A program made the position numbers and the translations under genes. From Candidatus Poseidoniaceae archaeon (GTDB lineage: Archaea > Thermoplasmatota > Poseidoniia > Poseidoniales > Poseidoniaceae), in assembly GCA_949372875.1 (NCBI GenBank), contig CASIAW010000002.1:103658-167657 (forward strand): a stretch of 64,000 nucleotides of DNA. The letters run 5' to 3'. The notes below the pieces were generated by a model that saw nothing but the letters and a program-made list of their open reading frames with translations, searched no databases and was not told the origin of the DNA. Positions 1 to 64,000 of the stretch are shown piece after piece (positions within the stretch are counted from its first letter, which is position 1; each line of letters opens with the position of its first letter).

Positions 1-218
1 CCAGCTTCTTCGACGTATCGGTGCATGTATTCGCTTGTTTTTCTCAACGCCTTCTCTAAATGCTCTACTCATGAGGGTCCCATCCCTTGAAGTCGCTTGA
101 CTTCGTTTTGAAGCGAACTTGAACCGCTAATAAGAACCGCGACGCGAATGATGGGGAAAACAGCGTTTTATTCAGCATCTCGGCCTTCTCAACCCGGACA
201 AAACAGGAAAAAGTCGAA
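1..218. other. Left edge, no confident gene
   Basis: No complete gene is visible. On the minus strand an ATG at 72 opens a frame that runs off the left edge (first residues MSRAFREG), and a second minus-strand frame is also open there (…EKALRKTSEYMHRY). The second has the more protein-like composition but shows no clear start codon. A minus-strand gene may therefore enter from the left, but frame and product cannot be decided from this much sequence. Confidence 0.3.
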
Positions 219-278
219 ATGTTTCAATCGGTGGTTTCATCAAATGCCGACGATTCGACAAAATCGGAGACGGGCAAG

Positions 279-662
279 ATGAGCGAAATTCCAGAAGGAC
301 AATATTACACTAAAGAGCACGAATGGCTACGAATCGAGGGCAATGAAGTCATCATTGGGATTACCGACCATGCTCAAAATGCACTTACTGACATTGTTTA
401 CATTGAACTTCCTGGTGAAGGAGAAGTTCTCGGCGATATGGATGAGTTTGCAATTGTCGAATCTGTCAAATCCGCCTCACCTATTTTTGCCCCGTTCGCT
501 GGCGAAATTACAGCCGTTAACGACGCTTTAGAAGACACCCCCGAATTAATGAACTCTGACCCTTATGGTGAAGGGTGGATCGTAAAAATGGTCTTAGAAA
601 ACCCAGATTCTGTTTCCTCATTGATGGATGCTGCGGGTTACAAAGCTGAGATTGGCGAGTGA
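279..662 (+). CDS. gcvH: Glycine cleavage system H protein
   Basis: This is the lipoyl carrier that shuttles the aminomethyl group between the P, T and L proteins of glycine cleavage; in some organisms it also serves as a lipoate relay. The product is 127 residues, the usual family length. Its lipoylation site is Lys64 in the ESVKSAS motif, preceded by the typical HEW and GITDHAQ segments. The frame is open back to an ATG at 219, which would add 20 polar residues unlike the family. I prefer the ATG at 279 because GGAG lies nine bases upstream. No P, T or L gene is in the window, so the rest of the system must be elsewhere. The stop overlaps the start of the RNase H gene that follows. Confidence 0.93.
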   Translation: MSEIPEGQYYTKEHEWLRIEGNEVIIGITDHAQNALTDIVYIELPGEGEVLGDMDEFAIVESVKSASPIFAPFAGEITAVNDALEDTPELMNSDPYGEGWIVKMVLENPDSVSSLMDAAGYKAEIGE

Positions 663-1204
663 ATCGCGTGTCCGACCGTAAATGGAGCCTCTACGTAGAT
701 GGTTCCTGTCTTGGGAATCAGAATGTCGACGCTGAAACGCCAGCAGCATGGGCTGTTGTCGTCGTGACCGGAGATACTGGCTTAGGAAGAGGAACCGGTG
801 AATTACATGAAGAGTTTTCAGATATCGTTGTGACAGATGAAAAAGATGAACATTTCATTGGTGCAAGGGTTGGTTCAAACAATACAGCTGAACTTTCAGG
901 TTTTGCTGCAGCACTTCGCTGGCTTTTAGTCGAAGGTGGTGATGCTGCTGCAGTCATTCGTGCTGATTCTCAGTATGCTGGCAATCTTGCATGCGGCGCT
1001 TGGAAAGCCAAGGCAAACCGGGAGTTAGTGGCCCAGGTCCAATCACTTTGGGACGCCGTATCTGAATTGAGGCCGCTGACTTGGGAACATGTCAAAGCTC
1101 ATCGCGGACATCGATGGAACGAGAGAGCCGATCATTTGGCACTTCGTAAAGCACAAGGTGAGATTCCTGTACCCCTTACTTTTTGGAAACCCGGGCAACG
1201 TTAA
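659..1204 (+). CDS. rnhA: Ribonuclease HI family protein
   Basis: It hydrolyses RNA in RNA-DNA hybrids, such as primers and R-loops. The 181-residue product shows the four RNase HI acidic residues in order: Asp14 (VDGS), Glu78 (NTAEL), Asp103 (RADSQ) and Asp158 (ERADH), with His148 in the VKAHRGH loop. An insertion at about residues 45-68 makes it longer than the 150-155 residue bacterial enzyme. The start is GTG at 659, overlapping the gcvH stop (GTGA), which implies translational coupling; a second GTG lies three codons later. Its stop overlaps the stop of the convergent GalU gene by four bases. The family call is firm; the physiological substrate is inferred. Confidence 0.88.
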   Translation: MNRVSDRKWSLYVDGSCLGNQNVDAETPAAWAVVVVTGDTGLGRGTGELHEEFSDIVVTDEKDEHFIGARVGSNNTAELSGFAAALRWLLVEGGDAAAVIRADSQYAGNLACGAWKAKANRELVAQVQSLWDAVSELRPLTWEHVKAHRGHRWNERADHLALRKAQGEIPVPLTFWKPGQR

Positions 1205-2067
1205 TTTTCTTTGAGCCGTTGTTCAAGCCATGTTCGGAAAGGAGCTGAAAGGTCACTACGACGGAGTGCATGGTCGACCTGCGCTTGCAGCCATGGCAGT
1301 GGTTTACCAGAATCATACCATTGGAATTGCGTAAGTTCGACGCCAAGAAGCCCGTCGTGGTTCATCCAATGCTGCTGTACGGCAATCGATTGAAGTTCAC
1401 CATATGTCTGAACATCATAGTGTTCTAGCAACGCTTTACAGTCGGGGGTGAACAAATATCTTCCACAAAGAACAAGATTAGATGGAGCGTTTTCTCGAGA
1501 GGGTTTCTCGCAAATTTCAAGGATTCTTTCACCCTCTTGTCGAACGACGCCATAGTTGGACACCTCTTCGGGTTGGACTGCGAGTAAACCCACGCATGGA
1601 AGACCGTTTTTTTGAAAGTTTTCAACCAATTTCAGACTAGCTTTCGATGGTGAAAAGGCATCTGGCGAGGCGTGCGAATCAAGAAGAATGTTGTCTCCAA
1701 GTAAAACCAAAAAAGGTCCGCTTATCTCATCTAATGCACATTGAATGGCATTGCCAAGTCCGAGTGGATGATGTTGTATGTGAACGTGTACTTCCACATC
1801 TGCAAAAGGAGAAAGGAGTTGGGGGTCAAGATCTGGACGCTTGTCAAGAAGCCAAGCATGGTCGCCGAGAAGCGCTGTCAAATCTTTTCGAGGGGAGGAA
1901 ATAATGTGAATCCGCTGCGCACCTGCTGCAACTGCTTCCCGAGCGAGATGGACCAGAGCTGGGATGTCAACAAGAGGAAGGGCTTCTTTGGGAACGGAAG
2001 CACTGGTAGGGAGCATACGGGTGCCAAGGCCCCCAGCAACCAGTAAAGCATCCTTAACTGCCGCCAT
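1201..2067 (-). CDS. galU: GalU-type UTP-glucose-1-phosphate uridylyltransferase
   Basis: A sugar-1-phosphate nucleotidyltransferase that likely makes UDP-glucose from UTP and glucose-1-phosphate in the cytoplasm. The nucleotide-binding signature LVAGGLGTRMLP followed by PKEALPLVD is that of GalU, and later motifs also fit: HPLGLGNAI, LGDNILL, NYGVV with EKP, and GRYLFTP. At 288 residues from Met18 of the open frame, the length is normal. I chose that start because the fold begins there and the 17 extra residues upstream are not family-like. The gene is convergent with the RNase H gene and divergent from the small membrane protein at 2120. It probably supplies nucleotide sugar together with the mutase and hexapeptide genes near 41 kb. 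Thymidylyltransferase activity cannot be excluded. Confidence 0.85.
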   Translation of the reverse strand: MAAVKDALLVAGGLGTRMLPTSASVPKEALPLVDIPALVHLAREAVAAGAQRIHIISSPRKDLTALLGDHAWLLDKRPDLDPQLLSPFADVEVHVHIQHHPLGLGNAIQCALDEISGPFLVLLGDNILLDSHASPDAFSPSKASLKLVENFQKNGLPCVGLLAVQPEEVSNYGVVRQEGERILEICEKPSRENAPSNLVLCGRYLFTPDCKALLEHYDVQTYGELQSIAVQQHWMNHDGLLGVELTQFQWYDSGKPLPWLQAQVDHALRRSDLSAPFRTWLEQRLKEN

Positions 2068-2119
2068 GAGACCTGCTGCATGGCGTAGGCTTTCAAGCGT
2101 CGCCCATCTACGGTGCACT

Positions 2120-2542
2120 ATGGGCAGAACTCATGAGTGGAGATGGTTCGCCATCGCTGGCGTTCTTTTGGTCGCTCAATCCTTTGTTGATTTCACCCCT
2201 GAGGGACCTTGGAATTCACGCTCTTTTTCAAGAGGAATCCTTGGATTAGTAGGACTTGTTTGTTTTTACGTCGCCTGGTTTCGATGGGCATTTGATCGGA
2301 AAGGCCTCGCACCCACGACAAATTTATGGGCCACTCCAGAAGAAACTTGGAGAGATGTTCTGCTCTTCGGACTTGCGCTCTTACTGATGGTGAAAGCAAT
2401 CGTCTGGATGGATATTGCAGATGCCTTACCTGAACCGACTGGAATGATTCTCACATTGTTGGGTTTCTTAATTATCCTCAATGCAGTCTATGTCGGACTC
2501 ATCACCATAGGCCCCTTAGCGCCTTCTTCTGAAGAAGAATGA
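2120..2542 (+). CDS. Small four-pass membrane protein, unknown function
   Basis: The 140-residue product has four hydrophobic segments at about 8-23, 38-56, 79-97 and 108-130 and a short acidic C-terminus (SSEEE). I recognise no family and see no catalytic motif. The frame is open further upstream to 1964, but that stretch is Arg/Pro-rich and lies antisense to galU, so it is probably a shadow. The ATG at 2120 sits in the short divergent gap after the galU start. It ends two bases before the convergent HEAT-like gene. Confidence 0.7.
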   Translation: MGRTHEWRWFAIAGVLLVAQSFVDFTPEGPWNSRSFSRGILGLVGLVCFYVAWFRWAFDRKGLAPTTNLWATPEETWRDVLLFGLALLLMVKAIVWMDIADALPEPTGMILTLLGFLIILNAVYVGLITIGPLAPSSEEE

Positions 2543-2544
2543 AT

Positions 2545-4029
2545 TCAATCATCGATGAAACCAAGTTCTTGGTCGAGAAGTTCGTGAGCATCTTCAACAG
2601 AAGGTAACTCGCCTGAGTCATCCATGTCACTTTGAAGAACTGGCTTTGGTTCAGGACGGGTTGGTTGTTCACCTTCACCATTGAACCATGCTTGCCAAAG
2701 CAAACTACGTTCTGGTCGACGATGCGTGAGGGGCTCCCAAAGTGGTTCAAGCGGGCAACCTTGCTCTTTCAAATCTTGGACACGAGCAGCAAAGTGATCT
2801 GGAGATACTTCCTCCATCCGCATCAATAACTCCCGCATTCGGGTGCGAACAACTTCGTCTCCATCTTGCCAAAGAGTTGGAAGTAAGCGGCGTTTGTCTT
2901 CTGGATATTGTTCAATATAATCACGCAAAAAAGGTACGAGGTTTCGCCGAACAATAGGCAAAGGATGTTTTGCTAATTTCGCCATCGTATCGGCCCACAA
3001 TTCTGCATCAAGGAATCTCAGGTCTCCAACGGTTGAACTCGCAGCTGCCAAGACGCCTTCGTCTTGGTCCTCGAGCATATCGTTGAGGAATGGAACTGCG
3101 TCCCATTCCAAGCGACGGAACATACGCGTCAATACATCGGACATACCTCGCTTGACAAGAGTTTCTTCGCGTTGATGAAGACGCTTGGCAAGCTCGTGTC
3201 CAGCATCTCGATTAAACTCAATCGCTTTAGCAAGACACAGTGTTACACGAACCGCAACTTCTGCTTCGGGGTCTGATGCTCGACGGAGAAGAAGAGTGTC
3301 AAGTCCTAGGGGTTCGACAAGATTCGGGCGCTGAAGGAGTAAACGCACCCATTCCATCAACAAGAGGCGACGGTCAAGAACATCATTTTCCAATTTCTCA
3401 AGAAGCCATCGAGCAGCATCGACGCCCGCATCATGAACGATAACGCCAGAGTGCCGAGGGAGGACTGCGTGCGGATTCCATTCCATTTGATGAGGCCCTA
3501 CGTCAGGCTGAGTGTGCCAAGTGCCTGGGCGTTCGGCTAATGCGATGGATTCGACAAGGTGGTAGCCTTGGTGAACTGGTTGGCCATGAGGGACTGTAGC
3601 CAAGCCGTTGATGAGTGATATTGCAAGCCACCAACGATCGGTATTTGGAGCGGTTTGATCAAATGCCTGAGCCAACCAATCTGTCGCCACAGTGAAGAGA
3701 AGACGTTCAGCAACTTTGTCAACACGGCGGTGAAGCCATTTTTGATGGACTTCAAATGGATCATCGCTCAAGTTCATCCGGTGGGGGACAATAAGGTCAA
3801 CTACAGTATTGAGGTTCGACTCAAACATCGCTCTGTCCACTTGAAGAAGACCCAGGCCTTGTTCGATGATGGCGCTCGGGGATGCTGGTTGTATTGGTGG
3901 AAAATCAGGATCTGCTACCGGTGGCTGGGGGAGTGGCCAAGAGAGTGTACCGCGCTCAAGAGCTGCCACCATGCCTTTGGCAACAGCATCAAACACACTT
4001 TCTGATAATTTCATTCGTTCTTTACCCAT
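2545..4029 (-). CDS. HEAT-repeat-like helical protein, unknown function
   Basis: The 494-residue protein is soluble, rich in Leu, Arg and acidic residues, and has no membrane segment. From about residue 215 to 420 it shows repeated helical pairs of the HEAT type, for example DPEAEVAVRV, DEGVLAAASSTVGDL, HPLPIVRRNLVPFL and GDEVVRTRMRELL. The C-terminal 40 residues are strongly acidic and probably disordered. It is likely a protein-binding scaffold. It lies 33 bases downstream of the TFB gene on the same strand, so the two may be cotranscribed, but a transcription role is only suggested by that position. A GAGGT sequence precedes the chosen ATG at a normal distance. Confidence 0.75.
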   Translation of the reverse strand: MGKERMKLSESVFDAVAKGMVAALERGTLSWPLPQPPVADPDFPPIQPASPSAIIEQGLGLLQVDRAMFESNLNTVVDLIVPHRMNLSDDPFEVHQKWLHRRVDKVAERLLFTVATDWLAQAFDQTAPNTDRWWLAISLINGLATVPHGQPVHQGYHLVESIALAERPGTWHTQPDVGPHQMEWNPHAVLPRHSGVIVHDAGVDAARWLLEKLENDVLDRRLLLMEWVRLLLQRPNLVEPLGLDTLLLRRASDPEAEVAVRVTLCLAKAIEFNRDAGHELAKRLHQREETLVKRGMSDVLTRMFRRLEWDAVPFLNDMLEDQDEGVLAAASSTVGDLRFLDAELWADTMAKLAKHPLPIVRRNLVPFLRDYIEQYPEDKRRLLPTLWQDGDEVVRTRMRELLMRMEEVSPDHFAARVQDLKEQGCPLEPLWEPLTHRRPERSLLWQAWFNGEGEQPTRPEPKPVLQSDMDDSGELPSVEDAHELLDQELGFIDD

Positions 4030-4062
4030 GGTGAGACCTCGAGGTTTCAGCAGGTTCGCACT

Positions 4063-4989
4063 TCAAATATCCAGTTCGATATTGAGGTTTTGAATCAATT
4101 CTTTGTAGCGGTTTCGAATCGTAACTTCAGTTACGCCTGCAACTTCTGCAACTTCACGTTGAGTTCGTCGCTTTCCGCACAAAACCGATGCGATGTAAAT
4201 AATTGAGGCTGCAATTCCAGTTGGTCCACGGCCACTTGTCAATTCCTTCTCTTGGGCTGCTTTGATGAGTTCGTAGGCTTTCGCTTCTACTTCTGCATCC
4301 AGTCCAAGTCCAGAACAGAATCGGGAAATGTAATCTTCGGGTCCTGTTGGCATGATTTTCATCTTGAGTTCACGAACCATGAATCGGTATGTTCGCCCAA
4401 TTTCTTTTCGACCTGTACGGGATGCTTGTCCGATTTCATCGAGAGTACGGGGTACGCCACACTGGCGGCAAGCTGCGTAAAGGGATGCTGCTGCAACACC
4501 TTCGATTGAGCGCCCACGGATGAGTCGCTTGTCAACAGCTTTCTTGTAATTAACAGCTGCAGCTTCTCGAACCGACTTCGGCAATTCCAGACGACTTGCC
4601 ATTCGGTCAAGTTCAGCGAGAGCCATTGCCAAGTTTCGCTCTGTAGCGTTGGAAACTCTGCTTCTCTTTTGCCACTTACGCATTCGATAGAATTGTGATC
4701 TATAACGGGAATTAATTGTTTTACCAGAGTAGTCCTTGTTTTGCCAATCGATATCGGTCGAGAGACCTTTGTCGTGCAGCATAACAGTCATTGGCGCACC
4801 AGTTCGGGCTCTTTGATCGCCTTGTTCTGGAGAGAAAACTCTCCATTCTGCGCCTTGATCGATGACGTTGTCTTCTAAAACCAATCCACAGTCGTCACAA
4901 ATGACTTCACCGCGAGTTTCGTCACGAGTTAAACTTCGACTGCCGCAGTCACTGCATTTTACGATGTCTTCTACTTGTTGCTCATCCAT
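4063..4989 (-). CDS. tfb: Transcription initiation factor TFB (TFIIB homologue)
   Basis: TFB binds the TBP-TATA complex and the BRE and recruits archaeal RNA polymerase. The 308-residue product has an N-terminal zinc ribbon (Cys12, Cys15, Cys31, Cys34), a B-reader/linker segment around EWRVFSPEQ, and two cyclin-like repeats (about 110-205 and 210-305) ending in a helix-turn-helix ([21 protein letters not shown]). The start at 4989 is seven bases after GAGG on the minus strand; an in-frame ATG seven codons upstream lacks this. A TATA-like element lies about 80 bases upstream in the divergent gap with the aconitase gene. All four zinc ligands are intact, so it should be a functional general factor. 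Confidence 0.96.
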
Positions 4990-5069
4990 ATATATTCCTC
5001 TTTTTAGCACCCTTGCCGAGCCTTATTGCTCAACTCATTAGGTAACCTTATTATATTCCGATATGCAAC

Positions 5070-5083
5070 CCTATTTAAAGATA
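5070..5083. promoter_or_regulatory. TATA-like element in the tfb/aconitase divergent gap
   Basis: CTATTTAAAG reads as an archaeal TATA box on either strand (CTTTAAATAG on the minus strand). It lies about 80 bases before the tfb start and 130 before the aconitase start, so tfb is the likelier target. This is a sequence-pattern call only. Confidence 0.45.
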
Positions 5084-5210
5084 ATGGATTCGAGTATTAA
5101 ACTTGTGGCCTGTAAATATCGAATTTTAGACCGAAAATCAACTTCAACACTAGGGGTCTTTCCCGAACCCGTTATGAATGCTGGGCGCTTGAAAGGAACG
5201 AGGGCGAGAA

Positions 5211-7199
5211 ATGAGGGAAAACTGGCCGCCGGCGAAAATCTCACTAAATCCTGAAAAAAGGATACTTTTCCTTACCAAAGATCTCGATTTAATCAAACAA
5301 CAATTGTATCATGGGCTCAATCTCAAGATGGAAGATTTGTCTGTTGAAGATTTACTGGACGATATCAACACCGACGTCATGACGCCGGCTTGGGTTTGCT
5401 TTGATCATGATCCTGCTGAAATCGCAAAGAATGCATATGCAGGGTTAATGCATAATGGAATTCGAGTGTTTAATGAAAATGCCCTCAAAAATGGAAATTT
5501 TGAAATTATCGTTTCAGGACAGCGGAAAGGTACGGGCTCATCCAGAGAAACCGCACCACAATGCGAACGATGGGCTGGAATTAATATCGTTATAGCGGCC
5601 TCCTTTGCACCGATTCACGGCCAAAATAACATCAATCTTGGCCAGCTTATGGGCGATCATGCCATGCTTGAACGATTGCAAAACGGCGAAAGCATCGAAT
5701 TGATTGAATTTACATCTCGATATGATGAAGTCACTCAAATTATTCTTGAAAAAGGTGGGTTGTTCCCCTTTGCTAAATCGCTCAAAAATGGAGGCATTGA
5801 TCTACCAGCAATCAATACACCACCACGACCTATGACAATGGCTGAAAAAATCATCGCACGAAATCTTGTCGGCCAAGCAGAAGGGCAATGTGTAAAGCCT
5901 CATGACCCCGTTATCGCTCAAGTTCAAGGAGGATATTCGCATGAGTTTACAACTGCTCAAGTTCATACATTTCTCAAAGAAGAATACGGTGAGGACTATA
6001 CGTTACCAAATCCGAGTAAATTTGCAGTGTTCGAAGACCACTTGCTTTACGCCCATCATAACCCTAAATTTGTCAAACATATGGATAAGGTTCAAACTTT
6101 AAGAGATCTGCAAGTTGCATTTCAAAAGCATACATCAGTACGAGACTACTCTGCAAAAGATGGAGTTTCACCAGGCATCTGCCACCAAGTGGCACGAGAA
6201 GAATTTATCGAAGTTGGAGATTTCATCCAAGCGACGGATTCGCACACCTGTATGGGTGGAGCATCAAATGCCCTTACTTGGGGGGTTGGAGCAACTGAAT
6301 ATGCAAACCTGATAAGTGCTGGATTTACTTTCGTCAAGGTTCCTGAATCGATTCGATTTGAGTTGACTGGTAAACTCACTCCTGGCTGCACCGCTAAAGA
6401 TGTAATTCTGTATATTCTCGCAGACCATGCTCGAGAAGAATTGACACTCAACCGTAGCATGGAATTTGGTGGTGAAGGATTAGCGAGCCTTTCTGTTGAT
6501 GAACGGGCAACACTCTGCAACATGGCAACGGAATGTTCAGGCCGAACAGGTATTTGTGAGGCTGATGGACTGTTGTATGAATGGATGCTTCAGTCACAAC
6601 CACATCTTGACCTTGAAACTCAAAGAAGTCTTTCAGTCCATCCTGATGAAGGCGCTGAATACCATGGTGGTGTTCACGTGATTGACATGTCCAAAATTCA
6701 ACCAATGGTTGCCCACCCTGGCGATCCGGATAAGGGAATTCCGAGTGACCCCACAAACGGTGCGAACATCATTGACATTGGTGATGTGGATATCGATATC
6801 GCTTATGGAGGCTCATGCACTGCTGGAAAAGCCGATGATGTTGCCTATTATGCCCAAGTATGCCAGGCAGCAGAAGATGCCGGTTTAGTCGTCAAGGAAG
6901 GTGTTGATTTCTATATTCAATATGGCTCTGGTATCGTCAAGGATTTAGCCGTTCGAGAAGGATGGCATGCTTTGTTTGAACGGGTTGGTGTCAAACTCAT
7001 CGACCCAGGATGTGGAGCGTGCATCGGTGCTGGACCTGGCGTCTCTATTACGCCCGAACAGGTCACTGTTTCTGCCATCAATCGCAATTTCCAAGGACGA
7101 TCGGGGCCAGGAAAGCTCTACCTTGCAAGCCCTCTCACCGTCGCAGCATCGGCGTTCAAAGGGACAATCACTTCATGGCACCATGGTTTGTTCAATTGA
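5211..7199 (+). CDS. Aconitase / isopropylmalate dehydratase family, swivel domain first
   Basis: Probably an aconitate hydratase interconverting citrate and isocitrate through a [4Fe-4S] cluster. The 662-residue protein has the LeuD-like swivel domain first (about 40-200, with GTGSSRETAP) and the catalytic LeuC-like half second (about 205-655). Catalytic-half motifs include ATDSHTCMGG (Asp343, His345), GGSCTAGKADD, and the cluster cysteines of DPGCGACIG. Standard AcnA enzymes carry the swivel at the C-terminus; AcnB has swivel-first order but with an extra N-terminal helical domain that is absent here. The ATG at 5211 follows a GAGGG about ten bases upstream. No leu or other TCA gene is adjacent, so the substrate (citrate, homocitrate or isopropylmalate) is inferred from the single-chain form and length. 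Confidence 0.82.
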   Translation: MRENWPPAKISLNPEKRILFLTKDLDLIKQQLYHGLNLKMEDLSVEDLLDDINTDVMTPAWVCFDHDPAEIAKNAYAGLMHNGIRVFNENALKNGNFEIIVSGQRKGTGSSRETAPQCERWAGINIVIAASFAPIHGQNNINLGQLMGDHAMLERLQNGESIELIEFTSRYDEVTQIILEKGGLFPFAKSLKNGGIDLPAINTPPRPMTMAEKIIARNLVGQAEGQCVKPHDPVIAQVQGGYSHEFTTAQVHTFLKEEYGEDYTLPNPSKFAVFEDHLLYAHHNPKFVKHMDKVQTLRDLQVAFQKHTSVRDYSAKDGVSPGICHQVAREEFIEVGDFIQATDSHTCMGGASNALTWGVGATEYANLISAGFTFVKVPESIRFELTGKLTPGCTAKDVILYILADHAREELTLNRSMEFGGEGLASLSVDERATLCNMATECSGRTGICEADGLLYEWMLQSQPHLDLETQRSLSVHPDEGAEYHGGVHVIDMSKIQPMVAHPGDPDKGIPSDPTNGANIIDIGDVDIDIAYGGSCTAGKADDVAYYAQVCQAAEDAGLVVKEGVDFYIQYGSGIVKDLAVREGWHALFERVGVKLIDPGCGACIGAGPGVSITPEQVTVSAINRNFQGRSGPGKLYLASPLTVAASAFKGTITSWHHGLFN

Positions 7200-7343
7200 A
7201 ATGAGCAAATCAATAAACTTCGAAAAAGAAGTTGAATGATGATGTTTTATCTTAGACATTAAGAACCGTCGGTTTGGAAAGTCAGTTACCACATAGGCCC
7301 GATGTCATTCGGACAGAGGAGGACCTGTGGTGGAGGAAGACCC

Positions 7344-9443
7344 ATGACTGGCATCGCACAAAAACTCGCATCTAACCAAAAACAAGTTGCAATTTCAGAG
7401 TTTTTTGAGAAGAATAAGCATTTTCTCGGTTTTGATTCCCTCGCCCGCTCACTCATTACTGCTGTCAAAGAAGCCGTCGACAATGCACTGGATGCTTGTG
7501 AAGAGGCTCGTATTCTACCAACAATTAAGATTCAAATCACAAAAGTCGACGCAAAAAAAGATATTATTCGCTTAGTCGTTGAAGATAATGGACCTGGAAT
7601 TCCGCAGAAGAGTATTGAAAAAGTATTCGGGCAACTTCTCTTTGGTTCACGATTCCACGCAATTCGGCAGTCTCGAGGGCAGCAGGGAATTGGAATTACC
7701 GGGGTTGTCATGTACTGTCAACTAACCACTGGACGAACAACCCACGTTCGTTCTAAGATTGCTACAGAACCAACCGCAGCATTTGTTGACATTGGACTGG
7801 ACACTCGAAAAAATAAAGCTACAAAAGCAAATGCTGGACGTGAGATTTGGTATAATGAAGACGGAACTGGAAAAGAACACGGTACTGAAGTAACTGCTGA
7901 GATGAAAGCCAAATATCAGAAAGGACGGCAAAGCGTATGGCAATATCTTCGCATGACAAGCATTGTCAATCCACATGCGGAAATTATCTTCGTCGATCCT
8001 GAGGGCGAAAAGCATCATTGGACTCGGGTCACTGAACGTTTACCAACGAAAGTCGAGAGTATCAAGCCCCATCCACATGGAATTGAATTGGGCCAATTAC
8101 AACGAATGATTGCTGAATCAAAAGACCTCAATCTCAATCACTTCTTACTCAATAATTTCTCAGGAGTTACCAACCGGGCACGAAAAGAATTGTGTCAAGC
8201 AGCAGAAGTTGAAGGAACTCGGAAAATGAAAAGCGTAAAAGGCGACGATATTCGCTCTCTTCTAGAAGCGTTTCAAGGTGAACGAGTGTTCAACGGGCTG
8301 CCTGTAAAACTGCTCAAACCACCAACAAATTGTCTTTCCCCAATTGAAGAAATGCTCATCAAGAAGGGACTGTCAAAAACCATTGATTCGCGTTTCGTAA
8401 CAACGTTGACTCGGGTACCAAGCGTAACGCAAGGCAACCCGTTTCAAGTTGAAGTCGGCTTAATTTTTGGAGGAGGAATGTTGGCAGATAAACCCGTTGA
8501 AGTTCTTCGGTTTGCAAACAGAGTTCCTCTCATGTATCAACAAGGTGGATGTTTACTCACCAAAGCGATTGAGAGTGTTGATTGGCGGCAATACGGACTT
8601 GACCAGGCTGGTGGAAAAGGGGTGCCAAAAGGCCCTGCGGCAATTTTAGTTCATCTTGCAAGTACGAATGTTCAGTTTACTTCGGAAGCAAAAGAGGCAT
8701 TGGCAGATAACGCTGAAGTCATGGAAGAAGCAAGAAAAGCGATGCTGGAGATGGGACGTGGTCTGCGAAAGCATTTAGAAAAGAAAAAGAAAATGGCCAA
8801 GACCCGAGAAAAGTTCGAACTTATCAACGACATATTACCCGCTATCGCCGAGAAGTCGGCTCAAATTCTTGAACGGCCCGTCCCTGAACTCTCGGGTTCG
8901 ATCACGAAAATCATGTCAGCTGTCATTTCCGAATCAACAACTGTATGGAATAAAGAAACCAAAGAAACCGATGTCGAAATTGTTCTGTTCAATTATACGA
9001 GCCGTGTGCGCGCCTATACGATTCTCGCCACGTGGCCTGAAAAATCCGGAGCAACGATGGAACGCAATGAAACAGGTGGGAGAAAAGAAGCACTCGGCGT
9101 CTGGGCGTGGAAACTCGATTCATTACAACCTGGTGAAAGAACCTCGATCAAGTATAGCCTCGGAGGTTTAGAAAAAGGCGACTGGACTGAAACCGAAATC
9201 CTCTTCAGAGGTTCTCAAGACGTTATAGGTGCGACAAAGATGGATGAGAAATTCCTTCAAGAAATACGACGGCAAGAGCAGATATTGGATGAAAATGACA
9301 GCAGTTCACCGGAAGCGGGAGATGGCAAAGAGGAAACAACGCCAACAGTTGAAGTACACAAAGTCGCAACTGCTGAAGAGCAAGTTGAGCCCACAGTTGC
9401 ACCGCCAAATGGTCAACGCACTTTATTCGGAGGTGATGTCTGA
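7344..9443 (+). CDS. top6B: DNA topoisomerase VI subunit B
   Basis: The ATPase subunit of type IIB topoisomerase VI, which relaxes and decatenates DNA as an A2B2 complex. The 699-residue product has the GHKL ATPase fold with KEAVDNALDAC (N-box), VEDNGPGIP (G1) and GQQGIGITG (G3), followed by the H2TH region, a transducer domain with the switch lysine region, and a C-terminal Ig-like domain. The start at 7344 is preceded by GGAGGAAG; an ATG 14 codons upstream gives a Gly/Arg-rich stretch outside the family. The last residues, NGQRTLFGGDV after a low-complexity acidic linker, resemble a short clamp-binding tail. The stop overlaps the ATG of top6A by one base. Confidence 0.96.
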   Translation: MTGIAQKLASNQKQVAISEFFEKNKHFLGFDSLARSLITAVKEAVDNALDACEEARILPTIKIQITKVDAKKDIIRLVVEDNGPGIPQKSIEKVFGQLLFGSRFHAIRQSRGQQGIGITGVVMYCQLTTGRTTHVRSKIATEPTAAFVDIGLDTRKNKATKANAGREIWYNEDGTGKEHGTEVTAEMKAKYQKGRQSVWQYLRMTSIVNPHAEIIFVDPEGEKHHWTRVTERLPTKVESIKPHPHGIELGQLQRMIAESKDLNLNHFLLNNFSGVTNRARKELCQAAEVEGTRKMKSVKGDDIRSLLEAFQGERVFNGLPVKLLKPPTNCLSPIEEMLIKKGLSKTIDSRFVTTLTRVPSVTQGNPFQVEVGLIFGGGMLADKPVEVLRFANRVPLMYQQGGCLLTKAIESVDWRQYGLDQAGGKGVPKGPAAILVHLASTNVQFTSEAKEALADNAEVMEEARKAMLEMGRGLRKHLEKKKKMAKTREKFELINDILPAIAEKSAQILERPVPELSGSITKIMSAVISESTTVWNKETKETDVEIVLFNYTSRVRAYTILATWPEKSGATMERNETGGRKEALGVWAWKLDSLQPGERTSIKYSLGGLEKGDWTETEILFRGSQDVIGATKMDEKFLQEIRRQEQILDENDSSSPEAGDGKEETTPTVEVHKVATAEEQVEPTVAPPNGQRTLFGGDV

Positions 9444-10540
9444 TGTCGAGAATGCGTACTCCAGAAGAAACAAAAGCCGCTATGCATGAAGTCGTGGCTG
9501 AGATGTATGATCGTATGGTCAAAGGTGAACCGCCTACAATGACGCTCCCTGTTCGAACAAAGAACAATATTGGTTTTGATAAAAAACTCGGCGTATACAA
9601 ATATGGAAAGAAGCAATCCATTCGTGATGCGACCAGCCTTGGTTCTGCAAAGCAATTGCTTCGAGCACTCCACGTTGTTGAGTTCATTGAAGAAATGCTC
9701 GATGCTGGAAAGTCTTCGACTCTAAGAGAAATGTACTATATTTCTGAAGCATGGGGCATGGGTAAATTTGGCAGTCAAAACGATTCAAACAATTTAGCCG
9801 AGGATTTGGAAATTGTAACAAAGTGTTTGCGAGAAGATTTCAAATTGCGTCCCGAAGAAGACGGTGCTCGGATGATTGGAAACTTGACATTGCGTGAGAG
9901 AAACCGGCGCGGGGAATGGATGCGAATCAATGCCCGTGACGACGTTGGAGATTCTGGCTATGGGGTTCCGTATAACGTCGAATTAGAGAAAATCGAATTG
10001 CTTGAGCATGACATTGATTTCATCATGGCTATTGAGACCGGTGGTATGTTTGACCGGTTGATTGAAAATGGCTTTGACGAGGCATATCGCTGTGGACTCT
10101 TGCACCTCAAAGGACAGCCTGCCCGTTCAACTCGTCGCATCATGAAGCGAATGAGTGAGGAATGGGATTTGCCAGTTGTCGTCTTCTTGGACGGCGACCC
10201 GTGGTCGTTCCGAATCTTTGCATCGATTGCTTACGGAGCGATTAAGACTGCACATATATCTGAATATCTGGCCACGCCATCAGCGACATACCTCGGTATT
10301 ACTGCCGATGATATTGTGGCCTATGACCTACCGAGTGATGATTTATCGAAGAAAGATATTGAGGCACTGAAGGCTGAACTTACAGACCCTCGTTTTGCCG
10401 ACAGTTGGTGGCAAGAACAGATTAACATGATGTTGGAACTTGACAAAAAGGCGGAACAGCAATCGTTAGCCAAATACGGTTTAGATTTCGTAACTGAAAC
10501 ATACCTGCCTGAAAAGTTAGCCGAGTTAGGATTGGCTTGA
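9443..10540 (+). CDS. top6A: DNA topoisomerase VI subunit A (Spo11 homologue)
   Basis: The cleavage subunit that forms the transient 5'-phosphotyrosyl bond. At 365 residues its length is normal. The winged-helix CAP domain carries the catalytic tyrosine in TLREMYYISE (Tyr98 or Tyr99), and the Toprim domain shows the metal-binding AIETGG glutamate and the FLDGDPW aspartates. The C-terminal part is the usual helical dimerisation segment. ATG overlaps the top6B TGA (TGATG), so the two subunits are translationally coupled in the standard B-then-A order. Confidence 0.96.
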   Translation: MSRMRTPEETKAAMHEVVAEMYDRMVKGEPPTMTLPVRTKNNIGFDKKLGVYKYGKKQSIRDATSLGSAKQLLRALHVVEFIEEMLDAGKSSTLREMYYISEAWGMGKFGSQNDSNNLAEDLEIVTKCLREDFKLRPEEDGARMIGNLTLRERNRRGEWMRINARDDVGDSGYGVPYNVELEKIELLEHDIDFIMAIETGGMFDRLIENGFDEAYRCGLLHLKGQPARSTRRIMKRMSEEWDLPVVVFLDGDPWSFRIFASIAYGAIKTAHISEYLATPSATYLGITADDIVAYDLPSDDLSKKDIEALKAELTDPRFADSWWQEQINMMLELDKKAEQQSLAKYGLDFVTETYLPEKLAELGLA

Positions 10541-10582
10541 CACGCGCAAGGATTCATTGAGGATGAAGGCTCAGGTCACTCC

Positions 10583-11623
10583 ATGGCAGGAGAAGTACCA
10601 GGGCGGTCTTCATGGGCGAAACGACTCGCAATCGCTGGCGCTCTTTTTCTTGTCCTTGGAGCAATTCTTCTCAGTTCTCAAGATGAAGCAATTGACGCGG
10701 TTACTGACCCGCGTGTTATTTCTATTGCAGAACTTCAAGATGATGCTTCGGCTAACTTCATGGTCGAAGAAAAAGGATGCTACATGGCGGTCGTTAAGAC
10801 CAGCGCTCCTGCAATTGAAGTTACGCTGACGCCAATTATTGGGTCAGCAGCAGCAAGTGAAGAACTCGATCCAAAAACCTGCTTTTCGGATTGGTCACCG
10901 ATGGCTTCTGACGGTGTAACTTTTGAAATTCATGAACAATGGGTTGCACAAGAAGATGGAGAGATGACCGCCTCGAGTACCTGTTCAAAAGAATCTTGTG
11001 AAGAATACACAGTTTGGATTGTCCACATAGAAGAAACTTGGCCGTTTGAATACTTTGAATACAGCGGACTGATTTTCGGATTGGGGATATGTTGTCTCGG
11101 CTTTATATTCCTTCCAATAGCAGGGCTACTCGCATACGCAGCGCGAAGCAATGCCGTTCATGGGTCGTTTAGAATCGTCGGAGAAGACGGTGAACTCTTA
11201 CACACATATGAAAACCAAGATGATTTATTATTAGCACTAAAAGACAAGAGTAGTCCCCTGCATCAAAACGCTGAACAAAGTGTTCAGCAAGAGAATACAG
11301 ACCAAGGTGACGGTTTTGTCGACGGTTCAAATGATGTCATGCAAGGAACGATGATGACGACAGAGCAAGTGTATGCATTTGTACGGGGCGATTCTCCCGA
11401 AGCGGTCGAAGTGATCGAGGATCCATTTGCTGACACAGCAACTCCAATTCAGAAATCACCTGTGAAGAGAAAGGCGGTGAACACATCCGAGATTTCAAAC
11501 TGGGATACAGGAGGCGACGAAGATGTTGGAAAGAAAACCAAGAGTCCCGTTCAATCAAAAGCAAAGCAATCCAAAGAGAAGAAAAGCGAATCCAGTGATT
11601 GGTCCGTATGGGATGACATGTGA
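10583..11623 (+). CDS. Membrane-anchored envelope protein with acidic cytoplasmic tail
   Basis: I do not recognise a family. The 346-residue product has a hydrophobic segment at about 13-31, a 120-residue loop with cysteines that could pair outside the cell (including CSKESC), a second hydrophobic segment at about 158-185, and a 160-residue charged tail rich in Asp, Glu, Lys and Gln. The tail ends in DWSVWDDM. The topology suggests an extracytoplasmic sensor or anchor with a disordered cytoplasmic side. It starts 42 bases after top6A and is followed nine bases after its stop by another protein of similar layout, so the two probably form one unit. Confidence 0.72.
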   Translation: MAGEVPGRSSWAKRLAIAGALFLVLGAILLSSQDEAIDAVTDPRVISIAELQDDASANFMVEEKGCYMAVVKTSAPAIEVTLTPIIGSAAASEELDPKTCFSDWSPMASDGVTFEIHEQWVAQEDGEMTASSTCSKESCEEYTVWIVHIEETWPFEYFEYSGLIFGLGICCLGFIFLPIAGLLAYAARSNAVHGSFRIVGEDGELLHTYENQDDLLLALKDKSSPLHQNAEQSVQQENTDQGDGFVDGSNDVMQGTMMTTEQVYAFVRGDSPEAVEVIEDPFADTATPIQKSPVKRKAVNTSEISNWDTGGDEDVGKKTKSPVQSKAKQSKEKKSESSDWSVWDDM

Positions 11624-11632
11624 GGGCCGAAC

Positions 11633-12244
11633 ATGCGAGAATCGTATTTCCGAATAGGTGCAGGAATTTTCTGTCTCCTCTTGTTCGTACTCCCTTCAGT
11701 CCTACCGCCGCCTGTTGTCGAAGACAAGGCTACTGAAACCGCTATGCTTCCACCTTGCGACGTTGATGAAGGACTGCCATTGATTGATGATGATCAAGTG
11801 ACGTGCTATTGGGGTATGTCCGAAGAAACTCTGCCATTACCCGACATTGTCGATGCAGTCAACGTTGAAATTACTATTTCATGGGTCCAAAGTGGAGTGT
11901 GGATTGGGATTGCTGAAGCTGAGGAAGCGAGTAAATGCACACCGAAAGATGGATACTATCAGTGTGACAAAAACGCAGTCGAGATGGTCGCTGGAGGCCA
12001 ACTTTCTGGAAACAGTTTCTCCTGGAATGCAAAGAGTGGGGACTATCGATTTGTAGCTGGAGGAGATGATGCACAGACACTGCAACAATTTGAGGTGGAT
12101 TGGGAATACGAGGCCTCCTTGGAAGTTTCACCTGTCGCCTACTATGCATTCGCAGTCTTGCTTGGAATTTATGCAAGCCTAGGAGTGGTTGGAATTATGC
12201 ACACAATCTCAAGGATAATTCCGAGTAAAGACGCTGATGAATGA
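11633..12244 (+). CDS. Two-pass envelope protein with extracytoplasmic domain
   Basis: The 203-residue product has a hydrophobic N-terminal segment (about 8-26), an extracytoplasmic beta-rich domain with Cys residues (PPCDV, TCYWG, KCTPKDGYYQC), and a C-terminal hydrophobic segment (about 166-190). No lipobox or catalytic motif is visible. It has the same layout as the gene just upstream and may be its partner. A GAGGGCCGAAC sequence leads into the ATG. Function is unknown. Confidence 0.7.
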   Translation: MRESYFRIGAGIFCLLLFVLPSVLPPPVVEDKATETAMLPPCDVDEGLPLIDDDQVTCYWGMSEETLPLPDIVDAVNVEITISWVQSGVWIGIAEAEEASKCTPKDGYYQCDKNAVEMVAGGQLSGNSFSWNAKSGDYRFVAGGDDAQTLQQFEVDWEYEASLEVSPVAYYAFAVLLGIYASLGVVGIMHTISRIIPSKDADE

Positions 12245-12352
12245 TGGGGTTTGAGAGCAAATCCGGTGAGAACAGTTGCGTAAAAAGTTCCGTTCTGGGC
12301 GATTGAAGGAAGCGACGGCTTCAAAGGGTGCTCCTCTCTAGGTAACTCCGAG

Positions 12353-13117
12353 TTGAGCAGTGTGGAAGATATTGATACCGCCCTAACCTTGCTTCAAAAC
12401 AAGTTGCGAAGACAGATTCTCGAACGACTGGTTCGTGAGCCACACTACCCTATGCAACTCGCTGAATTGCTCGATGTTAGTCATCAAGCAATTGTCAAAC
12501 ACCTGAAAGAACTTGAGCGTGGAAACTTCGTTACAAAAATGAAGGTCGCAAGTGAAAAAGGCGGACCTCCTCGAACCATTTACAGCGTTCAGCAGTCGAT
12601 TTCTCTTCGAATTGACCTTGGACCTGATCTGTTTCTTTGTGAACAGCGTAGCCTGCCAGCGGGAGGTCCTATGCGGCTTTCCAATCGGTTGCCAAAGAGG
12701 ACTGAAAAGGTCGTCCAGTCGGTAAGTGGGCGGAAGAAAATCTCGGTGGGAGAAGGAATGGCTCATATCCAACACCTCAATGAGATTCTCGAAGAAATCG
12801 ATGCTCAAAGAGACGCTGTCATCGCCTTACACCAACACATTCGAAACCGTATTTCTGCCGGGGTTGATTCAGACTTTGACCACTATGAACAACGAACAAT
12901 GGTTCACAGCTTGATTGAAGCACCGGAACGAAAGTTAGACCTCACGGATTTACGTAGGGAATTGCAACTGGACCAAACTGAAATGACGAACTTGCTGGAT
13001 GAAGTCCGAAACAGACTTGAACGTCAACTCTCAAGTCGTGCAGGCCAAATAGTGGCAGTCCCAAACAATTCAAACCTTCGATTCTGGCTGGGCTCACTCC
13101 CACGTAAGAAGGAGTGA
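12353..13117 (+). CDS. ArsR-like winged-helix transcriptional regulator
   Basis: The N-terminal 85 residues form a winged helix typical of ArsR/HTH_20 regulators: NKLRRQILERLVREP, QLAELLDVSHQAIVKHLKELE as recognition helix, and a basic wing with GGPPRTIYSV. The remaining 165 residues are helical and charged, with a likely coiled coil near 135-165 and a second winged-helix-like segment (TDLRRELQLDQTEMTNLLDEV) at about 200-230. It probably binds DNA as a dimer. The chosen start is TTG at 12353; a GTG three codons later is an alternative. It follows the two envelope genes and may regulate them, which is inference. The stop lies 12 bases from that of the convergent giant gene. Confidence 0.83.
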   Translation: MSSVEDIDTALTLLQNKLRRQILERLVREPHYPMQLAELLDVSHQAIVKHLKELERGNFVTKMKVASEKGGPPRTIYSVQQSISLRIDLGPDLFLCEQRSLPAGGPMRLSNRLPKRTEKVVQSVSGRKKISVGEGMAHIQHLNEILEEIDAQRDAVIALHQHIRNRISAGVDSDFDHYEQRTMVHSLIEAPERKLDLTDLRRELQLDQTEMTNLLDEVRNRLERQLSSRAGQIVAVPNNSNLRFWLGSLPRKKE

Positions 13118-13129
13118 ACTTCTACCGAA

Positions 13130-16100
13130 TCAAATGTCGTCGCTTCCGGCCAAGACCGATACAAGGGATGATTGCTCAGCCTTTCGATCCAAGACATCTT
13201 GACGACGGCCGCGACCGACGAGATAGACAACTCCGAACAGAGCGAATGTCAACAGTATTACTGCGAATGGTAGAGCGGTCTTACCAACCACTTCACCAGC
13301 AACGTCCAAAATACCACCAGTGGATTTCAGTTCGTTCTCGACAGGTTTGATGTTATCACTTTCTTGAGTTTCAACAATTTCATTGGATGGGTCAACTACA
13401 ACATAAACGCCGTGGCTACCCGCTGAAACTGGATACAAGAGAATCAATTCGATTTCTTTGTAATCTTCAGAAGAATCAGGTGCAAGTAGAGCGCCGATAA
13501 CTTGGCGCATGACGATGCTTTCATCATCGCATCCATTCTTTCGAATTTCATTGATGATATCGGTATCGGAGGCGTCAGAGTATTCGCACAAGACAATTTC
13601 AATATCAGTCGCGTGGGTGTTACCATCGTTTCGCAAGACAACACGAACTGGGATTGTTGTATCAACATCACCGGTGTCATCAGAAACGGTTACTTCAGAG
13701 ATGATCAAGTTTGGAGCACGCAATCGGAGCGTCACGATGAATTCATTGGTGTCGAGGTTTTCAGCAGCCCAAGATGGTGAATCGTCGTGGTCGCCTCCTT
13801 CGAGCATGTTACCCATTTTTGAAACAACCTTCAATCCAATACTACGAGTATCGAGTTTCGCAGATGGTGCAATCATAACAATCGCAACCACCGGATAGGT
13901 GGTGTATGGATCCATCATTGGCATGAAATAACGGTCATCTGATTCAAGGTAAATACAGCGGTCACTCAAATCTGCAAAGGCAACTGCTGGGTCAATAGCA
14001 GCGTCTTCATCGCCAGTGACCGTCTCAAGTGAAGCTACTGTTTCACACGGTTCTTCTGTAGTTAAATCGGTTCCAATTTGCTTCACTAAACGCCATTCGA
14101 CAGACCAACCATCAAGTGCGCCCATTCCAGGCCCTTCGGTCCAGATCAGTGCTTCACCGTCTCTGTTAGCTGTGTGGTTGTTGAGCGTAGGCCAGTCAGG
14201 AACGTTTCCATTATTCGTGATGTTTAACTCGAATCGGACAATACGGCCAGGGGCGGATGTCTTAATCGCATTGTCAACAGTTGAATCCATACTGATTTGC
14301 ATATCGTAGAACTCCTGCACATAGACAGGAATGCTTTGAGTAAATCGTAGACGGGTGAGTCTGCCACTTGCATCAGGATAGGATTCTTCTGAGAACGTTT
14401 GGAAGACGACCATGTAAGTGCCTGCTTCTACTTGGTCAGGGATATTCATTGTGATATCGAAAACTTGATCCGTATCACGAGATAATTCCTTGAGGGTTTC
14501 ACGAGGGATGTCGATGTCCCAGAGAACGTCAACACCAGCAGGGTCAGTGACACGAGCAAGGCGATAGTCGAAACGATCAGGACCGTTTCCGAGGTTGGTA
14601 ACAGTGGTAGGCATGATGATTTGTTGTCCTGGATTCACTGGGAGCACTTCTTGACCATTCATTGTCATCATGTCATCCTCATCGATATCCGCTTCAGCGA
14701 CTAAAGAATAAACATGGTTGACATTGGTTGACAGAATCTTGGAAGCGGAAATACGAGGGTATCCCTCAAGGTATGCCTTGAGAATAACAGCCGGTCCGAG
14801 ACCTGCAGATGCGCCTGTAGGAGCACAGACCTCAACACCAACTTCGTAGGTGATATATTCTGCACCAGGTGGGATTGTCCAGTCTCTCGGCTCACTTACA
14901 TCAATGGAGTTGCCTCCAGGTGCGTTGGAAAAGTCAAGATTCAAGACCCAGTTATCGACACGCCATGCATCCATAGAAATGGTATCAGGCTTCACATCAG
15001 GAGCACCTGGCGTAACAAACACAAGGCTTCCAGAGTCGAAGTTCTTTGTAACGTCAATTGGATAAGTTACACATTCTCCAGGGTCAACATATTCACTTGT
15101 GTCAAAGATTTCCATGACGATATTGCCAGTTGAACGAATCGATACGAATACGCCAAGTTCAAGCACGTCATATGTTCCCTTTTCTATGGACTTAATCGGT
15201 TCGCCTTCCGACCAACCTTTGAGGTATATCACGAAGGCACCGGGGTCTTCAGATGTTGGAACAAGGACTTCAAGATTCTTTGTGACCGATTGTCCTGGGT
15301 CCAATTCCACACTTGTTGGGAAGTTCACAGCCCAGTTAAACGGCAAGAGCCATTCTTGCTGTCCTTCCAAAGTGTAAGGGTCCCAGAAAATGAAACGGTC
15401 ATTGACGTTTCCAGTATTGGTAATCGTGATGGAGAAAATTGCAGTTTGTCCTTGCTCGACATCAGCCATACTGTGTGATGTATCGAGGTTAATTCCATGC
15501 ACTACGTCCATCAGTGTACGGGTAACTATGTCAGACTGAATCGCAGGATCTTTGTATGATTTCGCCGTTACAGAAATATCAGCAAGTTGATCTTCATCTG
15601 CCTGATAAACCGATGGGGCACGAACTCGCATGTAGAAGCGAATGTCTTCTCCACCTTCAAGGAAAATTGCTGTATCTGGCATGATTGTGGTGTGGTTATC
15701 TGCAAAGAAGAGTGTCGCGGTCCAGTTTTGTGGAACGCCCGAGATGTTGAGGCCGAAGGTATCAGCAACGAGGTCTTTTGGACCCGGCGTTGAATTGTTC
15801 ATCGTCATGTTGTAAATCGTTTGCTGTCCTGGCTCAATTACGTGATAGAAGGTTTCTCCGTCTTGGAAATCAACATCAACTTGACCGGTTAAAACGTGTG
15901 AATAACATATCGTAAATCGGTTATTGTTGGCTTCTTCACTGCACTTGTTGGTATCCGACCACGCAATGTGTGCACCGCTACCTAAGTCATTCGAGAACGC
16001 TGGAGGCATTCCAATACTCGGTTGACTTCCGGAATTGGGCCCGAGTTTGTTACTGGCCCAAGAAGTTACAGCAACAGTTTCCCAAGGATCTAATGCTGTG

Positions 16101-18223
16101 AGTCCGGGTCCAGTGAGGTCGGTCGAATTCAAACGCGTATAGAGGATTTCTTCATCCGCAGTTGCGTTACCTGAATCAACCCATGCAATGTGTACATTGT
16201 TTTGATCATCGGTAAGAAGTGCTGGGAAAACAGAGTTTCCACCATAAGGCCGGTTTCCTGCAAGTCCTGCATTTGTTTCAACATTTGAAATCGGTGTGTC
16301 TTGAATTTTCTTGATAGCGTAGGTAGAGAGCCCTTGGTCTGCTCCATCCCAAGCTCCTGCTCCTTGCAAACGGAGTTTGGTGTAGAAGACTTCGTAGTTG
16401 ACTCCCTTTTCAAATCCATAATTTCGGCCGTCCATCCAAACGATGTGAGTGTTACCTTGCATGTCCACGCCAATTGAAGGGTGGAAGGAATAAGCGTCAT
16501 CGATGGTCACACGGGTGTCGTTGACAACCACAAGGTGGCCGTCTGCTCCTGCACCGGTATCTTCTGCATAGGAACCGCCGATGATTGAGTGGCCAGTTGC
16601 ACCAGGCACCCATGTTGGGTCGTTGTTCATCTTCCCATAGGGGTCAAGAATAGACATGTAGATTTCACGTGAGTTGTTTGTTGAGATGTAAACCATTGCT
16701 TCGACAAGGAGAGCCATTGCATTAGCGCCACCAGAGCCTGATGGGAATTCGTATGCTTGGCCACCAGCATCTGAACTGCGTAGGGTGTTACCGGGGCAGT
16801 TTCGAGTTGATGTTGAAACAACGCTGTTAGGGCACTGAACCAAGTCCATGAAGTGAGATTGAATGTTTCCAGCGCCACCGTAGCCTTGTCCGTAAAGCCC
16901 GACTGGGATAACACCTGCAGTGATACAGTTGTCGTGAGCTTCTTCAATCGAAGTCAAGTCGTCTGCTTGTTGAGATGGGTCGCCATCTTTTGGACCTTCA
17001 TCAGAAACTGGAATGACGATCTTGGTTGCGTTCGGGTTCCAGCGGTGGTCGTCTTGAGTTGGGGGGTTTCCTGGGACGTTTCCTGTTGAATCCTTCCAAG
17101 AAAGGCAAGCCCAGTTGGTTCCAGGACCCCAGTCTTCTCCGGAGTATCCAGAATACGTGTTACCGTTGTAAACAGTCCCTGGCAACTTACGAATTCCACC
17201 GGAGTCATCGCCGGGGAATTGTCCAAGTGCTGTTGTTCGTGGACCTGCGTTTTGATTCTTACCTGCACAGTTTCCGGAACTTGCCGCACTTGGAAGTGTG
17301 TTACCAAGACCGTAAATGGTTTCATAGACAGTCATATTTGCAGTTTCAAGCATTGGCTTAATTCCTTGGAAATATCCGCCAGAAGCGAAGTTTCCACCGT
17401 ATACTACAGTGCAGATGTCAGCCCATTCAGAATACATCGAACCCGAGGTATCGACAATGAAACTCAACTCGACCTTTCCACCACGAGTGTCATCCCAAGC
17501 AATTTGAACGTAGTCATTCGCATCGACGACGACGTCCGGGTGACCCTTGTGACCGATAATAGGCGTCAAGAGTGTGTCGTCAAAATTCGTAATAACGGAG
17601 CCCGTACTGATGTCTGGGGCGAGCATGGTGTAATAGATTTGAGGTTGATTGAAGAAACGGCCAAGTTCGTCATAGGAATCTTCCCAGACAATGTGGACGC
17701 CACCTTGGCTGTCAATATCGATTGCTGGCCAGTCTCGGTTTTGTGCTCGGCTTGAAACAACGTGGTCGTTAATTGCGGAAAGTGTTCCATCGTCAGAAGC
17801 GGACCCGTCCATAGCAGCTGCCCATGGATTGAGTACGGTGTAGACAATCTTGTGTTGTGCAGACTTGTCAGCCCAAACAACGTGGACTTTGTCATTGTCG
17901 TCAACGACCATATCTGGATGCCAGATCTTGTGAAGTCCAGGATTTGTGATTTGGGTGGTGTCAATCAATGTTTCACCACGTGGTGAAATCATCGAATAGT
18001 AAAGATGGAGATTGTTTCGAGTCCAAACCACGTGAACGTTACCTTCACTGTCTGAACCGACTGAAGCTTGTGTGTCTGCGGCAGTTCCACCATCAACAAT
18101 CTGAATTGCTTCGGTGATAACAACAGTGTTTGCTGTGGCAGTTAGAGTTGCTAAAAACAACGTCGAAAGGACGGAAAGCAACATAATCGATACTAGGCTT
18201 ACTGACTTGATTTTTTGACCCAT
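13130..18223 (-). CDS. Giant surface protein: propeller with inserted vWA, NEW3/CARDB-like domains, C-terminal anchor
   Basis: A 1697-residue secreted protein with a Sec signal (about 1-31, ending TATA-NT). Seven repeats with a core like GNVHVVWxD, each followed by an I/E-x-Y-Y-S/T strand, lie at about 60-85, 110-135, 173-203, 236-525, 570-620, 640-700 and 745-790, which fits a seven-bladed beta-propeller. Repeat 4 is split: a von Willebrand A domain with MIDAS residues DTSGS (258-262) sits between WDDTRGG and REIYMSILD. After the propeller come several Ig-like modules resembling NEW3 domains (NVNDRF, NGPDRF, DPGQ motifs), a CARDB-like domain (EIVETQESDN) and a C-terminal membrane helix followed by a short basic tail. 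It is probably a cell-surface binding or adhesion protein. The binding target is unknown. Confidence 0.85.
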   Translation of the reverse strand: MGQKIKSVSLVSIMLLSVLSTLFLATLTATANTVVITEAIQIVDGGTAADTQASVGSDSEGNVHVVWTRNNLHLYYSMISPRGETLIDTTQITNPGLHKIWHPDMVVDDNDKVHVVWADKSAQHKIVYTVLNPWAAAMDGSASDDGTLSAINDHVVSSRAQNRDWPAIDIDSQGGVHIVWEDSYDELGRFFNQPQIYYTMLAPDISTGSVITNFDDTLLTPIIGHKGHPDVVVDANDYVQIAWDDTRGGKVELSFIVDTSGSMYSEWADICTVVYGGNFASGGYFQGIKPMLETANMTVYETIYGLGNTLPSAASSGNCAGKNQNAGPRTTALGQFPGDDSGGIRKLPGTVYNGNTYSGYSGEDWGPGTNWACLSWKDSTGNVPGNPPTQDDHRWNPNATKIVIPVSDEGPKDGDPSQQADDLTSIEEAHDNCITAGVIPVGLYGQGYGGAGNIQSHFMDLVQCPNSVVSTSTRNCPGNTLRSSDAGGQAYEFPSGSGGANAMALLVEAMVYISTNNSREIYMSILDPYGKMNNDPTWVPGATGHSIIGGSYAEDTGAGADGHLVVVNDTRVTIDDAYSFHPSIGVDMQGNTHIVWMDGRNYGFEKGVNYEVFYTKLRLQGAGAWDGADQGLSTYAIKKIQDTPISNVETNAGLAGNRPYGGNSVFPALLTDDQNNVHIAWVDSGNATADEEILYTRLNSTDLTGPGLTALDPWETVAVTSWASNKLGPNSGSQPSIGMPPAFSNDLGSGAHIAWSDTNKCSEEANNNRFTICYSHVLTGQVDVDFQDGETFYHVIEPGQQTIYNMTMNNSTPGPKDLVADTFGLNISGVPQNWTATLFFADNHTTIMPDTAIFLEGGEDIRFYMRVRAPSVYQADEDQLADISVTAKSYKDPAIQSDIVTRTLMDVVHGINLDTSHSMADVEQGQTAIFSITITNTGNVNDRFIFWDPYTLEGQQEWLLPFNWAVNFPTSVELDPGQSVTKNLEVLVPTSEDPGAFVIYLKGWSEGEPIKSIEKGTYDVLELGVFVSIRSTGNIVMEIFDTSEYVDPGECVTYPIDVTKNFDSGSLVFVTPGAPDVKPDTISMDAWRVDNWVLNLDFSNAPGGNSIDVSEPRDWTIPPGAEYITYEVGVEVCAPTGASAGLGPAVILKAYLEGYPRISASKILSTNVNHVYSLVAEADIDEDDMMTMNGQEVLPVNPGQQIIMPTTVTNLGNGPDRFDYRLARVTDPAGVDVLWDIDIPRETLKELSRDTDQVFDITMNIPDQVEAGTYMVVFQTFSEESYPDASGRLTRLRFTQSIPVYVQEFYDMQISMDSTVDNAIKTSAPGRIVRFELNITNNGNVPDWPTLNNHTANRDGEALIWTEGPGMGALDGWSVEWRLVKQIGTDLTTEEPCETVASLETVTGDEDAAIDPAVAFADLSDRCIYLESDDRYFMPMMDPYTTYPVVAIVMIAPSAKLDTRSIGLKVVSKMGNMLEGGDHDDSPSWAAENLDTNEFIVTLRLRAPNLIISEVTVSDDTGDVDTTIPVRVVLRNDGNTHATDIEIVLCEYSDASDTDIINEIRKNGCDDESIVMRQVIGALLAPDSSEDYKEIELILLYPVSAGSHGVYVVVDPSNEIVETQESDNIKPVENELKSTGGILDVAGEVVGKTALPFAVILLTFALFGVVYLVGRGRRQDVLDRKAEQSSLVSVLAGSDDI
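16680..17473 (-). other. vWA domain inserted inside propeller repeat 4
   Basis: Residues of about 251-515 of the giant surface protein form the insert. It begins right after the WDDTRGG segment of repeat 4 with VELSFIVDTSGSM and ends just before REIYMSILDPYG, which is the missing last strand of repeat 4. The insert is larger than a plain vWA domain because of a Gly/Asn/Cys-rich loop at about 310-395. Confidence 0.7.
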
Positions 18224-18267
18224 AAATACACATCCGAGACGAGACTAAAGAAAAGCACAATCTCCTG

Positions 18268-18277
18268 CTACTTAACC
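18268..18277 (-). promoter_or_regulatory. Candidate TATA element for the giant surface protein gene
   Basis: On the minus strand GGTTAAGTAG lies about 45 bases before the ATG at 18223 and could place a start site some 20 bases upstream of the gene. A second AT-rich element (CTTAAATAG, 18329-18338) overlaps the end of the neighbouring gene and is an alternative. Confidence 0.3.
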
Positions 18278-18332
18278 GCGACTCTTTCAAGTCATTTTCC
18301 ATTTTGGAAATGTGTAGGCCTACAATCGCTAT

Positions 18333-18980
18333 TTAAGCCCACTCAGAGGGGTCGAACCCAGAGCCAAAAGACATCTTTTCATCGAATTCAACTTCATGAT
18401 GTGTCGACTGGTCTGGCCCGTTATTTGCCGAAGAGGGAGTGTTCTTCCCCTCTTGTTTTGCCTTGACCCAATCATCCACCGGGCCTGGCTTTCCAACCCC
18501 TGGCCCGTGTGTAAATTTAATTTCATGAATGATACCGAGTTTTGCGAGCCATAATTTACGGAGTGTGTGCATAAATTCATTTTTACTCAACCCATCAAAC
18601 CAAACTGGAAGGCTGACATTGAATGCCTGAAGTGGACCGACTTTTTGATCGCCTTCATGACCCATGTGAATCCCCCAGTCAACACTTGTTCGGATTAATT
18701 GAAGGCGCACGTCATGAATCCATTCAAGCCATGTCTCTTTATCTTCTTTCATGTGGTTTGCCATTTCTTTTTGTTGGCCTTCATCCACGCGAGTCATACT
18801 TGAAACAGCAACGAGGTCTCGACCTTTTGGAATAACAACCGCAAACATGTGACCTTGAGGGCCTTGAGGATATCGAATGAGAAGATGCATCTCGGCGCGA
18901 GGGTCTTTTTGCTCTTTTACAACGAGACGTTCCTGTTCGACCCATTGACGGATTCTAAGCATCGCATCATTAGGCGCCAT
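18333..18980 (-). CDS. DUF2299-like protein with disordered tail
   Basis: The first 150 residues of this 215-residue protein are a compact alpha/beta domain that resembles the archaeal DUF2299 type: an N-terminal helix (MLRIRQWVEQE), a strand with HLLIRYP, FAVVIPKGRD and a late TLRKLWLAKLG helix. DUF2299 proteins have a fold like secretion chaperones, but no function is known. The last 50 residues are polar and acidic, rich in Gly, Ser and Pro, and end in SGFDPSEWA. It is the third or lower gene in a minus-strand run below the acyltransferase. The family match is from memory of its pattern and is tentative. Confidence 0.65.
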   Translation of the reverse strand: MAPNDAMLRIRQWVEQERLVVKEQKDPRAEMHLLIRYPQGPQGHMFAVVIPKGRDLVAVSSMTRVDEGQQKEMANHMKEDKETWLEWIHDVRLQLIRTSVDWGIHMGHEGDQKVGPLQAFNVSLPVWFDGLSKNEFMHTLRKLWLAKLGIIHEIKFTHGPGVGKPGPVDDWVKAKQEGKNTPSSANNGPDQSTHHEVEFDEKMSFGSGFDPSEWA

Positions 18981-19028
18981 GTCAATCCCAAACCCTCCTC
19001 TCGTTTGAATAGCACCCTTTTGGATGGT

Positions 19029-20648
19029 TCACAATTTATCCATCTCTTCATGCAATACTTTCAGCGAACCGCGAAGGTTTTGCCTACTTGTTTTATTGAA
19101 ACGTATTCGGCGCACTGCACGCTTAAAGTCACACCAATCATCCCAGAAAAGAGCTGAGGTTCGCCCACTGAGCCAAAAGCATGGCAGTATTCCGAGAACG
19201 AAGGTAAACTTGGCGAGGGTTTGTTGGACCGACGAATCACCATAGACCATATACCAATCAAAGCCAATTATTGATTCAACAGACGAGTGATACATGTTCT
19301 CAATTCCTAAAAGACCAAGTGCCATGAAAGGCCAAAACATCAGAGAACCAAACATTGCAGCGAGGAAGTGGTACGAAGTACGGGCGTCAACCCCTTCATC
19401 TGTTGAATCACCAAGTAATCGGCCGACTGCGATTTGAGGGGTGAAACAAAACAAAAACAGCGGCAATAACGCACTTAAAAAGGGGAGCCGGGCTAATTTC
19501 ATTGCAGCTTTAACAGGACGTATCGAGCGAAGGTCTGTCCCTGATGAATTCAAATCCCGTCCATCAAGAGATTGCTCTTGCAACAAGCCTGATGCGGCTT
19601 TGGCAGGCGTGATGGCTGGGTGTGTGATTACCGGTAAATCCGCATTCGCAATAACTTGCTCTTCGGTTAATTGTGGTTGAAGTAATCTCCGGAATGCTCG
19701 TGCTGATTCGACCTCCTCCCTCCACGTGAGGGGTTGATTGGTTCTTCGGGCAGCAACGTGGCCAATGAGATGCAGTGCATTGTATTCATCCCAATCATGC
19801 GTATTCGGAGTCATAGGAGCGAGTCTCAGTCGCAAAGAATCACGAAGTGCATAGACGTGTTCAGCCTCAGGCTCAACCCACGTACCCTGCGATACAGCAT
19901 CAACAAGTTCCTGTGAAATATCTTCTTCTTGAATATGAAGAGGTGCGCCATACTCGACCCAAACATCAGTACGGAAATGGTCACGTCGCCTGAAATGTAA
20001 TCCAAGTGGGACAAGGGCTGGTATGGGTTTTTCGTTTGCTTTAGCGATTGCTGCTGCTGCGAAAACAGTACGGAACGGGCCTGTACGAAAACGGAGCATC
20101 GATGAGTCATTATGACTGGTTCCTTCTGGAAAGAGCACGCAGCCAAAGCCAGATGAAATCCCAGTAGCCAGCATCATCAGTGAACGCCCGTTCAACAACG
20201 TAGCTTCCTCTTCAGAGCACCCACCCCTCAAGAGTTCGGCTTTACGAACGACGGGTTGGACTGCTAATTTGCGGGTCCACCAACCCAACAATGGGCGAGT
20301 GACCAAATCGTGCCTGCCGCCCATAACGAAGTTCTTTGGATGTTTGAGTACGATTTGAAGAGGGTCAATAAGACCGTTTGTGTGCCACGCACAACAAAGA
20401 TTTCCACGGTCAAGCGGGAGAGTGTCAACACCTGTTACTTCACTGGTGCGGAACTGGGCAGCAAGAATACGGCGAGCGACCCAGAAAGCAACATTTGACC
20501 ACACAAAAGAGCCGGGGGTTTTACCCTCGAATGTTGGCATTGGTGTCGAAAGTAATTTTTCCATTCGCATGGTTTCTGCCGATTTTGAAAGAATCGGGAG
20601 GTCTTCGCCATAATGGTCGGTTTTGGTTTCATCTGTGGTCTGATTCAT
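19029..20648 (-). CDS. PlsC-type 1-acyl-glycerol-phosphate acyltransferase family, membrane protein
   Basis: The N-terminal 260 residues carry an acyltransferase domain of the PlsC/LPLAT type with HTNGLID (the His/Asp motif I), GGRHDLVTRPLLGWW, and FPEGTSHND (motif III, which binds the acceptor phosphate). The C-terminal half (about 375-500) has three or four hydrophobic segments. At 539 residues it is far longer than PlsC (about 245) and close to the large two-part acyltransferases of some bacteria. Archaea make ether lipids, so the acyl acceptor may be a sugar, protein or other lipid. The ATG overlaps the stop of the upstream HIT gene by four bases, so the two are coupled. Confidence 0.82.
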   Translation of the reverse strand: MNQTTDETKTDHYGEDLPILSKSAETMRMEKLLSTPMPTFEGKTPGSFVWSNVAFWVARRILAAQFRTSEVTGVDTLPLDRGNLCCAWHTNGLIDPLQIVLKHPKNFVMGGRHDLVTRPLLGWWTRKLAVQPVVRKAELLRGGCSEEEATLLNGRSLMMLATGISSGFGCVLFPEGTSHNDSSMLRFRTGPFRTVFAAAAIAKANEKPIPALVPLGLHFRRRDHFRTDVWVEYGAPLHIQEEDISQELVDAVSQGTWVEPEAEHVYALRDSLRLRLAPMTPNTHDWDEYNALHLIGHVAARRTNQPLTWREEVESARAFRRLLQPQLTEEQVIANADLPVITHPAITPAKAASGLLQEQSLDGRDLNSSGTDLRSIRPVKAAMKLARLPFLSALLPLFLFCFTPQIAVGRLLGDSTDEGVDARTSYHFLAAMFGSLMFWPFMALGLLGIENMYHSSVESIIGFDWYMVYGDSSVQQTLAKFTFVLGILPCFWLSGRTSALFWDDWCDFKRAVRRIRFNKTSRQNLRGSLKVLHEEMDKL

Positions 20649-21082
20649 GTCTTCACCTCTTGAAGTTCAAATGAAAGAGCAGCGAATGACTCGTGATCAG
20701 GGGATTTCTCTGGAGAGATGTTTGGCCACATTGCCTGAAGCGTTGAGCCACCGTCACCGGCAGTACGTGGAATCACGTGCACGTGAACATGGGGGACTTC
20801 TTGGCCGGCAAGAGAACCGTCATGAATACATACGGTGAAATCTTCTGTTTCAAAATAACGAGAGAGGCGGTCCTGGACAGCAACGACGCCGTCAAATAGC
20901 CCCTTTCGCATTTCGTCCGTCAACCCTGAAAGGTGTTGCGTACTTTGTTTTGGAACCACTAAGGTATGGCCTTCTCTCTGAGGATATATGTCGAGGAATG
21001 CATACCACATTTCACCCTCGGCTACCATGTGGGATGGCAGGGTTTTATCCAAAATACGATCGAATAAAGTCGCCTCGGACAT
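20645..21082 (-). CDS. HIT-family nucleotide hydrolase
   Basis: Histidine-triad proteins hydrolyse nucleoside phosphoramidates or dinucleoside polyphosphates. The 145-residue product has the defining PHVHVHVIPR triad near residue 100, the ILDKTLPSHMVAE start seen in HIT proteins, and YPQREGHTLVVPK as strand-turn motif. All catalytic histidines are intact. It overlaps the acyltransferase gene by four bases (ATGA). The exact substrate cannot be read from the sequence. Confidence 0.92.
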   Translation of the reverse strand: MSEATLFDRILDKTLPSHMVAEGEMWYAFLDIYPQREGHTLVVPKQSTQHLSGLTDEMRKGLFDGVVAVQDRLSRYFETEDFTVCIHDGSLAGQEVPHVHVHVIPRTAGDGGSTLQAMWPNISPEKSPDHESFAALSFELQEVKT

Positions 21083-21139
21083 AGCCTTGCTAGCCGGTAT
21101 CCCTTTTCAGTAGTTCACCAGTATTTCGATGAGATGCAA

Positions 21140-22762
21140 TTATTGAGGGGGTAAAATCCAGTTTCCAGTTTTACTCTTACGGAGTGCTAATGTGTTCACT
21201 TCACCGTGTTGGTCAACGGTATAGTGCGTAAGATGTTCTTCATCTGAATCCGTGAAATCAGTTCGATGATGGCAGCCTCGAGATTCTTTTCGGGCAAGCG
21301 CTGCTTGAGTTGAAGCAAGAGCGAGGCGGGCCGATGCTTGAGCTCTTGCGATTTCTACGATGTTGCTGTTTGCAATCAAAGAGGATTGGTCGACATGGAT
21401 TGATTCTGCAAGAATACTTGCTGCTTCTAATGAGACTGCAGCGGATTCAAGACCTATTGCATCTCGGCTGTAGCCCAGTGCGCTTTGAATAGTATCTCTC
21501 ACTTTCGTCACAACATGCCCAATTCGAACAACGCCTTCATCAGAGAGTTCTGAGACTGCAGAATGGTCGGCGAGTGCGGCCTCTTCAGCGTCTTGTGCTG
21601 TTTGAGCATTCGCAAACTTGCGGTTTTTCACCCACTCGCCTGCGTGAACGCCTGCAGCAGCACCACCGAGTAAATCATCAAGCATCTGATTGCCAGGTAG
21701 GATATCAGCGCCATGGAAACCAGAACATGAAGAAGAGCCAGCGGCATACAATCCAGTAAACCATCGTGACCAACTTGAGAGAATAGCTCGGCCGGATTCA
21801 TCGACTGTTACGCCACCAATTGTCGAATAAGGACGTGCCTCAATTTCAATCGTTTGCCGATTCAAGTCGATGCCGGTTCGTTGTTTGACACTTCGGAAAA
21901 CGGCCTCCCACCAAAGAGATGCATCGCCAAGGTTTCGCGCATCGATAACGGGTTGTGAGGCGTTTGAAATGCATTGGCAAAGAGCGTCCAATCCACCGTC
22001 AGGGATTTCGATGTCAGAGCCATTGGCTTCGTGCAATGTGGCCCCATCATGTAACAAGCCAAGAGGGAGAATCATGTTGGTATCTTTGATTCCAAGTGGA
22101 GTGTGGGCTATGAATTCCATGTCTCTCAACGGAACGCCAGCACGCAATGCAAGATCCATGCCGAGTCCAACAGCGCCATGGCTGAAAGCCCCTTCAAATC
22201 CACCATCTGCAAGGATAATTGCTTTCGCTTGAAGAGCGGCAATTCGCCCGTTGACCAAATCAACTACGGTAATTCCACTTACCGATTGATTCGTGTGAAT
22301 GAGGGAAAGGGGGAGGTGGTCGCCCCGGCGGGTAACGCCATGTCGCATACACTGCTCCTCCAATACCTGTTGAATTTCACGGCCAGTGGCGTCACCTGCA
22401 TCTGCATTTCGAGCCATTCCGTGGCCTGGGGCTTTTCGAACCAGAGGAATGCCGTGGGCGTCACGACGGAAGTTGACACCCCAACGTTCGAGTAAATCCA
22501 CTTGACGGCTTGCATCTGCTGAGCGTGATGCGACAATGTCTTGGTCGTTGAGGAATGCTCCAGCACGAATAGTATCTTCGCGATGATTACGGTTATTTGA
22601 CTCTTGGAGAGAGGCTGCAAGCCCTTCTTGAGCAAGATGAGTGCCACTACCTAAGGCGTTTACAGAGAGAACGAGCGTTGTAGCTCCTTGCTTGGCAGCT
22701 TCTGCTGCTGAACGGAGGGCTGCGGGCCCATCGCCTAGTATGATGACATCCCATGCTTCCAA
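21140..22762 (-). CDS. FAD-dependent oxidoreductase of the SdhA/FrdA/NadB family, diverged active site
   Basis: A 540-residue flavoprotein. The dinucleotide-binding start VIILGDGPAALRSA, DATGREIQQVL, ILADGGFEGAF, the GLYAAGSSSCSGFHGADILPG FAD motif and the ESRGCHHRTDF tail all belong to the succinate dehydrogenase, fumarate reductase and L-aspartate oxidase family. Several substrate-site residues differ: the usual HPT in the middle is replaced by AHTPLG, and the HYxMGG loop reads PYSTIGG, so its His is not kept. No iron-sulfur or membrane anchor subunit is adjacent, which argues against a complex II role. It could be an L-aspartate oxidase relative or an enzyme with a new substrate. The ATG at 22762 begins directly at the Rossmann fold. 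Confidence 0.78.
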   Translation of the reverse strand: MEAWDVIILGDGPAALRSAAEAAKQGATTLVLSVNALGSGTHLAQEGLAASLQESNNRNHREDTIRAGAFLNDQDIVASRSADASRQVDLLERWGVNFRRDAHGIPLVRKAPGHGMARNADAGDATGREIQQVLEEQCMRHGVTRRGDHLPLSLIHTNQSVSGITVVDLVNGRIAALQAKAIILADGGFEGAFSHGAVGLGMDLALRAGVPLRDMEFIAHTPLGIKDTNMILPLGLLHDGATLHEANGSDIEIPDGGLDALCQCISNASQPVIDARNLGDASLWWEAVFRSVKQRTGIDLNRQTIEIEARPYSTIGGVTVDESGRAILSSWSRWFTGLYAAGSSSCSGFHGADILPGNQMLDDLLGGAAAGVHAGEWVKNRKFANAQTAQDAEEAALADHSAVSELSDEGVVRIGHVVTKVRDTIQSALGYSRDAIGLESAAVSLEAASILAESIHVDQSSLIANSNIVEIARAQASARLALASTQAALARKESRGCHHRTDFTDSDEEHLTHYTVDQHGEVNTLALRKSKTGNWILPPQ

Positions 22763-22860
22763 GGTTACACATCCGGTAATTTATCGCAGGTGCCTCCCAT
22801 CCATAAGCAACGCGCTTGAACGCCCTCAAATTTGAAGAAGAAGCAAGAGGCTAAGCCCCT

Positions 22861-24417
22861 CTAAAATGCAAGTTTGGGCAACGGTAACTCGCCCAACTTT
22901 CGTGCTGCTTCTAATTTCTTAATTCTCTGTTTCGTCTGACTTCCCGCAGTGCGTTGAATCATCGTCCGAAGCACTTGAGATTCCAAGACAATGCCGTCAT
23001 CATCGCGAAGAATAACTTGGACATCTGTGGGCCCTCGGACTGTACGAGGCCAGGCAACGCCGATCCAAAGAACCACGCCGCGTTCAAGATATCGTGGCAT
23101 CCAATCCAGAGCATCTTCATCCGAACTATGCGACAGTAAGACAGCGTTTGAAGGGGGCGGGCATGCACTCAATTCAAAGCGATGATCACGTGATTCTGGC
23201 TCTCCCTTCGGAGTCAGTACCTCGACCCTCACGTGCCGAGATTCAAACGCTTGATTATTCAGCACAATGAACAGGTTTCCCGAGCCTTCATAGCAATTAT
23301 CTGCTAAAGCAACATCCATCCGCCACTCTGCTCGAAGCATTGAGGGGTTTCCAGCAAGCAGGTCGTTTTGCAATCGGTCAAGCAACTGGAATGCTTCAGG
23401 TTGCCAGCCTCGGGAATGAGCGATGAGGCGTTGGATGGTTCGCCAATTAAATCTCGAATTACCATCGAGAAGAAGCGCTTCAAATCGCTCTTCGATGATG
23501 AAGGAATTGAGTTCTTGATGCGCCATATCCGTACTCAATTCTTCCTCCATATGAAGGTGGAGAATGTAGAGGAGGCGTTCGAGTGCTTGCTTTGTAATGT
23601 GCCCCGGAATCAATGCTTTCCTGAATTGCTTCTGCCAAGCCTCCCATTCTAAGAAAAGGTCCGGGTCAAGGTGGGCGACCAGTAAATCCCCCAGAACACT
23701 TCCAAGTTGCGTTGGATGGTGCGTAGGTGCATGGAATACAAGAGAAGGTAGAGGGTCACCGAGTTGCCGAATGAACCCGTAGGAGAATATACCGTGAAAC
23801 GATTGAGCAATCCCGAGAGTCATGGCGACAAGAAGGGCTAAATTCCATGCAAGAGAATTTGAAGTGACTGCCGATGCAAGAATGAGAAGAACCACCGTTG
23901 ATGCCGAGAGTAAAACCAAAACGAGGTTGTTTCGACGCTGGTCGCTCAAACTTTCTATGATGCGGTCCATCCCAGGCTGGGCCCGTAAAATGTGCTTTTT
24001 GCCAACACGTACGCCGCCCTGTTCTCGAAGTGAGATTCTTGCTTGCATCGCTTGCCATGCTGATTCCCCGGCAATGACCGTCGGACCTGCAGATATGAGA
24101 GCAAAGGGAATAAAAATGAAGATTAGACCATTGGCTGACTCAATTAAAGGTGAATGGATCACGCTCACAAATGCGAAAGCGGCGAGAACGAAACCACTCA
24201 GTGTTCTCCAAATCATAAGAAGTGGATGGCGGGCAATTCGACCTGCTTTAAGACGGCGATTTTCAAGTGAATCCCATTGTTTACGGGTGTTTTCAATCGG
24301 GTCTTCTGAATATTCAAAACCTGCACCGTAAGGGTCAGGGAGCGGAATATAGGCATCCGAACCATCCGATTTCCCACCATCCAAAGCCATAGCGCTCATG
24401 TCAAGACGGGGCGTCAC
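22861..24417 (-). CDS. Four-pass membrane protein with large cytoplasmic domain, unknown
   Basis: The 518-residue product has two hydrophobic hairpins at about 68-88 and 95-115, and at about 165-185 and 190-212, separated by a basic loop. A long soluble C-terminal region (220-518) starts helical and becomes beta-rich, ending in the basic helix KQRIKKLEAARKL. I see no known domain or motif. The N-terminus is acidic and Gly/Pro-rich. It lies upstream of the flavoprotein on the same strand with a 98-base gap that shows nothing notable. It is a real gene by length and composition; its function is unknown. Confidence 0.7.
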   Translation of the reverse strand: MTPRLDMSAMALDGGKSDGSDAYIPLPDPYGAGFEYSEDPIENTRKQWDSLENRRLKAGRIARHPLLMIWRTLSGFVLAAFAFVSVIHSPLIESANGLIFIFIPFALISAGPTVIAGESAWQAMQARISLREQGGVRVGKKHILRAQPGMDRIIESLSDQRRNNLVLVLLSASTVVLLILASAVTSNSLAWNLALLVAMTLGIAQSFHGIFSYGFIRQLGDPLPSLVFHAPTHHPTQLGSVLGDLLVAHLDPDLFLEWEAWQKQFRKALIPGHITKQALERLLYILHLHMEEELSTDMAHQELNSFIIEERFEALLLDGNSRFNWRTIQRLIAHSRGWQPEAFQLLDRLQNDLLAGNPSMLRAEWRMDVALADNCYEGSGNLFIVLNNQAFESRHVRVEVLTPKGEPESRDHRFELSACPPPSNAVLLSHSSDEDALDWMPRYLERGVVLWIGVAWPRTVRGPTDVQVILRDDDGIVLESQVLRTMIQRTAGSQTKQRIKKLEAARKLGELPLPKLAF

Positions 24418-24476
24418 TCATTTTGGCTCTTGCCTTTGATTCAACTTTATACAGAGCGGTGAGGACACAAATTTGG

Positions 24477-24553
24477 TGGCGGACGTGCCAGGATTTGAAC
24501 CCGGGATCTTCGGCTTAGGAGGCCAACGCATTATCCAGCTGTGCTACACGTCC
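24477..24553 (-). tRNA. tRNA-Arg (anticodon CCU)
   Basis: On the minus strand the 7-bp acceptor stem GGACGTG pairs with CACGTCC. The anticodon stem TTGGC/GCCGA encloses the loop CTCCTAA with anticodon CCT, which reads AGG. The T arm contains GGTTCAAAT. The discriminator is G and a CCA follows in the DNA, so the 3' end is genome-encoded. No intron is present. It lies just below the RFC-like gene and may share its transcript, since I see no TATA box directly upstream. Confidence 0.93.
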
Positions 24554-24575
24554 AATCGGCCCAACAGTCGAGAAG

Positions 24576-25721
24576 TCAAGACGCTTTCGCAACTTCCATT
24601 CGCTGACCGATTTCAGCAACCTGGAATAAAAATCGCTCCAATTCAATCCGCCCTTGCATTGAGCGGTGTAACGCTACATCACACACGGAAAGGGCGAGGA
24701 GAATTTCAGCGAGCACTTCTTCTCCCAGATGCAATCTACCCTCCGTCAATACGTGATGGAAATGAGTAACGATCTCTTCAGGCTCCAAATTGTTCTCCGA
24801 CATTAATTGGTCCAAAACGCCCATTGCTCCTTTGAGGACACGTTTGTTCTTGTTGCCTTCTTTTTCCCAACGCCAATCATGAACTCGGGTACGTAACGCT
24901 TCTTCAAGCACATGTTGTACTTCACGAAGGGAAGTCGCTGCGAGAAGGTTCTGGAGGTTTTTCCTTTCACCAAGCAAATCTCGAACTGCAAGAAGTTCTG
25001 TAATGAAAATCGCTTTTCTTACATTACCAGAAGAAACATGCGAAATATCGCCAATGATGCCGCGAACTGGAGCGAGATGTTCTTCGCCAATGATTTCATT
25101 GAGTCGGCGCTCTATATCTTGACGAGGGATTTTCGGAAGACGGATGTGTTGTGTTCGACTTCGTAACGCCTCAATGATTCGCGAAGGAGTGTGTGCTGTG
25201 AAAATAAAACGAGCGCTACCACTGCTCACTTCCATCATTCGGCGCAAGTATGATTGGCGGATTGTTCCAAGGTAATCTGCATCCTCAATGACGATTAAAC
25301 GAGAGACTGGTGCCCTTTGCCCTGTATCATGACTGCATTCTTTGCCTGCAGGGGCGGGGGTATCGGCGGCAGAAGAAGAAAAGTTGTGATCAAAAGCATC
25401 CAAACTTGTCCTACCTGCGAGCGTATCCCCGGAACCGCTTCCTTCGGGACGAAGGAATTCTTCGAACTTACCCATGGCGCCTGATGAACGAGCAAGGTCT
25501 CGTGCTTGGAGGATGTGAGTACGGGCTTCCCACGTAGGACCGAGTACTTGGCGAGCCAAAAGCCGCCATGCTGCAGTTTTTCCTACGCCGGCTGGACCGG
25601 AGAGAAGGAGATGCGGGGGGTTCGCTTGGAGTGAAGTGTGTTGGAGGTTGTTACATACCGACTCTGGAAGCAGCAAATCCTCAAACAAAAGAGGGGCTTT
25701 GTCTGCGAGCCAAGATGACAT
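24576..25721 (-). CDS. RFC-like AAA+ clamp-loader ATPase, diverged
   Basis: A 381-residue AAA+ protein with the order and motifs of replication factor C small subunits: FEDLLLPESV, Walker A GPAGVGKT (about 44-51), Walker B IVIEDADYL, then YLRRMMEVSSGSARFIFTAHTPSRIIEALRSRT. Two signature sites differ from a normal RFC small subunit: the DEAD box reads EDAD and the SRC motif reads SRT. A Ser/Gly/Ala-rich insertion of about 55 residues sits between residues 85 and 140, before Walker B. The C-terminal collar is helical. It could be one of several clamp-loader paralogues in the cell or a regulatory subunit with reduced ATPase activity. Confidence 0.85.
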   Translation of the reverse strand: MSSWLADKAPLLFEDLLLPESVCNNLQHTSLQANPPHLLLSGPAGVGKTAAWRLLARQVLGPTWEARTHILQARDLARSSGAMGKFEEFLRPEGSGSGDTLAGRTSLDAFDHNFSSSAADTPAPAGKECSHDTGQRAPVSRLIVIEDADYLGTIRQSYLRRMMEVSSGSARFIFTAHTPSRIIEALRSRTQHIRLPKIPRQDIERRLNEIIGEEHLAPVRGIIGDISHVSSGNVRKAIFITELLAVRDLLGERKNLQNLLAATSLREVQHVLEEALRTRVHDWRWEKEGNKNKRVLKGAMGVLDQLMSENNLEPEEIVTHFHHVLTEGRLHLGEEVLAEILLALSVCDVALHRSMQGRIELERFLFQVAEIGQRMEVAKAS

Positions 25722-25780
25722 GTAATCACTCTTATTGGCAGAGGTCTTTCAACCCTGCGCGGGAGGCGGGTGATGTGAAA

Positions 25781-25930
25781 TCACTCGGCTTTGATGGTTT
25801 TGTTGCCTTGTCGGCGTAGCTTCATGAAAATTCGTGAACCACACGCTTTGCAACTAATTCCGTTGCGTTCGCGGTGGAATGATTCAAGGTTTCCGCAGAC
25901 AGCGCATTTGTAATCAACGAGTTCAACCAT
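25781..25930 (-). CDS. rpo12: DNA-directed RNA polymerase subunit Rpo12 (RpoP)
   Basis: A 49-residue zinc-ribbon protein too short for routine gene calling. Two CxxC pairs (Cys9, Cys12, Cys27, Cys30) are spaced as in Rpo12/Rpb12, and the second pair is followed by GSRIFMKLRRQ, matching the archaeal GSRILYKER-type tail. The subunit helps assemble the RNA polymerase Rpo3-Rpo10-Rpo11-Rpo12 platform. GGAG precedes the ATG at 25930 by nine bases; an in-frame ATG five codons upstream (25945) is an alternative. The gene lies below the duplicated small protein on the same strand. Confidence 0.85.
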   Translation of the reverse strand: MVELVDYKCAVCGNLESFHRERNGISCKACGSRIFMKLRRQGNKTIKAE

Positions 25931-25958
25931 AGTATTCGACTCCATTCAACGCGACCAG

Positions 25959-25994
25959 CCACCCTTTCTTGAAGGTGTCCCTTGCGAAGGGTGG
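25959..25994 (-). terminator. Inverted repeat between the small duplicated-domain gene and rpo12
   Basis: CCACCCTT at 25959-25966 pairs perfectly with AAGGGTGG at 25987-25994, leaving a 20-base loop. It lies 22 bases after the stop of the upstream gene and just before rpo12, so it may be a 3'-end or processing hairpin. There is no U-tract, so terminator function is uncertain. Confidence 0.35.
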
Positions 25995-26015
25995 GGTTTC
26001 AACCCGCGTAACGGC

Positions 26016-26450
26016 TTACTGACCGGCGAGGAGCGCTGGAACCATGCGAATGTGCTTGGCTGTGCTCAAGTCGGTGTTTGCAAGTGCTTCTGTGGCGACC
26101 ATGCAGCTGTCAACAAAGACCCACGAACCGGATTGTTGCTTGGCTTGGTCTACGATTTCATTCTTCGTCATCTGAACGACGCTGTGTCCAGTGGCATCTG
26201 CTATTTCTACAGCGTATGTTGGTTCATCGTTCGAATCTTTTCCTGCTTGGAGAGCGGGAACGACGCGGATGTGTTGAGCTGCATCAAAGTCTGTGTTCTC
26301 AAGTTGGTCTGTTGCCACCATTCGGTTGTCGACAAAGATCCAGTTTCCTTGGCTCTTTGACGCCTGGTCAATAAGGTCGGTCTTGGTCATCTCGACAACG
26401 CTGTGTCCAGTGGCATCTGCAATTTCTACAATGTATTTTTTATTACTCAT
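26016..26450 (-). CDS. Small protein of two near-identical repeated domains
   Basis: The 144-residue product is two copies of a domain of about 65 residues. Each begins VEIADATGHSVV, then E/QMTKxxxxDQA, GxWxFVDxxMVAT and ends HIRxVPALxAG. The domains contain beta strands around a conserved Trp and a helix rich in Asp and Gln. No cysteines are shared and I recognise no family. The two halves are also very similar in DNA, which suggests a recent duplication or gene conversion. The ATG at 26450 has AGGAAG upstream; an upstream in-frame ATG (26552) would add a hydrophobic, less likely leader. It diverges from the SPFH gene. Confidence 0.75.
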   Translation of the reverse strand: MSNKKYIVEIADATGHSVVEMTKTDLIDQASKSQGNWIFVDNRMVATDQLENTDFDAAQHIRVVPALQAGKDSNDEPTYAVEIADATGHSVVQMTKNEIVDQAKQQSGSWVFVDSCMVATEALANTDLSTAKHIRMVPALLAGQ

Positions 26451-26529
26451 GGATATACTTCCTATCGACCTGTTCTTTCCACTGTTAATAAAGAACAATC
26501 TCAAAGAGGCCAGATAAGAATGGAGCGAG

Positions 26530-26542
26530 GATAAGATGAAAT
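26530..26542 (+). promoter_or_regulatory. Conserved TATA-like element before SPFH gene 1
   Basis: The 13-mer GATAAGATGAAAT ends exactly 22 bases before the ATG at 26565. The same 13-mer ends 22 bases before the paralogue's ATG at 27867. Position -34 to -23 fits an archaeal TATA box for a leaderless mRNA starting at or near the ATG. Confidence 0.6.
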
Positions 26543-26564
26543 AGAATTTCATGCATGTACAACC

Positions 26565-27728
26565 ATGGAGCCATGGGTCATCATTGCTCTTTTTGGTAGC
26601 GTGGTCTTATTCGGCATCGCGCTCCTTTTATGGCCTTCACTGTACGTTACCGTCCCTTCATCTGAAGTTATGGTTCGAACAACACGAGCGGCAAAGAACG
26701 AGCCATCATTTTTCAAGGAGGGGCGGGCGTTGGTCATTCCTCTGTATCATCGTTACTCTATTTTAGGTATGCATCCAATGAAAGTTCTCTTTAATCATCC
26801 AACCTTTTTAGATCAAAACAACATCCGATTGAAAATAAAAATACTCTTCACCTTCGCCATTTCTGAAGAGCATGAATCCATCATCATTGCAGCACGAAGA
26901 TTTGCAGGACTGAATAGTTCGCAAATTGAAGAAATGGCAAGTGAGATTTTTTTGGGCGAACTGCGCAATACGGTATCCGTGATGTCAGTTGAACAAATTA
27001 TTGAACACCGTGACAGTTTTATAGACCTCCTGTATCGAAATATTGACCCAGAATTGAACAAAAGTGGACTCTACTTGATGAACTGTAAGATTGCAGATAT
27101 TACCGATGATTCGGGTCATGTTGAGGGTGCTATTGCCAAAAAACAGGCCAAAGATGCTGAACGTGAGAAAGTAAAAAGTGAACTGTCAGATAGATATCCA
27201 CATAACTCAGAATTGCGCGAGTTATTGCAACGTGAATTGTCGAACGAGCCTTTAGGAAATGATACGAATGAAAACCCACGCTCAACACCAAACCAAGAAA
27301 ACCCCGTTGAGATTCCTCAACGTGTTATCTTCAAATTTGATTTCAAAGACATGCCAACAAAGCAAGATATTTTGCTGAATATTGACATAAATATTGCTGT
27401 TGGCGCCTCGGATGATCAGCAGTTTTTACAGAATGGCATGAAGGCACTCTCCGGCCGTTCACCTCTCGAAATTGAACAAATTGCTCGAGACATGGTTTCT
27501 CAAGATTTTGCTTCGGCCATTGAAATGATTACTATCGAAGACATTAATCGTGACAGAGAATGGTTCTTGAAGCATTGCGCAGATATTGTTGGCGAGAGGT
27601 TAAAAGAGATTGGAATGGATGTTGTTTTTTTCAAGGTCATCGACATTACAGATGACAGCGGATGGATCGAGCGGGCCGGTCAACGAGCATTGGCTGAAGC
27701 TCAAAGAAACAAAGAGCGAACTAAGTGA
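26565..27728 (+). CDS. Flotillin-like membrane protein with two SPFH domains (paralogue 1)
   Basis: The 387-residue product has an N-terminal membrane helix (about 4-27) and a short beta region followed by SPFH/Band 7 sequence. Two SPFH-like units are present. The first (about 90-200) contains IIIAARRFAGLNSSQIEEMASEI and ADITDDSGHVE. The second (about 270-387) contains LQNGMKALSGRSPLEIEQIAR and IDITDDSGWIERAGQRALAEAQ. Flotillins form membrane-bound oligomers that organise membrane regions; a double unit in one chain would halve the chains needed for a ring. A charged Asn/Pro-rich linker joins the units. It is the first of a tandem pair and has a TATA-like element at -34. Confidence 0.82.
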   Translation: MEPWVIIALFGSVVLFGIALLLWPSLYVTVPSSEVMVRTTRAAKNEPSFFKEGRALVIPLYHRYSILGMHPMKVLFNHPTFLDQNNIRLKIKILFTFAISEEHESIIIAARRFAGLNSSQIEEMASEIFLGELRNTVSVMSVEQIIEHRDSFIDLLYRNIDPELNKSGLYLMNCKIADITDDSGHVEGAIAKKQAKDAEREKVKSELSDRYPHNSELRELLQRELSNEPLGNDTNENPRSTPNQENPVEIPQRVIFKFDFKDMPTKQDILLNIDINIAVGASDDQQFLQNGMKALSGRSPLEIEQIARDMVSQDFASAIEMITIEDINRDREWFLKHCADIVGERLKEIGMDVVFFKVIDITDDSGWIERAGQRALAEAQRNKERTK

Positions 27729-27744
27729 ATGTGTGAAGACACGT

Positions 27745-27813
27745 TCAAACCCGTGCCATCAATCCGAGGGACAAAGGTATTGGAGAAAGGAACCTTTGGT
27801 GAATCGGCGAGTC
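27745..27813 (-). pseudogene. Remnant of a YbgA (DUF1722) 3' end between the SPFH genes
   Basis: On the minus strand this 69-base piece encodes 22 residues, DSPIHQRFL…GLMARV, plus a stop. The last 22 codons of the YbgA tail at 29410-29478 encode DSAIHQRFL…GLMARV, with 19 of 22 residues identical. Most base differences fall at third codon positions of this frame, so both pieces descend from one coding sequence. No further YbgA sequence is recognisable upstream, so this is a dead fragment left by duplication. Confidence 0.75.
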
Positions 27814-27831
27814 GTGTCGTTCATCAAGAAC

Positions 27832-27844
27832 GATAAGATGAAAT
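27832..27844 (+). promoter_or_regulatory. Conserved TATA-like element before SPFH gene 2
   Basis: This is the second copy of the GATAAGATGAAAT 13-mer, again ending 22 bases before the ATG (27867). The same sequence and spacing at both genes points to a shared promoter copied with the gene. Confidence 0.6.
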
Positions 27845-27866
27845 GTGAGTTGAATTACTTGATTGT

Positions 27867-29312
27867 ATGGAGGTTTGGATTGTCCTGGTTCTGTTGGGCG
27901 TCATATCGGTTATTCTCTTCGCATTGCTTATCATACCGACGATGTATGTTACGCTTACAAGCACGCAAATCATGGTTCGTTTCGACAGAAAAAACAACAA
28001 TGAACCATCATTTTTTTCCAGTGGGAGGACATTAATCGTCCCCTTCTATCATCATTATTCAATACTCGACCTTAAGCCGATGAAGATCACTATTGATCTG
28101 CGTTTGGCATTGTCAAAACAAAACATTCGGGTAAATGTGCCTTCGACGTATACGGTTGGTGTTTCAACAGACCATTCAACTCTACTCAACGCCTCTCAAC
28201 GTATTCTTGGGCTTCAACAGTCCCAAATCGAGGAAATGGCAAGCGAAATTCTCTTTGGGCAATTGCGTATGACAATTTCTACTTTGACCATCGAACAAAT
28301 CGCGGCGAATCGACGCGCATTCGTGGATGAAATTATAAAAAATACAGATTCTGAGTTGTGCAAAATTGGATTGCATGTCATTAACCTCAATATCGTCAAT
28401 ATTACTGATATGGGTGGATATATCAAATCTCTTGGCGCTAAAGCGCAGGCTGAAGCCCTTGCACGCGCAAAATTACCGCATGATTTGTTGAATGAATTTT
28501 TAGATGAGATGAACGGGATTTCAAACGCTCCTCGCCAATCACGTTCGAAGCAGCCACAACCAGTTTCGAGTAAATCCGTTTCTCCACAAGTCCATTCCGC
28601 GGCGTTGGTCAGTCCATTGATTACAATGATACCAGAAGAAGATATTGGAGTCATTGAAGTTTCATTGAAGGATGCAAAGACATCCAATGGAAGATATATT
28701 TCAGATCTCAACCTGCTTGTCTCTGTAGTTGGTCTGCCTGAAACAGTTCAGCAACAATTCATGCCTAAACCCTACCATGACCTCTCTCCATCAGAAAGAA
28801 AGGATATGGCGGTGGAGTATATTATCAAAACAAGTGCGGAGGTCCTTGCTGATTGCTCTCACAAATTCGTAGTCGATGATGTGTCCAACCTCCTTGGTAA
28901 ATTGTTCTACCACCTCAACCCGCACCTCAACAGATTGGGACTCCATTCTCATCACATTACCATCAATTCAGCATCTATTTCTTCGACCCCGGATGCTGTA
29001 TCTTCGGAAGTATTCCAAGCATTTCAAGAAAAAATACAACAGTTTGGAGAAAGTATTGAACCCGAGGGGATATCGGACATGTATGGGAATGAAATTGGGG
29101 GTAAATGGTCCCGATGGAGCCTTATTTCGGTTATTGAAAATCAAGGATTGTATTGGGTGGCTGTAACCTCGACGAAAGGAGGGTATGAAAGATACAGGGG
29201 CATTGTGACGTCACCGAATGACGATGATTCCCTTGAAATGCACGTGTGGAAAAATGGAGCATGGAGTTTACTGTCTCACTCAAATGGGCATACGCCTCTT
29301 TTCAATGGATGA
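27867..29312 (+). CDS. Flotillin-like membrane protein, double SPFH plus C-terminal extension (paralogue 2)
   Basis: The 481-residue product is a tandem paralogue of the gene upstream. The N-terminal membrane helix (4-27), VPFYHHYSILDLKPMK, the SPFH core LNASQRILGLQQSQIEEMASEI and NITDMGGYIKSLGAKAQAEA align with its first half. A second, more diverged unit lies at about 270-395 (LSPSERKDMAVEYIIKTSAEV, LNPHLNRLGLHSHHITI), after a Ser/Gln/Pro-rich linker. A C-terminal extension of about 75 residues (410-481), absent from paralogue 1, looks like a small beta domain with several Trp residues (GGKWSRWSL, GLYWVAV, VWKNGAWSLL). The two genes could form hetero-oligomers. Function is inferred from the family. 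Confidence 0.8.
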   Translation: MEVWIVLVLLGVISVILFALLIIPTMYVTLTSTQIMVRFDRKNNNEPSFFSSGRTLIVPFYHHYSILDLKPMKITIDLRLALSKQNIRVNVPSTYTVGVSTDHSTLLNASQRILGLQQSQIEEMASEILFGQLRMTISTLTIEQIAANRRAFVDEIIKNTDSELCKIGLHVINLNIVNITDMGGYIKSLGAKAQAEALARAKLPHDLLNEFLDEMNGISNAPRQSRSKQPQPVSSKSVSPQVHSAALVSPLITMIPEEDIGVIEVSLKDAKTSNGRYISDLNLLVSVVGLPETVQQQFMPKPYHDLSPSERKDMAVEYIIKTSAEVLADCSHKFVVDDVSNLLGKLFYHLNPHLNRLGLHSHHITINSASISSTPDAVSSEVFQAFQEKIQQFGESIEPEGISDMYGNEIGGKWSRWSLISVIENQGLYWVAVTSTKGGYERYRGIVTSPNDDDSLEMHVWKNGAWSLLSHSNGHTPLFNG

Positions 29313-29409
29313 ATACCCACCTTTGCCACCTCAGTGCTACATACAAAGGCATCCGAATGAGAGATGCCTCATACAAGTACACGAGGATTATACCAAGTTA
29401 GGCTTTTCT

Positions 29410-29478
29410 TCAAACTCGAGCCATCAATCCAAGGGGAAGTGGAATTGGGGGGAGGAATCTTTGGTGAATCGCCGAGTC
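29410..29478. repeat. 69-bp segment repeated at 27745-27813
   Basis: The two segments align without gaps at about 56 of 69 identical bases. They lie downstream of each SPFH gene and mark the ends of the duplicated unit (promoter, SPFH gene, end of the convergent YbgA gene). Confidence 0.75.
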
Positions 29479-29594
29479 AATATGACATCTGCACAAATGA
29501 TGTTGAAGGAGAGTCAATGGTGCCGAACGTGGAAGTAATCCCTGCCGGAAGTCACTGATCACTTCGAGCATTTCTTGACGTTCATCCTTGCTTA
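29410..29594 (-). pseudogene. Out-of-frame C-terminal tail of the TudS/YbgA gene
   Basis: Directly after the stop of the TudS/YbgA frame, one base out of phase, the minus strand encodes NVRNLSKDERQEMLEVISDF, then RQGLLPRSAPLTLLQHH and a tail ending LGLMARV. This is the expected end of a DUF1722 domain (a DERQEML helix, then YRxGLxPxxxPLTLL). Adding one base to the AAAA run at the break restores a continuous protein of about 319 residues, the usual DUF523-DUF1722 length. It is either a real frameshift, a slippage site or an assembly error. Confidence 0.75.
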
Positions 29595-30368
29595 AGTTAC
29601 GGACATTTTGCCCAATACGCGTTCCATTGCATGGGCAATTGGTCCGCTTTTGGCCAGTACATCAAGTGATTTTTGCGCTTCTGTCATGTAAGCAAGGGCG
29701 ACGGTTTCAGGCCGGTCGCCGTTGACGAAACCTCCTGCGATGAGGCGTCCAAGTCTGCGCTTGGCATCAGGTGAACGACTCAAGAGAAACAGTTTGTTGA
29801 CGTTGTGAAATTCAATAATTGCCTTGGCAGTCCATCCCTTGAGGCCTTCTTGATACCAGAGTGAAAAGAAATGTACCCGAGCGAGATAATTTTCTGCTTG
29901 CCGAGCATCGGTCAATCGGCCTTCTTCGATAACAGGGATGTGAGGATAGAGAGTCGTGAACACTTTTGCAAACATACCCATGCCATTTCGAGTTGCTTGC
30001 TCATGCCCTTCACTGTAGACTTTCACGCGTTCAAGACCGCAGCTAGGTGAGTCTTTCTTGAATACGAATCCGCAGATCCCTGATTCGACGAGTACATCGG
30101 CTTGGAGTTGCGCATATTCGAGCATTGGGGAAGTGAAATCGTCACCGTTTTTGGGGTTAACCAGGCGGATTGATTCACCATTATTGGCCAACTGAATCAT
30201 TGGGCGGGGGGTGCCCATGCCGATTCCGACTTCCGGGCAAACTCCCACCAATTCAAAATGGCCGTTCCACTTTCGTGTCAAGGTTCTGAACTCAGCAGCA
30301 TCGCCATTATGGCGGACTTTATCACCAAGCAAACATGCAGAAACTGCGAGGCGAGGCTTATGTTCCAT
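29592..30368 (-). CDS. TudS (DUF523) - YbgA (DUF1722) protein, truncated by frameshift
   Basis: DUF523 proteins include TudS, a [4Fe-4S] enzyme that desulfurates thiouracil, and are often fused to a DUF1722 (YbgA) domain. The N-terminal 150 residues show the TudS cysteines: Cys12 (SACLLGDKVR), Cys44 (GVCPEVG) and Cys110 (KDSPSCG). DUF1722 starts near residue 165 (ARVHFFSLWYQ, LIEFHNVNKLFLLS-like motif). The frame ends after LGKMSVT at 29592, about 60 residues early, and the missing domain end continues one base out of phase. The iron-sulfur domain is complete, so the truncated product may still work. The gene is convergent with SPFH gene 2. Confidence 0.85.
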   Translation of the reverse strand: MEHKPRLAVSACLLGDKVRHNGDAAEFRTLTRKWNGHFELVGVCPEVGIGMGTPRPMIQLANNGESIRLVNPKNGDDFTSPMLEYAQLQADVLVESGICGFVFKKDSPSCGLERVKVYSEGHEQATRNGMGMFAKVFTTLYPHIPVIEEGRLTDARQAENYLARVHFFSLWYQEGLKGWTAKAIIEFHNVNKLFLLSRSPDAKRRLGRLIAGGFVNGDRPETVALAYMTEAQKSLDVLAKSGPIAHAMERVLGKMSVT

Positions 30369-30428
30369 GATAATTACTCTGTGAAACAGTATATCAAGAA
30401 CTGTTTATTGACATGAGAGAAGAGTAGG

Positions 30429-30500
30429 CGCCCACTCCGAGAATTGAACTCGGGTCGCAGGAATGACAATCCTGCATGATAACCTCTACACCAAGCGGGC
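30429..30500 (-). tRNA. tRNA-Asp (anticodon GUC)
   Basis: On the minus strand the acceptor stem GCCCGCT pairs with AGTGGGC (one G-U pair). The anticodon stem CAGGA/TCCTG encloses TTGTCAT, anticodon GTC, which reads Asp codons. The T arm contains GAGTTCAATTC. The discriminator is G and the next bases are CCT, so CCA is not encoded. No intron is present. Confidence 0.94.
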
Positions 30501-30526
30501 CTAAGCAAGTCATCCGTTACGCAACC

Positions 30527-30539
30527 GCTATTTAAGCCG
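30527..30539 (-). promoter_or_regulatory. TATA box of tRNA-Asp
   Basis: On the minus strand GGCTTAAATAGCG is centred about 32 bases before the 5' end of the tRNA, the expected place for an archaeal tRNA promoter. Confidence 0.6.
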
Positions 30540-30568
30540 CGCCATGTGGCCTGTGTGAGGCCTTATCG

Positions 30569-32053
30569 ATGGTGGGAAAAAAAACATCTGCTGAACAAAC
30601 AAAAGAAGAGCAGAAAGATGCCAAAGTTGGCAACATGCTTGATGCTGCTTTTGGAGACCTCGGTGGACTTCAGAAAGCACCGGATGAAGATGTTATTCAA
30701 ACAGATGATATTGCCGGCGAAAGAGTCCATGAAGAAATGGGTGAAGAACAAGAAATCTTCGAAGCCCATGAGGAGCCAGAGGCCGAAGTTGTGGAGTCTT
30801 CAGCACCAACGGGTCCGCCAAGCGGCCCACCGTCAGGCCCGCCAAGTGGCCCTCCATCGGGTCCTCCGAGCGGCCCCCCTCCAAGCAGTCCTCCAATAGA
30901 TTCTGAAGAAGAAGCCGTTGAACAAAACGATGAACTCACCCTGACCGGCCCGTCAAGCGGTCCACCATCTGGCCCACCATCTGGCCCTCCATCTGGCCCT
31001 CCATCTGGCCCTCCGCAAAGCAGCCCTCCATCCGAGATTGAAGAAGAAGTCGTTGAACAAAACGAAACTCCATCTGGCCCACCGGGTGGCCCCCCAGGGA
31101 GTCCACCGGCCCATTCACCTCTAGAGGAAGAACCGGAAGAAGTAACTGAAGCATCAGAAGAAGTTGTTGAAGAGACTGTTGAAGAAATTCAAGAAGTTGT
31201 TGAACATACTGATGAAGAACCTGCTGAAGAGGTTATTGAAATGCCGGATGTGGCCGTTGAACAGGTAGCCATGCTAGAAACTGTAGAAGAAGCGCAGCCG
31301 GAACTGAGCGAACAACAAATACTTGCTGAACAAGAGATTGCCCGCCTCAATGCTGAAGTTGAACGCTTGCGCCAATCTATGGCGGGAGCTGCTGAAGTCA
31401 TCGAAGAGCTCGAAACACCGCCAATGCCTCCCGCTGTTATCGAGGATATCGTCATCGGCGCCTATATCGTGAGCGATTTTGCTCGCCTTGCTCGTCAACT
31501 CGACCGCGAACAATTGATTCGCGCAACGATGGGCACCATTGCCATGCTCCACCCGGAAAACCTTGGAATTATGATTTCAACTCGAAACCGCACAATGCTA
31601 CCTCGACTGGATGAACGGGGTTTGTGTGCAGGTCACCTCGGACAACCCAATCCACCGCGAGGTGCTCCTCAGGACTGGCGGATCATGGAGGTTATTCTTG
31701 CCTCCGTAAGTATGGTCACTGGCGGACCTGCAGCCGTTATTCACTCACATGGAGCATCGACCACTGCCGTCAGTAGTGAGAAAGATTTGGTGCTTGTTCA
31801 ACCGATTGACGTCATCGGAAAAGAACAGATTGGTAAAGTAATTATTGTCGACCCTGATGATGATAATCCTGAAGATTTCTTGGGCCAAGTGCTTGAGGCA
31901 CTCAAGCAAGGTGGCATGCGTTGTGTTGTCGTTCGTGGGAAAGGTGCTTACGCAGTAGGTGCCGATTTAGATCAGGCTTGGGCAAACGCAGCAATGCTTG
32001 AGCACAGTATGAAGATTGTACTTCTCGCACGTCAGGCAAATCTCAAGATTTGA
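30569..32053 (+). CDS. SGPP-repeat acidic protein with C-terminal class II aldolase/adducin-like domain
   Basis: The 494-residue protein is modular. Residues 1-75 are charged. Residues 80-185 hold two (SGPP)n blocks, each ending in a SSPPxxxEEExVEQN motif, so the whole block is duplicated. Residues 190-290 are very acidic and end in a coiled-coil-like segment (EQEIARLNAEVERLRQ). The C-terminal domain (about 295-494) resembles class II aldolase/adducin: VIHSHGAST, GAYAVGADLDQAWANAAMLEHS and MKIVLLAR. In class II aldolases the HSH histidines bind zinc; here they are kept, though other active-site residues are hard to place. The disordered N-terminal part suggests a tether or phase-separating role. 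It is convergent with and overlaps the Rieske gene by 11 bases. Confidence 0.75.
   Translation: MVGKKTSAEQTKEEQKDAKVGNMLDAAFGDLGGLQKAPDEDVIQTDDIAGERVHEEMGEEQEIFEAHEEPEAEVVESSAPTGPPSGPPSGPPSGPPSGPPSGPPPSSPPIDSEEEAVEQNDELTLTGPSSGPPSGPPSGPPSGPPSGPPQSSPPSEIEEEVVEQNETPSGPPGGPPGSPPAHSPLEEEPEEVTEASEEVVEETVEEIQEVVEHTDEEPAEEVIEMPDVAVEQVAMLETVEEAQPELSEQQILAEQEIARLNAEVERLRQSMAGAAEVIEELETPPMPPAVIEDIVIGAYIVSDFARLARQLDREQLIRATMGTIAMLHPENLGIMISTRNRTMLPRLDERGLCAGHLGQPNPPRGAPQDWRIMEVILASVSMVTGGPAAVIHSHGASTTAVSSEKDLVLVQPIDVIGKEQIGKVIIVDPDDDNPEDFLGQVLEALKQGGMRCVVVRGKGAYAVGADLDQAWANAAMLEHSMKIVLLARQANLKI
30811..31015 (+). repeat. Tandem 12-bp repeats encoding SGPP
   Basis: Two arrays (about 30811-30888 and 30945-31015) consist of 12-base units encoding Ser-Gly-Pro-Pro. 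Units in the second array are nearly identical in DNA (CATCTGGCCCTC type), while the first uses mixed codons, so the second has expanded or been homogenised more recently. The 60 bases between encode an acidic spacer that recurs after the second array. Confidence 0.8.
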
Positions 32054-32414
32054 CTTTTTCAATAAAAACTTGAAGGAACTCGTCTTTAACACGGGTCTCA
32101 TAGATTGTCAAGTCTTTCTGTTTTGATAATTTTCCAAGCAGTTTACCGTATGGCGGGAACAATGGAAAAGGAGACCACTCTTTCACGGCCCCGTCTTCGA
32201 GATGATACGTCGATTGATGTAACGGGCATCTGACACATCCGTCCTTGATTTTCCCACCCCATGCAAGGGGCCAGCGCATGTGACGGCACAACCCTTCAGT
32301 TGCGAAATATTCGTCATCGAGTTGCCCGACCATGACCGTTTTGAGGCCGAAAGTCACCATCTTTGTTTTTCCAGGTTTGAGGCGTTTTGTTTTTACTGCG
32401 TTTTTCCAAGTCAT
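32043..32414 (-). CDS. Rieske [2Fe-2S] ferredoxin-like protein
   Basis: The 123-residue soluble protein has the Rieske ligands Cys43 and His45 (GLCRHMRW) and Cys63 and His66 (CPLHQSTY), in a spacing typical of Rieske ferredoxins. An extra Cys60 precedes the second pair. There is no membrane anchor or catalytic oxygenase domain, so it is probably an electron carrier or a regulatory domain. The gene starts four bases after the stop of the SDR gene on the same strand, so the two are one operon. Its stop overlaps the convergent SGPP/aldolase gene. Confidence 0.88.
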   Translation of the reverse strand: MTWKNAVKTKRLKPGKTKMVTFGLKTVMVGQLDDEYFATEGLCRHMRWPLAWGGKIKDGCVRCPLHQSTYHLEDGAVKEWSPFPLFPPYGKLLGKLSKQKDLTIYETRVKDEFLQVFIEKVKS

Positions 32415-32418
32415 TTAA

Positions 32419-33150
32419 TCACCCATTCAATTCAGTCATGCCACCGTCGAGGTGGAGGATTTGCCCCGTGAAATTATCCGGGGCATCGCAAAGTAACCAT
32501 TGCATAGTCGTTGCAATTTCTTCGCGCTCGTTAATTCGTTTAAGCGGAATTTTATTCACGGCAGCTTCTCGTATTGCGTCAGAGCGTAAAACCGTATCAG
32601 CGAGGCGTGTTTCGGTCAATCCTGGCGCTACTGCGTTGACGCGAATATTTCGCTGACTGTATGTTGCGGCTGCAGAACGAACCATAGATTCAATGCCGCC
32701 TTTCGCCGCAGCGATTGCTTCATGATTCATCAGTCCAAGACTGGCTGCAACGCTTGAAGTGAAGACCATCCTCCCACCTCCATTTCGAAGCATCGATTTG
32801 CCTGCAACTGAAAGGGTCAGAAAGGCACTTGAGAGGTTGGTGTGGAGGACTTCATTGAACACATCAAGGCCGAGTGCGTGCGGAGGGCGTAAGACGAGCG
32901 AACCGACCAAATGAGCGACACCAGAAATCTTGCCGCCGCCGTTCTCGTTTGCTAAATCTACCGCCTGTTGGACTGCATCTTTGTCTAATGCGTCGCCGGA
33001 GATAAGGTGTGCGCCCTTGAAAACAAGATCTTGGACTCTTTCTGTATCACGGGCTAAAAGTGTAATTGAGTGCCCCTTTGCAAGAAGTTTTGAGCCTAAT
33101 TCGAGAGCGATATCACTGCTTCCGCCCACAATTAGATAGGAGTTCGTCAT
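32419..33150 (-). CDS. Short-chain dehydrogenase/reductase, catalytic Tyr not conserved
   Basis: The 243-residue product starts with the nucleotide-binding motif VGGSSDIALELG, and shows the NAG-like strand, VFTSSVAASLG (Ser), and the PG motif VAPGLTETRLADTV, all of the classical SDR fold. The catalytic YxxxK reads IAAAK, so the Tyr is replaced by Ile while Lys is kept. The enzyme may use another residue or have a changed reaction. I placed the start at 33150 because a TATA-like box lies 23-30 bases upstream, fitting a leaderless mRNA; the longer frame from 33174 would begin inside that box. It is cotranscribed with the Rieske gene. Confidence 0.85.
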   Translation of the reverse strand: MTNSYLIVGGSSDIALELGSKLLAKGHSITLLARDTERVQDLVFKGAHLISGDALDKDAVQQAVDLANENGGGKISGVAHLVGSLVLRPPHALGLDVFNEVLHTNLSSAFLTLSVAGKSMLRNGGGRMVFTSSVAASLGLMNHEAIAAAKGGIESMVRSAAATYSQRNIRVNAVAPGLTETRLADTVLRSDAIREAAVNKIPLKRINEREEIATTMQWLLCDAPDNFTGQILHLDGGMTELNG

Positions 33151-33172
33151 GTTTCTAAATACAAGATTGAGC

Positions 33173-33180
33173 ATTTATAC
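33173..33180 (-). promoter_or_regulatory. TATA box of the SDR-Rieske operon
   Basis: GTATAAAT on the minus strand lies 23-30 bases before the SDR start codon at 33150, consistent with leaderless transcription. Confidence 0.6.
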
Positions 33181-33260
33181 TTCTGTTTTCAAAAGAAGTG
33201 CCTTAAAAGTTTGAAAGAAAAAGAATAAAGAAACTAAAAACGGAACGATACTATCAGAAC

Positions 33261-34394
33261 ATGGCAGATATTACATTCAGCCCAGATGGAAAATTTATGT
33301 GGACTGGAACTGAATGGATTCCTGCGCCACCGAGAGCTCAAAGTGATGAGCAGTCGCCGAATCAAAACACCCTCAACTTGCAAGACTCAGTAATGAGTGG
33401 CGACATTGTTCACAATACCGTGGTCAATAATGATGCTACTGCAGTTACATCGGCTGTTATTGAAGCGTTGAAACAACTTGGAGTTCTTGACCTGAGAAAT
33501 TCAACTCCTGCTCCTGCTTTACCCGTAGAAGAAATGAATCTACCTGCCTCTTTTCAGATTGGCGACCATGTAGAATATTACAGTCCGACCAACAATCGTT
33601 GGCTGGATCGCTGTACTGTTGTTGGGATTAACTCCGACGGAACATACCGTATCGAGGTCCCTAAGGACACGAGGACTGAAACAAAACCAGCGGCCATCAT
33701 CGGAACTGCGCCAGGCACAATCCGTCCTGCAAAACCCCCACTCAATTCCGGCGACAGAGTCTTGGTAAACTGGAAAAATTACGGTACATACTATCCAGGA
33801 ACGATATCGAGAGAATACGAAGATCACACATTTTTGATCTTATTTGACGATGGAGATATTGAAGATCATGTGGAATGGGGGCGAATAGAACGAGCGAATG
33901 TTGATTCCAACGCGGTACAAGATTTTATTGAACGACAATCCTCTGAAGTGGAGGAGTTAATCGAAGCCTTTGAGATCTTTGACCACGGTGGGACAGGGAC
34001 AATCTCAGCCCAAAAATACTTTGAAATTCTTACCCAAATGGGAGATTCGCCACTCTTGGAAAGCGATGTGATGGAAGAATTTGCTTCACTCGGGATTGAC
34101 ATGAATACTGAAATCAGTTACCATGAACTTGCGAAATCTATGGTTGGACTTGAGGAAGCGATTCAAGCCAAGCCTGAGGTCGTGATTCGAGATGCAGAAG
34201 TGCGTGACGGGCGATTGCATGGACATGCATACGCGCACCCGAAACTCGGCGAAGGACCTGTTCGAAGTAGCAGTATTGTTGAGATTACCTATGACGCGAG
34301 AGCTACAGCCCATGTTGAAACAAAAAACACGGTATATGCTGTTGGACCTACTGGATGGAATGTAAAGCCCTCAGACCATCCGTTCAACCAGTGA
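33261..34394 (+). CDS. Multidomain protein with Tudor-like and EF-hand-like domains
   Basis: The 377-residue protein has no signal or membrane segment. Residues 6-23 (SPDGKFMWTGTEWIPAPP) form a short Trp-rich motif. About 38-78 is a helical segment (QDSVMSGDIVHN…AVIEALKQLG). Two Tudor/SH3-like barrels follow at about 98-135 (GDHVEYYSPTNNRWLD) and 162-208 (GDRVLVNWKNYGTYYPGTI…LFDDGDIEDHV). A calmodulin-like EF-hand pair follows: loop 1 at 241-252 (DHGGTGTISAQK) and loop 2 near 278-289 (ending ISYHE). Both loops lack some acidic ligands, so calcium binding is uncertain. A C-terminal beta domain (about 308-370, GHAYAHPKLGEGPVRSSSIV) completes it. It likely binds protein or nucleic acid. Confidence 0.78.
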   Translation: MADITFSPDGKFMWTGTEWIPAPPRAQSDEQSPNQNTLNLQDSVMSGDIVHNTVVNNDATAVTSAVIEALKQLGVLDLRNSTPAPALPVEEMNLPASFQIGDHVEYYSPTNNRWLDRCTVVGINSDGTYRIEVPKDTRTETKPAAIIGTAPGTIRPAKPPLNSGDRVLVNWKNYGTYYPGTISREYEDHTFLILFDDGDIEDHVEWGRIERANVDSNAVQDFIERQSSEVEELIEAFEIFDHGGTGTISAQKYFEILTQMGDSPLLESDVMEEFASLGIDMNTEISYHELAKSMVGLEEAIQAKPEVVIRDAEVRDGRLHGHAYAHPKLGEGPVRSSSIVEITYDARATAHVETKNTVYAVGPTGWNVKPSDHPFNQ

Positions 34395-34444
34395 TACTGG
34401 AGTGATAAATTCGTCATTTAGGAAGCAATTCAATCGGGCGTTTC

Positions 34445-35068
34445 TTACAGACCCTTTGGCGTTCTCCATGGGTCATCTTCATTCGGCAATGTGTCGTGTT
34501 CCGGCATACCTGACTTGGGACGAGCAAAGGGGGCTTTTTCTTTCACCGGCTCTGAATTACTTTTCTTCTTTTCAAGGTATTCACTGCCCTTTTTACGGGC
34601 AAAAGTTTCAGCAAAGGCTACACCGATAAGAAGCAGTGATAGAGCGATGTGACCTTCAAAAACATACGCTCCAAACGGCTGAATGAACAACGTTTGTTCG
34701 GTGAGAATTCCTTGGTCAACGGTTGTTTCTACACGATAGGTCCCCGGAGACAAGTCGCCACTCCATCCTGCGTCATCATCGCCTAGGTTTCCAGACCATT
34801 GGGCTACAACAGTATCGCTGCTATCAAAAATCTGCCAGGCAACTTCACCTTCCTCTGCGGAGAGGCTTTTGAATTCGACCTCAAATTCGGCAGGCATTGG
34901 CTTAGCTTGCCCAAAAACGCCTGCTAAAGGAATAATTCTCACTTCGATTGGGTGATCAAAATCATTCACTTCATAGGGCGCGGAATTGTCTGAAACCCCA
35001 GCCCAGAGAGAATTGAGAAGAAGGAGGGCAACGGGCCACAAAATGAAATTGAGGTGTTTGCGGTCCAT
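34445..35068 (-). CDS. Two-pass envelope protein with beta-sandwich ectodomain
   Basis: The 207-residue product has an N-terminal signal/anchor (about 8-24), an extracytoplasmic beta domain with repeated Gly/Asp turns (DDDAGWSGDLSPGTYRVET, typical of Ig-like folds), a membrane helix at about 140-158, and a basic, Pro-rich cytoplasmic tail. No enzyme motif is seen. The start was placed at Met4 of the longest frame, with CAT at 35066-35068. It lies just downstream of the mptE-like gene on the same strand with a 31-base gap. Confidence 0.68.
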   Translation of the reverse strand: MDRKHLNFILWPVALLLLNSLWAGVSDNSAPYEVNDFDHPIEVRIIPLAGVFGQAKPMPAEFEVEFKSLSAEEGEVAWQIFDSSDTVVAQWSGNLGDDDAGWSGDLSPGTYRVETTVDQGILTEQTLFIQPFGAYVFEGHIALSLLLIGVAFAETFARKKGSEYLEKKKSNSEPVKEKAPFARPKSGMPEHDTLPNEDDPWRTPKGL

Positions 35069-35108
35069 GTTCCACACTTACTCTGTTTACTTTTATCAGT
35101 ATGTTTTT

Positions 35109-35855
35109 TTATGGCTGGATGAAATGTCCAAACCCTAGTTTTGAAACAATACGCTGCATCCATTGGAGTTTTTTGAGCTTTTTTGGGATATCTGTAACGC
35201 CTGACCACTGCCCTACATGGTTCAAAGAAAAACCAACGAGTTCAATTTTCTCCGGTTGAACGCCGAGTGATAAAACGAAGCAAAGGGCCCGGTCGCCATC
35301 AGTGAATCCACCATAGTTGTGCATCCCTGGTATCATTTGATTCACTTGGTGAGACAAGACAAGGGGCGGAGGGGAATTGAATTGCCCCCATTGTTCAATC
35401 TTTTTCTGCCATTGCGCAACGTTATCACCGTGAGCGTGAACAAGAACCGGCATGGCATGACGAGCAGCCGTGTCGAGATATATTCCTCCGTCGAGGTCCG
35501 AAACAATGCAAGCAAGGCCTGAGTAATCTGGGAGTGCTCCAACAGAGCCATCGGCTGCAACATAAGCCGTGTTTGGTCCGTATGTTTGAAGTTCTGAGTC
35601 TTGAGCTGCAGCTCCAACTACAACCACTCTTTCAGCATTCAGCAACTGCTTCTTTATCTTCATGAGCGTTTTATTACGTTGAGTGACGTTCCAAAGTTCG
35701 TGATCGTGAAGAGAGTGTTGGAGTTGTAAGGCGCTCGCAACATCATCCGCCTCAGACCATCCAAAGGCATGCCTCACTTCATCTTGGACCAGGAGCGCAC
35801 TCGGAGTTGGCGCCTCATGCATGTTTTGGCGGTTGGTCTTGCGCACATGAACCAT
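35109..35855 (-). CDS. mptE: 6-hydroxymethyl-7,8-dihydropterin pyrophosphokinase, MptE type (DUF115)
   Basis: MptE makes the pyrophosphate intermediate of tetrahydromethanopterin or folate-type pterin biosynthesis in archaea. The 248-residue product has the family motifs VVVVGAAAQD-, YVAADGSVGAL, CIVSDLDGG, VLVHAHGDN and YGGFTDGDRALCFVLSLG. The N-terminal 70 residues are a helical region as in DUF115 proteins. Start choice is open: ATG at 35855, or at 35822 (MHEAPTPS), which skips a basic segment. It is divergent from priL and followed by a small envelope gene. Confidence 0.88.
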   Translation of the reverse strand: MVHVRKTNRQNMHEAPTPSALLVQDEVRHAFGWSEADDVASALQLQHSLHDHELWNVTQRNKTLMKIKKQLLNAERVVVVGAAAQDSELQTYGPNTAYVAADGSVGALPDYSGLACIVSDLDGGIYLDTAARHAMPVLVHAHGDNVAQWQKKIEQWGQFNSPPPLVLSHQVNQMIPGMHNYGGFTDGDRALCFVLSLGVQPEKIELVGFSLNHVGQWSGVTDIPKKLKKLQWMQRIVSKLGFGHFIQP

Positions 35856-35904
35856 CCGTTCCTTTGGTTGAAGTTCTTATGCAGTTGGCGCGCATAGCCG
35901 CGTC

Positions 35905-37155
35905 ATGCCCGTCCCAAGCGCCCACCCGGTACTTGATGACGAAGTGACCTTCGCCCGCTACCCCTTTCTACCTCAAGCAGGAGATTGGATTCGCAGTATG
36001 GCCGTCGAACACAACATCGATTTAGATGAGTTACTTGATGGTTCGTGGATGGAAAAGGCGCGTTCAAGGGCCCGAATACGGCTCATTGATTCAATTCAAT
36101 CCAAAGAGGGTGTCGAAGTCGTCGGAGGTGATTTATTCACTGAAGAAGGCCGGATTATTGAAGCGTTTTCCTTCTACTACGCTCGCCTTGTCGTGTGTGC
36201 ATCGGAAGATGAACGTCTCATTGCACGTTGGGCTCAAGCGGAAGCTGCACGAGCTGAACAAGTTCTCATCAAAGACCACAAAAACTTGGACGTCATTGCG
36301 AGAACATATATCTCAAACATCGAGCGGATTGAACATCAAGTATCGCCACTCTCCTCCGAAGTTACGTCGAGTTACGGTGGCGCTCTTCAACAACGCAGGC
36401 GCTCGCAATCAGGGCCGCTTTGGAAAATAGGATTCAGTGATTTTATCGAGATTTGCCCAAAGATAACCGGTTCTCGGTGGAGGTTGCCGAATTGTGATGT
36501 GCACGACGGGTGGGTCACTCTGTTTGAAGAGCCACAGTATGGCTCATCTGCAAAACTCTCTCGGTTGCTTCGAGAGCGAATTAAAGCAGGAGTCGAGCAG
36601 GAGGCTTTGGAAAAAATGGGGGAAATCACGATGGATTTGGCAGTCAGGCTTGCGGAACCAGTAGGCATGGTGCGTAACCTGATGGCAAACAAAGCATCAG
36701 AGGCGATTTCACTGGTTGGCGCAGACGAAAATGACTGGCCACCATGCATGAGAAAGGCGGTTGCAGAATTAGCAAACGGAGTGAACTTGAATCACTTTGG
36801 ACGACTGTTCCTTGCTTCAATGGCTGCGACACTTGCCTTACCGAAAGAATCGTGTGTTGGGTTTTTCAGGGGCGCCCCCGATTTTAGTGAAAGCACGACA
36901 TCATACCAAGTTGAGCACGTATATCAGCACGGATATACACCTTCAGGTTGCGGGAAACTCAAAGTGAACCACAATTGTCCTGTCTTGCCTGGTGATGACC
37001 GATTGTGCGACCAGCCTTGGCTTGATCACCCGCTCAAATACATACGGGCAACTCAGCGTTGGAAAGCGAAAAACCAACGTGCTGAAGCGGAAGCCTTGGC
37101 ATTGATCCCTAAACCGAATGAGGAAGAAGAAAAACAACCCGATTCGAAAGAATGA
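35905..37155 (+). CDS. priL: DNA primase large subunit PriL
   Basis: PriL regulates the catalytic PriS subunit and carries an iron-sulfur domain needed for primer initiation. The 416-residue product has the helical N-terminal domain (FARYPFL start, WMEKARSRARIRL) and the C-terminal domain with conserved cysteines in WPPCMRKA, PSGCGKLKVNHNCP and DDRLCDQP, which give the four [4Fe-4S] ligands. Length is in the archaeal range. An acidic tail (EEEEKQPDSKE) closes the protein. PriS is not in the window. The gene is divergent from mptE. Confidence 0.92.
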   Translation: MPVPSAHPVLDDEVTFARYPFLPQAGDWIRSMAVEHNIDLDELLDGSWMEKARSRARIRLIDSIQSKEGVEVVGGDLFTEEGRIIEAFSFYYARLVVCASEDERLIARWAQAEAARAEQVLIKDHKNLDVIARTYISNIERIEHQVSPLSSEVTSSYGGALQQRRRSQSGPLWKIGFSDFIEICPKITGSRWRLPNCDVHDGWVTLFEEPQYGSSAKLSRLLRERIKAGVEQEALEKMGEITMDLAVRLAEPVGMVRNLMANKASEAISLVGADENDWPPCMRKAVAELANGVNLNHFGRLFLASMAATLALPKESCVGFFRGAPDFSESTTSYQVEHVYQHGYTPSGCGKLKVNHNCPVLPGDDRLCDQPWLDHPLKYIRATQRWKAKNQRAEAEALALIPKPNEEEEKQPDSKE

Positions 37156-37222
37156 CGGGCAATCGCGCGAAGACTTTGAAACGGGTGAGCGGTTAGGTTA
37201 CTTCAACCACCGGTGATTTACA

Positions 37223-38341
37223 ATGGTACGAACGCTCGTTTTGACAGTTGACCGAGATAACGATCTCGGTATGAAAACTGGTATTCGAGGACCTGTTGTA
37301 GGAAGGCGCCAAGTTATGGCGGCCGCTCTCAAACTCGGTATTGCTGACCCAGAAGAAAGTGATACAAATGCTATCTTAGGGGCACTCTCGCAACACGATA
37401 ATTTGGTAGAAAATGATTCTGAAGAAGAAGAAGTTGAAATTGCTATCTTGACGGGTGATGAACGAGTTGGTATTCGATCAGACCGAGCCGTTGCTGCTCA
37501 GTTGGAGGAAGTCGTAGCAGCCTTTCAGCCCGACAAAGCGATCCTCGTAACAGATGGGGCTGAAGATGAATCGGTTCTCCCTATTCTTCAATCCCAAGTC
37601 CGAATCGATCATGTTGAGAAAATCATTGTGAAGCAATCCAAAGGTATTGAAGGCACCTATTATTACATTGTCAAAGCTCTTGAAGATCCAAAATGGCGCT
37701 CTAAGATTATGATTCCTGTCGGCCTTGTTTTAGCTCTTTTTGGCCTGGGGATTATGCTGCCAAACGAAATTGGGGGTATTGTCATCGGAGGACTGCCTTT
37801 GGTTACCGGTTTGTATTTGCTTAGTAAAGGAGCTGGAATTGAAGCAACCGTCAACAAAGTGATTCAAGAAATGAGAGACAATGCGGATGCTGCAATGTTT
37901 TCTTCATTACTGTGGACTGCAACGGTATTTAGTGCTATTTTCGCTGTAGCGGAGGGGTATAGAGAATACAATATTCTTGTCTCAACCGTGACCTCTTCTG
38001 TTCTTTGGCTCGAGGTTGTTCACTCTGCTCTAGCGTGGATTGTTATTGCTTTCTTGACCTCAACCGCTGGATTCTTGCTGCTTCGCCTCAAGCGAGGTTC
38101 TTTTTCTGGCCGTTTACTCATTCTGGGTATTTTCGCTATGGTTGTGTATTCTTTTGTCGACACGGCTTTGGTCATTTCCACACGAGTTCTACGTGGCGAA
38201 TCCTATGAGTTCAGTGTTCAAGAAATCATCAACGACCTTCAATACCCGATGATTTGGGTCGTTGTATTGTGGATGGCAATGACCATTGTTCGTTCTTTGA
38301 GAACACGCCAGGCGCAAACCGAGCGCTATTGGGGAATTTGA
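37223..38341 (+). CDS. DUF373 family archaeal membrane protein
   Basis: DUF373 proteins are archaeal and uncharacterised. The 372-residue product begins with the family signature LVLTVDRDNDLGMKTGIRGPVVGR, contains an alpha/beta cytoplasmic domain (about 1-155) with AILTGDERVG and KAILVTDGAEDE, then five or six membrane helices from about 160 to 360. A GGTGATT sequence precedes the ATG. The family call is firm; function is unknown. Confidence 0.9.
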   Translation: MVRTLVLTVDRDNDLGMKTGIRGPVVGRRQVMAAALKLGIADPEESDTNAILGALSQHDNLVENDSEEEEVEIAILTGDERVGIRSDRAVAAQLEEVVAAFQPDKAILVTDGAEDESVLPILQSQVRIDHVEKIIVKQSKGIEGTYYYIVKALEDPKWRSKIMIPVGLVLALFGLGIMLPNEIGGIVIGGLPLVTGLYLLSKGAGIEATVNKVIQEMRDNADAAMFSSLLWTATVFSAIFAVAEGYREYNILVSTVTSSVLWLEVVHSALAWIVIAFLTSTAGFLLLRLKRGSFSGRLLILGIFAMVVYSFVDTALVISTRVLRGESYEFSVQEIINDLQYPMIWVVVLWMAMTIVRSLRTRQAQTERYWGI

Positions 38342-38343
38342 TT

Positions 38344-38826
38344 TCAAAGGATGAACTTTGGCATCTTTCGAGCCATGGTGTTATGGCCTACAACGCCGAC
38401 CAAAACACCTTTTCTATCTACAACAGCGACTTGATTCAAGTCGTGAGCAATCATCAAAGCACCTGCCTTCAGTAAAGGTGTTGATTCAGTAACGGTGATG
38501 GGTGGCTGATTGACCAATTGTTGGGCGGGTATCCCGTGCATCCAAGCTATTTCTCGGTTCACAGTCTTCCGAGCAATGATTTTCAAGACATCGACTGCGT
38601 GAATTCGTCCTTGGGGGGCGCCTTCTGAATTGATGACAAAGAGGTGATCCCAGTTGTTTCCAGTCAAACTTTCAATCACTTCGACCATGGAACTATCGCT
38701 CCAAATCCAGTGTGCCTGGCCCATTGTTTCTCCGCACGTTAAGGAGCGTGCGGTAGCAGAACGCTCAGTGGCGGACATCTGTGACAATGCTTTTCTGGTA
38801 AATTTTCGCTGCTTGGATTGGGCCAT
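38344..38826 (-). CDS. CBS-domain protein
   Basis: The 160-residue product contains a pair of CBS motifs: the first about 30-85 (VEVIESLTGNNWDHLFVINSEGAPQGRI), the second about 105-155 (PPITVTESTPLLKAGALMIAHDLNQVAVVDRKGVLVGVV). CBS pairs bind adenosine nucleotides and regulate partner proteins. The N-terminus is basic. I chose the ATG at 38826, preceded by GGAG, over one at 38922 that adds an Arg-rich stretch. It is convergent with the DUF373 gene, three bases apart. Confidence 0.85.
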   Translation of the reverse strand: MAQSKQRKFTRKALSQMSATERSATARSLTCGETMGQAHWIWSDSSMVEVIESLTGNNWDHLFVINSEGAPQGRIHAVDVLKIIARKTVNREIAWMHGIPAQQLVNQPPITVTESTPLLKAGALMIAHDLNQVAVVDRKGVLVGVVGHNTMARKMPKFIL

Positions 38827-38942
38827 TTTAGACTCTCCTTCATTGCGCCGGCGAACGCGCCTTCCTTTCAAGGGTTTCGACCACATGATATCTTCCACAT
38901 CCAAGTTCGGGCTTTCCGGCATCCGGCAAAACCCGTCGACTC

Positions 38943-38950
38943 AATATAAG
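38943..38950 (+). promoter_or_regulatory. TATA-like element before the 38986 gene
   Basis: AATATAAG lies 36-43 bases before the ATG at 38986. It overlaps the GTG at 38950 that would otherwise be the first start codon of the frame, which supports the later start. Confidence 0.45.
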
Positions 38951-38985
38951 TGAACACTCAAAACACAGAAGTTCATGAGAAGAAC

Positions 38986-39405
38986 ATGGCAGAGGTCCCG
39001 GAACACGAAATTTCGGCATTGAGGGGCCTAATTGGATATGAGCAAATCCTTGAAACCGACCGTATTATGAAGCAATATGGTGTTTCTGAATCAGAAATAC
39101 GTGAGTTACTTCGACCAGTAACGCAATCTCAGCCCACCACCGTAACTGAAAATCAGTCCATAGATACGTCTCCGTTCATCCCTGATAGTAAAGAGGCCCC
39201 AAGCCTACCAACAACTGCGAATGTAATGGATAAATCCAATTTCCGGTTTGAATATGATCCATCTGCAGGGGCGGCTCAAAGGCGGTCCGCTGTCGCACAA
39301 GCAATTCTTTGCCCTGGATGTGGCGTTGCTTTAGGAATACCTGATGTTCGTCCGATAAAGGTGACATGCCCGCAATGTCTACTGGAAACTTTGTTCGATG
39401 CATGA
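38986..39405 (+). CDS. Small protein with C-terminal zinc ribbon, unknown
   Basis: The 139-residue product has a helical N-terminus (ALRGLIGYEQIL, YGVSESEIRELLRP), a Ser/Thr/Pro-rich linker, and a C-terminal zinc ribbon with CPGCG and CPQC about 20 residues apart. Such ribbons often bind nucleic acid or protein. It stands between the CBS gene and an unknown gene. A GTG start at 38950 is possible but overlaps a likely TATA element. Confidence 0.65.
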   Translation: MAEVPEHEISALRGLIGYEQILETDRIMKQYGVSESEIRELLRPVTQSQPTTVTENQSIDTSPFIPDSKEAPSLPTTANVMDKSNFRFEYDPSAGAAQRRSAVAQAILCPGCGVALGIPDVRPIKVTCPQCLLETLFDA

Positions 39406-39442
39406 GCGTTGAATTGATGAACTGGAGAACGGAGGCGGCACT

Positions 39443-40252
39443 ATGGAGACCCGTTCGCCCCGCCTTTGGCCGTATACACCTTCAAACTCCCCGGTTGCTT
39501 TGCCGGAGGAATGTGTCTTTTTCTGTTCCAGTGAAGTCATTCCTTTGCGATTTATAACATCGGAATCAGAGAACATACTAGCTGGACCTGCCCTTCAAAA
39601 CTACTGTGCTTCATTCGAAAGCGAAGGTGGTACTGTTGAGAGTCTGCTTGCTGAACACGATGCCCCACCAATGTCGATACGTAGACCTTTTTTGCTCCTG
39701 GGTGAATTAGCCAACCCATACCGGCTGCAAGACATTGGTGTTGGGCCTTTACCGATATACACCGTCCGGCTTTCGGGATTATGTAGGACGTATGCAGATG
39801 GCCTTGACAATCGCGAAGTGACGCCGGGTGTCATTCACATTACATTAGCACGAACTGCTGGTTGGTGGGAAAAAACCCATCTTGCAATGGCTACGGTCGA
39901 ACAAATGAAGAAAATGGTCGTATGGCTTGACCAAGGTCGAAAAGGAACTTGGAAACCAGTAAAGCCTGCTGAAGGGATGTTGCATTTTGAATCTGAAAAC
40001 TTGGCACCTCCCGTCTCCGATGACATTGTTTGGGACGGCCACGTCGAATTAGTTGAGCGTGAAGAACCCCCGGTGAATGGTTCACAAATCGATTTGAAAC
40101 AAGTGATGGTCCCCATACATGCGAATTACGGGTGCTACGATAACCGCGGAAGATTGGCTCGTTGCGCGCACATCGCTCAGCGTGATTTTCACGAGAATAT
40201 GTTCCGTCGCGGTTCATCAAAAAAATGGGCCGACATCCTCGATATCTGTTAA
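39443..40252 (+). CDS. Unknown soluble protein
   Basis: I do not recognise this 269-residue protein. It has no signal or membrane helix. Its middle contains the segment TPGVIHITLARTAGWWEKTHLAMATVEQ, and the C-terminus holds four cysteines (GCYDNRG, RCAHIA, ICstop) that could bind metal or form disulfides. GGAGG lies seven bases before the ATG, which makes the start secure. It follows the zinc-ribbon gene by 37 bases and may be cotranscribed. Confidence 0.68.
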   Translation: METRSPRLWPYTPSNSPVALPEECVFFCSSEVIPLRFITSESENILAGPALQNYCASFESEGGTVESLLAEHDAPPMSIRRPFLLLGELANPYRLQDIGVGPLPIYTVRLSGLCRTYADGLDNREVTPGVIHITLARTAGWWEKTHLAMATVEQMKKMVVWLDQGRKGTWKPVKPAEGMLHFESENLAPPVSDDIVWDGHVELVEREEPPVNGSQIDLKQVMVPIHANYGCYDNRGRLARCAHIAQRDFHENMFRRGSSKKWADILDIC

Positions 40253-40326
40253 ACAAGGAGTTGCATAATGTGGGGTCCCATGGCACTCCCTCACTTTGTT
40301 ATTATACCGGGTAAAACAAATTAATT

Positions 40327-40587
40327 ATGATAACAATGAAGGGAAATGGCGTTCAGAAACAGGCCCGACTCAACCGTTTGAAAAATGAGATTATTGAGTA
40401 TGTGGCATCACAACCACAGTGCTCAGCTGCAGACATTGTCGATCATTTATCAAACGAAAGAAAAATGCGAAATCACGGCCTTACCACTCGTAAGGTTGGG
40501 TTTTTCATACCACGTTACCTCTCAGAAATGATTGGTTTTACTCTCGATAACTCAACTGGGAAGCGACTTTACCACCTTGCCTCTTGA
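40327..40587 (+). CDS. Small winged-helix-like protein
   Basis: The 86-residue product is basic and helical, with a pattern that fits a winged helix: RLKNEIIEYVASQPQCSAADIVDHLSNE, then TTRKVGFFIPRYLSEMIGF as recognition region and a short wing ending RLYHLAS. It may be a small DNA-binding regulator. The ATG at 40327 follows an AT-rich stretch (ACAAATTAATT) that could hold the promoter. An internal ATG at codon 4 is an alternative. Confidence 0.6.
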   Translation: MITMKGNGVQKQARLNRLKNEIIEYVASQPQCSAADIVDHLSNERKMRNHGLTTRKVGFFIPRYLSEMIGFTLDNSTGKRLYHLAS

Positions 40588-40629
40588 ATTGAACACTAAG
40601 TTCATGCGAGGGTGTGAAGTGCATCTGCC

Positions 40630-41337
40630 ATGGAATGGCCGGAATCGCTCCCAGCGGCAACTAAACTTTTTCCATCATTGTATTCATCGAACGTTCATGA
40701 AGGGTTCTGTCCGACCCTACCACAATCTGGTGCGATATTCGCTTTTTTACAACCAAATGATGTCGATGGGCTCAAATCCCAACTCCTTTCGGTTATCGAG
40801 AGTTTTTCTTCCTCACCCCAAAATCCCGTTGATTCAGGTGCAACTATCGATGAAAAGGGCGGTAAAGTCATTGTGGAGGCGACTGCTCGAATTGAAGTCG
40901 GCGCCCATTTAATTGGACCGTGTTACATTGGTCCTAAAGCAGAAATTCGGCATGGCGCATATGTTCGAGCGTATTCTTGGATCTGTTCAGAAGCGGTTGT
41001 AGGACATTCAAGCGAAACAAAACACTGCGTCTTGTTACCTGGTGCGAAAGCGCCTCACTTCAATTATGTTGGAGATTCTGTTCTCGGAAAAGGAGTGAAT
41101 CTCGGCGCTGGGACAAAAATCAGTAACCTTCGAAATGATGGAGGAGAGGTTCAACTTCGAGTCAATGGACAACGAATTGGAAGCGGATTAAGAAAATTCG
41201 GAGCCATACTTGGAGAAGGTTGTCAACTCGGCTGCAACAGCGTTACCAACCCCGGAGTGATTCTCGGCTGCAACAGCATCGTTTGGCCAAACATAACCGT
41301 CACTGGCGTACACGCTGCTGATTCAAAGCACAGGTGA
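40630..41337 (+). CDS. Left-handed beta-helix (hexapeptide) acyltransferase, GlmU C-terminal type
   Basis: The 235-residue product has, from about residue 65 to 225, repeated hexapeptide units of a left-handed beta-helix: IEVGAHLIGPCYIGPKAEIRHGAYVRAYS, VGDSVLGKGVNLGAGTKISNL and GCQLGCNSVTNPGVILGCNSIV. HFNYVGDS matches the acetyl-CoA/GlcN-1-P site of GlmU-type acetyltransferases. The usual uridylyltransferase half is absent, replaced by about 60 residues of other sequence. It lies four bases before the GlmM-like mutase, so the pair likely makes N-acetyl-glucosamine-1-phosphate for UDP-GlcNAc. Confidence 0.85.
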   Translation: MEWPESLPAATKLFPSLYSSNVHEGFCPTLPQSGAIFAFLQPNDVDGLKSQLLSVIESFSSSPQNPVDSGATIDEKGGKVIVEATARIEVGAHLIGPCYIGPKAEIRHGAYVRAYSWICSEAVVGHSSETKHCVLLPGAKAPHFNYVGDSVLGKGVNLGAGTKISNLRNDGGEVQLRVNGQRIGSGLRKFGAILGEGCQLGCNSVTNPGVILGCNSIVWPNITVTGVHAADSKHR

Positions 41338-41341
41338 GTCG

Positions 41342-42970
41342 ATGGTTCGACGTTTGTTTGGAACCGATGGTATTCGCGGTGAAATAGTCACTGCGAATCC
41401 TGATGAAAAAGCGGCATTGGTTCAATTACATGAATGTCGAAGCGTGTGTCCAACGCTCATGCGGCTGGTTGGAGAAGCACTTGGCCACCTTATCGATACA
41501 CTCCCTGGAGAAGGGGAAAAGGTCGTTATCGGATGGGATGAACGCCCAGGAAATCAAGCATTGGTCGACGGAGTGACGCTCGGTCTTCGACTCGCAGGAT
41601 GTGAGGTAACACACATTGGAGCGTGTGCCACGCCTGCTCTGCATTACGCCGTTCTTTGGCACAAGGCAAGACTCGGGTGCATGATGACGGCAAGTCACAA
41701 TCCTGCTACAGATTCAGGAATCAAAGTTTTTGATGCTGAAGGTTACAAAACCTCGCCTATTCTTGAAGATCAAATTTCGGAACTTGTCTACGCTCTGTGC
41801 GAAGAAGAGCGCGAAATAGATGACGTCGATAAAAGCGAATTATCACAACCGAATAATCATGAGTATATTGAGTGGGGTGTTTCACAGCACCCTCTTTGGT
41901 TAACGCAAAGATTTAACCAATTCAAACACCTTTTTGGCGATGCTGTGTTTTCAACACACCGAATTCAACAGCCTCTTCCGCTCGATTGCTCAAAGGGTTC
42001 CGCCAGTTCGTGGTTTGCAGAATGGCTCAATATGCATGGGATAAAAGCCCTCGAAGTGAGTCAAAATGCAACCGAAATCAACGATAAATGTGGCGCAGGG
42101 GACTTTTCTCCAACGGCAACATGGACATTTGAAGAGGCTGCAAATTCAGAACACCTGTTACTCAAGCACCTCAAACCAGCACCTGTAGGAACGGTTGTTG
42201 GAGCTGCGCTTGATGGTGATGGTGACCGCTGTTTAGTCATTGAAGCAACAGAAACTGGCTACAAAGTCATCGATGGTGATGCGATGGCAGATACGATGAT
42301 TGTGGCTGGAGTGCAACAACAGAAACCATGGCTTATTGCGGCGAGTATTGAATCGGACTTGGCTTTACTTTCATCGCTTCACCGATTAAGTGAGAACGTT
42401 AATTCTATTGAAACAGCAGTGGGAGACAGATGGCTTTCCCATGCAATGCGGGCTGAACTCAAATCCAGTATCCATATGCCATGTATGCTTGGAGTAGAAG
42501 ATTCGGGGCACGCAGTTTTACCTTCACCGCACCCACACAAGGAGCATGAATGGAGTTTAGTCGGCGATGGAGCTGCTACACTGGTCCTGTTTTTGCTGAC
42601 AAGGAACATTGCTCACGGTCAAGACTTGATGAAGCGAGGTTGGAAACAACGAATCTCTGTTCAAAAAGTTCAGAGAGAACTTTGGGATGGAATGAACCCA
42701 CTCTCGGATGAAATTGAAAAAATGGCACGCTCGCATTTTGAACAATGTGGTGAAGTTGTGCAATGGAAGCGGCACAGGCTTGAAGGTGAAGAGAATCTGA
42801 TGCTGATTGAAGCGCTTCTCGACCAAGCCCCACTCTCTCTTGGCATTCGCAACAGTGGTACTCAAGCCAAAATTAGCCTCTCATTACGACTTTCATCTTC
42901 AATCGATCACGAGAAAATTGCTGCCATTTTGCCGAAACTCGCCGAACACTTGGCTGAAGCAATGTGTTAA
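41342..42970 (+). CDS. glmM: Phosphoglucosamine/phosphohexomutase (GlmM-like)
   Basis: An alpha-D-phosphohexomutase that moves phosphate between C6 and C1 of a hexose. The 542-residue product has LFGTDGIRGE at the start, the phosphoserine loop MMTASHNPATDSGIK, the metal loop DGDGDR, and GVEDSGHAV as sugar-binding loop. The phosphate-binding loop reads RNSGTQAK rather than RxSGTEP, a small departure. At 542 residues it is about 90 longer than typical archaeal GlmM, with insertions at 165-250. Its neighbour is the hexapeptide transferase, supporting the glucosamine substrate. Confidence 0.88.
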   Translation: MVRRLFGTDGIRGEIVTANPDEKAALVQLHECRSVCPTLMRLVGEALGHLIDTLPGEGEKVVIGWDERPGNQALVDGVTLGLRLAGCEVTHIGACATPALHYAVLWHKARLGCMMTASHNPATDSGIKVFDAEGYKTSPILEDQISELVYALCEEEREIDDVDKSELSQPNNHEYIEWGVSQHPLWLTQRFNQFKHLFGDAVFSTHRIQQPLPLDCSKGSASSWFAEWLNMHGIKALEVSQNATEINDKCGAGDFSPTATWTFEEAANSEHLLLKHLKPAPVGTVVGAALDGDGDRCLVIEATETGYKVIDGDAMADTMIVAGVQQQKPWLIAASIESDLALLSSLHRLSENVNSIETAVGDRWLSHAMRAELKSSIHMPCMLGVEDSGHAVLPSPHPHKEHEWSLVGDGAATLVLFLLTRNIAHGQDLMKRGWKQRISVQKVQRELWDGMNPLSDEIEKMARSHFEQCGEVVQWKRHRLEGEENLMLIEALLDQAPLSLGIRNSGTQAKISLSLRLSSSIDHEKIAAILPKLAEHLAEAMC

Positions 42971-42971
42971 A

Positions 42972-43535
42972 TCAGCCTTGGCGGCCTTCGATAGCCGAAC
43001 TCAAAAGAGCGACTGCAGCGATCACACGGCGGTCCAATGGATGGTCTGCGGGGATCATAATATCGGTTCTCTTGACGAAAGGATTGAATCTTTGCTGCAT
43101 CAAAATCTGGGGTTGTCCAGCAATTTCAAAGTGATATTTTGCAGGAATAAGAGGTATAAATCGGCGAAGTATTGCAATGCTGTCTTCAATAAATTGTGCA
43201 TAAGGGTTACCAGATGCATCGTTCACAGTCCATGAATCTTTGATAATAGACTTCATGAAATTCCGCTTTGCACTACCAAGATTAGTACCTGTTTGGCAAT
43301 CGATTATATCGTATGTTGTTGCAAGGTCAAGCATCGAGCGCGCTTTAATTTGAATCAATGGCAATGTGCAGGACATATCTGAATAAAGTATGATATCTTC
43401 TTTGAGTTTGAAGCGCTTCTGCTTTGAATAAGCAATGAGATTCCCTTCAAGGTCTTCAAAGAAAAAAGCGCCTCCAAATATTCTCCAAAACTTCGTTCGA
43501 ATCAAGTATCGGTCCATTGAAAACAGTTGGGTCAT
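42972..43535 (-). CDS. LURP-one-related / Tubby C-terminal-like protein
   Basis: The 187-residue product is beta-rich with the layout of the LURP-one/scramblase/Tubby-like fold: an N-terminal strand pair (YLIRTKFWRIFGGAFFFEDLEGNLI), then a repeating pattern of short strands (YDIIDCQTGTNLGSAKRNF, KDSWTVNDASGNPYAQF) and a terminal hydrophobic helix (DRRVIAAVALLSSAIEG). In this fold the C-terminal helix is buried in the barrel. Bacterial and archaeal members are uncharacterised; some eukaryotic relatives bind lipids. It is convergent with the mutase and divergent from the small gene at 43640. Base composition is AT-richer than neighbours. Confidence 0.68.
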   Translation of the reverse strand: MTQLFSMDRYLIRTKFWRIFGGAFFFEDLEGNLIAYSKQKRFKLKEDIILYSDMSCTLPLIQIKARSMLDLATTYDIIDCQTGTNLGSAKRNFMKSIIKDSWTVNDASGNPYAQFIEDSIAILRRFIPLIPAKYHFEIAGQPQILMQQRFNPFVKRTDIMIPADHPLDRRVIAAVALLSSAIEGRQG

Positions 43536-43639
43536 AGATGAACGATAGATTAGGGAGTATTTACGCTTTTATCCAACATCATGAACAGGAACGATTCTTT
43601 CAAATAGTGTCGAAGCATATACAGGTCGGAGAAAGAAAC

Positions 43640-43924
43640 ATGGTAAATACCGTATTAAAACCCGTAAAAGAAAAAGAAATACCCATCCTCGTTGAGTTTG
43701 AAGAAGGGCATGAGAAAAATGGCATCAGAGTGATTGCTGATGGTAGAAAGGCCACGTGTTTTGTGGCCAGTCCAGGATGGAGGAGTCAAAAAATAGTCAT
43801 CCTCTACGACGATGAGGAGGATCCAATGATGGCTTTTACCACGAAGTATTACCTGTTCAATGAACCCGGAAAAATGTCGTGGGGCCATCAAGGTGAGGTT
43901 ATGGAAATGTTCCACCTTGAGTGA
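43640..43924 (+). CDS. Small acidic protein, unknown
   Basis: The 94-residue product starts MVNTVLKPVKEKEIPILVEF and is beta-rich with no recognisable motif. GGAG lies ten bases upstream of this ATG. The frame is open to an earlier ATG at 43538 that would overlap the promoter of the divergent gene and lacks a ribosome-binding site. The stop is two bases from that of the convergent giant membrane gene. Confidence 0.55.
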   Translation: MVNTVLKPVKEKEIPILVEFEEGHEKNGIRVIADGRKATCFVASPGWRSQKIVILYDDEEDPMMAFTTKYYLFNEPGKMSWGHQGEVMEMFHLE

Positions 43925-43926
43925 AA

Positions 43927-46900
43927 TCATTCATTCGCCATTTCACCTTCATATGTCTGCGTCAAATAGGTGACAAGACCAAGCAAAACAGCGGATGCGA
44001 TGAGAATCGCTAACAACACTTCGACTGCTGCGCCCTGAATGATAACGACGCTCGCAACAATCCAACTCAACACAAGATCGAGTGCACCAACAACACGCCA
44101 AGATTTGCGAAGCGTAAGAACGCCACTTACCCAAGAAACGGTTGATGCCAAAAGAATGAGTAAGACTGCAAATAACAGATTACCGTAGCCGAAACTTGAA
44201 CCAATGAGAAGCAAGTGTGTCGCCCACAATCCAGCAGGTAGCCACAATCCTTGGCGGTTTTGAACCGCCCATGCTACGAAGAGTGTCGAAAGAAGTCCGA
44301 GAGTTGTAGCGATAACAGAGGTCGAAGGCAGCCCCAGTGAGAGCGAGTCGGTCAACCAAAATGCTGCTGATTGATATACGAATGGCGTCAACAGCCACGC
44401 CATGAGAACAACAGCAGGTTGTAACCACCACACACCTCGGCGTGCCGAGAGGGCAAGGGCGGCAATACCTGCTGGTCCGAACGAAAGCATTGCTATCGCC
44501 GCCATCCAGAGAGAACGGCCGCCTGCACCTCGATGATCCGAAAGGCCATGATGAACCCGTTTTCCTTCAACCCAATCAAAGGCTAAAACTGCAAGAACAG
44601 CAAGAAGTTCTATGGTGACAAGAGGAACCACCCATTGAAGGAGAGTTCCTTCAAATGGATTCATTGCGAACGGAAGCGGAACTTCCCCTCCAACGACGAT
44701 GCAGATTAATCTATCAAAAGCGGCCAGATAAACAACGCCTTCCAAGGCATTTGGAATACGCATACCCAAGTCATTACGGCCGAGAAGCCCAAGACCGGCA
44801 AGCATGCTGAGTCCACCGATGAACACAAGAAGATGTGAAGCGTTTTCCAACTCTACGACAGAGTTCGATGCACGCCCTGCAACGTGAACGAGAACTAAAC
44901 CTGCCATCCCAAGTGCAATCGGGGCTTCAATGCCGAGAATATCGGGGAGTCTCAAACCAATTTGATTTGCCCGGATACGTGAAAGGCCAACAAATAACAT
45001 CGAAACTAAAACGCTGAATGATAATGCAAAAAGTGTTGAGCCCGTCGTAAACGAGTAGAATGTCGTAGCAAGAATTGTAGTTCCCAAAAACAGCATTACA
45101 ATGGTTGGTTGATGATGAATATCGCCGATGTGTAAATCATGTTGACCCGTTGAGCCGGAGCGCTTTTGCCGCTTACGTTGCTTTTCTGCAAGCGTCAAGA
45201 GTTCTGTATCGATGAGGCGGAGGTTTGAGCGAGGAGTGGACGGTGATTCATCTCCTTGTTCCACCTCCATTGCCGACGCACTTTCTTGGGTTACCATTCC
45301 TGAAGAATCGATAAAGGCCTGGATACGTTCTTGTTTCTCATTGAGTCGCTTCAACCGGTTTTCTTTCTTGGTTAAAGCCCGTAATCCGGCTCTAAACTCA
45401 CCCTGTATAGCGAGGTATGCGCCGGAGCCGACAAAAGCCAGAACCGCCGCTAAAACAACCAACTCAACGGCAACTGATTGACCCGCCAAGGCCATCGAAA
45501 TAATGAGGGCAATCGCACTTACTGCTGGAGGGAGGAGTTTCTCAAGTGTAGCAGCGCGAAGAAGGTACAGGACCAGTGAAACAAGTCCAATCACCATCAA
45601 GAACAGGAGGTTTGTTTCTTTGTCGAGCATGTGTTCTGTTCCAGTCAATGGCGTGGTCGTGAGTGGATTCAAAGCAATCATCACAAAGAATGCCGTCATG
45701 AAGCCCATCATCATGGTCAAAAGTTGCCCAGGGAGCGCTTCCATGCGTTCCAATTCGCTTTCGGAAGCTCCCTTTTCTCGCCTATGGTCGGACGCTTTCA
45801 GCAGGATTCCGGAAGAAAGAACAAGTGAGAGTGCCCAAAACGAAGATTGCCCATAATTCCATGAAAGAAGGAGAGCAAAAATACCCCAGAACGTCATCAA
45901 GGTCTGCGGTTTTCCAAGGTGTCGGCCAAAATAAACCATCAAAGCATGGCCGATAAGTAAACTTCCAAGGATTATGACTACCCCATACATCGGTAAAGCC
46001 CCTGGTCTGACAATTGCCCAGGTTACGATGACTGAGAATATGAAACTTAGATTCCATAGTTTAGCAAGCCCAGAATCTCGGAGCCGGGCCCCGACTTCTG
46101 AGAACCCAACCAATCGCGCGGCGAGATTCAATCCAACTTCACCATGACGAACATTAACCCATATTTGCTGAACAACTAGGAGGCACATCCATCCGAACAA
46201 ATCAAATTCTTCGATTGAAATTGGGATGAAATCGGTTGAAATGATTCGTGAATCTGCATCGGTGGCAAACAACAGGAGCCAAACCCAAGGGCCGAGCACT
46301 GCCGTTCCTGCAATGGATGGAGATGAACGATAAACGGCTAATCCTGAAAGGCCGATCCAAACAATTCCTTGGGTGATTAACAGTAATCGCGCACCACTAT
46401 CGGAGTTTCCTGCCGGAATTAGAAGAGTCAGTAAAACGACAATAGCAAGGCCGCCAAGCCAAATTACATGGTCGGAAACTGATGTCTGGTTTCGTAAAAG
46501 GGCGAGTACGGTGAAAAAGGCTGTGAGTGCTGCATAGAGGCTGTAACCATCTAAATTAAGAGGCAACGTAAGGTCAATAGCGCCAGAAGAATAAATTGAA
46601 AGGCCGATCAAGAGAACCGGTGCAGGGAAGATAATGTAGGGTGCTAATTTCTTGATATCGACGCCCCGGACAACCAAATACGAACCGCTAAATGCCGAAA
46701 TTAAGAGAACCAGTTGGGCGAGAGCGTATCCCGTTTCCAACCGATTTGCCGCAATTGCCAGAAGGGCGCCAATCATCCCAAGGCCGACAGAAACAGACCA
46801 AAGGGCAGGCTTTCCAAGCCCCATCGATTCAAATGCTTTCGAGAACCAATTTTCTGCTCGGACGAAACGTGCTGCCATGGTGGCATTGGTCGCTGTTACC

Positions 46901-47838
46901 ATCGTCATCAGCAAGAACAAAAGTAATCCATCTTCGAAGGGAATAATCTCGAGTCCAAATACGGCCCAGTCATTTGAAAGTGCATGAATTCCAACCCAAA
47001 GATACGAAGAGGCAATTCCAAGGCTGGCGAGATTACCGGATTGACGATACATAGCAAGTCCGTGCATGAGCAGTGTACCCAATGCAACCATTGCTGCTAT
47101 GCCAAGCTCTCCATACAGTGCACCTGTGGCACTTCCAACCAGCAAAAGAATCAAGGTGGCTTGAGCCGCGATAGCATCTTCATCATGGCGTTGTGCAATG
47201 AAAATATTGAGAGATACTAAGCCGACAAGACTCACACCTAACGTTTCACTTGCGCCGAGAGGCGATGCATCAAACCAGCCCCAGTGCCAAGCATCAAGAG
47301 CAAGTCCATAGAAGAGTTTCATAGAAATAATGACCCAGGTGACGCCAAGGAGCCGCATATTCGGATTTGGAATCCAGCGCTCTCCGAGATAGAGGCCGAA
47401 CACACCCATTGCAAACAAACCGAGTCCACTGGGAACTTCGGGAAGTACCGTACCGACAATCGCTCCAATTGCGGACCACGTGAGTACCATGGCGATTAAA
47501 AGGCCGAAACTCAATCGTTTCTCGCCATGTACTGCCATGTCGGTAACGCTGTCCATTTCCGATTGTTTCACAACAGTGCCATCTTCCTGAATTGCCCCCG
47601 GGGCGAGGTGATCTTCCTCCCCAGATGAAAACAAAGAGACGACTTCTCCAACGGCGATGTCTTCCACTTCCTTGGAAGTTGGAAGAGCAGTATCGGCGGG
47701 TTGCTCTTCCGGAGATTGAACCATAAATGATTGAATGTCGACACCTTGAGCACGTTGAAAATCTCGTTTTCGCACCACCTCATCTCTTGGAGGGGAGGGA
47801 GTTTCTCCGGATGTTGCGTCCTTCGACTCCTCAGTCAT
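43927..47838 (-). CDS. 1303-residue multipass membrane protein
   Basis: The protein has a soluble acidic N-terminus (about 1-108), then roughly 30 hydrophobic segments grouped in three blocks (about 110-520, 540-830 and 920-1300). A cytoplasmic linker with charged, coiled-coil-like sequence (TKKENRLKRLNEKQERIQAF, AEKQRKRQKR) lies at about 840-915. There is no ATPase, transporter signature or known active-site motif. The frequent Gly, Leu and Trp-rich helices resemble DUF2339/DUF2157-style polytopic proteins of unknown function. It could be a large membrane scaffold or channel. It is divergent from the PEP carboxykinase gene with about 190 bases between. Confidence 0.78.
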   Translation of the reverse strand: MTEESKDATSGETPSPPRDEVVRKRDFQRAQGVDIQSFMVQSPEEQPADTALPTSKEVEDIAVGEVVSLFSSGEEDHLAPGAIQEDGTVVKQSEMDSVTDMAVHGEKRLSFGLLIAMVLTWSAIGAIVGTVLPEVPSGLGLFAMGVFGLYLGERWIPNPNMRLLGVTWVIISMKLFYGLALDAWHWGWFDASPLGASETLGVSLVGLVSLNIFIAQRHDEDAIAAQATLILLLVGSATGALYGELGIAAMVALGTLLMHGLAMYRQSGNLASLGIASSYLWVGIHALSNDWAVFGLEIIPFEDGLLLFLLMTMVTATNATMAARFVRAENWFSKAFESMGLGKPALWSVSVGLGMIGALLAIAANRLETGYALAQLVLLISAFSGSYLVVRGVDIKKLAPYIIFPAPVLLIGLSIYSSGAIDLTLPLNLDGYSLYAALTAFFTVLALLRNQTSVSDHVIWLGGLAIVVLLTLLIPAGNSDSGARLLLITQGIVWIGLSGLAVYRSSPSIAGTAVLGPWVWLLLFATDADSRIISTDFIPISIEEFDLFGWMCLLVVQQIWVNVRHGEVGLNLAARLVGFSEVGARLRDSGLAKLWNLSFIFSVIVTWAIVRPGALPMYGVVIILGSLLIGHALMVYFGRHLGKPQTLMTFWGIFALLLSWNYGQSSFWALSLVLSSGILLKASDHRREKGASESELERMEALPGQLLTMMMGFMTAFFVMIALNPLTTTPLTGTEHMLDKETNLLFLMVIGLVSLVLYLLRAATLEKLLPPAVSAIALIISMALAGQSVAVELVVLAAVLAFVGSGAYLAIQGEFRAGLRALTKKENRLKRLNEKQERIQAFIDSSGMVTQESASAMEVEQGDESPSTPRSNLRLIDTELLTLAEKQRKRQKRSGSTGQHDLHIGDIHHQPTIVMLFLGTTILATTFYSFTTGSTLFALSFSVLVSMLFVGLSRIRANQIGLRLPDILGIEAPIALGMAGLVLVHVAGRASNSVVELENASHLLVFIGGLSMLAGLGLLGRNDLGMRIPNALEGVVYLAAFDRLICIVVGGEVPLPFAMNPFEGTLLQWVVPLVTIELLAVLAVLAFDWVEGKRVHHGLSDHRGAGGRSLWMAAIAMLSFGPAGIAALALSARRGVWWLQPAVVLMAWLLTPFVYQSAAFWLTDSLSLGLPSTSVIATTLGLLSTLFVAWAVQNRQGLWLPAGLWATHLLLIGSSFGYGNLLFAVLLILLASTVSWVSGVLTLRKSWRVVGALDLVLSWIVASVVIIQGAAVEVLLAILIASAVLLGLVTYLTQTYEGEMANE

Positions 47839-48032
47839 GGAACCTTACCCGCTCCAAGTTGCCTTCAATACTTTCGATGAATGATGGTTTTGGCAACTCT
47901 TTTACGAGATTTGGAGTATTTTCCGAAATCAAAAAAATAAAGACGCTGTACCCCGGTTTTGAAAAAAAGAATCCGCTCATTAAGAAGTGGGACAGCCAAA
48001 AGGGACAAAGAGGGCCCGCGAAAGGAGGGTGC

Positions 48033-49634
48033 ATGGCGGCCACCCATGGGACTCCGACCGGAGACCTAAACGCGCACGGAATTACTCCCTCGGGAGAGGT
48101 TTATTGGAATCAAGACGCCCCCACGCTCATTGAATTAGCAGTGGCGCGAAATGAAGGCGTTTACAGTGCTCACAAAGCGCTGGTTACCGAGACTGGAGAG
48201 CGTACTGGCCGTTCACCAAATGACAAGTTCATTGTCGATGAAGAGACAACTTCTTCTGATATTAACTGGGGAAACGTCAACATCTCTACAGACCTTGCAA
48301 CATTCAAGAGAATGAGAGCAAAAGTGGCTAACTATCTCTCTGCTCAAGACACACTGTTTGTTCAAGACCTGTATTGTGGTGCTGACTTTAGCGAAGCTTT
48401 GCCAATTCGGGTCATCAACCAAAACGCATGGCACAATGCTTTTGCTCGAAACATGTTTATTCGACCTGATGCCGAGAGACTCGCTTCACATTCACCCGAG
48501 TTTACCGTTCTTCACGCCCCTCACTTTGAGGCGGATGCTGAACAAGAGGGGCTCAATTCTCAATGCTTTGTCATAGTCAATTACGCAGAAAAAGAAGTCA
48601 TTATCGGCGGAACTCGATACGCAGGAGAAATCAAGAAATCCATTTTCTCCGTCATGAATCTCATTTTGCCAAAGAAGGGTATCCTCCCTATGCACTGTTC
48701 TGCAAACACGACTGGCGAAAACACTGCTATCTTTTTCGGATTGTCTGGAACTGGGAAAACAACCCTTTCGGCCGACCCAAATCGAGCACTTATCGGAGAT
48801 GATGAACACGGCTGGGGCGCAAATGGCGTATTCAACTTTGAAGGTGGATGTTATGCTAAACTCATCGACTTATCCGAAGACGAAGAGCCTGAAATCTTTG
48901 GAACCACGCAAAAGTTTGGAACTGTTCTTGAGAACATCGTTATGGATGGAGAAGGTGTTCCTGACTTTACTGATGTAAGTAAAACCCAGAATACACGTGG
49001 CTCATATCCAATTGAATTCATTGAAAACCGAACCATGGACTCAAAAGGCGGCCATCCTCAAAACGTCATCTTTTTGACGTGCGATGCGTTTGGAGTGTTA
49101 CCACCAATTTCCCGTTTAACTCCTGAGCAAGCCGCTTACCACTTCATCTCTGGATACACTGCAAAAGTAGCTGGAACTGAGATCGGTGTCAAAGAACCAC
49201 AAGCAACATTCTCTGCTTGCTTTGGTGAACCGTTCATGCCTATGCATCCTGGCGTCTATGCTGACCTGCTTTCCTCAAAGATGGAAGAGCACGGTGCCAA
49301 AGCATGGCTCATCAATACCGGTTGGTCTGGTGGAGCCTATGGCGTTGGTAAGCGAATGAAAATCCGATACACTCGAGCCATGCTCAATGCTGCAATGGAT
49401 GGTGATTTAGACAACGTTGAGTATATTGTCGACCCTCGATTTGGATTCGAAGTTCCTGTAGAATGTCCAAATGTTCCTGTGGAAGTTCTTCAACCTCGTC
49501 AAACGTGGGAAAATGTCTCAAATTTCGATGCTACTGCTGACAAACTTGCAGTCATGTTTAACGAAAACTTTGCTCGATATCAAGCAGGTGTTTCTGCTGA
49601 AGTCAACGCTGCAGCACCTCAACCGCTCGCTTGA
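48033..49634 (+). CDS. pckA: Phosphoenolpyruvate carboxykinase (ATP)
   Basis: Converts oxaloacetate and ATP to PEP, CO2 and ADP in gluconeogenesis. The 533-residue product has RTGRSPNDKFIVDE at the substrate site, HCSANT, GLSGTGKTTLSADPNRALIGDDEHGW (P-loop plus metal site) and the GVGKRMKIRYTRAM segment (Arg for ATP), all typical of the ATP form. It starts at the ATG at 48033, preceded by AAAGGAGGG. The open frame continues upstream to 47727, but that part lies antisense to the membrane gene and is not family-like. No neighbours share the pathway. Confidence 0.95.
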   Translation: MAATHGTPTGDLNAHGITPSGEVYWNQDAPTLIELAVARNEGVYSAHKALVTETGERTGRSPNDKFIVDEETTSSDINWGNVNISTDLATFKRMRAKVANYLSAQDTLFVQDLYCGADFSEALPIRVINQNAWHNAFARNMFIRPDAERLASHSPEFTVLHAPHFEADAEQEGLNSQCFVIVNYAEKEVIIGGTRYAGEIKKSIFSVMNLILPKKGILPMHCSANTTGENTAIFFGLSGTGKTTLSADPNRALIGDDEHGWGANGVFNFEGGCYAKLIDLSEDEEPEIFGTTQKFGTVLENIVMDGEGVPDFTDVSKTQNTRGSYPIEFIENRTMDSKGGHPQNVIFLTCDAFGVLPPISRLTPEQAAYHFISGYTAKVAGTEIGVKEPQATFSACFGEPFMPMHPGVYADLLSSKMEEHGAKAWLINTGWSGGAYGVGKRMKIRYTRAMLNAAMDGDLDNVEYIVDPRFGFEVPVECPNVPVEVLQPRQTWENVSNFDATADKLAVMFNENFARYQAGVSAEVNAAAPQPLA

Positions 49635-49719
49635 TGAACGGTTGATTAAAACGATATTCCTGCCTTGACAGATTATTTGCCGCCCATAGTTTCAATGCTC
49701 ACGCAAGCGAGCAGATGGC

Positions 49720-50208
49720 ATGTGGGGCACTGTTAGCGTAATTGTTTTCATCCTACTGCTTACGTTCGGAGTTTGGAAGTCCTTCTCTTCAGGCGTATTG
49801 AGGGAAATGATTGAATTCGCTAAACTTCCAATTTTAATAGAGAAGGACATGTTTAACGGTGAAACAAAAACCTTCGTTTTCAAAAAGAATGGTGTAGAAA
49901 AAGCCCTTAAAATAAAAAAGCCGAACGATGCATTGAACTCTATCACATCATCAAGAACCTCTTCTGGTACCATTTCTTTTGATCCAAAACGAGAAAATGG
50001 TCTTCATCTCGAATTTTCGATGTGGCTAAGCGGGGGAGTTAGTTTAATGACAATAATTGAGAAGGATGGAAATAAAATCATTCAAGAAGATGAATATAAC
50101 CTTGAAGAAAAGGGTCTCATGCCTGCTGTTTACAGAATGATAGATCTCATAGAACGAATGAGTTCTACTTCCTCGGTTTGGGACGAGTTTTCTTCGGATA
50201 AGACATGA
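49720..50208 (+). CDS. Single-pass membrane protein, unknown
   Basis: The 162-residue product has an N-terminal membrane helix (about 4-20) followed by a soluble alpha/beta domain rich in Lys, Glu and Ser. Nothing is recognisable. The DNA is AT-richer than the flanking PEP carboxykinase gene, suggesting accessory origin. It ends before a short minus-strand frame and the SGNH-GH43 lipoprotein. Confidence 0.62.
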   Translation: MWGTVSVIVFILLLTFGVWKSFSSGVLREMIEFAKLPILIEKDMFNGETKTFVFKKNGVEKALKIKKPNDALNSITSSRTSSGTISFDPKRENGLHLEFSMWLSGGVSLMTIIEKDGNKIIQEDEYNLEEKGLMPAVYRMIDLIERMSSTSSVWDEFSSDKT

Positions 50209-50216
50209 TGAATTCT

Positions 50217-50399
50217 CTAAGGGTAGCGTTCAACATGACCCACCCAGAGCCCTTCTGAATAAGCGTTTTGTTTAGAAGGGCGTTTAGCATAACCCTCGTA
50301 AACATAAGCAAACCACTTGTTCACTTGTGATTCGAAACATATGCGGCCGATCACTGTTGGCAATAAACCATAAACGCCTCCGGCGGAGCGTAATGCCAT
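50217..50399 (-). CDS. Possible small protein antisense to the lipoprotein start
   Basis: A 60-residue frame from ATG at 50399 fills an otherwise empty 189-base gap. Its composition looks coding: aromatic-rich, with FESQVNKWFAYVYEGYAKRP and GLWVGHVERYP. It shares the palindromic CATG with the lipoprotein start, so both ATGs overlap. No family is recognised. It could also be chance, so confidence is limited. Confidence 0.4.
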   Translation of the reverse strand: MALRSAGGVYGLLPTVIGRICFESQVNKWFAYVYEGYAKRPSKQNAYSEGLWVGHVERYP

Positions 50400-52218
50400 G
50401 GACACTCAGCGCGCACTCCTAATTACACTGGTTTTACTTCTTTCAAGCATAGCCGGTTGCTTTGGTAGTGAACAAGAACTGGAAGAAGAATTTGATCTCA
50501 ACACGGAAGAACGAACCCTGTTGGGAATGGGTGACTCTGTCATGGAATGGAACAGGGAAGACGCCTCGACCATCCCGGAGGTCGTGGGAGAGGAAGCAGG
50601 GTTCGCAGTGCTGAACAACGCCGAAAGTGGTGCCAAAGTCATCGAAGAGAGTTACGCTATTCCTTCTCAGTTCGTCGAACAAAATTGGGATTGGGTCATC
50701 ATCAACGGTGGGGCAAACGATGTGGATGGCTACTGCGATGAAGATGAGGGGGCCGTTCTTGATGCAATCATATCTGATGATGTTTCACAAGGTGACATGG
50801 TGGATTTGGTCAATAAGGTCTCAACCTTCGCAAAGCACGTGATGCTTGCATCCTACTATGACATTCCGTCTGATTCAGAGAGCATGGTTGGCTGTGAAGC
50901 GGTCATGGAAGAGATGGAGCTTCGCTATGAAGCCCTTGCCAACACCCTTCCTAACGTTCACTTTTTCGACATGGGAGACGCTATTACACCCAGCAACCGT
51001 GAATATTACGACGAAGACTTACTTCACCCGTCCCCCGATGGATGCGTTGCTATTGGCATGATGATGGCAGAACGCATTCTGGAAATTGAAAGTACAGCCC
51101 GTCAGTCAGATTCTTTTGTGACGCTTGATCCACTCGAAACGGTCTTCAACGGCATGAATTACGATGGCAATTACTACTATGCGGAAGCAGAATGGGTTGT
51201 ACACGATCCTTCTGAAATCGTGGAAATTGATGGTATGTTGATGATTGCCAACACGGGAAAGGGGCAAGAAGATGGCTATAATTGCGGTCTAGAAACATGG
51301 TACATATTCCCCAATGAGACCTCCTTTAGCCCAGGTCAATGCCTGTTGAGCGAAAAGCCAGCATGGGTGTCCCAATCTGTTTCAAGCAACGATGGTGCCT
51401 ATTGGGCTCCAGGATTCTTGGATGCCAGAACCATGTATTACACCGTTCCAGTTGGCAATGCAATGGGCAATCCAGACTCAACTGAATCGTGTATTGGAAT
51501 GATCAAAGCCACTGGAACTGCTCCAAATTTGGTTTGGACAGATCACGGATCGCCGATTCTTTGCCAGCCGCTTGGTGAAGCGAATACCGACGAACCTGAA
51601 CCACCGGCTTTGGACCCTGCAACAATTACTGATGATGACGGCCGAACCTATCTCATCTACGGTGGTGCCCACATATGGATGACTGAAGTCAATTCGACAA
51701 CTGGTGAGCACCTCACCGGTGAAGATTGGGATAACGGTGCTTCGGGCACCTTTGTTCATCTGGCAAATGGCCCCCTCGATCCAGAAGCCGAAGAGGATAC
51801 ATGGACAGAAGCCGCCTACATTCACAAACAAGGCGACTTCTACTATCTCTTTGTCAACTGGTTCAGATGTTGTGGAGGTCCAGAATCAACCTATGAGATC
51901 TATGTTGGTCGTTCTACAACCATCGACGGGCCCTATGTTGATGCAAACGGAGTTTCGATGCTTGAGGGTGGAGGCACATTGGTCATGGATCGAACATCAG
52001 GGTACATCGGTCCCGGCCACCCTTCAATTTTCATACACGGGGACACTCAGGTCTTTACTCATCACTTCTACCCAGATGGTGGCGATGAAGAAGAACCTTG
52101 GACTGACGGAATTGCTTGGGCTTTCATTCAAGCGAACACACTGACTTGGAGTGAGGAAGGCTGGCCAGTGGTCGGTGGGACTTGGGATCCAATGTCCTAT
52201 TGGAACACAGCAAACTGA
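50398..52218 (+). CDS. Secreted lipoprotein: SGNH/GDSL esterase fused to GH43 endo-arabinanase-like domain
   Basis: The 606-residue protein has a lipoprotein signal ending SIAGC (Cys21), then an SGNH hydrolase domain (about 38-235): Asp46-Ser47 in GMGDSVMEW, Asn107 in INGGANDV, and Asp207/His210 in DEDLLHPS. The C-terminal domain (about 240-606) is a five-bladed GH43 propeller of the arabinan endo-1,5-alpha-L-arabinanase type: HDPSEIV (Asp270, base), YWAPGF, LDPATITDDDGRTYLIYG (Asp406), EAAYIHKQGDFYYLFVNW (Glu471, acid) and the CCGGPESTYEIYVGRS hallmark. All catalytic residues are in place. It probably deacylates and cleaves arabinan-containing polysaccharide at the cell surface. Other GH43 substrates remain possible. 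Confidence 0.88.
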   Translation: MDTQRALLITLVLLLSSIAGCFGSEQELEEEFDLNTEERTLLGMGDSVMEWNREDASTIPEVVGEEAGFAVLNNAESGAKVIEESYAIPSQFVEQNWDWVIINGGANDVDGYCDEDEGAVLDAIISDDVSQGDMVDLVNKVSTFAKHVMLASYYDIPSDSESMVGCEAVMEEMELRYEALANTLPNVHFFDMGDAITPSNREYYDEDLLHPSPDGCVAIGMMMAERILEIESTARQSDSFVTLDPLETVFNGMNYDGNYYYAEAEWVVHDPSEIVEIDGMLMIANTGKGQEDGYNCGLETWYIFPNETSFSPGQCLLSEKPAWVSQSVSSNDGAYWAPGFLDARTMYYTVPVGNAMGNPDSTESCIGMIKATGTAPNLVWTDHGSPILCQPLGEANTDEPEPPALDPATITDDDGRTYLIYGGAHIWMTEVNSTTGEHLTGEDWDNGASGTFVHLANGPLDPEAEEDTWTEAAYIHKQGDFYYLFVNWFRCCGGPESTYEIYVGRSTTIDGPYVDANGVSMLEGGGTLVMDRTSGYIGPGHPSIFIHGDTQVFTHHFYPDGGDEEEPWTDGIAWAFIQANTLTWSEEGWPVVGGTWDPMSYWNTAN

Positions 52219-52402
52219 GCAGCGCATCTGAACTGGCATCTGACCGGCAGGATGGAGTGGGCGCATGTGTAGTGTTGGACATCAAAGGGCTTGCAGTGGG
52301 CTCTATTCGTCGATATGGGTAGATAAATTAGACCGATTAAAATGGAGTTCTTGTAAATAATATTTTGAAAAGATTTATTATTAAATTGGTCTTCGTAGTT
52401 AT
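52219..52402. other. AT-rich gap with a possible leaderless promoter
   Basis: The first half shows no gene. The second half is AT-rich, with TTTATTATTAAA at about 52372-52383, roughly 20-31 bases before the next ATG, which could act as its TATA box. Confidence 0.35.
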
Positions 52403-52783
52403 ATGAATCATGCAATATTTATGCAAATAGTAGGAGTCGTTTTACTTTTACTCGGTATGGTAAATATGACTATACCTGTCAAATCTAATAAAATTATTTT
52501 TGGAGAAATACCAAACGCTGAAGTTGCCAAACTAGCATATACGCGTATGATACTTGGCGGAGTAGTCACTGGAATTGGACTAATCAATTTGATATGCAGC
52601 GTCATGATAGATGATGCAGAATCAGCCAAGGCAGTAATGGTTTCCACAGGAGTTGCTATGTTGGTTTTCTGGGGCAGTATTATTGCTGCGAATCTAAGAG
52701 GATTTATCGACCATATCCCTAAGCCTCCAATGGTTTTACTACCGGTATTGTCAATAATTAGTTTTATTGGCGCATATGCTTGA
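52403..52783 (+). CDS. Small four-pass membrane protein in AT-rich DNA
   Basis: The 126-residue product has four hydrophobic helices at about 5-23, 46-66, 76-94 and 106-124. No motif is recognised. Its GC content is clearly below that of the genes on either side, and codon use favours A/T endings, so it may be a recent acquisition. Function unknown. Confidence 0.6.
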   Translation: MNHAIFMQIVGVVLLLLGMVNMTIPVKSNKIIFGEIPNAEVAKLAYTRMILGGVVTGIGLINLICSVMIDDAESAKAVMVSTGVAMLVFWGSIIAANLRGFIDHIPKPPMVLLPVLSIISFIGAYA

Positions 52784-52867
52784 AAGTAGGATGTTTTTCA
52801 TTCCACAGGCTATCCATGGAAACACCGAGGACAATGAAGACATACTAAGCGATGAGAAAGACATACG

Positions 52868-53791
52868 TCATGCGTTTGCCAACCCTAGGTTGGTCCGCAT
52901 TCGCTCAAGATGGGCATGAACATGTTCGACGAAAAAGCCGTGCATTAGGAAACGATAGGAAAGCCCTGTTGGGCCAACGAGAATCATTGGGAAACGATTG
53001 TGTGCAAGGTCTGCAAAATGTGCAGAACCTACAATTTCATCTATTCGTAGACCGACAGAATGATCGAATTGGAACGAGTTAATCGCGGCCTCGTATTCCT
53101 TAGCAGTGAGCCAAAAACAAAAGGTTGTCTTGAACAACTCATGAGCTGTTTCGAAGTCGAGAAATTGAGTCCACTTCTTTTTGCTCGATGAGTATTGAAT
53201 ATCGACAGGCGCCCAATTCTTCCATTTCAAATCTTTTTCTGCAACGGGCCAGTTTTCACCTTTCATGTCCCCCAAATCGCGCATTGTCATGAGGACGCCT
53301 TGATCGTGGTGGACAAATGTTTGAACCATCAAATCTTGGATGACCTTGGGATAAATCAAAACGGGTTCAACTCCCTCCTTGCCTGAATTATCAATCACGA
53401 AATTGAGGAGGTTACTTTCGGTTTGAAAATGCCGAAGTATCAAGATATTCGCTTCTGGTCGAACAAAATACTTCATGAAAAAGCAAATCTGCCATTGGAG
53501 GAATCTGTGGGCTCGCCACTGAATTGGTGACAAACGCTTGAGGTAATACGTAATGTGAAGCGTGATACTAAGCAATACTTTCAGAGTCGGTAAAATAACC
53601 ACCCTCAATGGGTTTTGTAAATCTTTGAGCCAGTATTCTTTCGCTTCTGAATCCAATGGAAGACTGTCGTCTCCTCCGAGTGCATCACTCAGTGATGCTG
53701 GCATTCTCCCGTGGTTCTTTGCCAATGCTTTCTCGAGACGACGTTGGGCACGACGTTCTTTCCGAGGCAAAGGCGCTTCACTGGACGTCAT
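52868..53791 (-). CDS. Unknown basic protein, fourth gene of the KAS III operon
   Basis: The 307-residue product starts MTSSEAPLPRKERRAQRRLEKAL, a basic helix, has a possible membrane-associated segment at about 72-95 (VVILPTLKVLLSITLHITYYL), and a soluble domain with EANILILRHFQTESNLLNFVIDNSG and TFVHHDQGVLMTMRDLG. His residues cluster near 160 and at the C-terminus (GFFVEHVHAHLERM). I recognise no family. It starts inside the end of the diiron gene (overlap about 14 bases), so it is translationally coupled with that operon and probably acts in the same pathway. Confidence 0.72.
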   Translation of the reverse strand: MTSSEAPLPRKERRAQRRLEKALAKNHGRMPASLSDALGGDDSLPLDSEAKEYWLKDLQNPLRVVILPTLKVLLSITLHITYYLKRLSPIQWRAHRFLQWQICFFMKYFVRPEANILILRHFQTESNLLNFVIDNSGKEGVEPVLIYPKVIQDLMVQTFVHHDQGVLMTMRDLGDMKGENWPVAEKDLKWKNWAPVDIQYSSSKKKWTQFLDFETAHELFKTTFCFWLTAKEYEAAINSFQFDHSVGLRIDEIVGSAHFADLAHNRFPMILVGPTGLSYRFLMHGFFVEHVHAHLERMRTNLGLANA

Positions 53792-54527
53792 ATTCGACTT
53801 CCTCCAGTTGTAATCGATAAAGTCGGGCAACGACTTTGGCTGTTTTCACAATGCTCTTGATTGCCTCTTCATTGACACAAACGCTGTCAAGAGTAGCGTA
53901 AAATCGCTGCATGTGCTCACTGTCATTGTGACCATGATACGTCATAAAGCGTGTTGAGTCCTCCGTAAGGCCCGTCAATTCTTGAATACGTTCTGCCCAA
54001 GAATGGGCCATCTTTTCACCAAGGCCTTCGATAATCCACATGGCACCAAGTAAATCGATTGGGTTGGTTCGGGAAGAGCGGTGCATGAGGAATCCGTGCA
54101 GTGCCTCTGAACCGATGTTTTTCTCCATGTTGAGAATATCTTCAAGTTGCCCGCCAGATGCAACATAATCTTTCTCAAGCATTTCATAGTCTCGATGTTC
54201 ATCAACAGCATGGCTGATAATTGTCGAGCGGATTTCCGAATGGTTGCGGTCGAAACTGCTTGCAGTTCGAGTAATCCAGCGGGAGCCTTCAATCACTTGT
54301 TGGCGCAAATTTCTCAAAAACACTTGATGGTCTTCTGCAGTGTATGTGCCTAAATCGATACGGCGAAGAAGAGGCACTTTGGATAGGTCTCTCTCGAATC
54401 CAAGCCAAACGCGTAGAAGGTGTTGGAGGCAGACTTGAGCATGCGGATTCAATACAATCCCTTCCGGCATGCTTTCTTCACTCGAAGCAGGAGCTCCACC
54501 TTCAATCTGTATCTCACCATCGTTCAT
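53778..54527 (-). CDS. Haem-oxygenase-like diiron protein (iron-containing redox enzyme family)
   Basis: The 249-residue helical protein matches the haem-oxygenase-like diiron oxidase (HDO) superfamily, whose members catalyse N-oxygenation, desaturation or C-C cleavage. Likely iron ligands are Glu80 (IEGSRW), His106/Glu110/His111 (HAVDEHRD), Glu167 or Glu171 (IEGLGE), and His198-Asp202-His205 (YHGHNDSEH), in the expected helix spacing. It overlaps the upstream KAS III gene by four bases (ATGA) and is followed by the unknown basic protein. Context suggests it acts on an acyl chain or its product. Substrate unknown. Confidence 0.83.
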   Translation of the reverse strand: MNDGEIQIEGGAPASSEESMPEGIVLNPHAQVCLQHLLRVWLGFERDLSKVPLLRRIDLGTYTAEDHQVFLRNLRQQVIEGSRWITRTASSFDRNHSEIRSTIISHAVDEHRDYEMLEKDYVASGGQLEDILNMEKNIGSEALHGFLMHRSSRTNPIDLLGAMWIIEGLGEKMAHSWAERIQELTGLTEDSTRFMTYHGHNDSEHMQRFYATLDSVCVNEEAIKSIVKTAKVVARLYRLQLEEVEYDVQ

Positions 54528-55660
54528 TCATTCACCACCGTTAATTGGAGATACGTCGTATTGAAACGACCGCTCTCCGGAACAAAACAAAGTACTTTGT
54601 CCCCTACCTTCACCGAAACTTCATCGGTACGTAAAAATTCATCAAGCATTATGAAAAGTGAGGCTGCACCTGTATTTCCGCGGGTGTAAAGGTTGGTCCA
54701 CCATCGCTCTTCAGGAATTCCGACGCCTGCTGTATGAAGCATTTCAAGAATTTTATTCCTAAAGTGGTGACTGGAATAATGGCACAAGAAATGATCGACT
54801 TCACTGGGCTTACTGACACCTTCCTCGACCAAACGAAGGTATCCATCGACGCCCATTCGCATCAAGTTGTCAAGAAGTCGGACATCTTGCCGTAAAAGAA
54901 GCGCTCCGTCTTGTTCAGCCTGAGCGTATGTATCGTAATCTTGCCATGTGCGAGCATCATCTGGACGACCGGCTGAACCAACACTCATGCATGTTGGAAG
55001 TGCATGCGCATGAGAAAATCCTCGAATCCAGTCGATTCGTAAGCTGAGGCCTTTGGGGGCTGGTTTGTTTTGAAGGAGTAATGCACCTGCGCCGTCTGAA
55101 AGCATCCAGCGAAGAAACTCGGTGCTGAAATCAATCCGCTTTGCAGCAAAAGTCGAGGTTGTTGCAGCCTCATAACGTTGCTTTTTGAGAAGGCGGCTTG
55201 CCAGTTCGCTGGAGAGAACCAACGCTGCTTCATGTTCTTCGAGTCGAAGACTGTTCCATGCCGCTTTCAAGGCCATGATCGAGGATGAACAGATTCCGTG
55301 GGTCGTGAGAATTTCTATTTCAGGCAGTTCTAATTCCGCTTGAACCATGCTCGCCATACCTGGTGCGGGAAGGTCCCCTTGAGTTGATGCAACCGCTAAC
55401 ATGCCCACCTTTTCTCTGGTAATGAACGCTCGGTCAAGACACTGTTCTGCAGCATTTGTTGCCATTTCCGTATTACTATGCGTTGTTTGTTGTTGTTCAT
55501 CAATCGCATAATGCCGAGTTTCAATCATGTTCGCTTTTTGAATCTGAACTCGGAGAGATGAGGGTTTTCCATGGACTGCTCCAAGAACGTTCTCCACTTG
55601 ATCAACAGCGATTGGAGGGCCTGGCAAAAAGGAGCCTGTGCTGGTAATGTAGACGCTCAT
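54524..55660 (-). CDS. 3-oxoacyl-ACP synthase III-like (KAS III / FabH family)
   Basis: The 378-residue product is a thiolase-fold condensing enzyme. The catalytic triad is Cys124 (THGICSSSIMALK), a His near residue 287 (FLCHYSSHHF) and an Asn near 319 (RGNTGAASLF), all conserved. KAS III enzymes condense acyl-CoA or acyl-ACP with a malonyl unit. Archaea do not normally make fatty acids this way, so this is more likely specialised metabolism. The gene overlaps the upstream membrane gene and the downstream diiron gene by four bases each. Confidence 0.88.
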   Translation of the reverse strand: MSVYITSTGSFLPGPPIAVDQVENVLGAVHGKPSSLRVQIQKANMIETRHYAIDEQQQTTHSNTEMATNAAEQCLDRAFITREKVGMLAVASTQGDLPAPGMASMVQAELELPEIEILTTHGICSSSIMALKAAWNSLRLEEHEAALVLSSELASRLLKKQRYEAATTSTFAAKRIDFSTEFLRWMLSDGAGALLLQNKPAPKGLSLRIDWIRGFSHAHALPTCMSVGSAGRPDDARTWQDYDTYAQAEQDGALLLRQDVRLLDNLMRMGVDGYLRLVEEGVSKPSEVDHFLCHYSSHHFRNKILEMLHTAGVGIPEERWWTNLYTRGNTGAASLFIMLDEFLRTDEVSVKVGDKVLCFVPESGRFNTTYLQLTVVNE

Positions 55661-56232
55661 GCAGTATCCTCCCTGCCAAGATTCCGCTCATAAGACCAAC
55701 AACGCCACCATTCTTGCAGATAAGGGCCTACAACCAAAACGGACATTGTAACGATGTAGATTGCTGCGTAATTCCCAGTTACTCCTAGAGGCTCTTGTCG
55801 CCATTGTAACGAGAATCCCCCCGCCCAGTCAAAAGTGACGAGGTCAAGGAAAACTTCCCACTTGCGAACAATAATCAAGAGAATAAGGAAAAAGGGCAAG
55901 GTTGCTAGATAGTTGTGAGCATGGACTTCCCAGATACTGATTTCTCTTTTCCCAGTGGTGAAATGTACGTCATAATGGGCAATAAATTCATGGGCGATAA
56001 GCGCTGCAAAGCACAGAATGAGTATCAAAACATTGACTTCAAAGATAAGAGAAAGTACCAATGGAAGACCAATTTGTGCACCCATTAGGCAATGGATATA
56101 GGCTTCTCGTAGCCCAGATGTGGCTTCGATGTTGGTCTTCTTATGACACCACCAATCAAGCATACTTGCAATTCCCCAAAGCGGCAAGAGTACGTAGAGA
56201 ATTACATACAAGACGAGCGCTGCTTCATCCAT
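55657..56232 (-). CDS. Membrane protein with conserved His motifs, first gene of the KAS III operon
   Basis: The 191-residue protein has four or five membrane helices. Several His residues flank or lie between them: DWWCHKK near 26, an AHEFIAHYDVHF cluster near 85-96, and IWEVHAHNYLATLP near 105. Such clusters recall membrane diiron hydroxylases and desaturases, but the spacing does not match a known one. Similar small membrane proteins beside KAS III and diiron genes occur in bacteria, as I recall. GAGGGGG precedes the ATG. It overlaps the KAS III gene by four bases. Confidence 0.75.
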   Translation of the reverse strand: MDEAALVLYVILYVLLPLWGIASMLDWWCHKKTNIEATSGLREAYIHCLMGAQIGLPLVLSLIFEVNVLILILCFAALIAHEFIAHYDVHFTTGKREISIWEVHAHNYLATLPFFLILLIIVRKWEVFLDLVTFDWAGGFSLQWRQEPLGVTGNYAAIYIVTMSVLVVGPYLQEWWRCWSYERNLGREDTA

Positions 56233-56266
56233 TTCGTATCCCCCTCAAACCTTTCTACTGCTCATG

Positions 56267-56278
56267 GGATAAAAAGCC
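56267..56278 (-). promoter_or_regulatory. Candidate TATA element of the KAS III operon
   Basis: GGCTTTTTATCC on the minus strand lies 35-46 bases before the operon's first ATG (56232) and after the T-tracts that follow DP2, consistent with an own promoter. Confidence 0.4.
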
Positions 56279-56286
56279 AATTCCGG

Positions 56287-56312
56287 AAAAAAAGAAAATT
56301 GGTCGTAAAAAA
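56287..56312 (-). terminator. T-tract terminator after the DP2 gene
   Basis: On the minus strand two T-runs (six and seven T, at 56307-56312 and 56287-56293) follow the DP2 stop within about 30 bases, as in archaeal intrinsic termination sites. Confidence 0.5.
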
Positions 56313-56314
56313 CA

Positions 56315-59300
56315 TCAAAGAAAATCAGAAAGAGAGAGTTGTTTCGCCCGGTCATTATTGAAGAGTGAATCTGCACTGTCAGAGAGCCACTCGACATTTT
56401 GCTTTGTGTAGCGGTCTACACCGTATTTCGCCATAACGTGCTTTGTGACTTTGATGTATTTTCTCACTGCTCCTTCTGAAACAGTGAGTGCAAGATTTCC
56501 GCCACAGAGTCCACCCTCGGATTTTGCCACCCCTACACTTGTAAGACCGCGGCCTGATTCTTTCTTGGGTTGAATACAAGCACCTGCGACTGGCATTCGG
56601 CGATAGGAGTGTGCGCACTTGAGGCAACGGATTTTTTGTCGAGCGTACGCGTTGAGGTTGCCCCGTAAATCTGGAAGAAAGTGAGAGCGGACCACACTCG
56701 ATGCAACCGTACGAACATCGACACCACGAAGACGGTGACCAAGATCGAGCTGGCCGTTCATTTTGTCAATCATTGTATCGAGGGTTTTGTATGCGGAAAG
56801 GGCTGGTCCTTGGTCGATAGCATAGCAATCGTGCGTGTAACCATAGCCCCGCACTGCTGCAACTGAACCAAGTCGCCGTTCAACGAAATCCATTCGGTCT
56901 GCACATTCTTTCGGGTGAGGCTGCGTGAGCGTCGTTTCGTAAAAGTCTCGGCTGTAAAACCAACCAGAGTCGACGTTGAGCGCTTCTTTGTCAACTTCTG
57001 TTGGATTCAATCTCGTGGTTAAAACAAGGGGGGCATCCATGAGTCCCCCTCGATTTGCTGGTAAGATTTCTCTACTGAAATTGAGCAGACCATCCATCAA
57101 AAGCATGATTGCATCTTCATCCCCGTCACAATTACGGCGTTTTGCTGCGTGGAAAAGGGGATGGGCGTATCCTCCTGAACAATCAGCCCAGCCAATAATT
57201 CGGCTCAGAACTCCACCAGATGTGTGAGGGGCTAATGCACATATCAAATGCCCTACTAAGTCATCCGGGGTATTGACATTATAGTATGGTTCCAATCCAT
57301 AATAGCGGACCAGAAGTTCGTCAATGAATTTAGCAGTTCGAACAAAGAAATCACAGGCGTTTTTACTGACAATGAAATCTTGGGGGAAAATCTCGAGCAT
57401 TTGTTCGTCATCTTTCAGCGGATTCCCTTCACAATCGTTCGCATAGCCCAGCGATTCAAGCGTTTGCCATGGGACGCCAATTTCTCGAGGAGTGAAGTGT
57501 GTAATGGGTACATCGCTCATATCGAAACGAACCGTTCCATCGCGGAAAACAGGGAGTTGGTGTTTCGCCCGAAGCAGACCCTTTTCTATTGCTTCTGGAG
57601 TTTGGTCACGGCTTGCAATCTGTTTCATGCACTTGACCTGACGGGGTATACGGTCTATGCCTAACCGAATACGAGCATCTTCAATCATCGTGTCCAGGCG
57701 AACGGTTTGAATTTCTCCCCGGCGGCGACGTTTCGTATTTCCAGATTCTCGCATTTTCGTACGCCCACCACAGGTTTCCCCTACACGCTCCATTCCGTCG
57801 GCATCAACAGTTCGATGATGACAAAGGATGAAAGGTGACTCCTTGCCACATTTCTTACAGATTCGTCGACCCATTTGCACACGAATACTCTGCTTTTCAG
57901 CTGCATTGGCCAACAAGCGTTGGTTGCCACCATTGAGATCAATTGGGAACAAAGCGTGTGTCATTGGATTCATAATTCGCGGTGCTGCTTTCTCGGGTCG
58001 ACCCATACGACAGCCGATTCGAACTGGGGCAGCGTGCTCCCAACGCAGGTCTGAAATCTTGCGAACCTGAAGGAGAATGCCATCGACATCGTGATCATCT
58101 TCATGGATTTGGGCTGCAAGATACTGTTTCGGGTCTGTAGGGCCTGGATCGGGAACTTGGGCTGCTGCTTGCCTCCCAACCTCGTCTGTTTCCGAAATAC
58201 CAAGGCCGCGCTGGCGAGCACTGGTTTCGGCAGCAATTCGGACCGTCGCTCGCGCTTGGTGAAGTTCCGAAAGTCGCTGGCGCTCCTCTGTTAATGTGAT
58301 TTGACACTGCCTTAATTGGGCAATTCGTTCCTCGAACCTGACCTTAGCATCTACAATTCGAAGAGGTTTTTCATCTTCAAAACTAAACCCAAATCCTTCA
58401 AGCATAGCCGGCCAACCGGAGGTAATGACGAGATCATCACCATCGTGATGGTGGCGCAATCCCAAAATCATCGCCGCCCCTTTTGCAAGCCCATGTTGAA
58501 CATACGCCCATGCCTCCGGTAGTTCCTGAGCGAAAATTGGCTCAAGTGGGCGGAGGTTTGGGCCCGGGATGTCAAAAACTTCGACGTCTTCAATAGATTC
58601 TGGGCGTAAGACGTCCATGCTGTCTGGTGTCCAGTTTTGCACACCATTTCGAATTCGCAATTGCCTCTTTTCGGGATGGGGCATGGCTTGTAGATGTTCT
58701 TCAGGCGCAGGAGTGGTGGTATTTGAGGTCCCGAAGGGTTCGATAATGGCTTGCTCAAGAAGGGGAAGAAGGGCGGGGACCCACTCAATAGGTAAGTCAA
58801 GGAACCAAGGGTTGTGCGGAGCGGGAATTGAGGTTTTAAATCGATGAGCGAATGCTTTACTCTGGTCCCAGTTCACAGTGCATGCTGCCAAGAAACTATG
58901 CCATTTCCGGCGTGTGTGAAATTGAAGGTCTGGGTCTTCAGCATCCTCGGGATGAATTCCTGGAACCCCCTCAGGAAACGACGAACGGGACTGGCCAAGG
59001 ATTTCTGCAAATTCTTCTATTGTTGATTCAGTATTCAACTCTTCAAGTAGGTCGCTTGCCCACCAGTCATTGGAATATCCTGCAGGCACCAGTTTCTTGT
59101 TGTTCTCCATGAACTCCCCATAGCCAAGTACAAGTTCTCCATTATCCCAAACTGAAGCAACTTGGGAGCTGATAGCTGCGTAACTTTTCCCATCATCAAG
59201 GCGTAGAAAACGACCATCACGTAACACAACCCAGGGCCCATCTGTATCATCTGAAGGCGTGATGGCGCATGCTTTACCCGGGCGTTCGATTTTCATCTGC

Positions 59301-60436
59301 GTCCCAATCGTGATGAAATCATCCATGGCAAGCATCGAGGCTGTGTTGGTTGATGCTGCTGCAAGGCCTGATGGGCGTGCTCTGCCATACCGCAAACGGA
59401 AACCCCCCGGTTGGAGTGGTGCTCCGAAAACGGGCCGTCCGGCGATAATATCCTTCATGAATTTTGAAATTGTTGGGACTTTGCGAGATTTGAACCGAGA
59501 TTCGTCTCCATCGTCTTCTTCTGATTTGCCCTTTGATGCGAACTTCGAAATGAAATCCCATCCCTTGACTTTGAGGCGTTCTGTGTGCTTACGGATTTTC
59601 GGTGCTTTCAAGCACATTCCTTCTCCAATAACGAGTAAAACACCACCACGGATTCGGGCTTCGTCGATGTTTCGTACCCGGCCATAACCCGCACATTCTA
59701 TACGTTCTGTGGATTCTCCGTTAATCATAATGGGGCAGGCACGAACAATCTCATCGATTTCTGCTGGGGATGGACGATATTGCAGGTTGCCGCGGTAGAG
59801 TCCAAACTCTTCCTTTACACGCTCCACTTCTGGGTCAGTAGGCTGATAGTGGCCGATGTTCAATTCCCGGCGAATCATGTCGGCAATCAATACAGCGAGC
59901 GCTTGGGCCGTTCCACCCGCTGCGCGAATTGGGCCAGCGAAGTGTACGGATACAAATTGTGAGCCATCTATATTATTCAGTAATCGAACTTCACTGATTC
60001 CTTCAAGAGGTGCAACGAGAACTGCTTCTGTAAGGACCGCTAATCCAACTCTGAGTCCAACGTCGATTGCAGTGATTAAGTCATAGCCTTGCTCACGGAA
60101 ACCACGGGCTACGCTTTGAGCCATCATGATGGAAGTCGTTTCACGGTCATGCTCGGCAAGAAGTTTACGGATGTCGTCCGCCACTTCGTATCCTTCGAGA
60201 TATTCAACAAGCAGTTTTTCGGTACGGCCAGCAAGATCTGCTGCCCTGGGAATCTCAACATGTTCTTTGAGGTCGTATCCTAGACTTCTGGCTTTTTCAG
60301 CCACGATATAGGCTTCATCAGCGTGTTCATCCAGCCACTGGTGATACGAATCCATTTCAGCCTCAAGACGTTCAATGTCGAGGCCTAGTAGAGGGTTATG
60401 CCCTCGTTTTTGACCCGTAACATCTGTTGACGACAT
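56315..60436 (-). CDS. polC: DNA polymerase D large subunit DP2
   Basis: DP2 is the polymerase subunit of archaeal replicative PolD. The 1373-residue product has the N-terminal GPIRAAGGTAQALAVLIADMIRREL block, the catalytic double-psi barrel with NCDGDEDAIMLLMDGLLNFS (the active-site aspartates), zinc-binding motifs (CKKCGKESPFILCHH and CLKCAHSYRRMPVAGAC), and a C-terminal PIP box QLSLSDFL that binds PCNA. No intein interrupts the active-site motif, a common intein site in other archaea. Length is slightly above average because of charged insertions near 300-315. DP1 is not in the window. Confidence 0.97.
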   Translation of the reverse strand: MSSTDVTGQKRGHNPLLGLDIERLEAEMDSYHQWLDEHADEAYIVAEKARSLGYDLKEHVEIPRAADLAGRTEKLLVEYLEGYEVADDIRKLLAEHDRETTSIMMAQSVARGFREQGYDLITAIDVGLRVGLAVLTEAVLVAPLEGISEVRLLNNIDGSQFVSVHFAGPIRAAGGTAQALAVLIADMIRRELNIGHYQPTDPEVERVKEEFGLYRGNLQYRPSPAEIDEIVRACPIMINGESTERIECAGYGRVRNIDEARIRGGVLLVIGEGMCLKAPKIRKHTERLKVKGWDFISKFASKGKSEEDDGDESRFKSRKVPTISKFMKDIIAGRPVFGAPLQPGGFRLRYGRARPSGLAAASTNTASMLAMDDFITIGTQMKIERPGKACAITPSDDTDGPWVVLRDGRFLRLDDGKSYAAISSQVASVWDNGELVLGYGEFMENNKKLVPAGYSNDWWASDLLEELNTESTIEEFAEILGQSRSSFPEGVPGIHPEDAEDPDLQFHTRRKWHSFLAACTVNWDQSKAFAHRFKTSIPAPHNPWFLDLPIEWVPALLPLLEQAIIEPFGTSNTTTPAPEEHLQAMPHPEKRQLRIRNGVQNWTPDSMDVLRPESIEDVEVFDIPGPNLRPLEPIFAQELPEAWAYVQHGLAKGAAMILGLRHHHDGDDLVITSGWPAMLEGFGFSFEDEKPLRIVDAKVRFEERIAQLRQCQITLTEERQRLSELHQARATVRIAAETSARQRGLGISETDEVGRQAAAQVPDPGPTDPKQYLAAQIHEDDHDVDGILLQVRKISDLRWEHAAPVRIGCRMGRPEKAAPRIMNPMTHALFPIDLNGGNQRLLANAAEKQSIRVQMGRRICKKCGKESPFILCHHRTVDADGMERVGETCGGRTKMRESGNTKRRRRGEIQTVRLDTMIEDARIRLGIDRIPRQVKCMKQIASRDQTPEAIEKGLLRAKHQLPVFRDGTVRFDMSDVPITHFTPREIGVPWQTLESLGYANDCEGNPLKDDEQMLEIFPQDFIVSKNACDFFVRTAKFIDELLVRYYGLEPYYNVNTPDDLVGHLICALAPHTSGGVLSRIIGWADCSGGYAHPLFHAAKRRNCDGDEDAIMLLMDGLLNFSREILPANRGGLMDAPLVLTTRLNPTEVDKEALNVDSGWFYSRDFYETTLTQPHPKECADRMDFVERRLGSVAAVRGYGYTHDCYAIDQGPALSAYKTLDTMIDKMNGQLDLGHRLRGVDVRTVASSVVRSHFLPDLRGNLNAYARQKIRCLKCAHSYRRMPVAGACIQPKKESGRGLTSVGVAKSEGGLCGGNLALTVSEGAVRKYIKVTKHVMAKYGVDRYTKQNVEWLSDSADSLFNNDRAKQLSLSDFL

Positions 60437-60552
60437 GCTATTCTTTGAACGCTTAGGGGCGACCGTTTATGAGTGCCGCGTTCAAATCACATGGCTTTGT
60501 TTTGCAATGATGAGAAGCAAAGTTCATTGATGCGAGGCAAAAGCAGGGTTTG

Positions 60553-61152
60553 ATGTCTGTCCACCCGACTGTTCAATCTCACCCCAGTTGGTCCCGTCTT
60601 GTTGACCTTGTTCGGGAACTAGCATTCATCGACGGCGGCGACGAAAACGCGTTTACATTGGCGAGTGGTCGAAACTCTCGGTGGTTTTTTGATACGAAGC
60701 CGGTTATGATGCATCCGGAATCCACTCATCTACTCGGCACTCTCTTCAATCTTAGAATGGATGACTTAGGTGTGGATTTCGTAGGGGGCTTGGAACTTGG
60801 AGCAGTGCCCCTTACAGCAATTGCAGTCGCCACTTCCCCTGCTGATTCGCCGCGCCTTGGGTTCATGGTACGAAAAGAAGCAAAAGGACGCGGTGGACGA
60901 AAAACAAACAATCCCCCTGGCATTGAAGGTTCTTCTCTTGAAAGAGGGGGCACGATTGTCATCGTAGAAGACGTGACAACTACCGGTGGCTCAGCCATCA
61001 AAGCGGTCGAGCGAATCCATCAAGGGACAGCGTGTAAAGTGGTCGCTGTCATCAGTATCGTCGACAGAGAAGAAGGGGCAAAAGAAGCATTTGCAGCTGC
61101 CGGCATTCATTTTGAAAGCATCATGACTCGAAGCGATGTGGCTGGCCAATGA
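60553..61152 (+). CDS. pyrE: Orotate phosphoribosyltransferase
   Basis: Makes orotidine 5'-phosphate from orotate and PRPP in pyrimidine synthesis. The 199-residue product has the PRPP-binding motif TIVIVEDVTTTGGSAI and the substrate loop MVRKEAKGRGG, with FTLASGRNSRWFFD at the orotate site. The ATG at 60553 is preferred over a TTG one codon upstream. It is divergent from DP2; the gap holds GTTTATGAG-like sequence that could serve as a promoter. The stop is nine bases before the methyltransferase gene. Confidence 0.92.
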   Translation: MSVHPTVQSHPSWSRLVDLVRELAFIDGGDENAFTLASGRNSRWFFDTKPVMMHPESTHLLGTLFNLRMDDLGVDFVGGLELGAVPLTAIAVATSPADSPRLGFMVRKEAKGRGGRKTNNPPGIEGSSLERGGTIVIVEDVTTTGGSAIKAVERIHQGTACKVVAVISIVDREEGAKEAFAAAGIHFESIMTRSDVAGQ

Positions 61153-61161
61153 GGCAGAATC

Positions 61162-62457
61162 ATGGTTGAAATTTTCAATCCAAGCACGGCGAGTTCGGTC
61201 GGTTTGACTGAATTTGCCCCCGATCCGACTGCAGCAGGAGAATTGGTGCTTTTCCATGCGAGTGAGGGCAAACCGTTAGCGACGCCGTGGCAGGTAGCTC
61301 TGGCTCGCTCAAACCTCTTAACTCATCTTTCACTGCCCGATGGATATATCCTCGATTGTGCTTGTGGAAGTGGTATTCAACTCGGCGCCCATATGGCTCT
61401 TTTACAGCGACCAGGAATAGGCGTTGAACTGGATGTGAAGCGTGCACAAGCAAGTGCTGTCAACCTGCAAGCAATTGCCAAATATCGGAATGAAAAGGAT
61501 TCACAGCACATGGGAAACACGCGGATTATTGCCGGCGACGGCCGAGACGGTGCGACCGTTTGTGCTGCATTATCAGACCATTTACAACTTGAAGAGTTTC
61601 CAGACATTGGCCTCTTACATCTCGACCCTGCTCGTCCACGGAACAGTCGTACGCACGGACTTGAGGAGATGGCACCTCGCCTCGATGAGGTATTCAAAGG
61701 CTGGGCCCCTCACTTAACTGAGGGGGAAAATGGGCCTGCTCTACTGCTGGATTTGTCGCCCCGACTCACTCATCTTCAGCGCCTTAAAGTCGAAAAGATG
61801 GTCGATGGGGTTTGGAAGGGAATCTCTCGAACCTGGGTGTGGACTTCTCGTGGCCGAGGACGAGTTGACCGGCTTGCTCTGTGGCTTGGTAGTGCTGCGA
61901 CAAGAGGAGTTGCTCGTCGGTTCGTACGGATTCCGCCATCAATCGCTAATGAAACAAAAGTCGTTTCTGGAGGCGTAGCTCTCAGCCGTGGAGATGGCTT
62001 GCCAGTATCTGTGCGCCAACCACCGCGAAGAGGAGAGCGAGTCAGTATCTTGGATGCCGCCCTTGTTGAGAGTGGGCTTGCCGAAGATTGGCTGAAAACT
62101 GTAACAAAATCGGAACACATAACGTGGGGAGTTGTTGATGGCCGCCGCCCTCAAATACATCACCAGCATGCACTTCGTCTCGATGATGAGATGGATAGAA
62201 TGTTGGTTCAGGCAACGGGCCGTGTTGTGGCTTTAGCCCGTATTCAATTGGGAGTTGACACCGTTGATCAACTGGTTGAATTGCTGCTTGAGCATGATAT
62301 CTCAAAAATGACGGTTCGCGTCCCCATGGACCCCAAGATTCAACCTAAAATCCAGGGAGCAATAGACCGTCAACTTGCCCGAAGACACGGGCGGAGGGAG
62401 GCTTTTGTTGTGCAGCAACCCGATGATGAAATGCTCCTCATTTGTATCGCTGAATAA
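61162..62457 (+). CDS. Class I SAM-dependent methyltransferase with THUMP-like domain
   Basis: The 431-residue product has a Rossmann methyltransferase core: ILDCACGSGIQLGAHM (SAM-binding motif I), GVELDVKRA (motif II), IAGDGRDG, and LLHLDPARPRN (motif IV). The C-terminal 130 residues are a THUMP-like domain that ends in the typical VQQPDDEMLLI strand. Members of this family are thought to modify RNA. The RNA target is unknown. It is close behind pyrE and probably cotranscribed with it. Confidence 0.8.
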   Translation: MVEIFNPSTASSVGLTEFAPDPTAAGELVLFHASEGKPLATPWQVALARSNLLTHLSLPDGYILDCACGSGIQLGAHMALLQRPGIGVELDVKRAQASAVNLQAIAKYRNEKDSQHMGNTRIIAGDGRDGATVCAALSDHLQLEEFPDIGLLHLDPARPRNSRTHGLEEMAPRLDEVFKGWAPHLTEGENGPALLLDLSPRLTHLQRLKVEKMVDGVWKGISRTWVWTSRGRGRVDRLALWLGSAATRGVARRFVRIPPSIANETKVVSGGVALSRGDGLPVSVRQPPRRGERVSILDAALVESGLAEDWLKTVTKSEHITWGVVDGRRPQIHHQHALRLDDEMDRMLVQATGRVVALARIQLGVDTVDQLVELLLEHDISKMTVRVPMDPKIQPKIQGAIDRQLARRHGRREAFVVQQPDDEMLLICIAE

Positions 62458-62547
62458 TTTCCCCCTCCTCGCGCCACGAATCAATCAAGAAAAGCCCTTC
62501 AAAAGGTGGTGTTTTTGCGTCTCAGTATCGCGAAGGTGCATCGCGGT

Positions 62548-62557
62548 CTTGATATAG
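62548..62557 (+). promoter_or_regulatory. TATA-like element of the ribosomal protein operon
   Basis: CTTGATATAG lies about 56 bases before the rps13 ATG in the 155-base gap after the methyltransferase gene. A strong AAGGAGAGGTG ribosome-binding site follows, just before the ATG. Confidence 0.5.
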
Positions 62558-62612
62558 GGGGGTTTGGTCGGGAACCTGCTTGACACTCTGTGTTAAGGAG
62601 AGGTGAAACACT

Positions 62613-63083
62613 ATGGCACGACAGAAGGAAGAAGAATTAGGAGAAGATTTCTCTTACATCTTGCGAATGGCTGATACCGATATGGATGGACAGAAAACCC
62701 TTGCTACGGCATTGACTGCGGTAAGAGGCGTCGGTCCAAGAACTGCGATTCAGATTTGCAAGAACACTGGTTTCGACCCTGCTTCACTTGCCGGACACCT
62801 CTCGGTAGATGAACAGGAATCACTCCGTGTTGCAATCGAAGGCTACGCTGAAACTGTCCCACTTTGGATGCTTAACCGACAACGAGATATTGAAACCGGC
62901 GATGAACTTCATCTAACCGGCCAACAAGTTGTTCTTACTCTTGAAGACGATATTAACCGTCTTCGAACCATGAAGTGCTACCGTGGCGTTCGTCACGCAA
63001 GCGGAAACAAAGTTCGTGGACAACGTGGCCGTTCAAATGGCCGTGGTGGACTTACACTCGGTGTAAGTCGAAAGAAGAGTTGA
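62613..63083 (+). CDS. rps13: 30S ribosomal protein uS13
   Basis: A head protein of the small subunit that contacts the large subunit and tRNA. The 156-residue product has the archaeal-type N-terminus (EDFSYILRMADTDMDG), the H2TH region LTAVRGVGPRTAIQICKNTG, and the basic tail RGVRHASGNKVRGQRGRSN. It is the first gene of the conserved archaeal uS13-uS4-uS11 cluster and has an ideal ribosome-binding site. Confidence 0.97.
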   Translation: MARQKEEELGEDFSYILRMADTDMDGQKTLATALTAVRGVGPRTAIQICKNTGFDPASLAGHLSVDEQESLRVAIEGYAETVPLWMLNRQRDIETGDELHLTGQQVVLTLEDDINRLRTMKCYRGVRHASGNKVRGQRGRSNGRGGLTLGVSRKKS

Positions 63084-63099
63084 TTTGGAGGGATGATAT

Positions 63100-63762
63100 A
63101 TGGGAGAACCAAAGTTTGCACGACCTAAGTTTGACACGCCTTCCCATCCATGGAAGGCTGCACGTATTGAAGAAGAGCATGCAATTCAAGCAAATCACGG
63201 CCTGAAAAACATGCGTGAAATCTGGAAGGCCAAGTCTCAACTTCGCCGCCACCGACGTCAAGCAATGCGCTTGATTGGTATGGTTGACACCAGTGAAGCT
63301 CACGGAAAGCGTGAGATGGAAGATATGCTTCGCTCGCTGCACAACAAGGGACTGATCTCTTCTGATGCGAAACTCGACGATATTCTGTCTTTAAACACAG
63401 AAGATATCCTTAACCGACGTCTTCAAGCCCAGGTTTACTACAAAGGTCTTGCAATCTCAATGAAGCAAGCTCGTCAGTTTGTAACTCACGGGAAAATTGT
63501 TATCGGCAATCAAAAAGTTACAATCCCTTCCTACCCTCTCTCACGAGATGAGGAAGAACAACTCACATGGCACCCAAGTTGCCCATGGGTTGGCAATCCA
63601 GAGCACCCAATTCGAAAGGCCATTGACGGACGAGCTTCAACTGCAGAATACGGCGTTGAAGAAGAACAAGTTGACCCAGAAGCAAGCACTGAGTTTGCTG
63701 AGGAAGTCGTTGCTGCTGCTGAAGAAGCCCCATCCGCTGAGAAAGTTGGAGGTGACGAGTGA
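63100..63762 (+). CDS. rps4: 30S ribosomal protein uS4
   Basis: Binds 16S rRNA early in assembly. The 220-residue product has the archaeal N-terminus (GEPKFARPKFDTPSHPW), the S4 RNA-binding domain (LNRRLQAQVYYKGLAISMKQARQFVTHGKIVIGNQ) and an extended acidic, Ala/Glu-rich C-terminus. GGAGGG lies before the ATG, 16 bases after rps13. The stop overlaps the uS11 ATG (TGATG). Confidence 0.97.
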   Translation: MGEPKFARPKFDTPSHPWKAARIEEEHAIQANHGLKNMREIWKAKSQLRRHRRQAMRLIGMVDTSEAHGKREMEDMLRSLHNKGLISSDAKLDDILSLNTEDILNRRLQAQVYYKGLAISMKQARQFVTHGKIVIGNQKVTIPSYPLSRDEEEQLTWHPSCPWVGNPEHPIRKAIDGRASTAEYGVEEEQVDPEASTEFAEEVVAAAEEAPSAEKVGGDE

Positions 63763-64000
63763 TGACACGACGTGCTATTATCAACATTTTTAGTTCATAC
63801 AACAACATTTTGATGACTGCTACCGACCTAACCGGTGCGGAAACAATCACAACCTGCTCCGGTGGACAAGTTGTCAAGTCTTCGAAAGACAGCGGAGGCC
63901 AATTTGCTGCTACTCGGGCTGCTGAAAAGATGGCTGATGAACTCAAGGACAAAGAGTTCACACAACTCATCATCAAGTATCGCGCACCTGGAGGTAACCT
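63762..64000 (+). CDS. rps11: 30S ribosomal protein uS11 (partial, runs off the right edge)
   Basis: The visible 79 codons begin MTRRAIINIFSSYNNILMTATD, followed by SGGQVVKSSKDSGGQFAATRAAEKMA and end at RAPGGN, all typical of uS11. It is translationally coupled to uS4. The missing part lies beyond the window; in archaea rpo3 usually comes next. Confidence 0.95.
   Translation, partial: MTRRAIINIFSSYNNILMTATDLTGAETITTCSGGQVVKSSKDSGGQFAATRAAEKMADELKDKEFTQLIIKYRAPGGN

Follow-up and report, generated by a model that had tools for sequence, protein, structure and literature searches.

Gene Content and Organization of the Operon

The analyzed window, 64,000 nucleotides of a Candidatus Poseidoniaceae contig, contained four overlapping genes on the minus strand. 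The first, mem (positions 55657–56232), encoded a His/carboxylate-rich membrane protein of 191 aa. It was followed by genes for a StlD/DarB-like ketosynthase (54524–55660; 378 aa), a heme-oxygenase-like dimetal oxidase (HDO; 53778–54527; 249 aa; PF14518), and a DUF6999 protein (52868–53791; PF22523). The DUF6999 protein was taken as 307 aa from an ATG, the open reading frame (ORF) list placing its start upstream at an in-frame TTG (53830). Overlaps of 4, 4, and 14 bases, as reported in the initial annotation, were borne out by the ORF coordinates. Upstream, an 82-base gap with visible T-runs (56233–56314) separated the operon from a gene identified by Pfam as DNA polymerase DP2. A scan for sigma-70 promoters and terminators (7 against 6.3 expected and 5 against 3.9, respectively) was set aside as promoter evidence, being uninformative for archaea, whose promoters it does not cover. 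The TATA-like element named in the initial annotation is at most a candidate promoter.

The mem and ketosynthase genes were spaced at −4 in 37 of the 42 archaeal loci measured, the ketosynthase and HDO genes at −4 in 36 of 42, and the HDO and DUF6999 genes at −14 in 35 of 42. The bacterial mem/ketosynthase spacing was −4 in 26 of 32 loci measured. Coupling of the operon genes is kept across two domains, counted over loci that include related and hence non-independent genomes.

Just downstream lay a decayed fifth gene that had earlier been missed: the 59-base start of a subfamily II fatty-acid desaturase (52813–52871, minus strand), with an early in-frame stop and the remainder of the gene gone. 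This remnant was identical at 48 of 59 bases to the desaturase start at the same place in locus L035, and 0 of 300 shuffles matched as well. Seven subfamily II desaturase starts tested matched the remnant (39–48 identical bases of 49–59); no match was found to the starts from L064, a more distant subfamily II desaturase, or L048 (subfamily I). A fatty-acid desaturase directly followed DUF6999 in 33 of 44 archaeal loci, the slot being filled from either of two distant subfamilies (I and II), and the operon unit in archaea is usually five genes, the fifth a desaturase. Nineteen archaeal loci were grouped by a common downstream stretch, which a PF00487 search identified as desaturase. The window genome contained two PF00487 matches. 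Decay of the adjacent gene may mean that the step has been lost here, that its function is supplied by another desaturase of the genome, or that the pathway is failing.

Among bacteria, a desaturase was present in five of nine further Myxococcota loci and in all six of the Pseudomonadota loci where ketosynthase and HDO are fused, five of which also contained a hydroxylase. Only L075 among 34 bacterial loci (L075–L108) had a desaturase within the fetched stretch, so the desaturase is not always beside the operon genes. Ketosynthase was also fused to HDO in L161, Myxococcota locus L162 contained ketosynthase and DUF6999 without HDO, and in L124 an acyl-activating/acyltransferase fusion directly followed DUF6999. 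The regions flanking 36 bacterial loci held no further universal partner; the largest family there reached 11 of 36, mostly Rheinheimera.

Conserved Features of the Operon Proteins

The ketosynthase matched PRK06816 (StlD/DarB) at 377 bits (E 7.6e-113), below the NCBIfam curated cut-off of 450 bits; all four relatives tested also scored below it (371, 372, and 391 bits, and 311 bits for a fused form). By these scores the protein is classed as StlD/DarB-like, not as a filed StlD/DarB member. Its best solved match was StlD (PDB 5gk0; E 6.3e-71, residues 2–376), and the next PDB match other than StlD had an E of 5.8e-10. Against the FabH model TIGR00747 it scored 62 bits and did not reach the cut-off of 292.1 bits. 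The initial label of KAS III is corrected to a ketosynthase nearest to StlD/DarB (377 bits vs. 62 for FabH), as distinct from an ordinary FabH. FabH, HMG-CoA synthase, and thiolase were each rejected as its identity, their matches being far weaker than that to StlD/DarB.

The catalytic triad, previously described as intact, was invariant in 64 of 64 rows (C124, H294, N329), as were E152 and R184. Counted on the alignment, the latter two fall at chain positions 174 and 210 of PDB 5gk0. If that chain carries a 20-residue tag, these positions are StlD E154 and R190, presumably the cyclization pair of StlD. Homology suggests that the operon ketosynthase may likewise form a ring. The operon contained neither DarA, the usual partner of DarB, nor a dedicated ACP gene. 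A DarA-like query had no match in 15 of 16 operon genomes, the window genome included; in the other, a Granulosicoccaceae genome (L076), a DarA-like gene lay elsewhere. The query was a Streptomyces protein, unnamed by Pfam and NCBIfam and considered DarA-like only from its appearance and from lying next to a DarB-like gene.

The HDO matched PF14518 at 38 bits (E 1.9e-9), above the cut-off of 28.9. HDOs have a metal ligand set of three His and three carboxylates (PMC13108848). The initial annotation had called this set intact; E80, E167, H198, D202, and H205 were invariant in 59 of 59 rows, and the set is near-complete, with the remaining His being either H106 (59/59) or H111 (53/59), the two candidates for the sixth ligand.

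The DUF6999 protein matched PF22523 at 296.7 bits, exceeding the gathering cut-off of 27 bits. Invariant in 60 of 60 rows were H121, H162, D163, D212, D243, H284, E289, R63, R120, and R280. Its structure model was helical (pLDDT 81) and found no fold match in the PDB. Its identity as a diverged HDO was rejected at a profile comparison probability of 0.1 (percent scale), and a Foldseek likeness to the HDO PolF (TM 0.12–0.16, E at least 1.8) was disregarded. No use of the name DUF6999 was found in the literature searched.

Mem had no Pfam match up to an E of 1 and no NCBIfam match; neither PF04116 nor PF00487 was among the matches. Its AlphaFold model (pLDDT 91.5) comprised four membrane-length helices, one short helix, and a long C-terminal helix, and despite this high confidence found no match among PDB folds (best E 1.7). 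Eleven residues were invariant in 58 of 58 rows, including four stand-alone relatives: D26, H30, E43, H47, H81, E82, D88, E102, H104, H106, and E174. The first and fourth genes had been described as matching no known function, and neither did so here; mem nevertheless has relatives, some of them stand-alone, and the product of the fourth gene falls in the Pfam family DUF6999. Genes for cyd oxidase lay near two stand-alone mem relatives; a four-helix copper-binding protein accompanied one of these and a Mn-catalase the other. Mem was also present in 20 plasmid records, of which six regions were fetched.

Distribution and Evolutionary History

In searches with ketosynthase, DUF6999, and mem, ketosynthase and DUF6999 coincided exactly in 24 of 145 Poseidoniales genomes, neither occurring without the other; mem was found in these 24 and as two fragments. 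Some genomes may be counted both among these 145 assemblies and among the 44 named archaeal loci. All four genes occurred in one order in 77 of the 78 loci found through DUF6999, the remaining locus being cut by a contig end. The same gene order was found in Gammaproteobacteria and in Myxococcota, where nine neighborhoods were fetched among 22 genomes with a DUF6999 match. A DUF6999 match was also present in the control genome Caulobacter vibrioides. A viral origin was rejected, a DUF6999 scan of viral contigs having returned no relative.

Archaea formed one clade in each of the four gene trees (SH-aLRT 96–100), and patristic rank correlations between genes were 0.83–0.89. Of 45 archaeal rows, 18 went into each single-gene tree, except that of HDO with 17, and 10 into the concatenated tree. 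An internal stop or a contig cut led to the removal of some rows (HDO, L040 and L102; mem, L044; DUF6999, L076). After long branches in earlier trees, the four gene trees were built without L124 or the rows from Streptomyces, Prevotella, and Phocaeicola. Both the co-occurrence and the joint history of the genes support the initial annotation in viewing the set as a small specialised-metabolite or lipid pathway. Its proposal of transfer from bacteria also fits, since the other layouts and the outgroups seen are bacterial. The concatenated tree forked into archaea, Myxococcota, and Gammaproteobacteria without a settled order, so the direction of transfer is inferred.

Discussion

We give about even odds (roughly 0.5) to the reading of these genes as a biosynthetic operon, shared horizontally, that makes an oxidized ring lipid from fatty acyl thioesters, with a cyclohexanedione or resorcinol as the best reading of the lipid type. 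We infer each chemical step. In the first, the ketosynthase would join a beta-ketoacyl thioester and a 2-enoyl thioester and, judging from homology and conserved residues, close the ring to a 4-carboxy-2,5-dialkylcyclohexane-1,3-dione (the product and two substrates of DarB are given in PMC5515871). In the second, the HDO might replace the missing DarA aromatase, taking the hydrogen beside the carboxylate and expelling CO2, as UndA, the founding HDO, does on fatty acids (PMC13108848); a dialkylresorcinol or dienone would result. This step is an analogy, weakened by the N-oxygenation, desaturation, and rearrangements that other characterized HDOs catalyze (PMC13108848). Membrane iron enzymes would then alter the chains or ring, namely a desaturase in most archaeal relatives and, in some bacteria, a fatty-acid hydroxylase. 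From its position and metal-like residues, mem may be a further metal-dependent membrane oxidase. DUF6999 is a constant partner, perhaps with an additional metal site. Weighing against this reading are the sub-cut-off ketosynthase scores, an operon lacking DarA and a dedicated ACP, the decayed desaturase of the window, the bacterial loci with no desaturase in the fetched stretch, locus L162 with no HDO, the DarA-like gene of the Granulosicoccaceae genome, and the negative fold searches for mem and DUF6999.

Decarboxylation of fatty acids by UndA (PMC13108848) would also suit a different outcome, in which head-to-head joining by the ketosynthase gives a linear beta-keto acid that the HDO oxidizes to an alkene or ketone, making this a hydrocarbon or ketone pathway with no ring. 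Desaturases and hydroxylases suit a linear chain too. However, the ketosynthase is far closer to ring-forming StlD/DarB than to the FabH or HMG-CoA synthase models (OleA lay outside this comparison), and the positions taken as StlD E154 and R190 are invariant, which makes a linear product unlikely.

The source of the acyl chains in the window archaeon could be a PfaA-like type I synthase on another contig, a 3,045-aa KS-AT-ACP-KR-DH protein whose neighbors are relatives of enoyl reductase and phosphopantetheinyl transferase. The presence of this synthase, together with the acyl-activating/acyltransferase fusion at L124 and the bacterial-type lipid genes of Poseidoniales, which are thought capable of mixed membranes (PMC6461757, PMC7852524), would fit an operon that remodels membrane lipids, supplying ester lipids with an acyl group, unsaturated or hydroxylated, and not making a secreted or signaling molecule. 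Such a role is improbable: a ring-forming ketosynthase would be superfluous for ordinary acyl remodeling, the operon is patchy (24/145 genomes) unlike core lipid genes, and the operon-bearing Gammaproteobacteria already own normal phospholipid routes. Protection from oxygen or peroxide by HDO and mem, with the ketosynthase incidental, recalls the HDO DtpC of Acinetobacter, which limits peroxide in dried cells (PMC13232832), and the cyd-adjacent mem relatives, but is very improbable given the ketosynthase-HDO fusions in six Pseudomonadota loci and L161 and the identical sets of Poseidoniales genomes marked by ketosynthase and DUF6999.

Within the ring-lipid reading, a more specific scheme is put forward tentatively as a possible second, DarA-free route to resorcinol-type lipids. 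Oxidative decarboxylation by HDO, together with DUF6999, would aromatize a DarB-type ring acid; mem, representing a membrane metal enzyme of a new class, and the swappable desaturase would finish the product. If this is true, abundant ocean archaea make aromatic lipids via a cassette common to bacteria. The ring reading, if true, would provide an alternative to DarA that can be tested, and point to a chemical trait that could be sought in marine archaea known from metagenomes. The four-gene set, found in abundant ocean archaea and common to certain bacteria, appears to be undescribed, and it ties DUF6999, a His-rich membrane family, and an uncharacterized HDO branch to one conserved pathway in three organism groups. 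Several of its bacterial members (Rheinheimera, Pseudoalteromonas, Halomonadaceae) are strains and not metagenome bins, which allows a direct search for the product.

Among known systems, UndA, SznF, BesC, CADD, and PolF share with the operon HDO the PF14518 family and the E...E...HxxxDxxH pattern, the spacing found in known HDOs. The operon HDO differs in adjoining, or being fused to, a StlD/DarB-like ketosynthase; sections 4 and 11 of a review of HDOs name none acting with such a ketosynthase (PMC13108848). The DUF6999 protein is a clear member of the PF22523 family (E 1.7e-88). StlD (PDB 5gk0–5gk2), the Photorhabdus stilbene ketosynthase, is homologous to the operon ketosynthase over its full length, with the Cys-His-Asn and Glu/Arg positions kept. 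StlD differs in having other partner genes and in using an aryl substrate (PMC5515871). The dar clusters, with DarA, DarB, and DarC listed for Chitinophaga, Flavobacterium, and Azoarcus (PMC3949708, PMC3992019), resemble the operon in using a DarB/StlD-like ketosynthase as the chain-joining enzyme, with fatty thioester substrates implied. The dar clusters carry the DarA aromatase, whereas the operon instead carries HDO, DUF6999, mem, desaturase, and hydroxylase.

Operon layout and gene co-occurrence

The minus-strand operon at 52868-56232 was comprised of genes for a 191-aa His-rich membrane protein (mem), a ketosynthase, a heme-oxygenase-like dimetal oxidase (HDO), and a DUF6999 protein. All four genes lay where the initial annotation had placed them, and their overlaps of 4, 4, and 14 bases were confirmed. 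A DNA polymerase DP2 gene preceded the operon in the window, and the assembly containing the window (G000:C2) totaled 2.16 Mb. The window also contained an ORF (50398-52218) with a GDSL lipase domain fused to a GH43 glycosyl hydrolase domain behind a lipoprotein-like start, and a hydrophobic ORF of 1,303 aa (43927-47838) having no Pfam match.

The initial annotation had expected the four genes to co-occur in many genomes and to share one history, and both expectations were borne out. Three genes were searched separately in 145 Poseidoniales genomes: 24 carried DUF6999, and the ketosynthase marked the identical 24; mem was present in all of these and additionally as short fragments in G006 and G041. 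The order ketosynthase-HDO-DUF6999 was found at 24 of 24 Poseidoniales loci, and within the 145 genomes the operon was confined to the window's family. Seventy-seven of 78 DUF6999 loci from named genomes matched all four genes in one order, the sole exception starting at a contig end; these loci were selected via DUF6999, and the 145-genome test is therefore the fairer one. Operon carriers included: Rheinheimera, Arsukibacterium, Alkalimonas, Halomonadaceae, Shewanella, Vibrio rumoiensis, Endozoicomonas, one Myxococcales bin, and a Pseudoalteromonas plasmid.

Shared history and transfer

The archaea formed a single clade for every gene (SH-aLRT: ketosynthase 100, HDO 98, DUF6999 98, mem 96), and distances correlated between genes at 0.83-0.89 (51 shared rows). 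For DUF6999 and mem, the Gammaproteobacteria grouped together; for the ketosynthase and the HDO, their placement needed two changes, with no starred branch forcing them. A tree of joined ketosynthase, HDO, and DUF6999 sequences recovered archaea (100/100) and Gammaproteobacteria (99/95), left the Myxococcales bin locus (L075) alone, and did not settle the fork among the three. Two more Myxococcota genomes (loci L157 and L158) carried mem-ketosynthase-HDO, so membership of this phylum rests on more than one bin. Within Poseidoniales the operon followed DP2 in one locus group and had different upstream neighbors in the remaining loci; therefore, it moved or was exchanged. Overall, the operon is real, conserved, and horizontally shared.

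Identity of the encoded proteins

The ketosynthase scored 377 bits against the StlD/DarB model versus 62 bits against the FabH model, and StlD was its best solved relative, with a full-length alignment. The HDO matched PF14518 with its ligand pattern retained, and five metal ligands did not vary across all 59 rows. Assignment of the sixth ligand is ambiguous because position 111 was Gln in six fused forms, whereas H106 was universal. The last gene (52868-53791) encoded DUF6999 (PF22523), in which H121, H162, D163, D212, D243, H284, and E289 were invariant (60/60); judged from conservation, these seven residues could form a further metal site.

The mem protein had no match in Pfam or NCBIfam. 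Its AlphaFold model was confident (pLDDT 91.5) and, read with conservation, placed the invariant His, Glu, and Asp residues mostly near neighboring helix ends, which fits a putative metal site at one membrane face. Relatives of mem occurred in 20 plasmid records (Pantoea, Erwinia, Burkholderia, and others). One of six plasmid regions fetched, from Pseudoalteromonas THAF3, contained the whole operon, and the other five contained mem with no ketosynthase, HDO, or DUF6999 inside 7 kb. Some of these relatives on proteobacterial plasmids (L026-L030 among the loci) were close to genes for cyd oxidase, formate dehydrogenase, or Mn-catalase. In several plasmid records they were annotated as diguanylate cyclase, a label that does not suit a 190-aa membrane protein.

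Bacterial layouts and the core genes

DUF6999 was present in 9 of 398 Pseudomonadota genomes, counting the central Alkalimonas genome, and the eight other loci were fetched. Six of the eight contained a fused ketosynthase-HDO of 626-655 aa with an adjoining desaturase, and five of these six also contained a PF04116 hydroxylase. One locus (L125) had the four-gene form. Another (L124) had separate genes; at L124:3600-7940, a 1,133-aa MFS-acyltransferase-AMP ligase fusion came after DUF6999, which suggests that acyl activation or transfer is tied to the pathway.

DUF6999 was matched in 22 of 195 genomes (21 above cut-off) from the Myxococcales bin's phylum. Among nine loci fetched there, a ketosynthase lay near DUF6999 in eight (L160 was cut), an HDO was found in eight (all except L162), and a desaturase in five. 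At L158:1138-5346, mem-ketosynthase-HDO was divergent from DUF6999-desaturase. From the layouts in both phyla, three genes (ketosynthase, HDO, and DUF6999) make up the core, and the membrane iron oxidases that accompany it vary.

A desaturase in the fifth position

Of the 24 operon genomes, at least 13 had a desaturase directly 3' of DUF6999 by PF00487 search. The desaturase came next after DUF6999 in 33 of 44 named archaeal loci; of the other 11, four stopped within 540 bases past the operon and seven had no desaturase. The 33 were comprised of 21 type I and 12 type II desaturases, both PF00487. Among 13 representatives compared, a single cross-type pair was better than E 0.1 (8e-3). Beside core genes in bacteria, type I was found at L118, L122, L123, and L158, and type II at L075, L159, L161, and L163. 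That two distant subfamilies fill one slot argues that the desaturase step matters to the pathway. In the window, the 59 bases after DUF6999 matched the start of the type II gene at L035 at 48 positions, exceeding every one of 300 shuffles; this remnant had an early stop and the remainder of the gene was gone.

Possible acyl source and proposed chemistry

Acyl thioesters in this archaeon may derive from a 3,045-aa PfaA-like type I fatty acid synthase encoded outside the window (G000:C5:58933-68070, equal to L132:8934-18071), with the domain order KS-AT-4 ACP matches-KR-DH. It adjoined relatives of enoyl-ACP reductase and phosphopantetheinyl transferase, and scored 926 bits, below the PfaA cut-off of 1010. 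PfaA-model matches occurred in 91 of 145 genomes, 71 of 72 in the window's family (counted from the list), and 23 of 24 operon genomes. This association is weak evidence because the operon is confined to one family and the model also matched ten control genomes (e.g., E. coli), presumably via the KS domain.

UndA-type HDOs abstract a hydrogen from the position beta to the carboxylate and release CO2. By analogy, the HDO might act on a DarB-type ring acid to yield a resorcinol. UndA is described as a fatty acid decarboxylase (PMC13108848), and DarB as converting beta-ketoacyl and 2-enoyl substrates to 4-carboxy-2,5-dialkylcyclohexane-1,3-diones (PMC5515871). DarA, DarB's usual partner, is listed as the DAR aromatase (PMC3949708). 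Neither the window's assembly nor 14 of 15 other operon genomes searched gave a match to a DarA-like query. The query recovered itself and one 35% relative, in a Granulosicoccaceae genome (G146); therefore, the search works at that distance.

The operon product is most likely an oxidized lipid or polyketide. No paper on the gene set was found among the matches listed, which covered mostly open-access literature, and the name DUF6999 was absent from the literature searched, which included few subscription papers; both absences are provisional. Compared with known systems, the novelty is the gene combination, its component enzyme families being partly known.
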